From assembly GCA_030141605.1 (NCBI GenBank), contig JAQGDQ010000049.1, positions 124,001 to 188,000 of the forward strand: 64,000 bases of DNA. Direction: 5' to 3'. This DNA comes from Tubiluchus corallicola. Lineage: Eukaryota; Priapulida; Priapulimorpha; Priapulimorphida; Tubiluchidae. The notes under the pieces are model-generated. The model saw nothing but the letters and a program-made list of their open reading frames with translations. It was not told the DNA's origin and did not search any database. This document shows positions 1 to 64,000 of this stretch, one piece after another. A program made the translations under genes and the position numbers. Each line of letters opens with the position of its first letter. The stretch's first letter is position 1.

Positions 1-2906
1 GGAATGTATGTCATACTACGGTGTTAACAGCTTGCTTAATTGAAGAATTAAATGCCGACTTGAAGATGTCTAATTTAAATTCCTTAGCAGAAGGTGTTTT
101 TCGACCTCACTGCACAAATTCCGGTGTTTACAGTCCCGTTCAATTTCATCACAGCGGGAGTTATTCTTGGTGTACAACAGAAGCAGGTCAACCAATTCCT
201 GGAACGACACAGTCGATTGGGTCCTTACCTATTGCTTGCGACGTCTTCAGAAGTAAACCTGGCAATTGTTTCGATTCTGATAAGTTTAAGGAAGATAAAA
301 GGGCATGTCCAATACAGTCATGTGAAAAAGACAGTGATTGTTTGGGAGACCAGAAATGTTGTTACTTTAATGCATGTGGATATGTGTGTATTACTCCGTC
401 ACCACTATATATCAATAAAGCAGGAATATGCCATGAACCAAAATATTTTAATGGTACACAATGCCCAGCTAAGTCATGCACAAATGATATTCATTGTCCA
501 GCAGATCAAAAATGTTGTCACTTTGTTGCATGTGGTAGTGTTTGTTCTGCTCCGATATCAAATAAGGAGTTTAATTTATGTAACGACATCTGCAAATGTG
601 TTAAAAAACCCTGCTCATCAGATGCATACTGCACTGGTGACCAAAATTGTTCCTATTCTCAAAGATGTGGCACTGTCTGCAATGTGGTTGTACTAAATAA
701 AAGTGAGCATGATGGTTGCTATAATAATGCTAATAAACGGATAGAATGTCTTAATGATCAAGGTAATGTTTTGAAGTGTGAACATAACAAAAACTGTCCC
801 AATGAGAAAAAGTGCTGTACTTTTAATGCTTGCAATTCATTATGTACAAGTTTAGCATTATCGCTGAATAAACGGGGGATTTGTCCTCCTTTTCTTTATC
901 CAAGTGACAAGTTTTGTCCTAGTCAGGCATGCTATAATGACATTGATTGTCCTTCAGATAAAAAGTGTTGTTATTTGGAAACATGCGGACCTGTTTGCTA
1001 TAGCCCATTGACGTTTGAACTGAAGCCTGGCTTATGTATTGACAGAATTGGCTTAAGCAAGTGTCCGCTTCATAAATGTGTTAAAGACTCGGATTGTCAA
1101 GGATTAGCAAAATGTTGTCCATCTGCCCGATGTGGCAATGTTTGCACAATTCCGATACTGAATGGCTTACAGATCTGTATGTACAATATAGAAGAGTGTC
1201 CTTTAAAATGTGACTATGGATACACACTTGATGATGAGACACTTTGCCCCATTTGCAAGTGTAAACATTCTCCATGTGAAGGTGTCGTCTGTCCAGGTTC
1301 GCAGGTTTGCAATACAGTTATTATAAAGTGTGGAAGCGTGTCTTGTCCTGCCCTAGCAAGATGTGAGGACATTCAAAGAAGTAAAGTTGGCACTTGTCCT
1401 GAATTCGGTAATTTGACAAGAAGTGAGTGTCCAAAGTTGTTGTGCAACGCAGATGCAGATTGTCCTGCCGAAGAAAAGTGCTGTCCATTTACAGAATGTG
1501 GAAGAATTTGCTCCATACCTATATTAACTGCTTGCCAAGTTGAGCAAACAAACAGTGATGTATTACTCCTACAGCCGTATTCAGGAGCTTACATGCATCG
1601 TCCTCAGTGTTTAAGTAATGGAGAATACAGTCCATTGCAGTTTCATAATACGATCGGTTACGCTTGGTGTGTTCTGCAACATGGTCAACCCATTCCAGGG
1701 ACAAAACTGTCAGCAGACTCTATACAAGCATCAATGTGTGTGGAAGCTAGACGGAGTAGTCGAGTATGTTGGCATTCTGCAGCATATAAGTTTGGTAAGT
1801 GCTCAGGGCAATCGTGCCACCATGATAATGAATGCAATGAAACAGAATTGTGCTGTGAGACTGCCAGCTGCGGAAGGGTGTGCTCCATCCCTTTGACCAT
1901 TGGCCCAAATTTATGTGAATTTGAAGAAGCTGACTGTCTTACGAAATGTATCTATGGTTATTCAGTTCACAAGACAACTCTTTGTCCTTCTTGTAAATGC
2001 AAATCGTCTCCATGCAAAAATATCAAATGCCCACCATCGCAGCGGTGTAAAACTATTAACATACCATGTGGAACTACTATGTGCCCAAAACTTGCAAAAT
2101 GTTTTTCTGTGAAAACAAGACAAGTGGGAACTTGCTTTGGTGTGGAAACATTTGCTCTTAAACAATGTCCAGCACAACCCTGTGATAATGATACAGACTG
2201 CGTAACAAGTGAAAAATGTTGTTATTTTGCAAACTGTGGTTACGTTTGTTCACTTCCTTATTTAACGCCTTGTCAGGTTGAACAAGCAAACTTTGATACG
2301 TTATCTGAAATTCAAACACAAATTATGCCTGAGTATTTATACCGGCCACAATGTCTAAGCAATGGTGACTATCGGCCAGTGCAAATTTCACCCCGTGCTG
2401 GCTACTTGTTTTGTGTTACTAAGGAAGGGGAAAGAATTCCAGGTACAAAACAAGTATTAGGATCGCCCTTTATCGGCTGTCAGGTTGCCAGAAATATTGA
2501 GTGCAGTCCAGAAAGTAATTGTACATTAAAGTGTTTGCACGGATTTGACACTAATGCCGAAACATTTTGTCCTCTTTGCAAATGCAAAGCTTCTCCGTGT
2601 GAGAATGTTGTCTGTCCAAATGACCAAGAGTGTGTACTAGTCAGTACAGATTGTGGAATGCATAAAGATTGTCCGAAACTTGTCAAATGTAGGCCTACAT
2701 TTAAACCTGAAATACGGACTTTTCCTGTAGGCGATACAATTTTAGAAAATTTTCCCTTGGGTTTGTGTATTGGTGTTATTCTAACGGTTGTCGTTTTGTG
2801 TGCTGCGATTTCTTGCACTATTATTGTTATAAAGAAAAGACGTAGTAAGAGGCAGGAAGACGACGACTGCACGTGTGGTTCACCTTGCTGCCTATTATGT
2901 AATTAA
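1..2906 (+). CDS. Cys-rich WAP / thyroglobulin-1 / antistasin repeat membrane protein, 3' part
   Basis: The reading frame is open through the left edge; the apparent start at 21 is a GTG inside a thyroglobulin-1 domain, so the true start lies upstream. Counting from base 21 (961 residues), thyroglobulin-1 domains lie at about 4-74, 503-575 and 749-823. WAP four-disulfide cores lie at about 81-126, 135-178, 232-277, 285-329, 336-378, 456-500, 581-624 and 702-746, with a degenerate one at 187-222. Antistasin-like units lie at about 386-415, 632-660 and 827-855, each followed by a six-Cys unit (418-448, 664-694, 859-890). Residues 911-937 are a transmembrane helix, then a basic KKRRSKR stop-transfer and a short Cys-rich tail. 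Such domains usually inhibit serine or cysteine proteases, so a cell-surface protease inhibitor or matrix protein is likely (inference). No intron is visible in 2.9 kb. Confidence 0.85.
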   Translation, partial: NVCHTTVLTACLIEELNADLKMSNLNSLAEGVFRPHCTNSGVYSPVQFHHSGSYSWCTTEAGQPIPGTTQSIGSLPIACDVFRSKPGNCFDSDKFKEDKRACPIQSCEKDSDCLGDQKCCYFNACGYVCITPSPLYINKAGICHEPKYFNGTQCPAKSCTNDIHCPADQKCCHFVACGSVCSAPISNKEFNLCNDICKCVKKPCSSDAYCTGDQNCSYSQRCGTVCNVVVLNKSEHDGCYNNANKRIECLNDQGNVLKCEHNKNCPNEKKCCTFNACNSLCTSLALSLNKRGICPPFLYPSDKFCPSQACYNDIDCPSDKKCCYLETCGPVCYSPLTFELKPGLCIDRIGLSKCPLHKCVKDSDCQGLAKCCPSARCGNVCTIPILNGLQICMYNIEECPLKCDYGYTLDDETLCPICKCKHSPCEGVVCPGSQVCNTVIIKCGSVSCPALARCEDIQRSKVGTCPEFGNLTRSECPKLLCNADADCPAEEKCCPFTECGRICSIPILTACQVEQTNSDVLLLQPYSGAYMHRPQCLSNGEYSPLQFHNTIGYAWCVLQHGQPIPGTKLSADSIQASMCVEARRSSRVCWHSAAYKFGKCSGQSCHHDNECNETELCCETASCGRVCSIPLTIGPNLCEFEEADCLTKCIYGYSVHKTTLCPSCKCKSSPCKNIKCPPSQRCKTINIPCGTTMCPKLAKCFSVKTRQVGTCFGVETFALKQCPAQPCDNDTDCVTSEKCCYFANCGYVCSLPYLTPCQVEQANFDTLSEIQTQIMPEYLYRPQCLSNGDYRPVQISPRAGYLFCVTKEGERIPGTKQVLGSPFIGCQVARNIECSPESNCTLKCLHGFDTNAETFCPLCKCKASPCENVVCPNDQECVLVSTDCGMHKDCPKLVKCRPTFKPEIRTFPVGDTILENFPLGLCIGVILTVVVLCAAISCTIIVIKKRRSKRQEDDDCTCGSPCCLLCN

Positions 2907-4099
2907 AGTTGAAGTCGTAAGGATAAATAGATAATATGATAATGACAGTCCTAAGGACAAATCTCAATTCGTATTGTCAGGCAGGGTCGGATTATGCTAT
3001 AGGCTAGTGTAGGCTGCAGCCCAGTGTACTTTGGTAACATTTGGTAAAAAATGTGTTTTTTTCACTGCTGCTGTGTGTTGAAATAATGTGCTAATTTGGT
3101 TTGCAATGAACAGTAAATGGTGATATTTCTTAAAAAATATTTTATTGACAAACAAAAGATAGTTATTAAAATACTATATTTCTTAAAGAAAATTTATTGA
3201 ATTTATTGAGAAAAAAATAACTATTCTAGTTTAGTTAAAGAATTTGCAATATGTTTTCTTCAAGCTGCGTAAATGTCACTAAAATATAGCACGAGTAAAA
3301 TATGTTCAAGACAAATGCAGGCAAGTTAAGTGGGCAGCCCGTTTGAGAGAGCCCATCATTTCATTAGCCTAGGGGCCCCTAAAGTCATAATCCGGCCCTG
3401 ATGTTAGGTATTAAAAGATATCGTTTAAATTTATTTGTATCATGCTAAACTACGCTCGTGGTTTATGTTACTTCTGCAACAATGTTTTCACTGTCTCTTA
3501 TGCTATAATACTAGATTATGGTCTTTTGATTGTACTAATCTATGTAATACATGTTGGCTTAGTTCTAGAATATGCTTATTGATTGCTTTGAAAATAATTA
3601 ATGTACCACTCTTTTAACAAGGAAGGACATGCTGATATGTTAAAATCGTAGTTTTCGTTCTCTTTTAGTTGTCATGGATTGTGTAATTTTTAATTTTATT
3701 AGTTTTGTGTGTAACATCGTGCTGGGAAGGCTTACTGTTAAAGATAGTCTGTCTGTTTCACAAAAAGCAGTTTACTCTTGCCGGCTAGACTGCCAAAAAG
3801 ACAGGCCGAACACTCTTGAACAGCACGTTACATCCTACTTGTTCCTATACAAACAAGTGATTCCACGAGAAAAATATTAGCGACATCAGACACAACATAT
3901 CAGACAAGCTGCAAAGATCCTCAAATGCCCCAAAATGTAGTCTCGACAGCTACAGCAAGTGAACAAACTTTAAGCTGATCACTGCTAAATCAAACGCAAA
4001 AGTCCTTAACAATTCGCTCATCTATTATAGGTTTGCTACCCAGAAGTAGATGCAGACAATTTCGGAAACAGGCCTACTACCTTACAGCTACAGGTTAAT
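2907..4099. other. Non-coding stretch downstream of the WAP/Tg gene
   Basis: This stretch holds the presumed 3' UTR, the hAT-like MITE at 2982-3400 and AT-rich sequence. The short frames at 3435-3617 and 3674-3880 show no domain or codon pattern I recognise. No clear AATAAA was found close after the stop codon. Confidence 0.5.
2982..3400. mobile_element. hAT-like MITE, copy 1 (CAGGG termini)
   Basis: The element starts CAGGGTCGGATTATG and ends with the near-perfect inverse CATAATCCGGCCCTG. The flanking 8-mers TTGTCAGG (2974-2981) and ATGTTAGG (3401-3408) match at 6 of 8 positions, as expected for an aged 8-bp hAT target-site duplication. It has no coding capacity. A second copy in the opposite orientation lies at 38733-39088 and shares the subterminal GCTGCAGCC and GGGGCCCCTA blocks. 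Confidence 0.75.
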
Positions 4100-4442
4100 G
4101 TAAAGTAAATCTATCTTTTACTTAAAAGCCAAATGATATCATGTTGAACAAGGTTTAAAATTAGTAGAATGCCAGAAAACACCAGTGTATATGTAACAGG
4201 ATACAAGTGACGGATTTTATAAAAGTTGAAATGAATAGTATAAACGATAAAATAAAAGCGCCAGACCAAGTGCGTAGGCAATGCTATCTCAGGAAGATTA
4301 ATCCACAATTGTCTGTCGACGCCTTGTATACTATACTACAATTTTTTGCTCGTTAGAACATTGTAGAATAGCAGCTTCGCGTATGAGACTCGCCCCATCG
4401 TTTGAAAATGGAAAACTGACAGATGAGTAGAATTCCATATAA

Positions 4443-6110
4443 TTAAGGCTCTGTATATGTGGCAGAGATATACAAGATGAAGTGATATATTATAAAATGT
4501 TTAGCTATGTTGGTTCTACAGAAAGGCACAATGTATTGATTAAATCTTGTATTATGTCTCTTAGATGTCAATTTGACAGGAATTGCAAAAAACTTAGGAA
4601 ATAGTCTATAATTGCATTTATACATGAATACTGCAATATTCAATTTGATTAAATCATCTAATTGCATAATTCTACATTCACGGTAAAGAAGTAAAGGTAC
4701 TTCACTACGTTTCATTAGGCCATACATTAACCTTAAAAATTTTCGTTGCAACGTTTTTAAGCATATTAGTTTAGATGGATATGTGGGGCCCCAAATAATG
4801 CTGCAGTAATTGAGATAAGGTAAAACCAGACTATTATACAAGATTAGTAAGTGTTCTTTCGAAAGACTGCGTTTAATGTGAGTAATGATGCCTATATTTT
4901 TAGCAATTTTAAGTCTGATGTAAGAGATATGTGATTGCCAGTCTAAGTGTTCATGTATGACAATACCTAAGAATTTAATCTGTTTTACTTGTTGAATATA
5001 ACTATTTTCAATTTGTAATGTCAAATTTGGCATTCTCTTGTTTCTTGATCTAAAAACTACAAATTTAGTTTTGGAAGCATTTAGTGATAATTTATTACTC
5101 CTAAACCAGTTTGATATTTGCTGCAATTCATTGTTTATTTCAGCTTCATTAACAGTATTGTAATATTTAAATATTAAACTGGTGTCATCAGCAAACTGCA
5201 GGATTTTTCCATTATTAATGCAATGTTTTATATCATTAATGTACACAAGAAACAAGAGTGGGCCAAGTATCGACCCTTGTGGAACACCACAAGATATTAA
5301 TTTTGAGTTAGATATATAGTTATTATACTTTACTGCTTGTAACCTGCCAGATAGGTAACTTACAAACCAATTATTCGCAACACCTCTTATTCCATAGTGG
5401 TATAATTTGTTAATTAAAATTTTATGATCAACAGTGTCAAAAGCTTTTGATAGATCACAGAAAATACTCACAGATAACTTATTATCTTCAATATCTCTGA
5501 TTATGTTGGTCAGCATATCAATTAAAGCCATTTCTGTAGTACTGCCTTGACGAAATCCATACTGTGTGTCAATTAATATGCTTTGTTTATGTAAATAATC
5601 TGTAAGTTGCAAAGACACACATTTCTCAATAATTTTCGAAAAACATGGCAGTAATGAAATGGGCCTATAATTATTTATACAGTGTGGATCATCAGCTTTA
5701 TGAATAGGAACTATTATGGACTGCTTTAGCTTATTAGGGACAATTCCAGAGGTAAGTGATAAATTAATAATATGGGTTAAAGGTATGGCAATATATTCAA
5801 TAATATCAAGCATTATTCTGGGAGAGAGCTGATCAATACCGGTACTTTTATTTGGGTGGAATGACTTGCAGATTCTAATGATTTCATCTTTAGTTACAGG
5901 TTGAAAGAAGAAGGAATGTGGGTAATTTCCTTTAAGATAAGAATTTGGGTCAGTATTTGTAGGTTCAATGTTGTTTGATAATAAAGGGCCAATGTTTACA
6001 AAGTAGTCATTAAAAGCATTAGCAATTATATTTTTGTCATTAGTTAACTGGTCATTTACTTTTATAGAAGCAGGCAAGGATTCACGAGATTTATGCATCA
6101 ATTCCTTCAT
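4443..6110 (-). pseudogene. LINE ORF2 fragment: reverse transcriptase
   Basis: The 555-codon frame contains the classic reverse transcriptase blocks of Jockey/CR1-type LINEs: the fingers segment with KSTGIDQLSP, NNYRPISLLP, YGFRQGSTTEMAL, DLSKAFDTVDH, GVPQGSILGPLLFLVYINDI, and the catalytic FADDTS (Y-to-F variant of YADD). A thumb and C-terminal region follow (FLGIVIHEHLDWQSHI). The C-terminus departs from the family pattern after about IAKHFIIY. The frame is offset from the upstream one by an indel in an A-run (T-run at 6122-6130 on the plus strand), so the element cannot make one continuous ORF2 protein. Confidence 0.85.
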
Positions 6111-6591
6111 TACATTCCAGGTTTTTTTTTATATTATTTTGATAAGTTAGTAATTTCTGTTGATAATAGTTTTGCTTGGAAATTTTTATCAAATTAGTAA
6201 GTTGATTTCTGTACTGTGTATATTGTTCCTTGTTGATTTTGTTTTTAAGCACAGATCGATAAAGTTTGTTTTTATGTTGAATGCTTTTTAACATAGCTTT
6301 AGTTACCCAAGGTTTTTTTATTTTAGGTAGTAATTGGTCAGCTGAAGTTTTAACATGAGTATGGTAAATATTGCTTAACATTTCATGAAATTTTTCATAT
6401 GCTGAATCCGGATCATTATTATTTAATAGAATTTCGTTCCAACATATGCTTGATAAATCTGAAATAATTTTTCCTTTGACGTGTTCATTATATAAAATTT
6501 TTTTGATAAACTGTGTATCAGTTAAGTCTAGATTGAAATCAGCAATCATAAAATTTGGTAAGTGGTCCGATATATCAGTCAATAAGTTACC
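6091..6591 (-). pseudogene. LINE ORF2 fragment: endonuclease end and linker
   Basis: About 166 codons beginning at the element's truncation point. The listed first codon is TTG, not a real start. TDISDHLPNF carries the SDH-x-P signature at the end of apurinic-like LINE endonucleases. A lysine- and asparagine-rich linker follows (HKNKLYRSVLKNKINKEQY), typical of the region between endonuclease and reverse transcriptase. The frame runs into a stop just after the homopolymer near 6122-6130 and overlaps the reverse transcriptase frame by about 20 bases. Confidence 0.8.
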
Positions 6592-8269
6592 AGCTTATTG
6601 TTAGAACATGAATTGTTAGATTGTCAGCTAACTGAACATTATAGAAACCAAGCCTTTAAAAAATGTTTGATTTAATGAACTCAACAAATTACTTTTCACT
6701 AATTTCGTACGAAATTTTAAATTTATTTAAACGATAAAACAAAGCTTTAAATTTATTTAAATGATAAAGTAGATAACATTGGTTTGTTACGTGCTCTACC
6801 TCTGTAGCTTACAAGCATTTTTGCAAGATTTTTAATTTTATTATGTATTTTCCCTGTGTTAATGTCAACAAATAAAATAACTAACTAAACTTTTAGATCA
6901 CGAAAAACACAAACTGCACAAAACTGAAACCTATCAAATCAGGGCAAAATAAGCATCTTATACAGAAAAATCACTGCTGCTCTTGGAAAATGACAAACAA
7001 ATATATGCGCCTCTATTTATAGTAATGTTTGAATTAATAAATTAACACAGGAAGAGGTGTAAAAGCCATCAACCGTCAAGTTGAACAGCGCGCTGAATTG
7101 CGAGTTTTGCAATTAAATAACAATCATGTATAAGTAGGTTTCGTAATTACTTGACGCCCATTGGGACGAAGCAACCCATAATGACTACTTTAATTACCTA
7201 CCTGCGTGAGCTAATCAATCTGAAAATGATTCAAAATCGCAATTAAGGAGGAGTTCTGAGCAACTCTTTTCGATTAGGTGCGTGTAAACCACTTCGCTCT
7301 TACGAGTGGCATTTATGGCCCATAATTTTAGAAACTTATAATACGTAGCCTACATCATATACTAGCACTATGCAAACATCAAATTTATACAAAATATTTA
7401 CTGGACCTTAAGGATCTTGGACTAGAATGGAAGCACTAATGTGCCTGGATCCGTCACGTCCTACTTGCTCATTTCTTGTAAAGTTAATAAAAAAATCATG
7501 GGAGCGCTAACCGCTTTTTTTTGTAAAAATTTAAAATACACATAGTTGGAACATATCCATTTATGCAGTAAAGTCAAAGTAAACCCTCAATATTACACCT
7601 TCAAATCCTGCTCTCGTTGCGAATATTCAATTTATTTTATTATGAACTTTCTAGTAAAACTTATTTCTTCTGGCTTTTTATGACTTCGTTGTTAGTGGTA
7701 TTAAATTTGAAGAATCGACGAAATGAGTACAGCAACGAGGTGATCTAAGATCGGTAAACAAACATTGGTAACCAAAGACGCTTTCTGTGCCTCGAACGTC
7801 ATTCTCGCTTATTCGCATCAAAGACGCGATACATGGCGATCTTTACGGCAATAGGCGCGTTCGAAATTCGCCAGAAAAAGGTAAACGATTTAATTCATAA
7901 GTCTCTTTTGTTTAACCGCCTACGATGAAAACTGTGGCCTGTCATAGCTGTCAAAGATAAATATGGCAATGACATCATTGACAACAATTACGTGGCGAAG
8001 CTCTAGGGATCCCGCACTTAGTTCCGGAATAAAAAACTACAAGAGAATTAATTTAATACTTATTAATACACATAAGGAAATATTCAATTGAAATTCCAAA
8101 AGGACGTGTCTGTATACCTCTTTCACAACAAGTAAAATAATATAGCCGCTTTTGTGGCATCTCTTAATTAATTTGCAGGATTCCACTCTTACAGGGCCTA
8201 TAGTCCCAAGCAAACAGATTCATCCTCGGGGATAAATCAGTCAGCGTAATTACGTTTATTGTTTAACTG
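6592..8269. other. AT-rich intergenic stretch
   Basis: I see no gene, repeat with defined ends or RNA gene. Stop codons are dense in all frames. Confidence 0.5.
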
Positions 8270-8400
8270 TACCATATGCACTATTGCTCAAAGCATCTTT
8301 GCAATGTAGAGTATACCTTATCGATTCGTTGTCTTATTTATTTTTATTCAACTCTCGTCTTCTCTCCACCTCTCTTTCTGTCTGCCTTTCTTCCTCTTTC

Positions 8401-8403
<3 letters not shown>

Positions 8404-8456
<53 letters not shown>
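8404..8456. repeat. (CT)n microsatellite
   Basis: A nearly pure CT dinucleotide tract of about 50 bp. The open frame across it (poly Leu-Ser) is an artefact. Confidence 0.95.
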
Positions 8457-8814
8457 AGTTCTTTTCTGCTTAACGGTATTTACATTTCAGCCTTGCACTT
8501 CTTATTGCTTTAACAAGTATAACTCAATCCTTCTTCACTATGTTCAGTAAATTAGCGTCTGCTAGAGGATTAACTTTCTAAGTTGATTACTAATTCACCC
8601 TCCTCTTCAACCCAAAGAGAGCAATCTCTGCACGCCATTAACATACACGTGCAGCTATAAGAGTTCCATCTGAGCACTTTAGGGCTTCGAGACCCCGCAG
8701 CTCTATGTCGCTTGGCCTGTGACATTGCATAGTTGCTTGGTGAAACAAACGCATGGCAAAATATTAATATAAATCTGCTCCAACCAGTGCTTTGATCCAC
8801 AACAAACAGTACCT

Positions 8815-8853
8815 GATATATATATATATACATTAAAAGAAAACGCCTAATTC

Positions 8854-8947
<94 letters not shown>
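8815..8947. repeat. (TA)n microsatellite
   Basis: A short TA tract at 8815-8830, then a long TA tract from about 8853 to 8947 with one GT interruption. It is perfectly self-complementary and prone to length change. Confidence 0.95.
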
Positions 8948-8948
<1 letters not shown>

Positions 8949-8949
8949 G

Positions 8950-11900
8950 TTAAACTTTTTTAGGCTAACTTATGTAGTTTTATGATATGTGTGTTTTAAA
9001 TTGCCTGGTACAACAAAATAAATATTAACATAAAAGGTTTAATTGGAGAAGTTTTGCTGTCATGATGAAGGTCGCCTCACCAAAAAAAGTTCAAATTGGG
9101 GTCGAGGCCATAGTTCCTCCCATGATGCTACGTGCTTTCAATATTTGTGGCTTTTTTATGATAAAACGTACTATAAAAATATATAGAATATGCAAAAATA
9201 GTGACGAATGGAACCGCGAACAGACAAAATATGAAAATTAGACACACGCATGCACGTACACGCATGACAGTGTAGAAGTAAACACAAGTTTAGTAGATAG
9301 CGTGCAGTGAAACACGTAAAATTTGATTACTGCAGCGATATTATCACTGTGTTGATGACGATGTTTGGCGATTATCATAGTGTACAAGCCCTTTCTAGAG
9401 GGCCTGGAGCCAGTAATACATTTAGGTATACCTTTGTGTTTCAATTAATAATCCAGCTTTTTAGCTGCTACTTCTCCTTATTTTTGTTTACTATTTATTG
9501 CATAGTTCTTGGGAAGAGATGACTACAACGGCTGACCACAAAATTCTTTTTGCTAATCGTCGTCATTATGACTGCATTTTCCTCTTGCCGGCTTTTTTAA
9601 AGAAGTTCAAAATGCTTAGCATTGCAAAACTAATTCCAACTCGTTTGCTTTTAGCCGTTATTTACGCTAAACAGTAGTTATCTTTTAAAAGTACTCCTTC
9701 TTTTAACATCATAATTAACTATAAATTATTGGCGCAAGTAGTTGGATAAACTCTACAAAATCTATGGTATCACTTATTATGAGCAGCAAGGGAATAGTAC
9801 AAAACAAAGTTAATAGATTACAGGCCTGCATCAAGACATATCAACAGTTTCAACAGAAAAACCCGCCGTAACGTTAAGTCTAGTCAGGTTGTCGAAGAAG
9901 AAAGTTGGGCATGTCTATATAGTTGCAAATTGGACATTCGTGTGTTCAATACTTGATTCTAAGCTGCTAAACATACTGATTCTAATCATCTGATTCTTTT
10001 GCAGACATACTCATAATATCAGCACAATCTGCTAATGTCTAGCTGCTCCAAACTGATATTTGTTTAAAAAGATCGAATGCGGCTACATCTATCTTTGACA
10101 TAATGTAATTATGTTTATGATACTACCCGTGCATGCATACTTGTATTTGTATGATATAATTATAACTTTTTGTGCTGAAATGATTTTTTTAAATTACTTA
10201 TTTATATTTTGTACACATTTATTCTTTTAATATACCAACTTTCACCAGCAATTAATTTTTCAAATTAAGATGAAAATAGATAGAGAAAAAATTGGACACA
10301 TAAGTCTACATTGCCTTCAAAGTGTCATTTTCCCACCGTATGCACTGTAACGTTTCTGTGCGTATATTTTGATATATTTGTTTTTATCTTAAACCCGTAG
10401 TTCTAAGCTATTAGTATTATATACTAACGTGTATGTTTGTATGTGAAAATAAATAAGTCTATCAATTATCAGTTTTCAATCTCCAAACTCATTAGACTAC
10501 AGATTCATTATCAATCCTGCAAGATGAGGCATTGAACCGTCAGAATTACCTTTACCCACATTCAGATGTGAATACGTTCTTTTCCAACGTGTTAAACAGC
10601 CCGAATCAGTACGGCAAATGAACTTCCTGGAACACGCGAACCCCGGCGATCTCCAATCTACTCACTAACCAACCTCAATGTTGCTTAACTTCAGTCGCTT
10701 GGCACGTAGCGTCATTGTCATTATCAAAATAATCTCGCCAACGTAACACATCTTTCTCCACCAATAGACTAAAAAGTTATCATGTGAAGAAGCTTAATTT
10801 TCTCAAATTCGGTTAGTTGAAATCATTTGGCCTGAAACACCGCAAACTTCAATCAAAGACAAATGGAACTGCACGCATTACAATGCCTCATTGTGTTTTC
10901 AGTGTTTGAAGAGTCATGTTTGTCTTAACCTGACTTGTGTTATTGCTTCGAAATTGTAGTGTATGAGCTGTCAGTTGCAGCGTTTGTAAGTCTTGCGGCT
11001 ATAGTAATTGATCTGAAACACAGTTTCTTCAAATCGCTTCAAGTTTATGTTGACTGACAATGCATACAAATATGTCTACAGTATGGCCAGGTTAAACATT
11101 TGAATAAAAGTCATGTTAACAGAATAAATTTACTATGTACAAAGTTGTCAGTGTAAAAAACAATGTTGTTTCTGACTGAAGTCTAGATCCTCGAAATTCC
11201 TAGAAGACTATTTCACTCCAACTTGTAGGAGTGTGATTTGGTCTAATCAGTCGGGTCCAGTCTGGTCCTATCCCTCTTGTCTCATCCAACCGTGTCCCGT
11301 CCTGTATTGCCCTGTCCCGTACAGTACAGTCTATCCCTTTCGTGCCATTGCCAAAGACTATCTTCATTCAGTAACCAGTTAGTTATGGTTGCTTAGCATT
11401 ATAAGTGTGCATCAAAGTTCATAGTTGCAAGAAACTTTCTTTAACACATCGTTTTTATGTTTTTATCACATTCGTACATACACGGCAGCAAAAGTATCAG
11501 GCACACGTAAAAATGTTAACGACTAAGAATGCAGGTTACTAAGCAACTAATGGATGCAAACGTTCTTATTCTTGTGCACGCTTTATCAAAGTAGTTCATA
11601 CAGCATCAGTGAAGGCAGTGATTAACAAAAATTTCTGCTTGGATTATTACAGGCTGCCGCCGCCGTAGCCGTTGTCGCTGTGTGGATGCATTATAAGTTC
11701 ACTAATGTGGAAACAGTTTAAAAACCAAGACCGGTAATGAGCGCAGCTTTGAAGGTTAGTGCTGCTCGTAATTTGTAAAACAATCTGGTAGACCTATTTA
11801 AGTTTGCTGGCTACACTGTGGGTTGTTTAAATGACGGCTTTGCTGCTTTCTTTAAAATATCTAGTGTTCTACATATCCCCTCCGATATTTAAAAGAAAAA

Positions 11901-13260
11901 TAGGACACACCGATAATGTAGAAGAAATGCATCTTGAGAAAATTCTGTAATTACTCTAAATGTGCCGGAGACAGATTTGAAAAGGTTTTGCAAAAATAAC
12001 CTTTATCATCGTCATCATCGTTATTCTCATCGTCATATGATCGTCATAATTTTCACAATTTTCCATGAAAAGTTTATTAAAAAACAAGCATTACCGTTAT
12101 CGCTGACAAATTTATAAATGTTGCTAGGTTAATGATTTTAGCTTTGAGTGGATGGAATAATGCTCAACTTTGACGTATGGTTGAAGGCGGTCAAGCTACT
12201 GAATGTGAGGTTGTGGGTACTGGGTTCCAGGTGCTCAGTTCGTGGATAAAAACGCGCACATTTTCGCAAAAACTTTTATTAGAGTTCATAACAGCTTTTT
12301 ACATATTGTAACGGCGGCGAAATGTCATTTGTTTTCACCCGCACCCCCTGCACTGTAATCATTCTGTTACGAAGCCATTGCATACTGGCACTATAAACAG
12401 GCTGGGATGTAATGGTTCCGGTGGTCTAGTAGGTAATTTTTATCATTTCAGTACCTGTTCCGTTGGCATGCAGAACACAAGCAGAACAACATGGCAGTTG
12501 ATAAATAAATTTTGCTGTTTCTACACGTTTGTCTAACGTTTTTCTCCATAGTCACATTTCACAGATTATTCAAAATTTCGTATTACAAACTTTGTAATAA
12601 ATTATGAAATTTGTACAAAGTTCATATTCGCAAATAGATATTTAACAATCGCAAGTGAATGTCCAGTAGCTAGCTTAGGTTGCAAGCTAAGAGTATGATT
12701 GAAAATGAATGACGTCAAATACCCCTTTCGAGTATTACGGCTTTGTCAGCACAATGCAATAGGCTTCAGCGCTTCACTACCAAAAATGTACCGCGAGGGT
12801 ACATTGGGTACAAAATACGGTTCTGGTAAAAATATAATAATCAAATAACTCGTCGCTTAAGCAAATGTCAAAATTGATGCAATGTTAAATTCTTGTTCTA
12901 TGGCCAGCTACAGCTGTGCATTGCCATTTATTTTTTCCATTACCTAAACGTCAAAATATCACTTATCGCACTACTTTCTCTCTCTAATGTCGATAAATAG
13001 CTATAAATCTAGCCTTATAATATAGTTAATCTTTAGCAATTTTATTAATTTTCTTATTTTATATCAACTAGATTTTTATTAGTTTTTTATCAGAATTTCT
13101 AACTTAGATTATTCATCCACTAGAACAAAGTAGATATTGTAGTGTTTTCTCTGTTTTGATCTTAAGATGTCTCTTTGTATTTCTGTTTTTTTCTGATTGA
13201 TTTTGTATGCATTTTGATTGTTTGATTTTTTAGCGCTCATATTATTTATGTACATAAAAT
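8950..13260. other. Intergenic desert with one doubtful exon
   Basis: This is mostly unremarkable AT-rich sequence. The frame at 9307-9522 shows no recognisable domain. 11236-11340 is a degenerate run of GTCC/GTCCC-like words, and 12001-12050 has TCATCG words. A possible terminal exon at 10503-10621 is listed separately. Confidence 0.45.
10503..10621 (+). CDS. Possible short terminal exon (doubtful)
   Basis: After a CTACAG acceptor-like site ending at 10502, an open frame of about 39 codons runs to a TGA at 10619-10621. Its composition looks protein-like (Asp, Asn, Tyr, Phe, Ser mixed, ending in NSPNQYGK). There is no known domain, and AT-rich DNA gives frames of this length by chance, so this is weak. 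If real, upstream exons are not visible. Confidence 0.15.
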
Positions 13261-13268
13261 AAAATTTG

Positions 13269-13430
13269 GCTTACCTTACCGTATATTATCTTACCTTACC
13301 ATACCTTACTCTACCTTACCTTACCTTACCTTGTCTTACCTTGCCTTACTTTACCTTACCTTACTTCACCTTACCTCACCTTACCTTGCATTACCTTACT
13401 TTACCTAACCTTACCTTATTTTACGTTTGT
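13269..13430. repeat. (TTACC)n pentanucleotide satellite
   Basis: A run of imperfect TTACC units with variants such as TTGCC, TTACT and TTCACC. It yields a spurious Leu/Pro/Thr/Tyr-rich reading frame. Confidence 0.9.
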
Positions 13431-16035
13431 TGCCTTACTACTCCGGACGCAATACTCCTCGTAAGCGCTCCAAAGTGCTTTACGTCACTATTTTCCGATA
13501 GTGTTTTATTGCGGTTCCAGATAATTTGTTGCGTGGAATCAAGAAATCACTGCGAGGTACCGTGGAATTCATCATACAAAATTACAGACTATTGCTGGAA
13601 TTGGACAATCAGCAAAAACCACCTTTGCCCACTTCCTGCTTAAATCAACCGTGTCTACTGCTACATAATAAATAAATCCTCAATCACATTAGTTCAATAA
13701 AATAACTAGGTCATGACATTGCGCTTGCAGAGCATGGTTAATGGCGATAATTGCAGCTTAAACTTAGTGGCTTCCAGCGTCTTAAAGTTTCGAAACCTAT
13801 TAAGTTGCTGAAAAATCAGTATTTCGACATTCATGGCATTCGCAGTGTAACTTCAAAGAAGCATTGATTTAATCACCTAAACAAAGGTTAACTGCACAAA
13901 CAAAGAAGAAGAAAATATTAACATACGCAAGAAACTAAAGAGAAAAGAACGAAAGTCAGCCACATTTACAGCTATTCCAGTTTAACCGTTTTAGAGCAAC
14001 TTTTTCATTGTTCTTTATTAATTAAACAAGAATGACTTTATACAAATTCCCAGCCTATGTTTGGTAATTGATTATAACTATATACTATGTAGTAGGTGGG
14101 TGAGATCGAGTCGTGTGTGTGCGTGCTTCCGTCTATAGATATGTATGTTCGCGCGCGCGTAAGTATGTATTCGTGTCCGCAATTTTTCAGCGACTCCTTC
14201 TTCAATTAATAATTAACCATTAGGCTAATTGTGGTAAGCGTAATGTGTTAATGTGTGTATTCGTGCTGAAGTTACAAAGTTCTGAGTTCAAGTCCTAGCT
14301 GGCCTACAATATTTCAGTACCTCCTTCAAACTATTATCATTTTGATGGAAGCGCACACCGCTCTAGAGAATGTCCCTCTGGGATTTTTTTTAAATTAGAC
14401 TAGATTTGATAAATATGGATGAATCGTTATTTGAATCTCTTGGTGTCCTTTCCTGGAGGCTCAAATCGCCAACGCAACAGTTATCCTTAGCCGCAAGGAG
14501 TCAAGGGCAGCGACATGTTAGGTATAGCTACTGTATAGATAACTTTTTTCTGCTTTATGCTTTTCCTTATTTCCTACAACAGCTGTCGTTATTTAGTTGT
14601 CATGTATCCTTATTCAAGTTTCATGTAGAAAGTTTATTGTGCCATTATCGTATACCACTTGTCCATTTGTCAAATCAAACACTGATTTTACTGTTTTCTG
14701 ACCTTCCACATAATTGCCTGTTCGCTTTCCTTGTCTTCGATTGATGGCGGGCGCGATTTCAGAAAGTGCATTTTCAGCTAAGAAAACACTTGAAATTTCT
14801 CGAATAATCGGACGTGTTTCGTCAAACAAGATGGCGAGAAAAAGAACGCCATGGTCCCGTCGGTATTACATGACAACATTTCACTGATTGCTCTGAAGAA
14901 AGGAGACTTTCCGCCAGCAGTGATGATGTGTGCAAATGGGCAAAATTCGTCCGCGATAAGGGACTTTCCATTATGTTAACAAATTGGTAGTATGCGCACT
15001 GATTATGTACAATGGACACTCGAGAGATTTGGATGGCGCAGATTTTGTAGTTTGAATCTGCATCATCAGCATAAAATTCTGGCTGCTATAATGCACTGAA
15101 CCACAGACGATGTTTGCTTTCAAGAATAAACGCTTAGAAGATTTGCTTATGAATGGAGTCTACCTATATGAAAATGAGAAAAAGTAGAACTTGCCTGTCA
15201 TAATAATTTAAATAAAAGTTTAAAATTTATATGCAATTAAACAAATTATTCAAAACATATTAACTATTCTCTTCTTGTTTTTTCTTTGAATTGTAAGTTT
15301 ATGTGGCTATACTTAGTTTTTTATGGCTTAAGACTATGTCTAAGAGCTGAAATAACAAATAGTAACACTATTTGTGCGGTCACTAATCCAGTGACTTGCT
15401 CTGCGCGATAAGGAAATAAATTCAACCGCTTCATTAATAAATTAGTTAATGTGTAACATCAAAAGTATAACGGGTACCTTAAGTTCAATAATCGCTCAGC
15501 AGATGGACCTACTAAGATGGAACACTGTGATTTTGCATAGTTCTATTCCTCGTTTGCAATTAATCAGTAATAAGGCTTCCACTATTACAAACGTAGTGCG
15601 ACCAAAAGTAGCAGTTTCACTTCTGTTTTTTAAACGCTCGCTTTATGTCTGTGTTTTAATCGTCAACTAAACCGTCATAATTACTTCGATCAAACAATTA
15701 CTCGTAATTGCTCTGAAGCCTTGTCAGACGGCCTGGGAATTCTACTCAAGTAGCAAACCCGCTGAAATCGCCATTAGCCAGCAGTTAATTAATTACTTAT
15801 TGTGTGATTATAATGATTCTCGCATTTTTGCAGAAAACGCTAATCACTGACTTGTGGTGAATGTGATTCGAAACAATAATTTTTTGTAGCCGCGAGCCCG
15901 TATAACGTACGTCCATGAACGGCCTGAGTGAAAACCCTAATCTACTGTGCCCAAAATACCACCAACACTGCCCACTGGAAAGAATTTATTTCTCCTTACA
16001 TTAACTTTAGTGTAATAATAACGTAGTATAAATGC
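13431..16035. other. Intergenic stretch
   Basis: There is no recognisable gene; the frames at 14406-14744, 14614-14829 and 14822-15019 have no domain. It includes a short alternating GC run near 14150 (GCGCGCGCG) and a tRNA-like fragment at 14221-14311. Confidence 0.45.
14221..14311 (+). mobile_element. tRNA-like SINE fragment
   Basis: The segment has an A-box-like GTGGTAAGCG and, about 55 bases later, a B-box-like GAGTTCAAGTCC. That is the arrangement of a tRNA-derived pol III promoter. It cannot fold as a complete tRNA, so a SINE head is more likely than a tRNA gene. Confidence 0.35.
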
Positions 16036-16878
16036 TAAACTCATCCTTTAAGGTCCTTTAAACGAGTGATGAGGCATTGCTTTCAAAATCCGCCTTTCGC
16101 GTCTCAGTAGGAGATTTGCCTGTAAACACCGAAATGACATACGGTGAACATCAATCAATTTGAAATCAAGGTAGTGCTGCAGACAAGTATTTTTGAGGTC
16201 AAAACCAATGAGTAATAATAATAATGTAATAACTTTTCGAAAAATAAAGAAATGCTTTTTTTCTCGATCTTGTCTCATGTGATGACAGAAGGAATTAGGA
16301 CAGTTTCTTTTGGGCTTCCATGTCAAGGGAATGTGTTTCCTTTTGTGCAGACTTCCCCACGGAATTCTCATCTGTAGTATATATCAACTTTGACATAAAA
16401 AGAGAAAATTGATCAAAGATATGAGCATATCTCTTAAGGTTTCCTTCATTTGTAGTTCACTGTGCATTCCCACCTTCAGAAAGCAGGAAAACTGCGTGAG
16501 ACAAACGTAATAAGTTGTAAAGACTTTAACATGTCAAACTGCGGCTTGTAAACGTCTCATAAGATCTGAAGATCCTTGCTTTGCGTGTGGCGAAAGAGAA
16601 AACAGAAGCATTCTTAATGCACTGAAACACCACAAACTCATCACTTAGGCAATTTATCGCCAATTTGACTGATTTGGAAAAGGTTAAGGTGTCATTTACG
16701 TGCAGCGGTGACAGCAAAATCGCTCGTCTGTGGTGGCTCTACCTTGATTTCAAATTGATTAATGTTTACCACGTCTCATTTGGGTGTTTACATGCAAATC
16801 TCCTACTGAAAACTGAAAGGCGTATTTTGAAAGCAATGGCTCATCATTCATTTAAAGGAACTTAAGGGATGAGTTTTA
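16036..16878. mobile_element. Fold-back element with ~140-bp inverted arms
   Basis: The arms at 16036-16174 and 16739-16878 are inverted copies of each other at roughly 80-85 percent identity by eye, separated by about 560 bp. Both arms give similar peptides in opposite directions (LDFKLI and ERRILKAM), which simply follows from nucleotide similarity. The likely explanation is a non-autonomous transposon with long terminal inverted repeats or an old inverted duplication. No target-site duplication was found. Confidence 0.55.
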
Positions 16879-17004
16879 CTAAACTTGCTTATAACTTGGT
16901 AACCTCAGTTGATTAGTTTAAGAACGTTTTTTGTTGTGGAGGCTAATCATAATAACACCTGGCTTCTCAACCTTAACTGAATTAGGCTGCGAGATGAGGC
17001 CTAG

Positions 17005-17090
17005 CCGAGTGATTACAACGTATGCTTAGCAACCGAAGGTAAGCAACGCCGGGCCTGTTCGGTAATCAATCGGTGAGTATTAAGTTCAAT
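17005..17090 (+). mobile_element. SINE-like fragment with 5S rRNA-like segment
   Basis: 17029-17080 contains AGGTAAGCAACGCCGGGCCT, which resembles the internal control region of animal 5S rRNA (AGCTAAGCAGGGTCGGGCCT). Just upstream, GCCTAGCCGAGTGATTACAA looks tRNA-like. It is a fragment, not a 5S gene: the flanking 5S helices are absent. Related pieces lie at 56754 and 61932. Confidence 0.4.
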
Positions 17091-17220
17091 GCATGCTCCG
17101 AGCAGTTGTATTAGCCATATTACCTCGTTAAAGAAATTGTATACCCAATGGCTAAAACACCTTGCTGATCCACTGCAGCCTTCATTGAACTTAGTCATGG
17201 TTTCGCTACTACCACAAAGT

Positions 17221-17246
17221 AAATTACATTGTATACAATGTAATTT
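17221..17246. repeat. 26-bp perfect palindrome
   Basis: 13-bp arms (AAATTACATTGTA) are repeated in inverse with no spacer. Confidence 0.9.
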
Positions 17247-17322
17247 TGTGAGTTTTGTCACCTTTATCCTGAAGCGTGTAAAAACGGAGTTTTGTCAGTC
17301 TTATAGTCTAAAACTGTAACAT

Positions 17323-17468
17323 AATAAGGTATGTGCCACCAACCAGAGTAGCACAGTTTTTTTGAAATACTGCATGCTTTATTAGAACGATGTACATATA
17401 CGCTATAAAAAGCAGTATACGTATTTTAAACAAACCGACCTATTCCAACTGGTGACACATACCTTATT
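17323..17468. mobile_element. Short MITE with 18-bp inverted ends
   Basis: The left end AATAAGGTATGTGCCACC and the right end GGTGACACATACCTTATT are inverse complements at 17 of 18 positions, 146 bp overall. The interior is non-coding. No convincing target-site duplication. Confidence 0.6.
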
Positions 17469-18149
17469 CTAATTCAGTAGCCCAACTGCATAAATGTAGA
17501 TAATTCTAACAGCGTTTAGTAAATTACCAAAAAAGTGATTTTGGTTTTTGAACCTCTATATTGAATCTTTTATTAATTAAACTAACCAAAAAGTATTCGC
17601 TAATATTGCTTGTTAAATGAAGTACAGTAAATAAATTATGTTTTTGGCATATTTTCCAGAACCTTCAGAATTGTTCTATGAAACTGATTTTCGTAACCAT
17701 CCAATTGATATAGTTCTTTTTGTAATTGCAATGATGGCATCACGACCGGCACGCAATCTAGTTTCAACCTACGGGGCTTAAAACTGCGAGCAATAATTAT
17801 TTGCAAAACTGCTCTTTTTGAAAATGACTTGTTGTCGGATTGCGATCGAGTCACAAGAGGCTTATCTCACACGAAATGAATTTGTTCAATTATAAGGTAT
17901 TAGCTATTACAGTTTTCGCGTTTCGCTGAGGCCGGGAAAAGCATCACGCTGCAGCAAAGGCATTATAAGGAAAGCTCATTATGCGGTGGTTTTAAACGAT
18001 ACGTGTTTAGGCAACATATGGGCGGAGCTTCGCTGAAAGCGGAATTTTTAAACTCCTCAACGTTAGGTTGTCAATTCGCTGAATAAAAACCAAGAACCGT
18101 TGGTTTCTGAAACAAACACAAATAGTGTTCAGTTTAGTTTTTGGTATGT

Positions 18150-21017
18150 GAAAGGACATATGGTACATTATTATTGTTGTCATTATTATTATTATTCCGT
18201 TATTTCGGATCATTACATACAGATACAGCACATAATCATATACACAAAATATAACAAGGAAAAGTTGATATAAACACGCGCAAAAAGGAAAGAAATTAGA
18301 ATACATAAAATAAACCATTTTTAAAAATGACAATGATTTTACATAATCGTACATAAAAATATCGTTAGTTTTCACATACAGTCTCTTTCACAGATAATCT
18401 TGTAAACACAGATTAAAAGCATTAATAACGAGCTTTTTAAAATTAATGTTACCAAACCTTAAAGATAAGCCATACTTTCTTCTAAAGTGACAATGACTAT
18501 AGTTAGTTAAATACAACATTTATTGAATACTGTCACTGTCAATGCTCGAGTTTTGAATTTTCTTTAAAAAATTTAATTTTTCACAATCAATTAGAAAGTT
18601 TGCAGTCATAGTACCACAGTAATTCATGAAAACCTTGACACTCTCATTACGTCTATAATTTAAAATCTTTTTATAGGCTGTGTTCCAGCAAACTTTTAAA
18701 ATATTTTCTTGCTCAAAAGATAATAAATTAGCTTCTAATGCGTGCAACAAAACTGGTAAACAATATGAATTTATTAGTGTTCTAGACACTGTTTCATTAC
18801 ATCTCCTTCCTAGAGTTGGCAACATGGAGTTCAACGATCCATATAATTTCCTTTTATTTATAGCAATGTTTATTTTAAAAAAAATCAGATTTTATATCAA
18901 TTCAAGTATACCAAATCAGTGTTTTGCCACAAAAAATATTTTACCAACACCAAGACCTGCATTACCTGTATATAACAACGAGGTTTTACTAGGATTAAAT
19001 GTAATAGACCAAGAGTTGACCATACATTTCACAGATTTTGAACATTTTCTTAAGATGATTATATGAACCAACCATTAGGGTTATATCATCAGCATACATG
19101 ACTGATCCCACAAAAGTTTCGCCAACCCAAACCTGATTCACGCAGTTGCTTTATTAGATCATTCGAGTAAATTGCATACAAAACAAGCGACAATGTGCCT
19201 CCCTGCTTAATGCCTGAATTGATACGAAATTCAGAACAAAATTTGTTGTTCCATTTTACAACAGCGTTTGCCTTGTTATACCGATTGATCAATATTCTAA
19301 TAAAAAATCGAGGTAAATTATTTTCTTAAATTTATAGTACCATCCGCTGTACAGTACTTAATCAAAAGCTTTAAATGCGTCCAAGAAAACCATATAGACA
19401 GGATTATTTCTCTGGTTAAAAATGACATAGTTTTTTTAATAGTAAAAGTGGCGTGTGAACGACTGGAGTTGCTTTTATATTCGAATTGAAGCTGATTAAT
19501 TCCGAGATACATTCCAAACTTCATTAATAACCCTGATTCAAACAATTTTGAGATAACTGGAGAGGGAGAGTTACTGCAAGCTAGTTATCAAAACTAGTAA
19601 AGTCACCTTGATTATTTTTTATTACAGAAGAAATTACACCTTTGCCAAAGTCACTGGGTATATAACCATGATTAAGCATTACGTTAAATAACGATGTCAG
19701 ATACAAGGCTAAAACATTCGGCGAATAAAGTTCATCTAATTCAGCTGATTTGCCTTTCTCCATATCGTTAATTAGTTGCAGAAATACATTTGCATATTGT
19801 TAAGTGCTCTACCTGCTACCTGAATTGACTCATAGTCATTAACAATGTTATCAAGCTGAAAAACATTTTCAAAACACGTTTTAAATTCAGCTAGCATTGC
19901 TTTTCCTCCCTTAGCTTCATTTAATTTATTTGTTACAGTTTTCGTTTTAGAACCGTGCCTTTTCTTTCATTTACTCCAAAAGCGATTTTGATTTCTTCCT
20001 GATTTTCAGTTCATTGCTTTCCAGTTGGGCTTTTTTCTGAGCATCATTAATAGCCATTTTATAATTTGATTTACATTGTATCCTATACGCATTTGTATAG
20101 CCACATATAGGTTTGGCAATGCTATTCCATATTCACGCATTAATAGACTTACGTTTTAAAGAAGAGAGAGTTCATCATTCCACCAATGTTTCTGAAATCC
20201 TACAGGATAACACGGGACGTGTGCTTTACCTGCCCTAAATAATGTTTGCGTTATGTTATCATAAAACTGATGAATTTGCAAACTATGCAACATTCATTTG
20301 GGCATTCCCTCAGTAAATGCCACGGTATTCTAATTTGACCTATGGTACGATAATAATTTTATACGCATGCAAATTTATTTTTTTCCCAATTCATGAAATG
20401 AGGTTTTTTAGTTTTGCAATAAACTTCTCTGTTTATATTTTCGGATGTAAACAAGAAACTGATAGGAAAATGATCAGACGTATTGTCACCATCACTAATA
20501 ACTTGAAGACCTGGAGTATTATTGGCCATGTGTTTAGAACAAATTGTATGGTCAATATAATTGCAACGATTTAACGAATTCTTATTATAAGTATATGCAT
20601 CAGGTATTATGTTTTTGTCCCATTCCAGATCATTGGTTTTCACAAATACAACCAGCGCTTGCTGATTTTTCGAAATTTTATGTCTTTCTACATTCAAATC
20701 CCCAACAATTAAAACACTGCGTCATATATCACCATTATACCATCTATTACTGTTAGCACCTCTTCAAATTGGTATGCATTTTCTTCATTACACGTATAAT
20801 CGTCATCAAAAGGCGTGCACACATTTACCATTGTTACATCCCTACTGGTATTGATATTTTTAAGCTTTACCGCTAAGCATCGCGAATTAATAGTTTTAAC
20901 CATTTCTACATACTTTGCTAAACTTTTACGATAAAATATATATACACCTCTAAAAGCACAGCCTATCAGAATTCCCTTTTGAACAAAGTAATATGAGTAA
21001 TAACATATAATTTGCAT
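18150..21017 (-). mobile_element. Heavily decayed LINE (endonuclease + reverse transcriptase remnants)
   Basis: Minus-strand fragments occur in the correct order. 20709-21017 is endonuclease-like (VKLKNINTSRDVTMVNVCTP). 20359-20697 ends the endonuclease with SDHFPISF. 19581-19763 holds a palm fragment (GKSAELDELYSPNVL). 19318-19545 and 19089-19292 hold further reverse transcriptase blocks, including INSGIKQGGTLS and VLYAIYSNDLI. 18520-18834 is the C-terminal LINE segment (LPVLLHALEANLLS). Many frameshifts and stops separate them. A trinucleotide (ATT)n tract near 18180-18200, at the 3' side, may be the tail. It is a different family from the LINE at 4100-6591 (QGGTLS versus PQGSILGP). Confidence 0.75.
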
Positions 21018-21126
21018 GTTTTACCCATAATTTACTCAGAAACATGTCATTTCACTTGATATTTTTTGTACAACATTCCAGCCTAATTCGTGTGTTGCAC
21101 CATTACATTCGGGGCAGTGTTTTGAA

Positions 21127-21156
21127 AGACCTATATATATATATATATATATATAG
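21127..21156. repeat. (TA)n microsatellite
   Basis: A short pure TA tract. Confidence 0.9.
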
Positions 21157-21360
21157 CTGTGAGTTGGCTCAAGATCGTCAAAAACAATTTTTGTTTAACC
21201 GCCCTACAGTTTCCAAGGTTCTGGAAAAACAACAAAAAGACAGAATTCATTACCCGCCGCTCATTCCATAAACAATATAATCAGTAACTTAGAACAAAAC
21301 AAGTAAGGACACAACATTCAACTAATGAATAACATGTAGGGTATATGCCCTAGCATTTGC

Positions 21361-21432
21361 TGGCGCTGGTCTCGAACCGAAGACGGACCCACTAAGCGTG
21401 TCCGCAATCCACTCTTGCACTCTAGTACCATT
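21361..21432 (-). mobile_element. tRNA-like SINE fragment
   Basis: On the minus strand there is a canonical B box GGTTCGAGACC (21368-21378), preceded about 40 bases earlier by a tRNA-like stretch. A full cloverleaf was not apparent, so this is taken as a SINE head or tRNA relic. Confidence 0.4.
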
Positions 21433-21935
21433 CCTTTTACGCTGTAGATCATCAATACCAAATTTTACATTCAAATTGTTGATGATGCATCAGTTTCTTA
21501 GTGCTGTAAGAGGGCTACATTTTGGCGAGAAAACGCGGCATGATCGCATGAAATACCGTATACCTATCCTCAATAGTTTATAAGAGGTCAAAAAACTTTG
21601 TGTGCAAATATAATATAAAAACTCTGTAGAGTTATTCAGACATGCGTGTCTGAATTGTTTAGATTTCAGATTATTTAGAAATTCAGATTTATTTAGACAG
21701 GAATTCAGTGAAAATGGTGCAATATTAAATTTGGCGAAAATACTGAAATTAGTGAATCATTGTGTAACTAAAACTATCTATGGATTTGATTTATTGCTTT
21801 TGACTTATTGCTTAACTTTTTACTGTGCTTGCACATTCTACATTTTAGTTTGATTTTATGTATTTTATAACAATGGCAATATTTTGTGACTACAAGCTGC
21901 TTAATTTCTAAACACAATGTATGATATGATATTAA

Positions 21936-22853
21936 CTAGACAGACCCTTAAATAATACTAACTGGAAAGCTGTGAGCGTGTACTCATCGAGCCCACCAAA
22001 CTGTTCAGTTTCAACTGCTGGTTCTCTTAAAGATCTTTATACACCTAATGACATTTTACTGCTCCAGTTTGGAGGAACAGCCTATGATAACAGCATGCTG
22101 ATTGAATACATTAGAAAGCAGTGGTTAGTAGCACCGACCATCGATCCTGCTACAGGTATAGTGAAAGATACATCACAAGTGAAAGAGTCGGCTGCAGTGG
22201 ATAAATTGCTCAGAGAAAGAAGAAATGGGTTTTATGTGGAAAGTGGCGCAGCAGATGGTAGCATCTCCAACTCTCTCTTCTTTGAGAGGAATCGTGGATG
22301 GTCTGGACTCCTCGTTGAGCCCAATCCATTATCGTTTAGAAAACTGTTGAGGCAAAAACGAAATGCGTATTTGGTTAACGCCTGTTTAAGTCCCACAAAT
22401 CGGTCAGACAAGTTGGATTTTACAACAGCTGGTTTAGTTGGTGGTCTGACTAATGCAACAGATCCGAATCGTGATAAAAGAATAAAAAGATGGTTCAAAG
22501 GTTTCGCGAAAATTCAAAATGTGCAGTGCTTTCCGCTTTACTCCTTAATGCTTGCTATTGGCCGGACACACATTGATTATTTTTCTTTAGATATTGAAGG
22601 CGAAGAACTATCTGTGCTACAAACAATTCCTTTTAATAAGCTTAATATAGATGTGATGACAGTAGAGTACTTTTCAACAAATGGCACACACGTAGACGAA
22701 AAAAATACAATGACAAAACTGAGGAACATACGCACGTTTATGCAAAGAACAAATCTGTACCAGGAGGTCGCCATTTTACCACCAGGTGACGAAATATTCG
22801 GTCATGACGTTGTATTTTTACGGAGAGATCAAGACAGTTCTGCTATAAAGTGA
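21936..22853 (+). CDS. FkbM-type methyltransferase domain protein (Star-like), terminal exon
   Basis: The frame is open from 21936; no in-frame ATG starts it (the first codon usually taken, at 21972, is GTG), so this is a 3' exon. A weak acceptor (ACTAG) ends at 21939, and a TACTAAC box lies at 21957-21963. The methyltransferase core begins with GFYVESGAADGSISNSLFFE (SAM-binding region), then WSGLLVEPNP, then DYFSLDIEGEELSVLQTIPF and a C-terminal TVEYFSTNG. That order is typical of FkbM-domain proteins, and the N-terminal part resembles the animal Star-like group of single-pass membrane proteins. Methyltransferase activity is not established for that group. An AATAAA lies at 22913-22918. Upstream exons (signal or membrane anchor) were not found in the preceding kilobases. 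Confidence 0.8.
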   Translation, partial: LDRPLNNTNWKAVSVYSSSPPNCSVSTAGSLKDLYTPNDILLLQFGGTAYDNSMLIEYIRKQWLVAPTIDPATGIVKDTSQVKESAAVDKLLRERRNGFYVESGAADGSISNSLFFERNRGWSGLLVEPNPLSFRKLLRQKRNAYLVNACLSPTNRSDKLDFTTAGLVGGLTNATDPNRDKRIKRWFKGFAKIQNVQCFPLYSLMLAIGRTHIDYFSLDIEGEELSVLQTIPFNKLNIDVMTVEYFSTNGTHVDEKNTMTKLRNIRTFMQRTNLYQEVAILPPGDEIFGHDVVFLRRDQDSSAIK

Positions 22854-22912
22854 AAATTATTCACTGGAATAGAAAATAGGTTTCAATTTTTTTCATCAGC
22901 GAACTTATCAGA

Positions 22913-22918
22913 AATAAA
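22913..22918 (+). promoter_or_regulatory. Polyadenylation signal of FkbM-domain gene
   Basis: AATAAA about 60 bp after the stop codon. Confidence 0.6.
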
Positions 22919-23684
22919 AAGTTTTGTACGAAAATAGATTGCAAGTCTCAACGGATGACGTAAGCTATAATATTGCCTTCCTGATGAACTGTAATAACGT
23001 ACCCTGGACTCTGTAATATCATTACGCATCTTATTTAGCTCCTTTGTGGTAGATTTCTCTTTCTGATTTGTCAGCGAAAATCGAAATGCAGCGTTTTTCA
23101 AGACTGACGAATAACAGCTAAGCAAGATAATTTAAGGCTGTGCTCAAACAAGTTGTACGTTTGCTGATATAAAATTGGTTTAATTTAATAGATGACGGGA
23201 TAAAAATCCTACGCAGTCAGCATATTTAGCGTTCAACTATCGATTGTAGTTTAATTGGAATTTTCAAGTTGAGCCAAATACAGTAGCAATGTGGTAGAAA
23301 TAAGGCTATTCTCTGAACTACTCGTTCAATGATATTATTGATGGAGTTCAGAAATTTACAGCCTAGCAGAAGCACTTGCTACCCCGAAATATGCGACATG
23401 AGTACAGTGCGACCGCGTTTATCATTTGACTGTGCCAGGGCCAGTGTTGTTTACTTGTATCTTTAACTACAGATTATTACGCTGATGTGTGACTGATTAG
23501 TATACCAGTGTGCACGGTTCTCGTGGCTAATTATCACTTGACTGTGCCTGGTGCTATCACTCCTGTGCAGTTCACTCGTGTGACTCAGCAGTTTATCCTA
23601 ATTTTCACATCATGGCCCAGTCTAGGACCCTTAAGCAATTCTTGCTTTTTAACACAACATTCTGAGACAATGTTAATTGGTTGA
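22919..23684. other. Intergenic stretch
   Basis: No gene or defined repeat seen. Confidence 0.45.
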
Positions 23685-23689
23685 TTGTT

Positions 23690-23694
23690 TATTA

Positions 23695-23773
<79 letters not shown>

Positions 23774-23781
23774 CATTATTG
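23690..23781. repeat. (ATT)n microsatellite
   Basis: An almost pure ATT tract. Poly-Ile and poly-Asn frames across it are artefacts. Confidence 0.95.
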
Positions 23782-23850
23782 ATAGGTGTCCATCCTGTGT
23801 AGTCAATTGGTAGATACGGTTTCTCCCATTGTATTCTGGTAATCGATAAT

Positions 23851-23912
23851 AATAAGTGGTAACGTGTCCGCTTTCCATCTGAGAGGAAGTAAGTTCGATA
23901 CAACGGCCGGGT
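23851..23912 (+). mobile_element. tRNA-like SINE head
   Basis: AGTGGTAACGTGTCCGC (A-box-like) is followed at the expected distance by AGTTCGATACA (B-box-like). This is the usual layout of a tRNA-derived SINE promoter. Microsatellites lie close on both sides. Confidence 0.45.
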
Positions 23913-24068
23913 CATACTAAAGACTTTAAAAAAGCCCTAACTGGCGCCTGTTATTTAGAGTGAAAGTGGGGTAATAATAGTCTCTGTTATGTAGTTGTCG
24001 GTTGTTATTTACAGTCGGCGATAATAGCTCTTTGAGCCAATGTTATTGTTCACCCAAAAGCCGACTAT

Positions 24069-24084
24069 TGTCATTATTATTATT

Positions 24085-24174
<90 letters not shown>
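24069..24174. repeat. (ATT/ATC)n compound microsatellite
   Basis: ATT units, then ATC units, then ATT units again. Confidence 0.95.
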
Positions 24175-24177
<3 letters not shown>

Positions 24178-24387
24178 GAACCAACGTCACATAAGAAATA
24201 AATTAAAGGTTTAAAAAGCTTGTAATAATAATTTTGATGAAGTAGCTAGTTGTGATTTAAAATGCACATAAAATTTTGAATTTACATTAAATATACATTG
24301 GTGTTAAAGAGTGGGTATTTAACAGGATAATTAATTGCACTAGTCAGTGGAATAAAAACGTCTATAAATGCATTTTAAATTTCAAAA

Positions 24388-24920
24388 TTGATGGACTTTC
24401 AGATTAGTTGCGTTCCATATATCCGTACCGTGGGATTTTACGGAAAATTAAAAGGTGGCTTGGGTTACATTTTACAAAATTTTAAAAACTTTTTCTCAAA
24501 CAGAATAATTAAAATCTGGAATAAACTCCCTGAGTTAGTCAGCGGAGCCTCCTCGGTCTGTGCTCAGAGTAGCAAACTTTTAAAAAATGTTTAAAAGATG
24601 CAAATCTTAATAATCATTTATCTTTGAACAGGCACCTGTAAGTAGGGTTGGCTCTATGCTTTTTATTTGTAATCTTCTGGCCAGCCATTTTTATCTGTAA
24701 AATTTATATCTGCGCTGTATGTACGTTTTATCCTGGTTTTATATTTTATACTTTCTTGTATATAAATTTTAACGTTTTTTAATAAAGATTATTAAACTAA
24801 TTAAAAGCTTGTCACGAGCATTGCATCTATAATTATATAGATTTACTTGAAACAGTAAATAAATGTTGGGTATAGATTAGATTGATTAGATTAGATTAGA
24901 TTAGATTAGATTAGATTAGA
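24388..24920 (+). mobile_element. 3' end of a CR1/Jockey-type LINE
   Basis: The frame up to 24594 ends with NFFSNRIIKIWNKLPELV followed by a Lys/Leu tail. This is the characteristic W-N-LP C-terminus of CR1/Jockey-type ORF2 proteins. About 280 bp of 3' UTR-like sequence with AATAAAG near 24780 follows, then a short pentanucleotide (GATTA)n tract at 24873-24919 that could be the retrotransposition tail. No reverse transcriptase core is present, so this is a 5'-truncated insertion. Confidence 0.65.
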
Positions 24921-25339
24921 CTTATAACAACGTGTCATGTTGTCGTTGTAACTTTGCCTGATCTATACCCGATATTTATAATATTCTTTTTTCGCAGCGA
25001 CTGAGAAAAATTGCACGTCTGTTTTCTTTAGCAACCAATAAGCAGCTGCAAATTGGCGAAGTGTTGTTAGCTATGAGTCGTCTCATCTTTACAAATCGAA
25101 GTGACAGCTTATACCGGCGGTTAAAAGCCGCGTAATTCAATAACTGAGACCTGCTGAAAGACAAAACTAGAATTAGGATCTGTCCGCTCAATGTCATCGA
25201 ATTTTAGAAGAACTTTTACGACTTTCCTGGGAGCAGGATTTCACCATCATACTGACGTGTTTGAGTTTGTTGACGCTATGAAAACTGAGGCTTTTTGCAG
25301 GTTTGCGTATCTCGAGGTAGATTAACACTGTCTGCGTCG

Positions 25340-25540
25340 CTTTCATTCCTTTTGCTGTCGTCATCGTCATTGTCGTCACTAGCACCATCACCGTCATCGT
25401 CGTCCTTCATTATCGTCATCATCTCCGACATCATGATCATGACCATTGTCACCATCATCATCACCCACGTGATCTTTGTCACCGTCATAATCGTCATCAT
25501 CACCATCATCATAACCAGCAGCAGCAGCTGCATCATAGTT
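25340..25540. repeat. Imperfect GTC/ATC trinucleotide tract
   Basis: Mixed TCATCG, CACCAT and GTCATC words give Met/Thr/Asp-rich and Ser/Ile-rich spurious frames on both strands. Confidence 0.8.
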
Positions 25541-26765
25541 GTATATACGCTTCAAATTTTACATTTTTAGTCTTTTCACGGTAAATCTACCGTATCAAAT
25601 ATTTCATTAATTATACTGTGCCATTTGGTTATTTTCATTCATGAATACCTCACACTGGTATGTAAACAATAACATCTAAACAGTTTTCAATCTTGATTAA
25701 TGCAGTGAATGAAAAACAGCGTCGAAAGTTGAAGTTTTGTTTCCAGTTTGAAGGTTTTTTAGCAGTAGGCCTAATTAGTTTCGTGCAAGGAGAAAAATGC
25801 ATATACCAAATGCGCTGCAACTCAAGAGGCTTGTCAGACGGGTAATCACGTGATGTGTTACAGAAAGAAACTACTGCAAATTAACTCCCTTGTGGACAAT
25901 ATCTACGCAGATTAGACTGAGAGTTAGGCAAAAGTTAAGGGGGGCGCATTGTTTATGATCGTTAACTACCGTCGTTTTAAATTTTAAAGGACTTGGCAAA
26001 GCTAATTTCTTAAAATCTTATTGTGGCAGGAATATTGCAGTTATATATAACAACCCAGGCCAGTCATGGTGTCACCATATACAGATTTGTCATAGATGCG
26101 CCCCTAGTGAATGAAGTTTCTAAAGTGTTGTAACGCTTTACATTCTGGGCTGGTTACTTTTTTCAGTACTTAAGAGTGCGTAAAAGACGTTTATTAAAAG
26201 CTTTAAATGAGAAAAATTCTATAGGGTTGACAATAGAACTGGAAATACCCTCACTAAATTGAGATTTTTATGAATGGAGCAGACGAAGAACGATTTAAAT
26301 TTAGTAGTTGCATCAATTCCATTGCGAATAAATGAGTTAAACAAACATTAAATTAGAGTGAATTTTTATAATGCGCACTCTCCAAGCAGGAATGCAGAAT
26401 TCAGTGACACGGCTTATTTAATGTGCGACGGGACAGTTATCTAATTCATTTATTTATTTAAAGTATCTGTCTCATTATCAAGCCCGCGCAGCAAACCATG
26501 TATCTACCAAAAATGGATATGCACTCAAGCCGCAGAGACTACTCAAACTGAAAGTGGTTACTCGCGTGAAAACAGTTTACCTTCGTGATGCGAAACAATT
26601 TTACTTCGAAGAAAACTATCTTAAAATCTACTATGCGTTACACGTATGCGATTAGCTTTTCTTACTGCCGTAGTACTGGTGAACTCATCAAATACTGCTT
26701 TGTTATCCAGGATGTCATTTAATTACCAAATTGTAAGTTCTGTTGATTAATTTAGACTAAATTAT
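25541..26765. other. Intergenic stretch
   Basis: No recognisable gene or element. Confidence 0.45.
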
Positions 26766-26773
26766 CGTTATCT

Positions 26774-27099
26774 CAGTGGTTCCCAAAGTAGGGGTAAATT
26801 ACCCCCCGGGGGTAATATGGTTTTTGGGGGGGGGGGGGGGTAACGGGTACCCCTCTGAAAATTTTTAAAACTTCGCTCGGAATGCAGGTTCAGTAATTGT
26901 AATTCTTGTTTTGGCAACAATACAACAACAACACCTGGAAATTTATTTATGTCACGAGCAAACGTAAATAATTTTGCTTGCTTGTGGCATATACGTGTGT
27001 TTACTTTTTGAGTTGGAGAAGTAGTACTAGGTGGGGGGTAATGGACACGACCGGGTTTCCCGATTTGGGTAACGGTCCGAGAAAGTTTGGGAACCACTG
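26774..27099. mobile_element. hAT MITE with perfect 8-bp target-site duplication
   Basis: Both ends are CAGTGGTTCCCAAA in inverse orientation (14 of 14 bases). They are flanked on both sides by the identical 8-mer CGTTATCT (26766-26773 and 27100-27107). The termini match the well-known hAT consensus CAGTGGTTC. The 326-bp interior has a G-run at about 26825-26840 and no coding capacity. Confidence 0.92.
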
Positions 27100-27426
27100 C
27101 GTTATCTTGTAAATTAACGCAATAATTTGCTATTTTTGCTTCCAAAATCGATTGGACTATTATTGGAAACATGTCATATTTTTACTTAGCTGCTGTAATT
27201 TTTTTACCTGTTAATCTGTTGATTATTTTTCTATTATTTGCTTCTCTTTATTGTTGAATCACATCTTTATACCGAATAAATTAATTTCAGGTTTAACACG
27301 CCAGGTAAATGCCGGAGTTACATTTTTCCTTTGGATATTTTACTTTGGCGCATCCACATTTACCTTTACAATATTAAATTTTTGAAACGAAACTTGACCA
27401 ACACAATAAACTGAGGAAAAAAATTC

Positions 27427-27500
27427 GGACTGGGCCTGGATTTTAATAAAGACCCTTGGGTTACTAGTCCAGCATCATGACCACTACACAACACAGTCCC
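27427..27500 (-). mobile_element. tRNA-like SINE fragment
   Basis: On the minus strand it reads TGTAGTGGTCATGATGCTGG then ACTAGTAACCCAAGGGTC, as in many tRNA-derived SINE heads, with a degenerate B box. It is decayed. Confidence 0.45.
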
Positions 27501-27948
27501 TTGTGCTCATAGCAAACATTTTTTTTCAATTTCAACAACTCACTAACTCATCTAACATTTCTGAGTGTAATTACTAATCGACTAGATCATTTTTGTAATT
27601 AGTTTAGATCAGGGAACTGATCTGCAGGTAATTAATTAATTACTTCACAGTGCTTTACTGTATTTTCAAAATTAAAACTAAAATGCTGATTTTAAAATTA
27701 TTGGAAAATGATGAAATAAACACACAATTGTTGAATTTGAAGCGAAATGCGTATAGCGCCATCTCCGAAAGAGAAAGTGTAGAATTCCTCTCACCTCGTT
27801 CAGCACAGCTAATTTCATTATTTGCGTAAACGCCATCACTTAAAAACACCCTGTGTGTTAGTAGTGCGTAAAAAGGCATTACTCCGACAAACGATACGCT
27901 TATTTAGCCGCTTTTACCGGATGGTATAGGTTGACTAAGTGACCATCC

Positions 27949-28853
27949 CAGAGCCGATTCTAACATTAGGCAAACTAAGCAGTTGCCTAGGGCACCAAAT
28001 TTTGGAAGTAATCCGCCAATTTTTACGTTTAGGCATAAAATGATAACATACTGTATGTGTACTGTTAAGTGCCCAGCACATTTACTAAACGAAGCGAATT
28101 ACTTGCGTTATTTTCCTGTCAAAATACAAGATTTATCCACGCTAACAGGGAACTGTCTTGCCACATCAAAATACTATTTTTGCTATACCTGGCTTCCTAA
28201 ATTACGTCATTCATTTAGATATTGGTGGATCGTTATTTCCCTGCTTTCGCCCAGTTTATGTTATATACTAGAGCAGCAGAGAACGTAACGACTCCTTCCG
28301 TTAATAAAAAAGTTTCTTGCAATGACATTTATCTAATTTTGGCAGATAAGCCTATAAGAGTCCAAACCTTCAGGAATATTGGAAACGAAAGGTAAAAAAC
28401 CTGGCGAACATTTGACAGTAAGATAATTCGCTAATGAAATATTTGCAACTAGACCAAAGTTATGGTTGCAAAGATGATGAAACTAGCGAAATGGATGTAA
28501 GTGAAAAAGAGGAGTTGCTGTTTCAAAAATTTTCTGATGAAAAGGCTGAGCGAAAATCTAGACAAGAGTATGTACATGAAATTGTGCAGCAGAAATTGAA
28601 GAAATTGTCCACGATGTACGATGGTTCATAAATTCAATTTCAAATAAATTAACACAAAATGTAGATAGGCAGTTAGCTACAGTTAATTAGTACGCTACAG
28701 TACATGTATAAATCCAACACACAAGTAACGTTATACTTTGTTATATCCAATCGAAATTCAAGTTCAAATGGGGACCGTTGAGACGTTGACCCTTGAGAAG
28801 GGGGCGCTAAAATACTTTTTCCTAAGGCGTCAAATTAACTAGAGCCGGCCGTG
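27949..28853. mobile_element. hAT-type element, copy A, perfect 8-bp TSD
   Basis: GACCATCC is duplicated exactly at 27941-27948 and 28854-28861. The ends are CAGAGCCGATTCTAA and the imperfect inverse of CACGGCCGGCTCTAG (10 of 15). The 905-bp interior holds a 65-codon frame at 28434-28631 with ELLFQKFSDEKAERKSRQEY, predicted to be a charged helix. A second related copy starts at 29941. There is no transposase domain, so it is non-autonomous or a deletion derivative. Confidence 0.85.
28434..28631 (+). pseudogene. Short charged ORF inside hAT copy A
   Basis: A 65-codon frame rich in Glu, Lys and Asp. The core LLFQKFSDEKAERKS is echoed in copy B as LMFQKISDEKAERKC at about 30282-30325. The conservation shows common origin; it does not prove translation. 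It could be a relic of an accessory or captured host exon. Confidence 0.35.
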
Positions 28854-29374
28854 GACCATCCAACTGCTAAACGTCAATATTGATGCATTTACTAAATAAA
28901 TTTACTTTGATAAATTTAATAACATTATTATTTATGGAAAAATGATAAATCGTTCCGGGATTTAGACAGCTATATATCAGAATGCCGTGCCTCAAGGTTA
29001 TTTTTCTTAGCCAATTTCGGTAAATGGGTAGCAAATTTGACAGAATTTGAAGCAAAATATCAAGTTGAACTTTGGTGGTGCGTTTGCTTATATCATGACA
29101 GACGTAAATGTTCGTGAATCTGAATGCAGTTTACATTTCATAATAATGATGATGGTGCAACGTGTGTTTCTAAACAAAAACTCTAAAGTAGAGAAATACA
29201 AAAATAGTCCGGAATGCGAAACATTGATTGCTTGTTTATTCTGCCCTAATTACTGCCCTACGTAGCTATGTCATTTAGAACGCAGAATCTGTTTTTTCGT
29301 AAAAAAAATAAAATACCGATTAACTCTATCATTACGCCACAGTGTTAAACAACCTGATTAAATACTTATTACGT

Positions 29375-29452
29375 GAACAGCAACAACAAAACAACAACAA
29401 CAATACCAACAACAACAACAACAATACCAACAGCAGCAGCAACACCAACACG
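29375..29452. repeat. (CAA)n / (CAG)n trinucleotide tract
   Basis: Imperfect CAA units with CCAA and CAG interruptions. Confidence 0.85.
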
Positions 29453-29940
29453 GCGATACAAACCTGTTTATAGAGTTACTTCGCAAGCAAGGAACTCAAA
29501 GATCACAAAGTACCATTTAATTTCATTTTCACAAAATTGAAATAATGTTAATTAAGTCAACAGGAAAAAATATAGGGAAAAACTGTTAAATTGCTGTTTA
29601 ATGACTTTGCTGCAGATTTTTGCTCGTCACATCGAACATGTCAGTCTATGGTCACATCTTAATTCTTAAAGATTTTCTTGCGCAAGACGCGCTCTCGAAC
29701 TTGTTGAGCATTCTAATTACGCGTTAACTCAACGCAAACCTAATCGAATTACAAATTCTAGTGTAAACTGATTTCGATTACCTTGCTAACCAACTGACAA
29801 AATGAAGCTGCTTGTGAAAATAATTGCTAGTATAAGCAATTTATCTAACCAGTTGCAATACATACACATACAGGTTGTAAACTCGTCGCCATTACTTAAC
29901 AAAGTTAAACTTAATGATGCTATTTATTACTTACTGAAGT

Positions 29941-30410
29941 CAGGACGGGCTCTAACACGAGTTGCCTAGGCCGCCAAATTCTGGAAGTAGGTCTTTAATT
30001 TTTAAATTTAGCATAAGTAATAACGTAATGTATATGTGACTGCTCAAGTGCACAATACTTTAATTAATGAAAACGAACTGCATTCGTTATTTTCCGGTCA
30101 AAATGTATGACTCGTCGATGCTAGCAAAGTATCTTCCTACAGCAAACATTTGTATTTTTTGTTTTATCTCGTTTATTAAGATTATATCAATTCACTCAGA
30201 CCACCGCTACCCTTCTTTACTCTGCTTTAACCTACTGTATGCACAAACTATCAGATCTAATGGTTTATACGTGAAAAAAGAGCTAATGTTTCAAAAAATT
30301 TCTGATGAAAAGGCTGAGAGAAAATGTGGCCAGTGTAGGAGAAACTGCAGATTTCATGATTGCTCTTGAAAACCCAGGACAAACAGTGTTGTCATAAGTT
30401 CAGTTTCAAA
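29941..30410. mobile_element. hAT-type element, copy B (right end unresolved)
   Basis: Starts CAGGACGGGCTCTAAC and is collinear with copy A: GTTGCCTAGG...CCAAATT..TGGAAGTA, then ATTCGTTATTTTCCGGTCAAAAT, and later TTTCTGATGAAAAGGCTGAG. It is shorter than copy A, and similarity fades after about 30410. A matching right end and target-site duplication were not found. Confidence 0.65.
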
Positions 30411-30793
30411 TTTAACAAGCTGTATGGTTTAGGCCAAGATATTTTACACCCCAGATATAAAATAGGCTAGGCCAGAATATATCCCTCTGTTCCAGAATAT
30501 ACGCCTCTGGTCCATAATGTAATACGTTAGTCTTTTTCTGCGCATTAAGATTTTAACAATAACGGTTTCCTTATTCAAAAGAAATTCATGATTGCGTCGG
30601 ACATCAAAGAATCTCATGATTCGTACACGGATTTTCGTGATCTCTTTCCTCATGAACTAAGATATAATGTTAATATGATTAAAAGTTTCCTTAATTAAAT
30701 AAAAAATCAATCTGCCCAGAACATTCGCGCACATTTTACATAAGTGCAGTGTATATAGTGTAGAAACACATGTGCAGATACAAAATCCTGTGA

Positions 30794-31027
30794 GCACTTT
30801 TTGAAGAAAGCATTTCGGCTGTTGATGTCTTAGAAACAGCCTTAACTCAAGTTAGCTGCAAGAAAAATCAAGGTGGCAAGCCAAAATATTATTACAATCG
30901 AAATGACTCGGAAAATTCAAATTGGCCGCAAGACGATCCTTGGGCGCACCTTCATTCTTTTTATCATATTTTTAAAGATGCAGTTACAAGGCTAAGCCAG
31001 AATGACCTTGTTTCAAGTTTCTTGTAG
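30794..31027 (+). CDS. Possible orphan coding fragment
   Basis: A 77-codon open frame without an ATG, ending at TAG 31025-31027. It reads KPKYYYNRNDSENSNWPQDD then PWAHLHSFYHIFKDAVTRL. The even mix with Trp, Pro, Asp and His looks more protein-like than other frames nearby. No family recognised. It could be an exon, a transposon relic or chance; frames of this length occur by chance in 64 kb. Confidence 0.2.
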   Translation, partial: ALFEESISAVDVLETALTQVSCKKNQGGKPKYYYNRNDSENSNWPQDDPWAHLHSFYHIFKDAVTRLSQNDLVSSFL

Positions 31028-31460
31028 AATCTTATCGATTATTTTGATTCTTGTAATAACGCAAATGTCTCGGCGAGTCGCAGCTTCCTAAATTTAGTTA
31101 ATTATGCAATGACGCAAGAAGACATCTTGGTTGATTTGGTTACTTTTCACAACGTGACTGTCACGTGACTACAACATTTTTATTTACAGTGATGCACGCT
31201 GAAAACTTGAATTACTTGCTGATTTTGCTTTTCAATTGTGAATAAAACCGACCTTTTCTGCACTGCTCGTTAGTTCGTAAACACAGGTAGCTTTGAGTTT
31301 CAAACTATTAATGGTATTTATTACTATCTAAATAGATTGTACTTAGATTAAGTGTTTCATATTGTTTTAAGATATAATTATAAGGATTTAAACTTAGACT
31401 ACGGTGAAATTAATATTAAGACAATCTTGCTTAAAGCACGAACCGTGCATGATGACCGGA

Positions 31461-32130
31461 GTAATCTAAATAGCTAGAAGAGTTGTAATTATCCAGCAAG
31501 ATAAAATTTAACTTAATCTTAATCCAATTAATTAATAATAAATAAACCTAAGCTTAATTATGAAGGCAATGACAATGAGAAAAAATAGCTTAGCCGCCAT
31601 ATTGAATCAGTTTTGGCTACAATTGATGGCTCTTAGAACCGTGACGTCACAGTAAAAACAATGGCGTTGAACTAACTCTTGGCGATGTGAATACTATCAG
31701 TTCAACTTGTTGTTCGTCTGCTTTAGCAGTTCTGAACAAGCAGAACTACTCTTGGCTTCATTCAGGCTAAACACAATGGCTTTATCCGCCACTTCACATT
31801 CAATAGTTCTATTGCACTTGAGGGAATTTACCCTCTAAATTGTGTTGCCAGTAATGACTGGCCTTATCAACAAATTGACCAATCCTCGGCGAAAATAAAA
31901 GCCGAGATGTAGCGAGGGTCGAATCTCTTGGCGCTGGTGACAATGAATGAGTGAACCAGTAACAGTGTTTCAACTTCCGAGGTCCCGGGAGTTTCCGAAA
32001 GAGTTGAATCTTCTAAATAACTAGAGCAGTTGAGGTTACCTAGCAAAATAAAATTAAGGTTAATCTTAGTCCAGTTATGAAAACAATAACAAGAACGAAT
32101 TCGTTTAGCCGCTATATTAAATCAGCTTTA
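31461..32130. repeat. Pair of diverged direct repeats
   Basis: 31461-31614 and 32007-32130 are similar in the same orientation. Shared words are CTAAATA.CTAGA.., CAGCAAGATAAAAT versus TAGCAAAATAAAAT, TTAATCTTA.TCCA, and TTTAGCCGC.ATATT.AATCAG. They lie about 550 bp apart. A segmental duplication or decayed LTR-like pair is possible; no LTR hallmarks were seen. Confidence 0.5.
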
Positions 32131-33346
32131 TTTACCGTTTATTCGTGTACGATTTTGTCCATACAATACAGTCACGCTAGAGATTAGTTCAAAAAAGAAC
32201 GCAACGTGAGCGCACACGGACAGCATACAAAACACAAAAATGGATACAACAGTTACAAAACGAACAGGCTTGCAACTAAAATTTAAGGCATGAAAAGTTT
32301 ACATAACCTGCACTAGCAAAAAGAACTGAGGACCTAATTTTGACCGTGCAATTTCGATTCTCCAAACATCTAAAAAAGATTGAAATTACTTTAAATTAAT
32401 GTAAATGACTTTATCTGAGGTTATTTACACTAACTTGACAAAAACGTAAGAACTATGCAGAAGCTTTTAGCCTATTATTGGATCCGAAAAGCTTAGTCAT
32501 ATTGTTGGTGTTACTGTTACATTTATCTTTGAAAGCTATCACAAGCCACAGTTTTTAAGGCTTCAGGTTGAAATTTTCCGCGAAGACACTGTGGTCCATC
32601 GCGCACAACTTTTCACTTTCCAAATACAGCCCTTTAGTACGACCGCTAAATTTATGACGCTCATTAAATGGCTCTGCCCTATACATTGTTTTGGTTTCTT
32701 TCATTCTAATGCATAAATAGATCTGCCCCAACATTGCGTACGTTTTTTTTTCTAAATTTTACGAAATAACGTGGTCCGTGGAAACAACAAACGCTTCCTA
32801 TAATTTTCTTTTGGAAACCATTACCTTTTCAAGAAAATGAGCAAGTAGAACGTGCCGGATCCAAGCACATCAGTGCTGCCATTCTAGTTTTTTAATTTGC
32901 AAAATTTAAAACCACGATTACTCTACATTTTGCAATTTTTAATGTGCTAGTACAGTATATTTTGTGTTTAAGTTTCTCCATTTTGCGCTGTTCCACAAGC
33001 ACCCATCCTATATTTTACCCGTAAACAATGTTTTATTACAAATTGCCTTTTTATTCAAACACATGGTTCATTTAAAGAAGCAAAGATCCTATTTATTATG
33101 TCAAAGGACAGTAGAAGGTCATGCGATGCATTATTTATTCGCTTTTGGTAAGTTTGGCACGTGTAATTTTCGAAACATGAAATTCGTTACAGCTCATTTT
33201 TTACTGTTTTCACCGCATTAAAATATAAGAGTTTTAAGAGCTTCACTGCAGTTTTTGAAAGAGAATTACACTAAACGTCTTGTGAGCAGAGCATTAACTC
33301 CAGCTTACATGAGAAGAGACTTTCAAATGGCATAATGGCATGCTCC
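32131..33346. other. Intergenic stretch
   Basis: No recognisable gene. The frame at 32964-33221 has no known domain. Confidence 0.4.
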
Positions 33347-34062
33347 GACTTGAGAGTTCTCTCGCAAGTTATTCAACAAGTTCTCTGAGTGTGAATGACT
33401 TTGCAAGTCCACTTGCAACTTAACTTGCGCAATAAATTGCAAAGCTGTTCACGCTTGCGAATTTATTCTCAGAGAGAATATGTGCAATAACTTGCAAAGC
33501 CGTTCACGCTTGCGAATTTATTCTCAGAGAGAACATGCGTAGTAACTTGCAAAGCCGTCCACGATTGCGAGTTTACTCTCAGAGAGAACATGCGTAGTAA
33601 CTTGCAAAGCCGTCCACGCTTGCGAGTTTACTCTCAGAGAGAACATGCGTAGTAACTTGTAAAGCCGTTCACGCTTGAGAGTTTACTCTCAGAGAGAACA
33701 TGCGTAGTAACTTGCAAAGCCGTCCACGCTTGCGAGTTTACTCTCAGAGAGAACATGCGTAGTAACTTGCAAAGCCGTCCACGCTTGCGAGTTTACTCTC
33801 AGAGAGAACATGCGTAGTAACTTGCAAAGCCGTCCACGCTTGCGAGTTTACTCTCAGAGAGAACATGCGTAGTAACTTGCAAAGCCGTCCACGCTTGCGA
33901 GTTTACTCTCAGAGAGAACATGCGTAGTAACTTGTAAAGCCGTTCACGCTTGAGAGTTTACTCTCAGAGAGAACATGCGTAGTAACTTGCAAAGCCGTCC
34001 ACGCTTGCGAGTTTACTCTCAGAGAGAACTTGCGCAATAACTTGAGAGAGAAATCTCAAGTC
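33347..34062. repeat. 55-bp tandem array between inverted termini
   Basis: Eleven consecutive 55-bp units run from 33431 to 34035 (unit starts 33431, 33486, 33541 and every 55 up to 33981). The unit core is CTTGCAAAGCCGTCCACGCT plus a CTCTCAGAGAG palindrome. The two outermost left units and the last one are more diverged. Flanking segments 33347-33385 and about 34020-34062 are inverted copies of each other (GACTTGAGA.TTCTCTC.CAAGTTATT). It therefore resembles a MITE whose interior has expanded as a satellite. Confidence 0.9.
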
Positions 34063-34069
34063 TGGAAAT

Positions 34070-34860
34070 AAAACACTGAAAGGGAAAATTTTGTGGTTTT
34101 AGTTGATTTACGTGTAAAATTTACATGATTTACCTCGGAAACTTTAATTTCACTATTTTTCGCTGTTGCACTCTTTCAGCCATACTACGCTTAAATGAGC
34201 AACAGCAACACATCTCGAAAGGCGCTACACCAAAATGGCTTTCTATCTAAGCAGGATAAATCCCACAATCCCACTTATGACGTCACATTTAGTTTTACTT
34301 TATTCATTTATTTCACCAACACGTGACATAATTATAAACAAGGAAATAAAGCTTATACTGCAAAATACAGCAATAAAATAGTTTTACAATATCCTGTCAA
34401 CAATAGTTGAATAGTTATACAGACAACAATAAAATATCCGATGAAAAAATTACTTTAGTTTATTCTGTCATTCGTCATAATAACAATAATTATGTAACGT
34501 GTTACAGAGCCCTCAAAAGTCAAAGCAGACAAAAGCTTATACGAGAGACTCATTGACTGTGAAGCAAAGATTAGTTAGTAAAAAGAGATGAGGATGAACT
34601 TGCCATGTCAGCGAAGGGATTATAGAAAAGAGCGATAAGAAAGAAAACAATATGTGATTTAACAATGATAATCCATGTTAATTATAATTAGGATTACGTC
34701 ACTTATATAACCTCGTGAAATAATGCGTAAGTCCTGTAATAATTTAAAAATTTTAAAATGTGAACTTAAAAATCTTCCCAGCTTTTGTGTTTCATAGTAA
34801 ATGCTGTACGGCACCACCATTCTTCAAATTTTGCTTTGGCAACACATGCGAATTTTCTCG
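34070..34860. other. Intergenic stretch
   Basis: No gene seen. Confidence 0.4.
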
Positions 34861-34871
34861 TATTTGTGTAT

Positions 34872-34952
34872 AGTATATATTGTTTATATGTATATTGTAT
34901 ATATATATATTAGTGTAACTATATATATATATAATTATATATATATATATGT
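34872..34952. repeat. (TA)n-rich tract
   Basis: Interrupted TA runs lead directly into the 76-bp palindrome. Confidence 0.9.
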
Positions 34953-35028
34953 AATTAGTGATTACACTGCAAAGATTAGTGTAACTATATATATAGTTAC
35001 ACTAATCTTTGCAGTGTAATCACTAATT
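34953..35028. repeat. 76-bp perfect palindrome, no spacer
   Basis: Arms 34953-34990 and 34991-35028 are exact inverse complements (38 bp each). They contain GTGATTACACTGCAAAG and end at a central TATATATATA. Confidence 0.97.
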
Positions 35029-35585
35029 TTTATAGCGTTTTTTTATGTTTTATACCTGCTATGTAATTCTAACTTCGTTGTCGAATAAATGTGATTATAC
35101 GAGTATGACAAAATAAAAAACACTACAAAAATTATTTACAATAAAAATGTGCACAAACAAATAAAGAAAATAAAAGAAACGTCTAGAGAAGAGGCCGTTA
35201 AAAATCATATATTAATTAAAACATTTTTCATTAATAATGCAGTCGACATCGTGTGACTCAAGCACATCACAGTCTGGAATATTTCTTTTAAAACACTACT
35301 TTTAATATCAACATGAATTTAAACTACTTATTTAAAATTTCAGTACGTAGAGACGTCAAATTATGAGTCACGTATCTTATTTCTGAGCATAAGGTTTCAG
35401 TAACGTTGTTACAAAAAGTCGAGAACGGGTTACAAATAGCAGTGAAAGGCACGTGACTAATCACTGGCACATGATGATTTGAAGCACTTTACACAAGCGT
35501 GCTGAATCTTAATTTAAATCTTATTTCTGAAGGTAAGCATTCAGAAAGTAGAGTAATGATATTATAATGTGTTCTAGAAGAAAAC

Positions 35586-35587
<2 letters not shown>

Positions 35588-35635
<48 letters not shown>
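35588..35635. repeat. (TA)n microsatellite
   Basis: A pure TA tract. Confidence 0.95.
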
Positions 35636-35638
<3 letters not shown>

Positions 35639-35639
35639 G

Positions 35640-37560
35640 GATATATATCAGAATCAAAATATATATACCATTATCAGAACATATATACATACGTTCTGAT
35701 ATGGACTTTCACCGGGAATAAAATAAAGTACATCTTATCTTTTATCTCATAGGTCAAAACGGATAGGGTCAAAAAATCATTCTGTTTTTCCTTTAACGAT
35801 ATCCCTTTGTAAGACAGTTGATTGCGTAGCATCTTGCTGATAGCAACATGAAACCGCGAGTTCTAGATGATCCCAAGATTTGATTACAATTAATATATGT
35901 TTAAACTACTCTTAACTAAGAAAGACTGAACATATTTGGTCAGTCGGGTCTGCGGTAATTGCGTGACCTCGCCTGACACGTTTACGTAATTGTTTCCGCT
36001 CGGCTTTCCGGGCAGAAGCCCATATGATTTAGGTCTAATTGTAATAGCCTACTGCATGTGTTCATGAATGCATTGATGATGATTATGACAAAGAGTCGTT
36101 AGCATCGTCAAATTACAAATTTACATTTGCCGCAAGGCCATAGAAGCGACGTTTGACAAACGGGTACGAAAATGGAACTAAATTTAAAGCGAAGCATCAC
36201 TGCTTCAGTTTAACCAAGGGCCTCAATAACTAAACTTTAGTTGTAGTGGTCCTTGGTTAAACGTAGAAGATGAATTTGTTAGCTTTCAGCATTTCCTTGA
36301 GTTTCTATTTTTCATTAAATCGACCGCCTGACAAGTAACTAACCAACATTTTCCTGACACCATGCAGTTAAGAGGAAAACTGTTTTTTTTTCATTGACTG
36401 AAATAAAACGTAATGATGTATTTTATATTATTTTCTACAATGTTGTCTAAGCAGATCACCGATTTATTAAGCAGGCAGCCCTTCCATCTTTGGTCAATGA
36501 CCGTTCAACTGGTGCTCATGGTCGATTTCTTCTGTGTTCTTAGGACCTTTTCGGATAATGACTGTCGTATGCCGGGTCACTAGGGTCCAGATATTTGCAG
36601 TGTAAGATATAATATCGTTTATGGCTATTTATTCCCTAATGTTGATTAAACTGCATTTTCATCAGTTTTCATCATATTAATCGTTCCTGCTCAGCGGGGA
36701 GGGGGGCTGCATTAATAACAGTAGAAACAACGACAATAATTCAAGCAATAACAACAATAACAGCAGCAGTCGGAAATATATGTATAGAAAAACTATTTTG
36801 ATAGTGATAAAATATTAGCTTTTGGTGCTGTCCTCGGCGAAGTTGTAATTTTCAGAAAAAATTCTGATTACGAGTTTCACAGAGAAGAAGTGCGAAAGAA
36901 AAATTGGAATATAACCAGCTGGTCAGAAAGACAGAAAGACTAAGAGATGCTTTAAACTTTTCTTCATTTTAAAAACAACATACGCCTGTTCTAAATTTTC
37001 AGCCCAGGTGACGATCCATTCGCTTCGCGATTCTTTAGTTTTGCGCAATTCGAATTCTGCGTGACTAGATGTTATAAATATAAAATAGTTTTTGCGACAT
37101 TCTAAAAAATCGCAGTGCGAAAGTAGCCTAACTGCCGGCTATAGCTTTAATCATAATTTGTTCACTCTGTTCGAATATCAAATCTAATAAACTTTGTCTC
37201 ATTTTACTGCCACATCTCCATAATACAAGCGTTACATGTTTCAAATTGGCAATTACTATTATCCGCCATGTCGGGAAAAGCGATTTCCTGTTTGAGAGAT
37301 TCTGTTTCCCTATTCCCTATTTACGAATGGATATTCTGCAGCGTGGAAAGTGAAATTATGAAATCGTAGTAGTATCCTACAGTGTAATTGCCGAGCGTTT
37401 TACCTTTTATGTAACTGTAATAAATAAGAACATATATGTACTTCATAACAAGTTTAAAAAAGAAACTGGCGGAATACAGTTATTCAATTTTCTTTTAAGC
37501 ATGAATATTGGAGCTGCTCAAATTGCTGCTTTCGTGACATCGTTACTGTTTTTCATACAT
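35640..37560. other. Intergenic stretch with a small hairpin
   Basis: No gene recognised. 36208-36219 (GTTTAACCAAGG) and 36251-36262 (CCTTGGTTAAAC) form an exact 12-bp inverted repeat around a smaller AACTAAA/TTTAGTT hairpin. Confidence 0.5.
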
Positions 37561-37584
37561 GTCACAACAATAATAACAGTCATG

Positions 37585-37810
37585 AAGCAGCAGCAACAGC
37601 AACAGCAACAACACCGACGACGACGATAATGATGGCAGTTCAGCAGCGGCGATGATGTTGACACGATGACTACAACAACAACAGCGACAACAACAACAAC
37701 AACAACAGCAGCAGCAGCAGCAGCAGCAGCAAGAACAACATCAACAACACTAATGATGACAACAACCGGCCGTATCAACAACAGCAATATATATAGCAGC
37801 AACGATAGCA
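37585..37810. repeat. CAA/CAG/GAC trinucleotide-rich tract
   Basis: A mixture of CAG, CAA and GAC runs, including 10 or so CAG in a row near 37706-37730. Spurious Thr/Ala and Val/Leu frames cross it. Confidence 0.9.
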
Positions 37811-38732
37811 ACAATAACAAGGAGAGCACAACAAGATCAGTTGTTTTGGAAGAAGCGGCAACATCACTGGCGCCCACAGCAGCTTCTTATCGAAGACGTT
37901 TACCAACAAGAGAACGAAGAGATGTTATACCAAAGAGCCCTTATTCTTGGGGCTTTTAACATATTGCACTTACTGAGACCACAATATACAAAATCACATC
38001 AGTAGATGGGTGAAAGGCTGTCGTTCGCTACTGCGTCTCTTGCTCCTAAAGTGTTGCTAATTGCAAATTAAATCGGCATTGAGAATCAATCAGGAAAGAT
38101 TACATTGCCTCATTCAACACCCATACAGCTTGATTAGGTCTGTGGCGTATGGTTGGCGGGGGTCCTAGTTTATAAACTTCGAAAAACTGATAACTATTAG
38201 GGCCTGTTCTAATAACACCGAAACGCTTTGAAAAATCCATAAAACAAATTATTTCCTAGTAATTTCAGCCAGTCTTTCTTCGTTGGTTTTTTTTCTGCGG
38301 ACGGTTTATGTGTGCCGAGTCGAGATTATGTTTTGAAATCATGTCTTTTCTGTGGTACTTGATAATTTAATCTGATGGTTGTCTTACAAAGAGCAACACA
38401 GAAGCTTTTAGGTTGTTATTAGTGATAATCCGACGTGTATGTTTGCCATTGACGTAAGCAAAGCTGCACCAATTTGGTAATTTTTTGCCGTGATAGCAGG
38501 GAGTTTTTCTTTTAGTGAAAATATCTTTTTAGTACTGCAAGTCGACTAGCTGCCAAAAAGGCTGGGTCCCTAATTAATTAATTTGCGTTTAAAGTAGTCC
38601 CAGATATTGAAGAGAAAGCCAACTGAGCAGCCCAAAAGAGAGCGAGTGACCGGAAAATGTTGACCAAACAATATTTTAAACTAAAATAATTATCTGACCA
38701 GAGTAATCGTATAAATAATATTCTATTATTTA

Positions 38733-39088
38733 CAGGGCCCGATTATGACCTTTGGGGCCCCTAGGCCAATGAAATTATGGAGCCTGTCAGACGGAGCCAC
38801 CCTCTAATTTGCTCACACTCGTGTCGAATATTTTTTACCTCTAATATATTTTAGCAACATTTGCATAGCTGGGGGTCTCGTATTTCAAATAAAGTGATTC
38901 CAATATTGGCCCTTATCTCAAATAAGGAGCCACTTTAAAATTGGATTTTCAGACTGCCTGGCCTCTTTTTTAAAGTTGACATTTTATTTTAAGTTATATG
39001 AATTATTCAACAATGTAAAGTATGGGCCACCAAGTTTGAGGGGCGTTAGGCTGCAGCCTACACTAGTCTATAGGATAATCCAGCCCTG
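38733..39088. mobile_element. hAT-like MITE, copy 2 (CAGGG termini)
   Basis: Ends are CAGGGCCCGATTATG and GGATAATCCAGCCCTG. Flanking 8-mers ATTATTTA (38725-38732) and GTTATATA (39089-39096) match at 6 of 8. Internal order is reversed relative to the copy at 2982-3400, so the two insertions lie in opposite orientations. Confidence 0.75.
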
Positions 39089-39312
39089 GTTATATATTTA
39101 CTTACACACTTTGGATCTAAAAACAGTACAATGTATGTCAAGCTTAGTATGTAATCAAGAATATAGTGAGATTTCATCCATTGCGCAAGTATGGTGATTT
39201 GTGTGATTATTTAGTATATCTACTTACATCATGTCAAGCATCAGGAAATAGCCTGCCAAGTAGCTGCATTCAGGCATATTTTGAAACAAAATTAGAGATG
39301 CTGCAAATTTTG

Positions 39313-39336
39313 ATGCGATGATGATGATGATGCTGA

Positions 39337-39377
<41 letters not shown>

Positions 39378-39405
39378 ATGATGATGACGACGACGACGAT
39401 TGTGA
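39313..39405. repeat. GAT/GCT/GAC compound microsatellite
   Basis: GAT units, then GCT units, GAT units and GAC units. Confidence 0.95.
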
Positions 39406-40084
39406 TATGTTTCAGTATGTCCAAGTACAAGCATAGTAGCAGCACATTTCAAAAAATGTCTATTTCGTGGATTATTGGCTGAAACCATATTTTACCGCTT
39501 CTTCATTTATTAGTTAATGAATGAATGAATAAAAACTTCAGCTGTTGCTTGAAATTAGAGCTTGCCCTGCTTAAACGAAGTACAGGTTTACCACTTCGAT
39601 TGTATTTGATTGTGGCCTGTTAATCACTTTCGCGTACTGCAATTAGTTTTGATCGGGCCGATGCAATTTGCCTCACCATAAAAATTAAACAACGATGTCA
39701 CAAAATCCGAGCCCTTGAAAATAATTAGAAAGGTTTGGTGAGTGTAATTTATATTCTGACGGAGGTATCATTGATGCATTCTGTCAACGACATTTTACGT
39801 TTAAAGAAAACGACGGCTTCGTTTCACATGAAGGCAATCATAATTCAGTTTGCAGATAACTTCATACACGCCGCTTGGTCTGTCCTCTTGACGGCGAAGC
39901 TTATATATGGTGTATGGTATCACTTAAGCTGTTGATCATTTAACATCGACATGCAGTTGAAACTGTTTCCCAACTGTTTTCATTGGTGGATCGTAATCTT
40001 CCCTAGTCGAAAATGAATTCTTGGGGAACTTTTAAAGAGCTAATAACTGATCAACAAATGATTAATAACTAATTAGTTAATCAA

Positions 40085-40228
40085 TCAGTCACATTAATTA
40101 GTCAGCCAGCCAGTCAGTCAGTTATTCCGCACTCAGTCAGTCGGTCACTCCGTCAGTTTGTAAGGTAACCAATCTGTCAATCTCTCAGTCAAACGGTTAG
40201 TCCGTAGGTCGGTCGGTCGGTCAGTCAC
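40085..40228. repeat. Degenerate CAGT/CGGT tetranucleotide tract
   Basis: Runs of CAGTCAGT, CAGCCAGC and CGGTCGGT separated by related words; an old tetranucleotide repeat. Confidence 0.8.
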
Positions 40229-40834
40229 CTACTCTAAGCACTTTTAAGATACGATGTGTTACACAAAACTAAGTTAAACTGCACAAAATGCCCCAAACTA
40301 AAACTGTTGACGAAATTTTACGCTTGATGTAAGCACTTAAAGGAAAACAGGACAGTTTTTCATATCACATTCCATTTTAAAGTACGGGAAAAAGTATACA
40401 TTTTCAAACCTATAGTAAAGCCAAAGCTTTTCTGATAATTAAGTAATAGGTTAAAAAGCTTAACTAATGATGGTCAAACCAAACTAGTGTTGACATCAGA
40501 AGTGGACGTAATTTTCAATAGCACAAACATTCCGCGATAACTGAAGTACAGTGCTACTGTACAGCATTCAGTGTGATCTATAAAAACACGTCAATATGTA
40601 AATGTAAAATCCAAATTCCAAGTTTACCGCTGCGCTCACACTTGAGCTCTCCAATGGGTGTACTACGTCACAAACGAACACCTCTGAACTAAGAGATGCA
40701 GCACCTGTTTTTGTACAGTGCGTTTCTGCGATGCAGACGCTAGTGCCCGTTTAACTAGCGAATGGCAAAATACATGTAAAAGGCCAAGATCTAGGCTACA
40801 CAAACGGAAAATTACGTTTTTGTGGTAATAATTC

Positions 40835-40945
40835 TTTGACGTAATCATTCTTGAAAAATAGCATGTTTCCTTTCAATATTTTACTGGGTTGACTGCTTTG
40901 AGCTGTAGTTTAAGATAGAGTCCAGTTTTCCTTTAGACAACTATA
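40835..40945 (+). repeat. Dispersed repeat, copy 1
   Basis: Aligns with 58737-58855 inside the COQ2 gene: AATTCTTT..G..GTAA, TTTGAAAAA.TA.CATGTTTCC, then TCCAGTTTTCCT. It is roughly 70 percent similar by eye. Non-coding; the family is unknown. Confidence 0.55.
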
Positions 40946-41533
40946 CAATTCCGCAAAATGTCGCTGAGAATCTTTTCTGTAAAACCTCACATAACATCAT
41001 TCGTTAAGATGTTTAATAAACTGCTGTCGGCATCCTGCTAGCCTTTTGACCTATCACAATCTCATCAATCTAACGCTTGTCTTCTGTACAATTATCTAAG
41101 TGTTATTAACCAACTATAAAATGATCTTTGACAGAATGAATGAATTTTTAATGATCGTAATTGCATTACTGCGAACTGTGACATAGCATGAAGTAAAGGA
41201 GAGGTTATGAGCCAATTCAGTTTTCTAGTGTGTTAACACTGAAGTAAGAGGTTTTTAGTTCTCTGTCTCACGAATAATAGCAAGAAAATTAAGCAGAGTA
41301 AAAATGTTTGAATTGCCGTGTAAGTGTAACGAGATTTGTATTTCTTTGCAAAATCTGTGATTTTAATCTGCGACAGATTTTAAACTGTGTGCACTGATTG
41401 TCGTGCCGCTAGACTATTTCCGATTGCGAGGCATTGTGAGAGAAATTGTGAATGTAACGTTATGAATTAGTCGCTATTAAAAGTCTGCTTTAAATTTCCA
41501 TTAAGGGATTTCAATTAGGCATTTACCTAACAA

Positions 41534-41710
41534 CCGGAATGCGTATGCGTTATGAGGTAGGGAATAGACAAAATCGGTTTATATCGTTTTCAATGCACCC
41601 GTTTAGCAGACCTGCGTTGTTCGTTCTTTTTGTCTGCAGCTATTTCCTATTGATTTTTTATTCCGCAGCTATTCCGCATGTGGATAACGTATAACGCATA
41701 CGCATTCCGG
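41534..41710. mobile_element. MITE with exact 20-bp inverted ends
   Basis: CCGGAATGCGTATGCGTTAT (41534-41553) is repeated exactly in inverse at 41691-41710. Weaker inverse similarity extends outward (TTTAC.TA.CA). A related, more decayed copy lies in a COQ2 intron at 62940-63077. Confidence 0.75.
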
Positions 41711-41959
41711 ATGCTACGTAAACACCACTTTAGTTTTGTATAAAACTATGTATAGCAAACCTTGCTGCTTAGTGTAATCAGAAAACGTTGTAAGTGTTGC
41801 AGCTGAGGGACGGACATTATCGGCATACATTAAGTGGTTGATAATCATGTTTACGCAGCACTTACGTGCATGACAAAGCAATTCTCAAGTTTTTAAAATG
41901 AAAATTAAAAAGAGTTACTATGAGGGAAGAGGAAAAAGACAAAAGACAAATAAAGTAAG

Positions 41960-42078
41960 AGTGAGTGAAAGTGAGAGTACGAGTGATTGTGAGAGTGAGA
42001 GAGAAAGTGTGAGTCAGTGTGTGAGAGCGAGAGGGAGAGGGAGAGAGAGAGAAAAGAGAGAGAGAGAGAAAGAGAAAG

Positions 42079-42136
<58 letters not shown>
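41960..42136. repeat. (GA)n tract
   Basis: Imperfect GA/GT words, then a pure GA run from about 42030 to 42136. The Arg/Glu-rich frame over it is an artefact. Confidence 0.95.
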
Positions 42137-42141
<5 letters not shown>

Positions 42142-42369
42142 GTGGTTTCTTTCTGTACGTACGTATTGAAACAATATGTTTAGATAAAAAGAAACAAAAG
42201 AAACGCTTATCAGCTAATTCTTACTGTGTATATCCGAGGTTTGTTTATGCAGTTTTAGAAAAGCCAGCTCCATGTTTCTCTTTCTGTCTCTTTCGTTGTT
42301 TCTTTTTTTCATTGGTTTCGCCATCATTTTCTTCCTCTCGTCTCTCTACCTTCATACCACAGGTTTGAG

Positions 42370-43190
42370 AAATTGAACGCGACAATATATAAACTAATGC
42401 CTCGACTCGCTTTGGCTAATATCCATATTAGTGTAGCATGCCAAATTGATCAGTGAGCCAACTAGACTGTCGCCTAAGTAAAACCTATAGTGAATTACCG
42501 CTGCGTGAAAATGCTATTTAAAAATGGCTTACATTTTGCTTTCTCTGCTTCTTGTGGTCACGTTGAGGATGCGAAACGTGCTTTAAGAGAAACGATTCAA
42601 TTTTCGAAACCTTTTAGCTGATTTTTGCGTGCAACATCAACGGGAGAAATTTAAGGCCGCCGGATATGAAATATATCATGTTTGCAACAAAGTCATTAAC
42701 TTTATTATTATTTAATGAAATTCTCAGACAAGATTTGTCACATTCGCTTTGTCAACAGGTGTGGTTCAATTATTTATAATTTTTGTGCTTTTGCTTGCTC
42801 TCTGGCTGATATAAGAGATGCATTACCTGAATCAGTTCTTCACTGATTAGCGCATTACAAAACAGTATACTTGACAGATACTTGGTAAGATAAAAATTAA
42901 CAAGAAAGAATTAGATTCGAAGCACTTTTCAACATGGCACTTCATGACGTCACCTGATGAAAGATCTCTGATGGACAAGGTCTTCATTTTTACTTTTCTG
43001 CGAAACTTGTGTAGATGTGCATGTAGGAGCTGAAACTTCTTAGTAGTCGCATCTTATAGTCATATGTCTCCGCAAGAACTTACCAGTATAGCAAAGATGT
43101 GAACAGACAAAAATATAAATTGTTTAAGTGAAACTACAGATTTTTTCCAACTTAGCAGAAGGATTTAAGTGATAGCAACAATAGACCGAT
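42370..43190. other. Intergenic stretch
   Basis: No gene supported. A 20-codon frame at 42524 begins like a signal peptide but stops at once. Confidence 0.4.
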
Positions 43191-43192
43191 CA

Positions 43193-43362
<170 letters not shown>

Positions 43363-43871
43363 ATTGTTGTTATTTTTTCATTATTATATTATTATTACTA
43401 TATTATTATTTCATGCAGAAGAGTGCAATTAGATTTATATGTAAGCATATTCGACTCCACTGACCTATATTATCAGTTGCTGTTTTTACTTATTTCAGCA
43501 TAAACTTATGTGAGACTTTGTCAATAGTAACAAAGTTTGTTTGTCTAGGTGATATTGTATTTCGACTGCTTTGTTTGATGCTGCACAATTCTGATTTGTT
43601 AAACACATGCTAAGGCAGACCAGGGAAGGATTCAGGCAGTAAAATTTCTCATTTATTTCAGATAAAAAATCGCTGATTTTTAGCATTTTAAAATTTTCCT
43701 GACGAGGTCAACGCTGTCGCGTTATTGCTACTGCGATCAGCGATTACAGTTAGAAAGAAACGAACTGCACGCCTACTAGAATCTCAGAAGGAAGGTCCAC
43801 TTATCAGTCTTGTCCTTAGTTGCAAACAATTAAACATTAATGCAAATATCAGATTCTGTGTATAACTAGGT

Positions 43872-43997
43872 ATGTATGTGATCAATCATCATTTAGCCAG
43901 CAAACTTCCACAACTTGGTGGTTTTGTTGGAACTGGTATTGCTGTTATGGTCTTTGCAGTGAATCTTAGCCATAGAGACGGCAGCCGATCCTTATAA
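43872..43997 (+). CDS. Candidate 41-residue membrane microprotein (doubtful)
   Basis: An ATG frame of 41 codons containing LGGFVGTGIAVMVFAVNL, a plausible single membrane helix, then a polar SHRDGSRSL tail. AATAAA overlaps and follows the stop codon. No family recognised; chance cannot be excluded. Confidence 0.2.
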   Translation: MYVINHHLASKLPQLGGFVGTGIAVMVFAVNLSHRDGSRSL

Positions 43998-44505
43998 TAA
44001 AATAAAAATTACGTTAAATTAACATGATAAACTTTTATATAATATGCACGTAAACACGAAAAACTGCCGTACGTAAGTTTACTTGACAACAGTGTTGTAG
44101 TAGTGGACAATGACAATCAACTTTTGAAAGGTATAATGCTTCAACGACAAACTTTTTTAATCCAGTGCTTCAATTTTAATTCAATGATGTCTTGATAACT
44201 ATTCTGACAAAGGGTATTATGCCTTGTGTTATTATCATTAGGTAGAAAACAAATACAACATCTAGATTTTCGACAGACAACGTCCACATACCTGTCGATA
44301 CGTCAGTACTTTTTTCATATCGAGTAAGCAAAATCAGACATTCTTTTTTTCTCAACCTTAAGATTCTTCTTAGTACACTTCAGTAATGGGCGAAGAAGTT
44401 TGGTACCATGTTGTAAAAGAGGCGAATAATTGCAAGGAAAAATTTTCATCCTGATTAAAAAAATCTTTATCTTTTCAGGTTTTAGGAGTGATCATCTGCT
44501 AATAA

Positions 44506-44742
44506 TCATGCAATTGGCGTTACTGAAAATGCTCGCATAAGTCTATGATACCAAACGGCATCATACCTTTTGCTAGTTACGTCAAACACTAAGATGTCGT
44601 AATCTTCGTTCCGTTGTTGTGAAAATGAAAGTGAAGATTCAACCCACGCTACAAATAATGTGAACAACCAAATACTGAATGTTGTAAGGATATCTGCCGC
44701 CAGATTATCTGAATGATTCACTCTGGCCTTTCGTTCCACCAT
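44506..44742 (-). CDS. Candidate small single-pass protein upstream of the GPCR (doubtful)
   Basis: From the first ATG in the frame (the longer frame begins with TTG) there are 78 codons. A hydrophobic helix ILTTFSIWLFTLFVAWV sits at about residues 19-35, followed by a polar domain QQRNEDYDILVFDVTSKRYD. It lies 348 bp from the GPCR start in divergent orientation. No family is recognised. It may be chance, or an upstream exon of something on the minus strand. Confidence 0.25.
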   Translation of the reverse strand: MVERKARVNHSDNLAADILTTFSIWLFTLFVAWVESSLSFSQQRNEDYDILVFDVTSKRYDAVWYHRLMRAFSVTPIA

Positions 44743-45032
44743 GTCGACCTCACGATGACAATGACAGGAATTTACTCGCTCCAAGTATACTCACGCATAG
44801 TAAATAATGTGGAAAGTGTTTGGCATATTGACCATTTAGGCTGTGGTAAGAGCGTTGCTTTGCACTAACTTGAATTATTCAAGCTAGTACCAATCGGTTC
44901 ATCGTTCATAAATGGTTAAACACAGTTTCGCGTGAAGCGAGAAGAAATTTTGTTTAACTTGATAAAGGCGCGTGTATCATTTGAACTTCACGCAATACAT
45001 TGTGCCTCTTTTCAACATTTCCCAGTGTCCAT

Positions 45033-45060
45033 ATATATATAGTGCATTATATATAGTTAT
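45033..45060 (+). promoter_or_regulatory. TATA-like region upstream of GPCR
   Basis: TATATATATA and TATATATAG words 30-60 bp before the ATG, too close to be certain of a core promoter if there is a long 5' UTR. Confidence 0.3.
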
Positions 45061-45090
45061 TTAAACTTGAATTTACACCGACATATCAAC

Positions 45091-46353
45091 ATGGAAGCAA
45101 ATGTAACAGGCCAGCAACCACTCGACGACAAACAGTACGAAGATTTTATGTACTTGATGAGGAAAGTAGTGCAGAGGTACTCGATACCCGTTGTAGCAGT
45201 CATAGGCGTGTTAACGAACACTCTTGCAGTGATAGTACTGACTCGAAAAAACATGAAGTCGTCCACTAATTGCTACCTTACAGCACTGGCCATTTTTGAT
45301 GCTTTGTACATATTGTTTAACTTCTCGCTAAGTCTTATGCATCAACCGGGAATGCTGGAAAATCACACCTACATTGACTATGTCCCTTGGGGATTCCCCC
45401 TTTCAGACCTGTGCAGCAACACGTCAGTGTGGCTTGTGGTGTCATTCACTATAGAACGATATATCGTGGTTTGTCATCCACTGAAGGGTAAGGCATTCTG
45501 TACGATAACCAGGGCAAAAATTGTCATTGTCAGTGTGTTCTGTTTTGCTCTTGCTTGCATCCTGCCAACCTTCTTCGAATGGACAAGCGGTTGGGAAACG
45601 GATACAGAGACTAACGAGACGTACTATTTTTTCTTTCACACAGATTTGGGAAAAAATCCATCATTCCAGGATGCCTTCTATTGGTTCACGGGATTGACAT
45701 TCAGCTTAATTCCAATCCTGCTGCTAATAATCTTCAACGGGTTTCTAATGAGATCTGTTCATCTAGCGCAAAGACAGCGTCGTAAGATGACAATGACGAC
45801 AGCGACGAAGCACCATGGAGCATCAGACAGCAATCAGGAAACTCGTATCACAATCATGTTAATCGTCATAGTCGTTGTATTTCTCATCTGTCAACTACCG
45901 TCAGCTGTTCTACTGATCTGGTCCAAAGATATGAAGCAGGACTCCCCCAAGCAGAAATTGGCCGTAGGTCTTAACAACATCAGTAATTTCTTGATGGCCC
46001 TCAATGCCACCTGTAACTTCTTCTTGTATTGTTTCCTAAGCGAGAAATTTCGTCAGACGTTGATGGAACTCTTCTTTCCTTGCTTTAAGTGTGCAAAACG
46101 AAGAAAGAACAAAGGTGCAGAATCTATGACTAAGACGACTACGGTTTGCGTCCCGCACAGGACAAAAGGGAGACCAAAACCTGGCGAAGCAGGAAAGAGA
46201 TACAGCTGGAATCCGCTACCTGAAAATTCGGACTCTGAATATCGGCGTAACAGCTATGAACCGATGACAGAACTAGAAAAAGACAAAAAACAGTTATTTT
46301 CTGGTAATACCCAACGAAATGGCAAGACGAATAATTCGTTTCTTGCTCCATAA
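45091..46353 (+). CDS. Class A neuropeptide-type GPCR (FMRFamide-receptor-like), intronless
   Basis: The protein is 420 residues from the ATG at 45091 (AACATGG context); the longer frame beginning at 45067 uses TTG. Seven helices are visible: TM1 about 31-51 with Asn43; TM2 60-82 with Asp70; TM3 108-128 with Cys108 and the ERY motif 122-124; TM4 142-163; TM5 196-220; TM6 252-277 with FLICQLP (F-x-x-C-x-x-P, Trp replaced by Gln); TM7 294-316 with NFFLY for NPxxY. N-glycosylation sites are at Asn4, Asn91 and Asn175. The tail is long, basic and Ser/Thr-rich. The layout resembles invertebrate FMRFamide/myosuppressin-like peptide receptors; ligand unknown. Extracellular loop 2 shows no Cys, so the usual disulfide with Cys108 seems absent. 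AATAAA at 46931-46936 implies a 3' UTR of about 600 bp. Confidence 0.88.
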   Translation: MEANVTGQQPLDDKQYEDFMYLMRKVVQRYSIPVVAVIGVLTNTLAVIVLTRKNMKSSTNCYLTALAIFDALYILFNFSLSLMHQPGMLENHTYIDYVPWGFPLSDLCSNTSVWLVVSFTIERYIVVCHPLKGKAFCTITRAKIVIVSVFCFALACILPTFFEWTSGWETDTETNETYYFFFHTDLGKNPSFQDAFYWFTGLTFSLIPILLLIIFNGFLMRSVHLAQRQRRKMTMTTATKHHGASDSNQETRITIMLIVIVVVFLICQLPSAVLLIWSKDMKQDSPKQKLAVGLNNISNFLMALNATCNFFLYCFLSEKFRQTLMELFFPCFKCAKRRKNKGAESMTKTTTVCVPHRTKGRPKPGEAGKRYSWNPLPENSDSEYRRNSYEPMTELEKDKKQLFSGNTQRNGKTNNSFLAP

Positions 46354-46930
46354 AGCACAGCAAAATCATAAATTGCTGAGGTTTTTGCAAGTCTTCGATA
46401 GTGACTTATTTAGTGACCCACCTGAGGTTATGATTGTACGATTGGCATGATATTATTATTGTATGTGATAAAAAGTACAACGTAGGAAAATAGTACTATG
46501 TACATAAAAAATATCAATGAAGCCACAAATACACAAATCAGAAAACAGTGGTCCGCAATTATGAACCGGCGTATTATTTTTCACAATATTTGGCTGCAGC
46601 TTTGGTGTGTACAAAAATGTTTTTTCCTATTACTATTGGTTATAGACTGTGTTTATTGCTACATTTCTGTCAATTTAGCTAGTTTGCATCCCACGTCTGC
46701 AGTGTAGTTTGTTGTTAGCACATTGGTGATGATGAATAATCTCTGTTATGAGCTATATTGTAATTAACCACCTTTATATCGGAAATATATTGCCGCTTCA
46801 TTTACCGAATCAAATTTGCATGTTAATAAGTGTATTAATATTGTAGTAAACCGGAAGTCATGTTATATATGTAATCAGTGAAATAGTGACCACGAGTGTC
46901 AATCATGTTATCATGTAATTATATTATATA

Positions 46931-46936
46931 AATAAA
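46931..46936 (+). promoter_or_regulatory. Polyadenylation signal of GPCR gene
   Basis: AATAAA at the end of an AT-rich 3' UTR-like stretch. Confidence 0.5.
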
Positions 46937-47179
46937 GTATTCAATCTGTTGCTGTTAAATGTATTTTTCCTTTGAAGTTCAAAGACCTTCCAGGAGAAAT
47001 TTTAAAAATAAGTGTTGCATCACTGTAACACACGAGAGAATAACACGTATCCGAATTACTTTTGCAATTTACAAAGCAAAACGAATTTAACTATTGTTAT
47101 TAGTTGGGGTCCATTACATCTTCGTGATTTTCCAGTGTAAAACGTTGTGATTTACTAATAAGCCTCCAGGTCTAGCTCT

Positions 47180-47690
47180 ATGTAGCTCAAGTTATGTCCT
47201 TGCAGCAGATTCAAATTTGAGCTGATCATATCCAAAAAAAGATTGCCTGTGTTTTCTCTGCCGAGCATGTACCCAGAGTAACAAGTAAAAGCAGGGAAAT
47301 AAAATCCTTTGAAACTCCTGTTATCGTACACACAAAAATTTAATTTCGACTGAATGGTAAAAGCACCTAAAACGATTGAGATTGAAAACAGTAAAATTTA
47401 CACTACAGAGTATATACTAGCTCAAGATAATCAGCTGAGCGCTAGAGAGATCTTCTTGTAGGAGATTCGATTTTGGGACGGGTCATATCCAAAAAAATAG
47501 TATGTATCTATTTTCCTCTGCTCAGCATGGACTCAGGATAACAACACAAAAGCAAGGTAATAATGCAAATGGCGTTTCGTTTGAAACTCCTATATCTTTC
47601 CGTATCCACAAGAAAATTAAATTTCCATTGAACAATAAACAAAGGCACCTAAAGCCGTTAAGATTGAAGCAGCTATTGTTCACAGTAATA
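47180..47690. repeat. Diverged tandem duplication (~230-275 bp units)
   Basis: 47180-47395 and 47415-47690 share, in order, TAGCTCAAG, TCATATCCAAAAAAA, TTTTC.CTGC..AGCATG, TTTGAAACTCCT, AGGCACCTAAA.C and AGATTGAA. Non-coding. Confidence 0.6.
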
Positions 47691-48699
47691 CGATTCACTA
47701 ATACCTTTTTCTTTTCTTTTAGCTAAAGTTGCCACTAAGACAAAAAATCTCTGATGTTGATGTAACATCTATTGCTTGTTTGTAAATAGAACACATTGTG
47801 GACGTCGGCACATTATTGATCAATAGCGAATATGACATTTTAGATTTGCTTCATGGTTTGCACAATATCCTTTTCAAGGCATGCTAATTACTTTTATAGC
47901 TGTTTCGACCGAGAGAAAAATGGCTGAGACGTATTTTTGACTGGGAAGTTACGCAACACTGATTTTGGCTATAAAATATGGATAGGAACATAAAGAAACT
48001 ACTTGTGTAATTTTGTCTAGCTCATTACCGCTAGATATATGCAATAGTTCCACTTGTTCCGCTATTTTTCATATACAGGCATACTTTGTCTTTATTATAT
48101 CCACCAGTTTAACTTCTCATTTAAGATAAGGCATTAAATAAGCCGCATTTGTAAATTGTAATTTGCAATTTATTATCCGTTTCAGCATAGTTGCAATTTA
48201 CATTATCACATTATAACTGTTACACATCATATCAATTGTAGTTACAAAAATTGTAAAAGGACTATATTAATATAATTAACTAACTACATGATAGTTTACC
48301 ATCAGGAAGCATATACTGCTTAGTGGTCAAGAATGAGACCACCGTGAAAAGTGGAAAGAAAAAACTGCTTAACTATCAATCTAACAATCGTTGCATACAA
48401 TGCTACTGTGGCAACTGTGAAATGCATTTATTTCCCTAACCTCTTCGGTGTAATGACCTTATAAATAATCTGGGATGTAATCGTTTAACAGGTGTTTTTA
48501 CCATCTCACCACTTGTTCCGCTCGTATGGAGGATGAAAAGGGAGTTATTTGGCAAGTCTTTCTCCAATTTTTCGTACTATTGTTTAGCGTTTTGAAATAA
48601 ATGTTGTCACATTGGGAGTAAGCACATTTCTTCATGGATTTACCTAAATCAGTACATTGCCAACAACTCAATACCAACATAATTGTTAAACTAAATTTA

Positions 48700-48785
48700 A
48701 TCGTTGTTATTTTGTTGTTGTCGTTTTTGTGCTTTTGTTTGTTGTTGTTGTTATTGTTGCTGCTGCTGTTGCTCTTGTTGTTAGT
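48700..48785. repeat. (TTG)n-rich tract
   Basis: Imperfect TTG and CTG units. Confidence 0.8.
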
Positions 48786-49179
48786 TTAAACACACGTCAT
48801 TTATAAAAAAAATCACAAGCATCTATTTAAGGCCATGCTTCATCTTCTGTTACATTGCATTGTGGTATTTCACAGGGTTCGGCATTGGGATCAATCCCAT
48901 GGAACATGTACATTACTCCTCTGTCAAAAACGTGAAGATCAAGAAAAATCAAAAATACCCCGACAATAACCAAATTTATTTATCTTTTTTGCAATGCAAT
49001 TATGCAGAAGATCTTGTTCATATAAGAATTGAAAGCTGTATTTCTGATATTAGGCATAAATAGTGGATGCACGAAAATAAATTATTTATTGAGTTAAAAA
49101 CTTATTAATTAATTAAACAAATAATTATTTGGCTATTTGTCTCAAGGCGCAACTCAATCATGCTGTCTTTTACGGGTTG

Positions 49180-49800
49180 ATGATTCTGATATTTCACGTA
49201 GCCAGACTGCTAGACATCTGAACATTACATTCGACAGGTGTCTTAAATTGCAAATTTCCATCATTTGTAATATTTTAAGATTAAATATTGTATTACATTC
49301 AATAATTGGCAACATACTACCACATAAATTTAATATTAATAAAGACCATAAGTCTAAAACAGCCAGAGCGGAAAAGATCAATAATAAAAAATATTTTATG
49401 TCAAGACACAATAATGTGTACAAAGAAATGCCAAAATAGCGCAAAATATAGACTTGTAAGAAAAAATCTTAGGAAATGGATCTGGGATATAAAAGAATAA
49501 GTAAAAACAGACGTCCTTGTGACGTATAAAATATGTGATGTATCTGACTATGACCAAAGTTTAAACGCCAGAGTTGTAAAAACGGCTATGGTTTGATTAA
49601 TGACTGGTCATGTCCAATGTGACTATGAGGACGGCACAACTGAACATCTGTTAAGATTCCACGTTTACCGCAGTTTTTGTCACGATGATGTATCAGAGGT
49701 GAACATCAGCACAGAAAACGTATATGAGTTAATTAAAATGCCAGGTCGCGCACGTGATACAAAACTGTTACTGTAAAATGTGTAATATGTATATAAAAGA
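49180..49800 (+). mobile_element. 3' fragment of a decayed LINE
   Basis: 49137-49439 contains ARHLNITFDRCLKLQ, matching the thumb-region pattern (YLG-x-TFDR-x-L) of non-LTR reverse transcriptases. At 49590-49776, GLINDWSCPM and, after a frameshift, CDYEDGTTEHLL then ENVYELIKMPGR end at TAA 49774. This is the Cys-Cys-His C-terminal motif of LINE ORF2. AATAAATAAATG words follow. Frames are broken. Confidence 0.6.
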
Positions 49801-49930
49801 ATAAATAAATGTAAATGTAATGAGTAAATTATGTAAAACAAATTGTACGTTTTATTCACCTGTACCCAATATGAAAAGAATTTTAAATGGTAGTAATAAA
49901 TATTATCATGGCGAATAGGCATATTTTTTT

Positions 49931-50057
<127 letters not shown>

Positions 50058-50059
50058 TT

Positions 50060-50690
50060 AATAATGTTTTAGTGCGTTATTGCGTATTTTTTCCAGTAGG
50101 TTGTATTAGTATCGCTGTCTGTAAGATCTTAGTATATTTTTTTATCATTTTATTGTTTACAACTACCGTCTTTTAATTGCCTTTTTATTGTAAATGTGAT
50201 CTTATTCCATCTTCTAACTGCTACAATTTTTAGTTGAAAATAAACCTTTTATCTACCTATCTGTCTAGCTAAAAGAAAACACAACGTGTGTTGGTCCATA
50301 CCCGTGAAGTGAAGCTAGAGAAATCACCGAAGTCACCGAAATATAAACTCACTTGATGATTATGTTTTAAATGTCTTTAACAACTGATTGTCCCACTATT
50401 AACGATCTGGAGCTTCATTTGCAATTTTTAACTTTTTTCATTTTTTTGACGTTGTTTGTCTTTTTTTATTTAATTATAACTTTACCTCTGATTGTAGCTA
50501 ATTGTTATTTCTAGATGTTGTTAATTTTTCTTCTTCTAACAACAGGCGTGCCGCTCTGATCGTGGCGAAAAACTACAATCATGTTATAAAAAGTCTGTTG
50601 AAACTGAGAAGGTTTTGGCTATTTGTTTGGCTATATGCTGGCTGGCGTGGTCTAATTATGATTGACTCGGAAGTAGTGCTAACAAAACTA
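50060..50690. other. Intergenic stretch, possible LINE 3' end
   Basis: 50100-50262 ends AAATAAACCTTTTATCTACC then TATCTGTC, resembling the short-repeat tail of a LINE on the plus strand; otherwise nothing seen. Confidence 0.35.
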
Positions 50691-51432
50691 CTGGTATAGC
50701 AGTGTCTAGTTTTTTGCTGGATTACTGCTGTGTTTACCTGTCTAAGAGTAGAATTCTGCCTGCTCATTGTCAACAACAGACATGATGGGCATAAAATTAA
50801 GATGATAATGATGATCGCGTGCTAAAAGTGAAACCACTAGCACTACTATGGAGTATGGTATTTTTCAACTGTAAATGAAACACTAGTAAGAATCGCCTTA
50901 AAACGTTGCAAAAAAACATGACAAACCAAAAACAACTTGATTGGTTAAGTTAAATAACTGTTCAACAACTTCGACCAAATCTAACTTTACTTAGGAGCAG
51001 AAGCGCTTACACTGTCAGCTGCACATAGCAGTGGGGGAATATTATAATCAGTGGAAATGCAGTTAAGGACCCAATCTCTACAACATATCGAATAAGACTT
51101 TGGTGATGATTATGATTGTATATCTATGGTATTTGGATCAAAAGTGGTGCTGGCATAGCAGTGTTTAGTTTTTTGAGGATTACTGCTGCATTTACTTGTC
51201 TGGAGGGCGGAGTTCTTTCACTTTAAAATTCTGCCTGCCCAAAATCTTCAATAGATGTAATGTGCATGTGATGGTATGACGATAACTGTGTATACCTGTT
51301 TTGCTGGATTATAGTTGTGGTTTTTGTCTAATAAAAAACAAATAAGTTGTCTTAAGGATGTATTTCTTTTATTTGAGAATTCTGCCTGGCCAGTGTCTAC
51401 AATAGACATTAGTCAGCATAATGTTTATGATA
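50691..51432. repeat. Three diverged direct repeats
   Basis: Units at about 50691-50812, 51150-51285 and 51290-51432 share ATAGCAGTGT.TAGTTTTTTG, GGATTA..G.TG..TTT..TGTCT, AATTCTGCCTG and CAA.AGA. Non-coding. Confidence 0.5.
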
Positions 51433-52815
51433 AAAACTTAGCTGCCTAGGTCATGCTTTTCGATTACCAGAAGACAGTCCACTTTTTAAAGCTTTTAGTG
51501 AATGAATTCACACAAAAAGGTTTCAATGAAACATCTCTAATTTTGAAGATACTTCATCATTGAGAGTAGCTAAAGAATATACGGTTTGGCGGTAGAAGGT
51601 AGATGATGTAATGTCCTTGGACGATTGATGTGCATTATATGAGCATGATAAATGTTGGTAGATGCACTGGATGGGAGGAAGATGTATATAACTAAAAAAT
51701 TGTTTATAATTGAAATAGATTATGTATGAAATTATGTAGGCTGACTGGTCACGCACTTACTCACATGTATTTCCAATTCGATTTTGGTGGCTGGACTAAT
51801 TTTATCTTTAATTTTGAAGTCTCACTTAGCACGTCGAGTTTTGTTAAAGGTATCAAAAGCTAAAATCAGTAGTGATAATTATAATTGTGCAGTTTAATTA
51901 ACTACTGGGTTCATTTTGGCACTACTATGTTTCATGCGCCTGGTACTTAGTTTACTGAAGACTCCAAGAAGTTTGATTATCATTGGTAGTCGGGTCGTTA
52001 AGTCAAACATTTGTAAGTCGAAGATAAACTGCATGTTGAAATTTTTGTGTTTTTCAAGCAAGTGTTATATTGTCCAAATATTTCCATTGATTAATCTGTG
52101 CTGTATATCATATTTTTTAATGCTTAAACACTAATTTTCTTGGAAGTACTAATAAAATAAATAAGTTTAATTTTACTGACTATTTACATTTTTATTCCTG
52201 ACTTGCTGTGTAGACAGGGCCCCCCAGTGCACTGTTTTGCTCTGGGCCTATAATGCAGTTAAGACGGCCCTGAATTTTCTTAGCTTTGCAAAATTTGATG
52301 GTAGTGTTACACTTTTGCATTTTGTAGTTTTTTGAGCTAGGATTTTTGCTTCAGTTTTTAAATTATTTTCAGATTAAGGTTTTTCAACATCACACTTTTG
52401 ATTAGGCCTATTACACTGGTAAGACTAAACAAAAGGAAAGTTAGTTAGCACAGTAGAGACAGTCATGGATAGACCATTGTAGGGCTTTGGGCATGGTACC
52501 CCTACGTGAGGAGCTTGGGAATTTTTCTGTTGCCTTTTATAACTGCACCATTAGTGCACTGGATGAAATTTTTACACTGGCAGGACATTCATCAATATAA
52601 GAGCTCACAGATGTGTGTTAGAGCCTTCATTTTAATGAAGTTAACACATATTGAAGAAGCAGAAGCACTTTGTTTACTTTACTACCTAAAAGTTTAAAGC
52701 TTGTTTCAATGTTACTAGAGGTCATCTGTGCCAGCCCAGGAATAGAGAATATCGCTTGTAGCTTTGTAACCGTGCATTGAAACCAGTTTGTCTATAATTT
52801 TCTGGTTTTCTTTTG
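51433..52815. other. Intergenic stretch upstream of COQ2
   Basis: No gene recognised. Any COQ2 promoter or 5' non-coding exon should lie here or further upstream. 52215-52272 has CAGGGCC and GGCCCTG ends but no target-site duplication. Confidence 0.4.
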
Positions 52816-52846
52816 TAGTAACCATGGTTTATTGTAAAGATTAGCA
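52810..52846 (+). promoter_or_regulatory. COQ2 5' leader: acceptor-like site and 6-codon uORF
   Basis: TTCTTTTGTAG ending at 52818 is a good 3' splice-site candidate, so the coding exon may follow a 5' UTR intron. ACCATGG at 52821-52827 opens a uORF of six codons that stops at 52842-52844, two bases before the proposed COQ2 ATG at 52847. The uORF start has the stronger context. Re-initiation or leaky scanning would be needed. Confidence 0.35.
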
Positions 52847-53363
52847 ATGTGTAAGTGGTTTAAACACAGGTGCTGTATAACTTGTTTGTCAAATGCATCA
52901 TGGACTTCAACAGTAATGTTTCCACATCAGCTGCAGCAACCATTATTACTCATGCAGAATTCGAAAGATCTGCTGAACTGTAAATTCAAAAATCGGTTCC
53001 TACAGATGCAGAGTTGCCATTACTTCTCTAGTGTGGTGCTTACTTGCATATCCGGTACTTATGGTAGCTATGTTCAAAACTGCCGCTGCTTACATTCTTT
53101 AGCGAGTAAAACTCGGCGAACTATTTTGTGCAAAAATTCGTTTCATGCATCCAAAAAACCTAATCTTCTTCAGTATTCCTTTACGGAATTGTTATCACAA
53201 CAGATATGGATGAATAGGAAACATGAGTTACTTTCTAAACCTTGCTATCGTAATTTAAACATTTTAAAGAGACATTTAACATTCAGTCCAGAAGGAATCG
53301 TGCGTTCTGCTCCAACAGCCTGGCAGCCATATTTGAGGCTCATAAGATTTGATAAACCAACAG
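52847..53363 (+). CDS. COQ2: COQ2 exon 1
   Basis: 172 codons plus one base. The presumed transit region is followed by the conserved start of the enzyme, [16 protein letters not shown], cut by the intron at the Gly codon. The ATG at 52847 is the first in frame after a possible acceptor; later in-frame ATGs (for example 52916) could also serve. Confidence 0.85.
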
Positions 53364-56300
53364 GTATTTGTTCCTACTTTGTAATCAATCTTATCTAGAT
53401 TTTTAAATTTATTTAATTCTATGCTAATATGCAGAATGAGCAATGGAGCAAACCACTTTTGTTTGTCTCATCATTAATGTCACATTCCCGAAAAGACCCT
53501 TGAACTAATTCTAATGTGAATAACTGTAGTACTAGATACAGTAGGTGCCGCTTAATAGACTCACGGTTAATAGACTGAATCGCTTAATTGACTCCAAAAC
53601 GCCTAGAACGGGCTGCTGCTGTCCAAATATACATAAAAACTATCGGAAATTGACTCAAATTACTCCGCATAATAGACTCAATATTTTTCCTTCACGTACT
53701 TAAAATAAGATATCTGTGTGTGCCCAAAGAGCATTTCCTACTTTTATGTCATCCTTACTTCCCTTTTGTGCTTTATATATGTAGAAACAATCATGTTGTT
53801 AAGTACCGTTTTATTTGTAAGCAGGTACGTTTATCATGCGCTAATACGCTAGCATAGTGGTTTTGCTTTGAATCTGTTACCTGCTCGCCCACTGTTGCCC
53901 AAAGAATTTCTGGAAGCTAAACATTTAATCGCTTGCCTAGCGGTTTCCTTTTGATGTGCTCGTTGCAAATCACGCTTTCAGGTTTAATGAGTTAACAGTC
54001 AAAGACACACTTACAGTAATCAGCCGGTATTCCTTGTGACTTAAAGAGTAAACATCGTACAGCAAATAAGAGCAATGTAAGTGAGCAGATTTTCGATGTT
54101 TTTATAATTACGAGAACTTTGTGGGCTAACTTACATAAATTAATATTTTAAAATATTTTTTCTAATTTTTAACTGTGCAAAGGAATTTAGGCATGACTTC
54201 ATTTCTAAAATTCATTAAAATCCTTTGCAGTGCATAGTAAGCTGATGACTCGTACTTCTATACCTGTAATACTACACCCATCGGTTAACACGTTCAGTCT
54301 GTGAATTGGGTCAAAACACGTCGGTCCTAAAATAAGTCTATTAAGTGGCGTCCTACTGTATCTAGATAAGTGTTCTGTACTCTTTAGTCTAAACTAAATG
54401 TTCTTTCTCATCGTTTTTAGTTTTTATCTGCTCTTTTTGGTTTCTTCTGTGCAGTGATGGACAGCATTTTGCAGTTTTATCCATATCTAAATATATTTTC
54501 CTTGTACACTTTAGGTACTTGGTTGCTTTACTGGCCATGTACGTGGAGTATAGGTCTGGCAGCCATGCCGGGACATCTTCCTAACATTTACTTGTTGGCC
54601 TTATTTGGTGCTGGAGCTTTTTTGATGCGAGGTTCCGGTTGCATCATCAATGATTTGTGGGACAAAGAGTATGACAAAAAGGTAAAATAATTAATAGAAT
54701 GCCATTAGTTTGTAATATGAAGCGATGTAATAATTATTACATCATTATTATTATTATTATTATTATTTCCTATGGTTAGTATGTCAATTTGTCTCAAAAG
54801 TCAAACATACCTACCATTTACAACCATTCTGATCCTACTTCATAGAAAACTAATTATAAAAAAGCCTTACTATTTTATGGCAAAAATTACAAAATCAATA
54901 TTTTAAAATGAACCATATTAATGATGTCATTTCTCATGTTTAATTATTTTTGATTTTTTAAGCAATTGTTGTAAAGTATTGTATATACAAGAGAGCTCTC
55001 CTGATACTTGTCATCATTAACAGAGAAAAACGTAATGCCCTTTACAAATACTGAATAAATATTTTAATCTTTGAGAATATAAAAGGCATTACGTTTTTCT
55101 CTGTTGAAGTATCGTATATTTTGAAGAGTGAGCTTTTATATTCTTGTCTAGGTTGAACGTACGAAGCTAAGACCTCTGGCAAGTGGAGAGCTGAACATTT
55201 TTCAAGCTTTATGTTTCCTTGGGTTTAATCTGAGTTTATCCCTTATTATTCTTCTCCAGCTTAATTCATACAGGTATGGCACTTTATAAAAATAAAGATG
55301 CATTTTATAGTGTTGCCTCATACACACATTCGCACAACTTCACAACTTTGTGTCCTGATCATCGGGTATAATTGTTCAGATACAGTTGAATTGCACTTCG
55401 CTGAAACTTGAACTTAACGCCAGATCGAAGAGTCACACGAGAATTAGAGCAAGTTTTACTTTAGAAGCGTTTCTGACTGAAAAACGCAATGGAGTTGAAA
55501 AGAAATTAACATTTTTCATTTTCATTTGCAGGATACCAAAAACATATCGGTAACCAGTGCTATCAGTGTATATAAGTGTTAGAAGGAAAACACTTACAGA
55601 CTTGTATAAAATTCAATAATTTATTTAACAGCCTTACTCCTGATTTCGAAAATCTTTCACCAGGCGTCAGAAATTCTAAGATAAAATTAGTCCAAGTCAG
55701 AAAGCTCAGTGAATAAATAGATCAATTGGTTTTACACAAAAATGCAATCTTGCGATTTTTGCCCAAGAAAGAAGCCCAAAACTGTGGCGTAAATCGTGGA
55801 AAATTATTTAGAACTTTGCATGAACCATTTGCATCCTGTGTGATAAAACACAGTTGCGAGAATTTTTTGGCGACTGTTGGACTTAGAAAAGTCTCAGTTG
55901 TTACAAAAAATGCCATTACCCAGTAAAACCCATGGACAAATGCATTTGAACAAAAACTTATTGAAAAACTTGAAACATTTTCGTATTATTATTATTTTGG
56001 GGGGTTGGTTTAATGCTCTGGTTTAATTAGGATGTTGTTAGCAGATAAGAGATTCATAAAGTCAAGGCAAAAAAGTCTATGATACCACCTTATAGAACAA
56101 GTAATTGTAGAATTTGTTCAGTTGGTTGTGCACGGTGTTATTCACTGGGCACGTGTACATTTACTTGTTCTTTTGCTTTCCATCAGGAACATTGTCATAT
56201 GTACAGTTCAGTATCATAGTTTTGGAGATGCATTTTTCTTCAGGATTGTTTCTTTTTGAAATGCTGCCATTGTTATGTTTTCCTATTGCACTATTGCAGA

Positions 56301-59300
56301 ATTAGTGTTAAGGTTTCTTCCAGCAAGTGACGTATTATCTATTCTGAAAATTTTCAAAAGAAATTATCATATTTGCTATAAGATTATTATTATTTTTTTA
56401 TTATCATCATCATAATCGTAAAAAACAATAAATTTTGCTATTTTACATAAATTACGAAAAAAATAATGCAAAAATTGTTTTGTCAAACTTTCAACGATGG
56501 AGACAACAGTACTTGTTTAATAGTATTTCAAAATGTGCAAATTACAATGAAGTAATTTTTATCATTGCTTTATCGTTTTTCTTTCAGTGTTTTGCTTGGT
56601 GCTAGTTCCTTAGTGCTAGCTGTCTCCTATCCTTTAATGAAGCGTTACACATATTGGCCTCAAGCATATTTAGGTAGGTATGACTTTATGTACTTTTGCA
56701 GTTAATCCACTAATTTTTCAAGAGTTAAAAATAATGCTGTTTTTGGCCTTAGGATGAGTAACACAGCTGAATTGCCTCAGTGCATGTGCTTAACAACCAA
56801 AGTTAAACAGTGCCAAGCCTGGTTAGTAAGTGGCATTAATGACCACCAGCTGTTTACCTGCGTAAGGGGGATATGTGCACAGCTGAATACTGGTTCATTT
56901 TCTAATTTTGTAATGATATGGTTAATGGCGAGCAGGATTCTGGTCCTACCACAACCATCTACATTACATAGATGCTGTTGAGTCCTGGATCCTGGTTTGC
57001 AGAATGCTAAACTGTATAATGGTTAATTATTTTTTACTGAAATTTGATGTTCTTTGATCAGAGCCATCTTCAGGTGTTTTTGCAAATTAATTATTGTAAC
57101 TATCCTTTTTCCAAAAGTCATAATTGAACTTTTAACAGTTTTTGTACTGTAAGATGAACTGCAAAAAACTCATGTAGCTATTAAGCCAATTGGCCCTTTA
57201 ATAAAGAGAAGAAATAATGTTCTTTTGTTTAGTAGTTGATGACTAGGTTATAATCTTCACAGCATTACTGCAATTTTTCTAGAGAAGTTTGTTGACAACA
57301 AGCTAAAACAAGTGACTTACACAAAGATTAGGGCCCTTGTTACAGCTAAAAAACTCTATTTCTTTTGCAAGCATGTTTTATTCGATGTTTTTCATAATTG
57401 TTAACAATATTATGTTGATAAATTGCCAATGTTTTACGTTGACAAACTGTTATGTTGATAATGTATTCCTTTCAATTTTGACGTTATTTTGCTTCTGTGT
57501 CCTTATAGCAAATGATACCATGCTTTTTCGCAGTTAACGTAAGCTTCAGCTTGACAAATAAATCGCAAACTCTTAATTTTCCTATGCGGTTGACAATTGA
57601 CCTGATTCATGAGCTACATGTCTACTGTTATGCCCGGAATTTTGTTATGTGTATTTTCCCATGTTAACTTAGCAAATTATTTTTCTGTCTCTGTATTTTC
57701 AGTTTTTGTTTGCATGTGTCTTTGTGTGTCTTACGTTGGCTTACATACCCACTTTTTTATTCTTGGCAGCACCTAATTTGTATATTTTTTGTCTATACAG
57801 TTGTTAGTCAGAATGTGTTTTACCCTTCATTAATTTCTAAATATCTAAACTAGCTGCTATAATTCTGCATATTTATCTAATTTTTACCAGGTTGGTGCTT
57901 ATATTGTCATTATTTTCACCGATTTAATTAATACTGGTGAAATACATACATCTATGTACTTAGATATCAAATAGTTATCATACATAAAGTTCTTACACGC
58001 AGAATAAGAACAAGCAATAATTTTTAGTTTTAGTGGTCAAAATCGTTGAACAGAAATGTGGAAAGTGACATTTCAGTACAAGTTGTGGAATATGTGTGCC
58101 CTACTGATGATTAGTGGAAGATGCTATAGCATTGAGCATTTGTAATGTTGCTTGCTAAGGGTGTATTATGAGGCATGAAAGTGCTAAGGCCAAGCCTTAT
58201 GTGAATTGTAAAATATAAGAGTGTTTCAGACTCTTTAGAACTAATATCACATATCATAAACTATCATAAGAATCAATTTTCGCAACACTGATTTTTGTTA
58301 CTGAATGCCATCATAATTGGAATTTAATGTATCTGTCCACTACATGGTATTCATTTCATTTCAATACACATTTTTATTTGATTACATGCTGTATTATCAT
58401 ATCATTTTATAAATCCCTACATTATTTTAGTTATGGCAACACTTGAACAAGTTTTACACAGCCATCCAAATTTTGCCAAAATGTAAAGTGTAAGTGCTTA
58501 ACTAAAACCAATAAAACAATCATTGGGATCAACTTTTTCCATATTAATCATAATCATTAATTATAATATGACTGTGAATGCCAAGCATTTCATTTCACAA
58601 CTATTATTACCCCATGCAGATGAGTTGAAAAAAGGAGACGCTGAAAAATTGTCGATTAATCGGGATAGTCGACAATTTTTCAGCGTCTCCTTTTTTCAAC
58701 TCATCTGCATGGGGTAATAATAGTTGTGAAATGTATGATAACAATTCTTTCGAGTAAGTCATTTTTGAAAAAATAACATGTTTCCGTTCAGTATTTTAAA
58801 GAGTAGACTATTCTGGCTTATAGCTTAAGATTGATTTTCCAGTTTTCCTGTAACACATTTATTGAGCATTTGTGAAAGAGGCAACACTTGGTTAGACTGT
58901 ATAGATGTGTAAAAATTTGATTCTTGTAAGCCAGTGACCAATTTGCCTCTCGACTCATTATCAACTTTAATTTGAAACATTTCGTCAGTACTCAGTACCA
59001 TCAAACAAGAAATGAAGTCTTATCTGTCTAGCAATATTTTAGTAATAAGAGGTACCCTTTATTTTAATGTCATCATTTCATATATACATTTGAAAACTAT
59101 TGCTCTGTACTAAAATGTGGTCTAGCCTTACCGTGTATGTTTGTATGGATTTCAGTATTTGTGACTGCAATGCTTAAGATACATCAAATATTTATTCTAA
59201 AAATTGTATGTTTGTACTTGTCTCAAATCTAGATGTTGGGCTAGATGAATGTTTTCAAACCACGTCTTGCCTGGACCCTGGATAAACAAAAACACTAAAA

Positions 59301-62300
59301 TATAAAAACCTGTTATATCAACACTAGGACAAGCATTGTTTGAGCTGCATGTTCAATAATCCCCATATTCCAAATGGATATTATATAATTGTGTATTATA
59401 CTGTCGTATCTTTTTGGCTACAAGTAAGAAAATGATTTAAAAAAACCGTGCTGTTCATTTGGAATAACATAATATCTTGAATATCTTGACTTAATATGTA
59501 CCTGATGTTTAAGTTAGTTTTACAAAGAGTATAAATGTTTGAATGCCGTCTGTTATGATTCTGTTCCAACAGATGTCACTGAAACATAGAACATTATAAA
59601 GTGCCTATATTACATACGCAAACACACACACACACACGTGTACTCTATAGACAGCTAGAGAAGACATGAATGTTTGTTGTATTACAGAAGTGCCATGCTA
59701 TATTGTCATCTGTATTAGTATAAGAGAATAAATATGTTTAATCTTTCCACACTCCTCCCCCGTACAGGTGCTACACTAAACTGGGGAGTGCTCCTGGGTT
59801 GGTCAGCATGCCAAGGTTCCATTGACACGGTTACACCTCTTCTGGTGTACGCTTCCTGTGTCAGCTGGACAATGATATATGATACCATATATTCCCACCA
59901 GGTGAGGCATGATCTAGATACCTGTAAATTGTGACGTGTTGTACTTATACTGCCTCTAAAAATCTGTTGTTGAATGTCCTCTTGCACTCTTAGAAGTAGA
60001 GCATGTATAACTTTTGCACAATAACTTGCTCTGTAACTCACCACAACACAAATCATAAATCACAATAATCAGTGAAATTAAACAGTGTCACATTCTCTTG
60101 AATGCGTGCTTAAACTACTTTTTAGAAAATGTTTTTTTAATAATGCTCTGTGTAGCTAATGATATATTTATTTGCTTATTAGAAGTAATTTGACGTGATG
60201 CATGCTATAATGTATCGTAGGGTGCTTAATTGGAATGGCAAATGTGGCTTCCTGATCATATGTTTTTAAATCTAGTAAAACTGTGTATATTTCATGTAGC
60301 CATATGCAGTTCTCAGTAGTGTGTACAATATTCAACACTTGCCAGAGCCAGAAAGACAGTTTTTCAAAAATAGTTTTTTCCGATCCACAGAAAATTAGAT
60401 TGTACATGAACTTCTAATTAAACTTGCTCAGGCTGTAATTTAAAATTGCTGTTGCATTTTCAAGGATTTTGATCATTTGTTAAATGACGGTTTCACTCAA
60501 AATTTTGAAAAGTGAAAGCTTAATGCGGGACTTTGAAAATAATACTTCCGTTGCTCTTTGTCTCATTTCCTGTCATTACTGCCTGCTATAGTGCTTAATT
60601 GCTCATCTCTTTTTACCATTTTCTATTTTATAATAACCGTAAATGAGTTTGACATTCAACATTTATCAGATCCTTAAGGGATTTATGTAGTCTGACTATT
60701 ACAAAGGCTATTTTTGGTCTGCTTTATAAAGCTAATAAACATGAGAAAATCTCGTAAATGGGACGTCTTGATGTTTTAGGCGACACACTAGCTGTTATTT
60801 AAGTAATTAGCGTGAAATAACATTAATGGGTAGTTAGCATGATTATTGTTTGTTTGCATCAATCTCTATTTGCTTCCTTTGTTTGCTTATTTATTTGTTT
60901 CTTTTGGTTTGTTTGTATGTTTCTGTCCTTGTATGTCTCAGTTTGTTTGTTTGTATATTTGTTTGTTTGGTTAGTCATTCATCAATTCATTTGTTTATTT
61001 ATTTAAATTCAATTTTCCTTCTATCTTTCTATTTTTTATTAACTTAAATACAAGCTCTTTGTTTATTCAGTGTTTCTGTTAGCATATAGTTTAGTCTATT
61101 GATGCTAGAATGATAATTATTTAATTTTAATTGTGCTATTATGGCAAGTACATATAAATATTGTACTACATTTTGGCCAGGGACTTTATTTTTAATTTAA
61201 CAGTGTAACAAAGTCGATATTACAAATTCTTTAAATTCATTCATTTTTATACATTAGTTATGACCATGTTGCATGTTTGTTGTGCATGCTCTTGTGCAGG
61301 TGGCTGGTTTTGTTGCCTGTCTTTGCATTGCCGTGTAACTGTAATGTAGACGTAACTTACTCGCTTTTAAATTATGGTATTCCTAGGCGCGAGAAACAAG
61401 CAAAGTAACATGACAGTATTGAAATCAGGTCAATCGTCAAATCATCCTGCATTTGGTTAAATGAAGTATCTTTTACTTACAATTAGTTTTCAATTTTTTC
61501 GCATTTTCAAATAATATTCAATACTTTGCCAATTAATGTAATGGGTAAAAGAGTTGATGCCTTGGTTATTTTCGCTCTATGTTACACTTTTTGTCTGTAA
61601 ATTTTTTGATACTTCATTTACAACATTGAAATCCAGTGGTTCTGGGTTCGAGTCCCACTTGTGTCGATTCTTTCAAATTGATCTACTACTCTGGTTACCT
61701 TTCACAGCTTATTCAGCCTTAATTATGTACTTCTGGCTGTCCTGGACCAAGCGATAGGCTAACCATCTGTTTTCCTCGTGTGTGGCTAAGACTTCATGTT
61801 TAAATGCTGCATCCATCTGTTCTTTGATAAGGGCATGGCATCATTGTTCTTCTTCTTTTACTATCATGTTACAATTTGGCAGTTGCTTTCTTCCAGTCTC
61901 ATTTGGGCTGAGGAGATAAAAGGTGTACTTAGCTGCGATACTTGAGCAGTGCTGAGCTTAGTTAGTACTTGGCAAATGGATGTGTGATTGGTGGAAGACA
62001 GCTTCCATCATTTTGCTTTCAGCTTTTCTTGAAGCACCTCATTTAATTCGGTATCTCATATTGGAGGATTAATCTTTGTAATAAGGTTCCTGTATCGCAC
62101 AATGATTCATCCTTTTTCATAGGCCCTGCCTTTGAGCACTTTGTTCCAGATTGTAGTGAAGCAAAAAACGCATGTATGTTATTTAAAGTAGCCTATTTTA
62201 CCAAATTTCTGTTCTTTAGAATAATCAGTAACTTTGCAGAAATTAATTAGACATTTGACTATAGCATTTCATATTTTCAATTTCATCATTTTTGCTTTTA

Positions 62301-63776
62301 GCAGGGCAAGAAAAGTACCTGTTTAACTAAATTTTATGTTTTGCTTGTTTCTCGCGCAGGGCTCACATTTAACTTTGGTGCACTCTTGGGATGGGTTGCT
62401 GTGAAAGGTTCCCCTGATCTGTCTGTGGTTCTCCCCCTTTATGCAGGATGCTTTGCATGGACTATCATTTATGACACGATATATGCACATCAGGTATGAA
62501 CGTGCTTTAACAAGGGGCATCTTTTCTTCGACAGTCAAATCTGTTTAATGACACAGATTGCTTAACTCTTCTTTTGACTAATATCTGACTTCACCTCACT
62601 CCTACTAGTATACTGTGCACTCATATTAATTTCAACTGTTAGATAACAGTCTCCAAAAAAAGTGTTAAACGGGAATGACTATATTTAAACTTGTGTTTTA
62701 ATGATATTTTTGCTGTTTGTGAGTACGTATATTCTAAAAATTATTTGTATTTAATTTAAGTTTTAAAATTTAGAAGAATAAATGACCATTGCTTGTGTTT
62801 TCTGTGTTTATCATTCCACTATATTTGACGTAAAGAAAGCTTCCTAAGATTAGGACTGATAGGACTGAAGTTGTTCCAAGCTTCTATTAACCAGAACTTT
62901 TCTAACACTGTATTGCTGTTTTCTTGTATGGTTTTGGGTATGCGGAATAGATAAAATTGGTTTATATCGTTTTCAGTGCACTCATTTATGCACGCACCCG
63001 CGTGTGCATTTATCTTTTCTGCAGCTGCGCCTCAGGTGGAAACGCATATGCATCCCGATGCTATGTAAACACCACTTATATTTCAAACATAAATGTGTTT
63101 AACAATGAACTTAATGCATGAATCGTAGATTTTGCAACTAAACATGTTCTAAAGAAAGGAAATTGTGAAAAAGTCACGCAACAGTTTGTATTTGAACCTG
63201 GGCCCTTTTACTTAAGTTTCAAGCACGTTTGAGCAAGATTAGTTTCAGAATTTAGGAATTGTATGTTTAAGCCAGCATAATAGTAATCCTAAAAGTAAGA
63301 TTATCAATAAGTAATAATTATCTTTATTTGGATAACGGTATTGTACCCAATTGCAGTGCTTGTAATTAATTGTAAACAGTAAAATAACATTCTTGCAATT
63401 TCTTTGCATCAATTTAGAATGTTTGAACTGGTAGCTATGTGCATATAAATGTTGTTACATAAATGTACAAACAAAATTGATTCTCGGCTTCTACTATAAT
63501 TTGAATCTTCCTGCTCAGTAGTATTGTGTAGTAATATTTTTTATCATCGCTTTCTATCCCATTTTAAACACCATTTTGGTTTTGTAGGACAAAGACGATG
63601 ACATGGTAATAGGTGTGAAATCTACAGCACTGCTTTTCAGAGACAATACAAAGAAGTGGTTATCCGGTTTCGGATGCATGATGATTGGTGGACTAGGAGC
63701 AGCGGGATACGCTGCTGGACAAACATGGCCATATTATGCAGGGCTTGCACTGACAGCAGCACATATTGCCAATCAG
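52847..63776 (+). CDS. COQ2: COQ2, 4-hydroxybenzoate polyprenyltransferase (spliced; 3' end beyond window)
   Basis: A UbiA-family integral membrane enzyme of the inner mitochondrial membrane. It joins a polyprenyl diphosphate tail to the aromatic ring precursor of ubiquinone (or rhodoquinone). Exons, with phases that all fit: 52847-53363, 54515-54681, 55152-55273, 56588-56673, then either 59768-59901 or 62360-62493, then 63588-63776. All introns are GT-AG. The first Asp-rich motif (NDLWDKEYD) is in exon 2 and reaches LRPLASGE in exon 3. [13 protein letters not shown] is in exon 4. The second motif (YDTIY.HQDKDDD) spans the alternative exon and exon 6, which continues with [11 protein letters not shown] and [10 protein letters not shown]. 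Exon 1 encodes a long Ser/Arg-rich N-terminus fit for mitochondrial import. The final part (the IYTLDI region in relatives) is not in the window. Confidence 0.95.
53539..54358. mobile_element. Tigger/pogo-like MITE in COQ2 intron 1
   Basis: The left end CAGTAGGTGCCGCTTAATAG and the inverse of the right end CAGTAGGACGCCACTTAATA form terminal inverted repeats. TA dinucleotides at both borders (53537-53538, 54359-54360) match the mariner/pogo target duplication. The subterminal region repeats CTTAATAGACT-like words, as Tigger elements do. 820 bp, no transposase frame. Confidence 0.8.
54515..54681 (+). CDS. COQ2: COQ2 exon 2
   Basis: Begins after CACTTTAG, completes the Gly codon, and encodes [14 protein letters not shown], a membrane helix, and [18 protein letters not shown] with the first Asp-rich motif that binds magnesium and diphosphate. 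Donor GTAAAA at 54682. Confidence 0.95.
55019..55105. repeat. Hairpin element in COQ2 intron 2
   Basis: Exact 21-bp inverted arms (55019-55039 and 55085-55105, AACAGAGAAAAACGTAATGCC) around 45 bp; probably a tiny MITE. Confidence 0.85.
55152..55273 (+). CDS. COQ2: COQ2 exon 3
   Basis: Encodes [20 protein letters not shown], the conserved RPLASG loop after the first Asp-rich motif, then a membrane helix. It ends in phase 2 at CAG|GTATGG. Confidence 0.95.
55274..56587 (+). other. COQ2 intron 3
   Basis: AT-rich; the frames at 55722-55926 and 56114-56305 have no domain. No element with defined ends seen. Confidence 0.7.
56588..56673 (+). CDS. COQ2: COQ2 exon 4
   Basis: After CTTTCAG it encodes [20 protein letters not shown] then YTYWPQAYL, with its last base opening the Gly codon that either alternative exon completes. 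Donor GTAGGT at 56674. Confidence 0.95.
56754..56860 (+). mobile_element. SINE-like fragment with 5S rRNA-like segment (COQ2 intron 4)
   Basis: AGTTAAACAGTGCCAAGCCT then GGTTAGTA resembles 5S rRNA AGCTAAGCAGGGTCGGGCCT then GGTTAGTA. Likely a 5S-derived (SINE3/Deu-type) head; too diverged to be a 5S gene. Confidence 0.5.
58591..58733. repeat. Perfect 65-bp hairpin in COQ2 intron 4
   Basis: Arms 58591-58655 and 58669-58733 are exact inverse complements over 65 bp, around a 13-bp loop (TTAATCGGGATAG). It lies 1.03 kb upstream of exon 5A. The perfect match suggests recent origin or continuing correction. Confidence 0.97.
58737..58855 (+). repeat. Dispersed repeat, copy 2 (next to the hairpin)
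   Basis: Similar to 40835-40945 (see that entry). It begins immediately after the 65-bp hairpin; the first copy lacks any such hairpin. Confidence 0.55.
59622..59640. repeat. (CA)n tract near exon 5A
   Basis: A short ACACACAC run about 130 bp upstream of the exon 5A acceptor. CA repeats can bind hnRNP L-type splicing factors (known of the class; not shown here). Confidence 0.6.
59768..59901 (+). CDS. COQ2: COQ2 alternative exon 5A (rhodoquinone-type)
   Basis: 134 nt, phase 1 in and phase 0 out, acceptor CCCCCGTACAG and donor GTGAGG. Encodes (G)[16 protein letters not shown] through [13 protein letters not shown]. Relative to ordinary COQ2, the Phe of LTFN is Leu, and the Ala of IYAHQ, next to the second Asp-rich motif, is Ser. 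These two changes, 39 residues apart, match those reported for the rhodoquinone-type exon of nematode coq-2 (Phe204Leu and Ala243Ser, from memory). The product is expected to accept an amino-bearing ring precursor and lead to rhodoquinone. Confidence 0.9.
60850..60975. repeat. (TTTG)n-like low-complexity tract
   Basis: Imperfect TTTG and TGTT units. Confidence 0.7.
61387..61404 (+). promoter_or_regulatory. Candidate RNA selector element complementary to the exon 5B splice acceptor
   Basis: GCGCGAGAAACAAGCAAA is the exact reverse complement of 62340-62357, which is the polypyrimidine tract of exon 5B up to the base before its AG. As RNA the helix can extend by two G-U pairs and one A-U pair to 21 pairs, with a 935-nt loop. 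Flanking sequences do not match, so this is not simply an inverted transposon copy. The role in splice choice is inferred. Confidence 0.6.
61632..61665 (+). mobile_element. tRNA-like SINE remnant
   Basis: GGGTTCGAGTCCC (61644-61656) is a canonical pol III B box; no clear A box remains. Confidence 0.4.
61932..61978 (+). mobile_element. 5S-like SINE fragment
   Basis: GAGCAGTGCTGAGCTTAGTT then AGTACTTGG resembles the 5S rRNA segment AAGCAGGGTCGGGCCTGGTT then AGTACTTGG. Confidence 0.45.
62340..62359 (+). promoter_or_regulatory. Exon 5B polypyrimidine tract and 3' splice site
   Basis: TTTGCTTGTTTCTCGCGCAG, with a TTAACTAA branch-site-like word about 35 nt upstream of the AG. The CGCGC just before the AG is unusual for this AT-rich genome and is part of the complementarity with 61387-61404. 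Confidence 0.85.
62360..62493 (+). CDS. COQ2: COQ2 alternative exon 5B (ubiquinone-type)
   Basis: 134 nt with the same phases as 5A. Encodes (G)[17 protein letters not shown] through [13 protein letters not shown], with the ancestral Phe and Ala. It also has Phe where most relatives (and 5A) have Trp in LTFNWG. Splicing both exons in a row gives TGA at 62402-62404; skipping both gives TGA five codons into exon 6. So the exons are mutually exclusive by frame. Confidence 0.93.
62494..63587 (+). other. COQ2 intron before exon 6
   Basis: Includes 62940-63077, a decayed relative of the MITE at 41534-41710 (shared GGAATAGA.AAAAT.GGTTTA then TATCGTTTTCA, and GATGCTA.GTAAACACCACTT). Confidence 0.7.
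62940..63077. mobile_element. Relative of the 41534 MITE family
   Basis: See the preceding intron entry; inverted ends are largely lost in this copy. Confidence 0.55.
63588..63776 (+). CDS. COQ2: COQ2 exon 6
   Basis: 63 codons after [25 protein letters not shown], then two helices including [25 protein letters not shown] completes the second Asp-rich motif begun at the end of exon 5A or 5B. Donor GTAAAT at 63777; following exon(s) are outside the window. Confidence 0.95.
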
Positions 63777-64000
63777 GTAAATAAGTCTTTTCACGATTTC
63801 GTTGTGCACATGCGCAATTGCTGTAGGTCAAAGGTTAACTGACCCCAATCAACGTATCTTAACTACAACTGTCACATAACTTAACTACAACTGTCAGATG
63901 TCATGTGGATAAAGCAAAGCTGTCTGCTGCATTATTTCAGTAACGTCAGTTGTTTTACATGGTTTTTACTTAATTATGCATTTGTCTGCACATAGAGTGA

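Follow-up and report, generated by a model that had tools for sequence, protein, structure and literature searches.

Whether an animal makes ubiquinone or rhodoquinone is decided by the choice between two exons, a and e, of the COQ2 gene. The a exon carries a Phe and an Ala, and the e exon, which is required for rhodoquinone, carries a Leu and a Ser (PMC7434440, Tan et al., 2020). Could this choice be influenced by the folding of the pre-mRNA itself? The question is raised by a COQ2 gene in the window (the whole 64-kb stretch of DNA analysed here), in which the splice acceptor of one of the two exons is perfectly complementary to a segment of the intron that separates them. The exons concerned are:

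55152 to 55273, + strand: upstream COQ2 exon, with a control acceptor AG at 55150-55151
56588 to 56673, + strand: COQ2 exon spliced to 5A or to 5B
59768 to 59901, + strand: exon 5A, 134 nt, e-form (rhodoquinone) by its Leu and Ser markers (PMC7434440)
62360 to 62493, + strand: exon 5B, 134 nt, a-form (ubiquinone) by its Phe and Ala markers (PMC7434440)
63588 to 63777, + strand: COQ2 exon 3' of the 5A/5B pair

The gene belongs to the UbiA family and carries the tandem 134-nt exons of a COQ2 a/e pair. Joined in frame with either 5A or 5B, the spliced product matches PF01040, the UbiA-family prenyltransferase domain (E ~1e-54). Frame analysis of the predicted transcripts gives a premature stop when 5A and 5B are included together, and also when neither is. 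The marker motifs are ATLN and IYSHQ in 5A, LTFN and IYAHQ in 5B. By these residues, Leu and Ser in the one and Phe and Ala in the other, 5A is assigned to rhodoquinone and 5B to ubiquinone, in agreement with the identities first given to them. Gene, 134-nt exons and marker residues are the same as in the COQ-2 a/e switch (PMC7434440), for which cis-acting RNA control of exon choice is not proposed in sections 6, 8 and 9 of that paper; a C. elegans legend there names exon 6e ahead of 6a. In annelids, as far as the relevant passage of PMC12403961 goes, the second marker residue follows no clear pattern. Scored with generic matrices, the acceptors of 5A and 5B reach 8.76 and 8.68. The donors score 8.75 for 5A (at 59902) and 4.51 for 5B (at 62494), which is a second asymmetry at this locus, in favour of 5A.

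The complementary segments and the signals around them are arranged as follows:

61387 to 61404, + strand: arm in the intron, GCGCGAGAAACAAGCAAA, perfectly complementary to the polypyrimidine tract of 5B
61405 to 61407, + strand: three extra pairs (G-U, U-G, A-U) on the inner side, giving a 21-pair helix
62323 to 62327, + strand: candidate branch site TTAAC, unpaired, on the loop side
62337 to 62339, + strand: partner of the three-pair extension
62340 to 62357, + strand: 5B polypyrimidine tract TTTGCTTGTTTCTCGCGC, second arm of the helix; among the AGs of the window, its acceptor scores at the 99.9th percentile (generic matrix)
62358 to 62359, + strand: acceptor AG of exon 5B, immediately beyond the perfect helix

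The segment at 61387-61404 is the exact reverse complement of 62340-62357. The coordinates and the 18 perfect pairs of the original prediction are exact, as is its extension to 21 pairs by two G-U pairs and one A-U pair, and its placement on the 5B tract just ahead of the AG holds, the 3' arm ending at 62357 and adjoining the AG at 62358-62359. The loop between the arms is 935 nt. The TTAAC at 62323-62327 is presumably the branch site, judged from the consensus; the helix then spans the tract from 11-14 nt past this likely branch site to the AG. Allowing up to three mismatches, the arm pattern is found at only these two places in the 64-kb window, shuffles leading to an expectation of 0.09.

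Is such a match over a splice signal more than background? The initial estimate, 4 in 100 million, holds arithmetically when a single, fixed site is considered in random sequence, yet this is the wrong reference class. Acceptor-like sites of the same genome were used as the comparison. They were defined on both strands as a YAG whose last 18 nt include 12 or more pyrimidines, and each was scored by the longest perfect complement that these 18 nt have no more than 2.5 kb away. Of the 1404 sites scored, the window contributes 575 and a sample of 20 stretches, each of 10 kb, the other 829; sites less than 2,520 nt from an end, the real 5B included, were left out, and so were, in the genome sample, an uncounted number whose tract contained N or whose surroundings held more than 500 N. 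A complement of at least 16 nt was reached by six of the 1404 sites, all the others having at most 14 nt. The six are two readings of the palindrome at 58591-58733, the 61387 arm in antisense, and three sites in inverted repeats of at least 301 nt. Isolated matches of 15 nt or more were found at none of the 1403 comparison sites, and the five sites with 17-18 nt are all within long inverted repeats. In the window, at most 12 nt are reached by all but 3 of the 575 sites; among the 829 sites of the genome sample, three have 17-18 nt, one has 14 and four have 13. Exon 5B, scored separately, has a longest perfect complement of 18 nt. Four other COQ2 acceptors have 12, 9, 6 and 6 nt, in a control set that leaves out the first exon in the window (near 54450) and in which exon 63588 has only about 400 nt downstream.

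Duplex energies were compared in the same region. The duplex of 5B with the inter-exon intron has an energy of -38.1 kcal/mol, a value reached by none of 200 shuffles (mean -19.4, sd 2.2). Among 258 windows covering 57.5-63.9 kb, the 5B partner is the strongest beyond 60 nt (-38.5 kcal/mol), the 58.6-kb palindrome excepted. The next strongest regional pairing, of 62125-62165 with the start of 5A, comes close in raw energy, with -36.2 kcal/mol, though it is reached by 5 of 200 shuffles. Complementarity over the splice signal exceeds the background. Rare matches are to be expected when many windows are scanned, which is how this one came to be picked, but the tail of the site counts mostly falls two- to fourfold per base from 9 nt onwards and ends at 14 nt for isolated matches; a match of 18 nt is far outside that tail, and pure chance appears extremely improbable. 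Each arm carries two CpGs, in an intron so poor in them that only 13 of its 2404 18-mers have at least two. For this reason the arms are probably either young or held by selection, and hardly old and neutral.

Several other elements are present in the window. The stretch 58455-58903 is a repeat with a 65-nt perfect palindromic core, and its relatives (78-85% identical over 52-105 nt) account for six matches in 4 of the 20 sampled genome stretches. A partial copy (80-89% identical) of an inverted-repeat element at 41.5 kb (41534-41730) lies at 62944-63077, in the intron after 5B, and an element with terminal inverted repeats of about 206 nt, 79% matching, occupies 16037-16876. In the loop, 61630-61665 contains GGTTCGAGTCC, which we take to be a tRNA-like B-box, perhaps a SINE remnant; ARAGORN reported no tRNA. 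An Rfam search of 54000-64000 with E up to 1 gave eight matches, all below the gathering scores and none on the arms. Comparative searches found four bacterial loci in a bacterial/archaeal set and none in a viral set, and are uninformative for animal relatives.

How far the two arms are predicted to pair depends on the RNA that is folded with them. The 18-pair core has a duplex energy of -30.4 kcal/mol and the 21-pair duplex -31.5. According to partition-function calculations, the arm pairing probability is 0.98 for 61200-62420 and also for 61000-62360, which corresponds to a nascent end. It is 0.74 for 61000-62500, about 0.75 for 59902-62600, 0.40 for 60900-62600, where the minimum-energy fold lacks the helix, and 0.05 for 60500-62500. 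In this last context, the arm pairs instead with an upstream tract:

60840 to 60980, + strand: U/G-rich tract, rival partner of the arm in one folded context (probability 0.47)

When equal contexts are compared, the 5B tract is paired with probabilities of 0.99 and 0.74, and the four other COQ2 acceptors with 0.53-0.67. Folds at the kilobase scale are rough, and in these models the helix is the leading, not a certain, state. Folding of the pre-mRNA, proposed as a check from the outset, accordingly returned a strong duplex covering the tract together with an occupancy anywhere between 0.05 and 0.98, depending on the stretch chosen.

The reading that we tentatively prefer, at a little under an even chance, is that this long-range helix masks the acceptor of the a exon and favours the e exon, and so influences exon choice. 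It is modelled on a comparison basis of one genome. The pre-mRNA would fold over the 935-nt loop, with the arm at 61387-61404 covering the 5B polypyrimidine tract. Once double-stranded, the tract would keep U2AF off, and 5B, the ubiquinone exon, would be skipped. Transcripts would join 5A instead, the splice sites of which are strong, and would code for the form of the enzyme that makes rhodoquinone. Transcription reaches the arm ahead of the acceptor, and the arm may capture the tract emerging from the polymerase, in a race against U2AF. Release of 5B could occur when the helix is weakened by a bound protein, by a rival pairing of the arm with the upstream U/G-rich sequence, or by transcription timing. 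If the helix forms in cells, use of 5B would be lowered in this manner.

Masking is favoured by the position of the perfect 18-nt match, flanked by the likely branch site on one side and the AG on the other. Against it, long loops are reported from older minigene work to have been poor at masking splice sites in living cells. The reading is weakened by the dependence of the fold on its context (0.05-0.98), and also because a permanent mask on the essential ubiquinone exon would be costly unless released. It is further weakened by the human catalogue, which shows a depletion of complementary regions near splice sites in active use (PMC8052449). A more elaborate version, which we find rather unlikely, would make of the single helix a sensor, elongation speed, temperature or an RNA-binding protein setting the ubiquinone:rhodoquinone ratio via RNA folding; it rests on the arm being made about 950 nt before the acceptor, so that the outcome of helix versus U2AF would vary with the state of the cell.

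The masking helix has to be weighed against a passive origin of the arms, which is a serious possibility and nearly as likely. The arms would be either the short terminal repeats of a mobile element of about 971 bp or a local inverted duplication, in both cases recent and with no role in exon choice. Inverted-repeat elements are indeed common in the window and present in the COQ2 gene too, and the perfect identity of the arms and their intact CpGs are compatible with a recent origin. The original prediction had dismissed a plain inverted repeat of a transposon, on the ground that neighbouring bases do not match. It is true that the extension of the arms past 18 nt is not clearly beyond chance, but a gapped alignment reaches 64 nt with 47 matches, like those of the repeats at 55 kb (60 nt, 45 matches) and 41 kb (74 nt, 53 matches). 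Moreover, the dismissal is not conclusive, since a short inverted repeat at the ends of an element may well have no extension; the 41-kb repeat does not extend clearly beyond chance either (0.13), and this feature does not discriminate. A longer, bulged inverted repeat of -38 to -39 kcal/mol was considered and rejected, its flanks giving p=0.046, 0.28 and 0.20 under three nulls, the last of which uses real genomic flanks. On inspection, the outermost GCGC is palindromic and an AG stands outside each arm, which would allow a short target-site duplication, though no clear one was seen around the arms. Against a mobile element, neither the 64-kb window nor the roughly 176 kb of genome sampled yielded a further copy of 61387-62357. 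This sample is small and missed the 41-kb family: the seven queries run against it had matches for the 58-kb palindrome family alone (six, in four stretches). An element inserted exactly at an older acceptor was also discarded, the AG to the left of the arm being a poor candidate for one (78.6th percentile). Finally, with a passive origin the match would fall on the acceptor by accident.

Two further explanations keep the helix and give it another function. One of them involves a candidate regulator site:

61270 to 61288, + strand: RBFOX-type motif UGCAUG in two copies (61270, 61283), some 100 nt upstream of the arm

UGCAUG is the RBFOX motif (PMC12435732), and the helix could act mainly as an RNA bridge bringing this pair to the 5B acceptor, where an RBFOX-type protein would repress or activate 5B. 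ENAH is a published precedent (PMC8052449, PMC10790352). The motifs at 61270 and 61283 are the sole UGCAUG pair at most 30 nt apart in the window, and between 54400 and 64000 the hexamer occurs 11 times in sense and once in antisense, as against 13 and 14 times in the rest of the window, ranking third of 4096 hexamers by enrichment. The enrichment was noticed post hoc, however, and its p value of 5.6e-5 fails correction over the 4096 hexamers. With the motifs held single-stranded, the helix becomes more probable in two of five contexts (0.40 to 0.63 and 0.74 to 0.94), but its probability changes little or not at all in the other three (0.98 to 0.98 twice, 0.05 to 0.07), and a bridging helix would cover the tract all the same. 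The alternative in which the arm is a docking site shared by the selectors of 5A and 5B, as in the competition at Dscam exon 6, appears quite improbable, and the bridge slightly less probable still. Two tandem exons of equal length are the usual setting of docking systems, and a second long-range pairing, of 59765-59805 at the start of 5A with 62120-62165, would be pseudoknotted with the 5B helix. It is a 5A candidate for a bidirectional pseudoknot of the srp type. However, the pairing is weak: the 5 of 200 shuffles that reach it are counted before correction for the sites tried, and we retain it as a weak lead at most. The arm itself has no 5A partner. None of its best eight partners is near 5A, the best one after 5B being at 61250 with -19.9 kcal/mol, and the longest perfect complement of the 5A acceptor is 6 nt. 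The analogy drawn with Dscam is therefore only partial: RNA pairing at tandem exclusive exons is common to both, but no second selector competes for the arm.

Three other arrangements around the arm were tried and set aside. One was a switch in which the arm would pair with the UGCAUG segment; that pairing has -19.9 kcal/mol and a probability of at most 0.07, and its energy is reached in 5 of 400 shuffles when the 290 nt before the arm are shuffled, and in 32 of 400 when the whole upstream intron is. A helix of 59700-59740 with 61270-61310 (-28.8 kcal/mol) is reached by none of 60 query shuffles; yet it ranks 77th of the 258 windows (-25.1 kcal/mol on that coarser grid), and even -28.8 kcal/mol would rank only about 24th. 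A decoy exon ending at the arm would use the donor-like GT at 61405, which scores -1.55 (83.5th percentile). The best acceptor-like AG between 60000 and 62340 is at 61298, right after the UGCAUG pair, and is a possible decoy acceptor.

Helices that block splice sites are themselves already known; what would be new here is the masking of one acceptor in a two-exon switch. The seven validated human helices listed in Table 1 of PMC8052449 are 11-20 nt long, with energies of -15.8 to -35.9 kcal/mol and arms 51 to 9431 nt apart. In the same catalogue, complementary regions are described as not substantially depleted in polypyrimidine tracts, and 43.2% of those lying on a tract block the acceptor too (PMC8052449). 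The closest likeness is with human ATE1, where exons 7a and 7b are exclusive as in COQ2 and the validated helix has -35.9 kcal/mol over 952 nt (PMC8052449); beside it, the COQ2 helix, at about -30 kcal/mol for its 18-nt core and 935 nt, is predicted only. ATE1 also has competing elements, R1 and R4 versus R3 (PMC11802352), whereas no competitor was found on the 5A side of COQ2. In Drosophila CG33298 and Gug, distant complementary segments form bridges and block splice sites, as proposed here (PMC10790352). Those helices were found as conserved complementary boxes (PMC4174434), and the COQ2 case concerns an exclusive exon pair in a single genome. In Dscam, 14-3-3 zeta, Mhc and MRP1, pairing decides between tandem exons (PMC6071210). 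Unlike these genes, COQ2 has no selector for the other exon, and the pairing covers an acceptor rather than exposing an exon or bringing it closer. The statement that no RNA-pairing control was known for COQ2 stands as far as the open-licence literature goes: among the matches listed there, we found neither such control nor any cis-acting control of the a/e choice.

With a defined pair of 18-nt segments, the question of how the a or the e exon is chosen becomes experimentally addressable, and the outcome to be expected is clear. Should the pairing prove conserved, a metabolic enzyme would join those genes in which RNA folding settles the choice of exclusive exons, here through masking of one acceptor and not through competing selectors.
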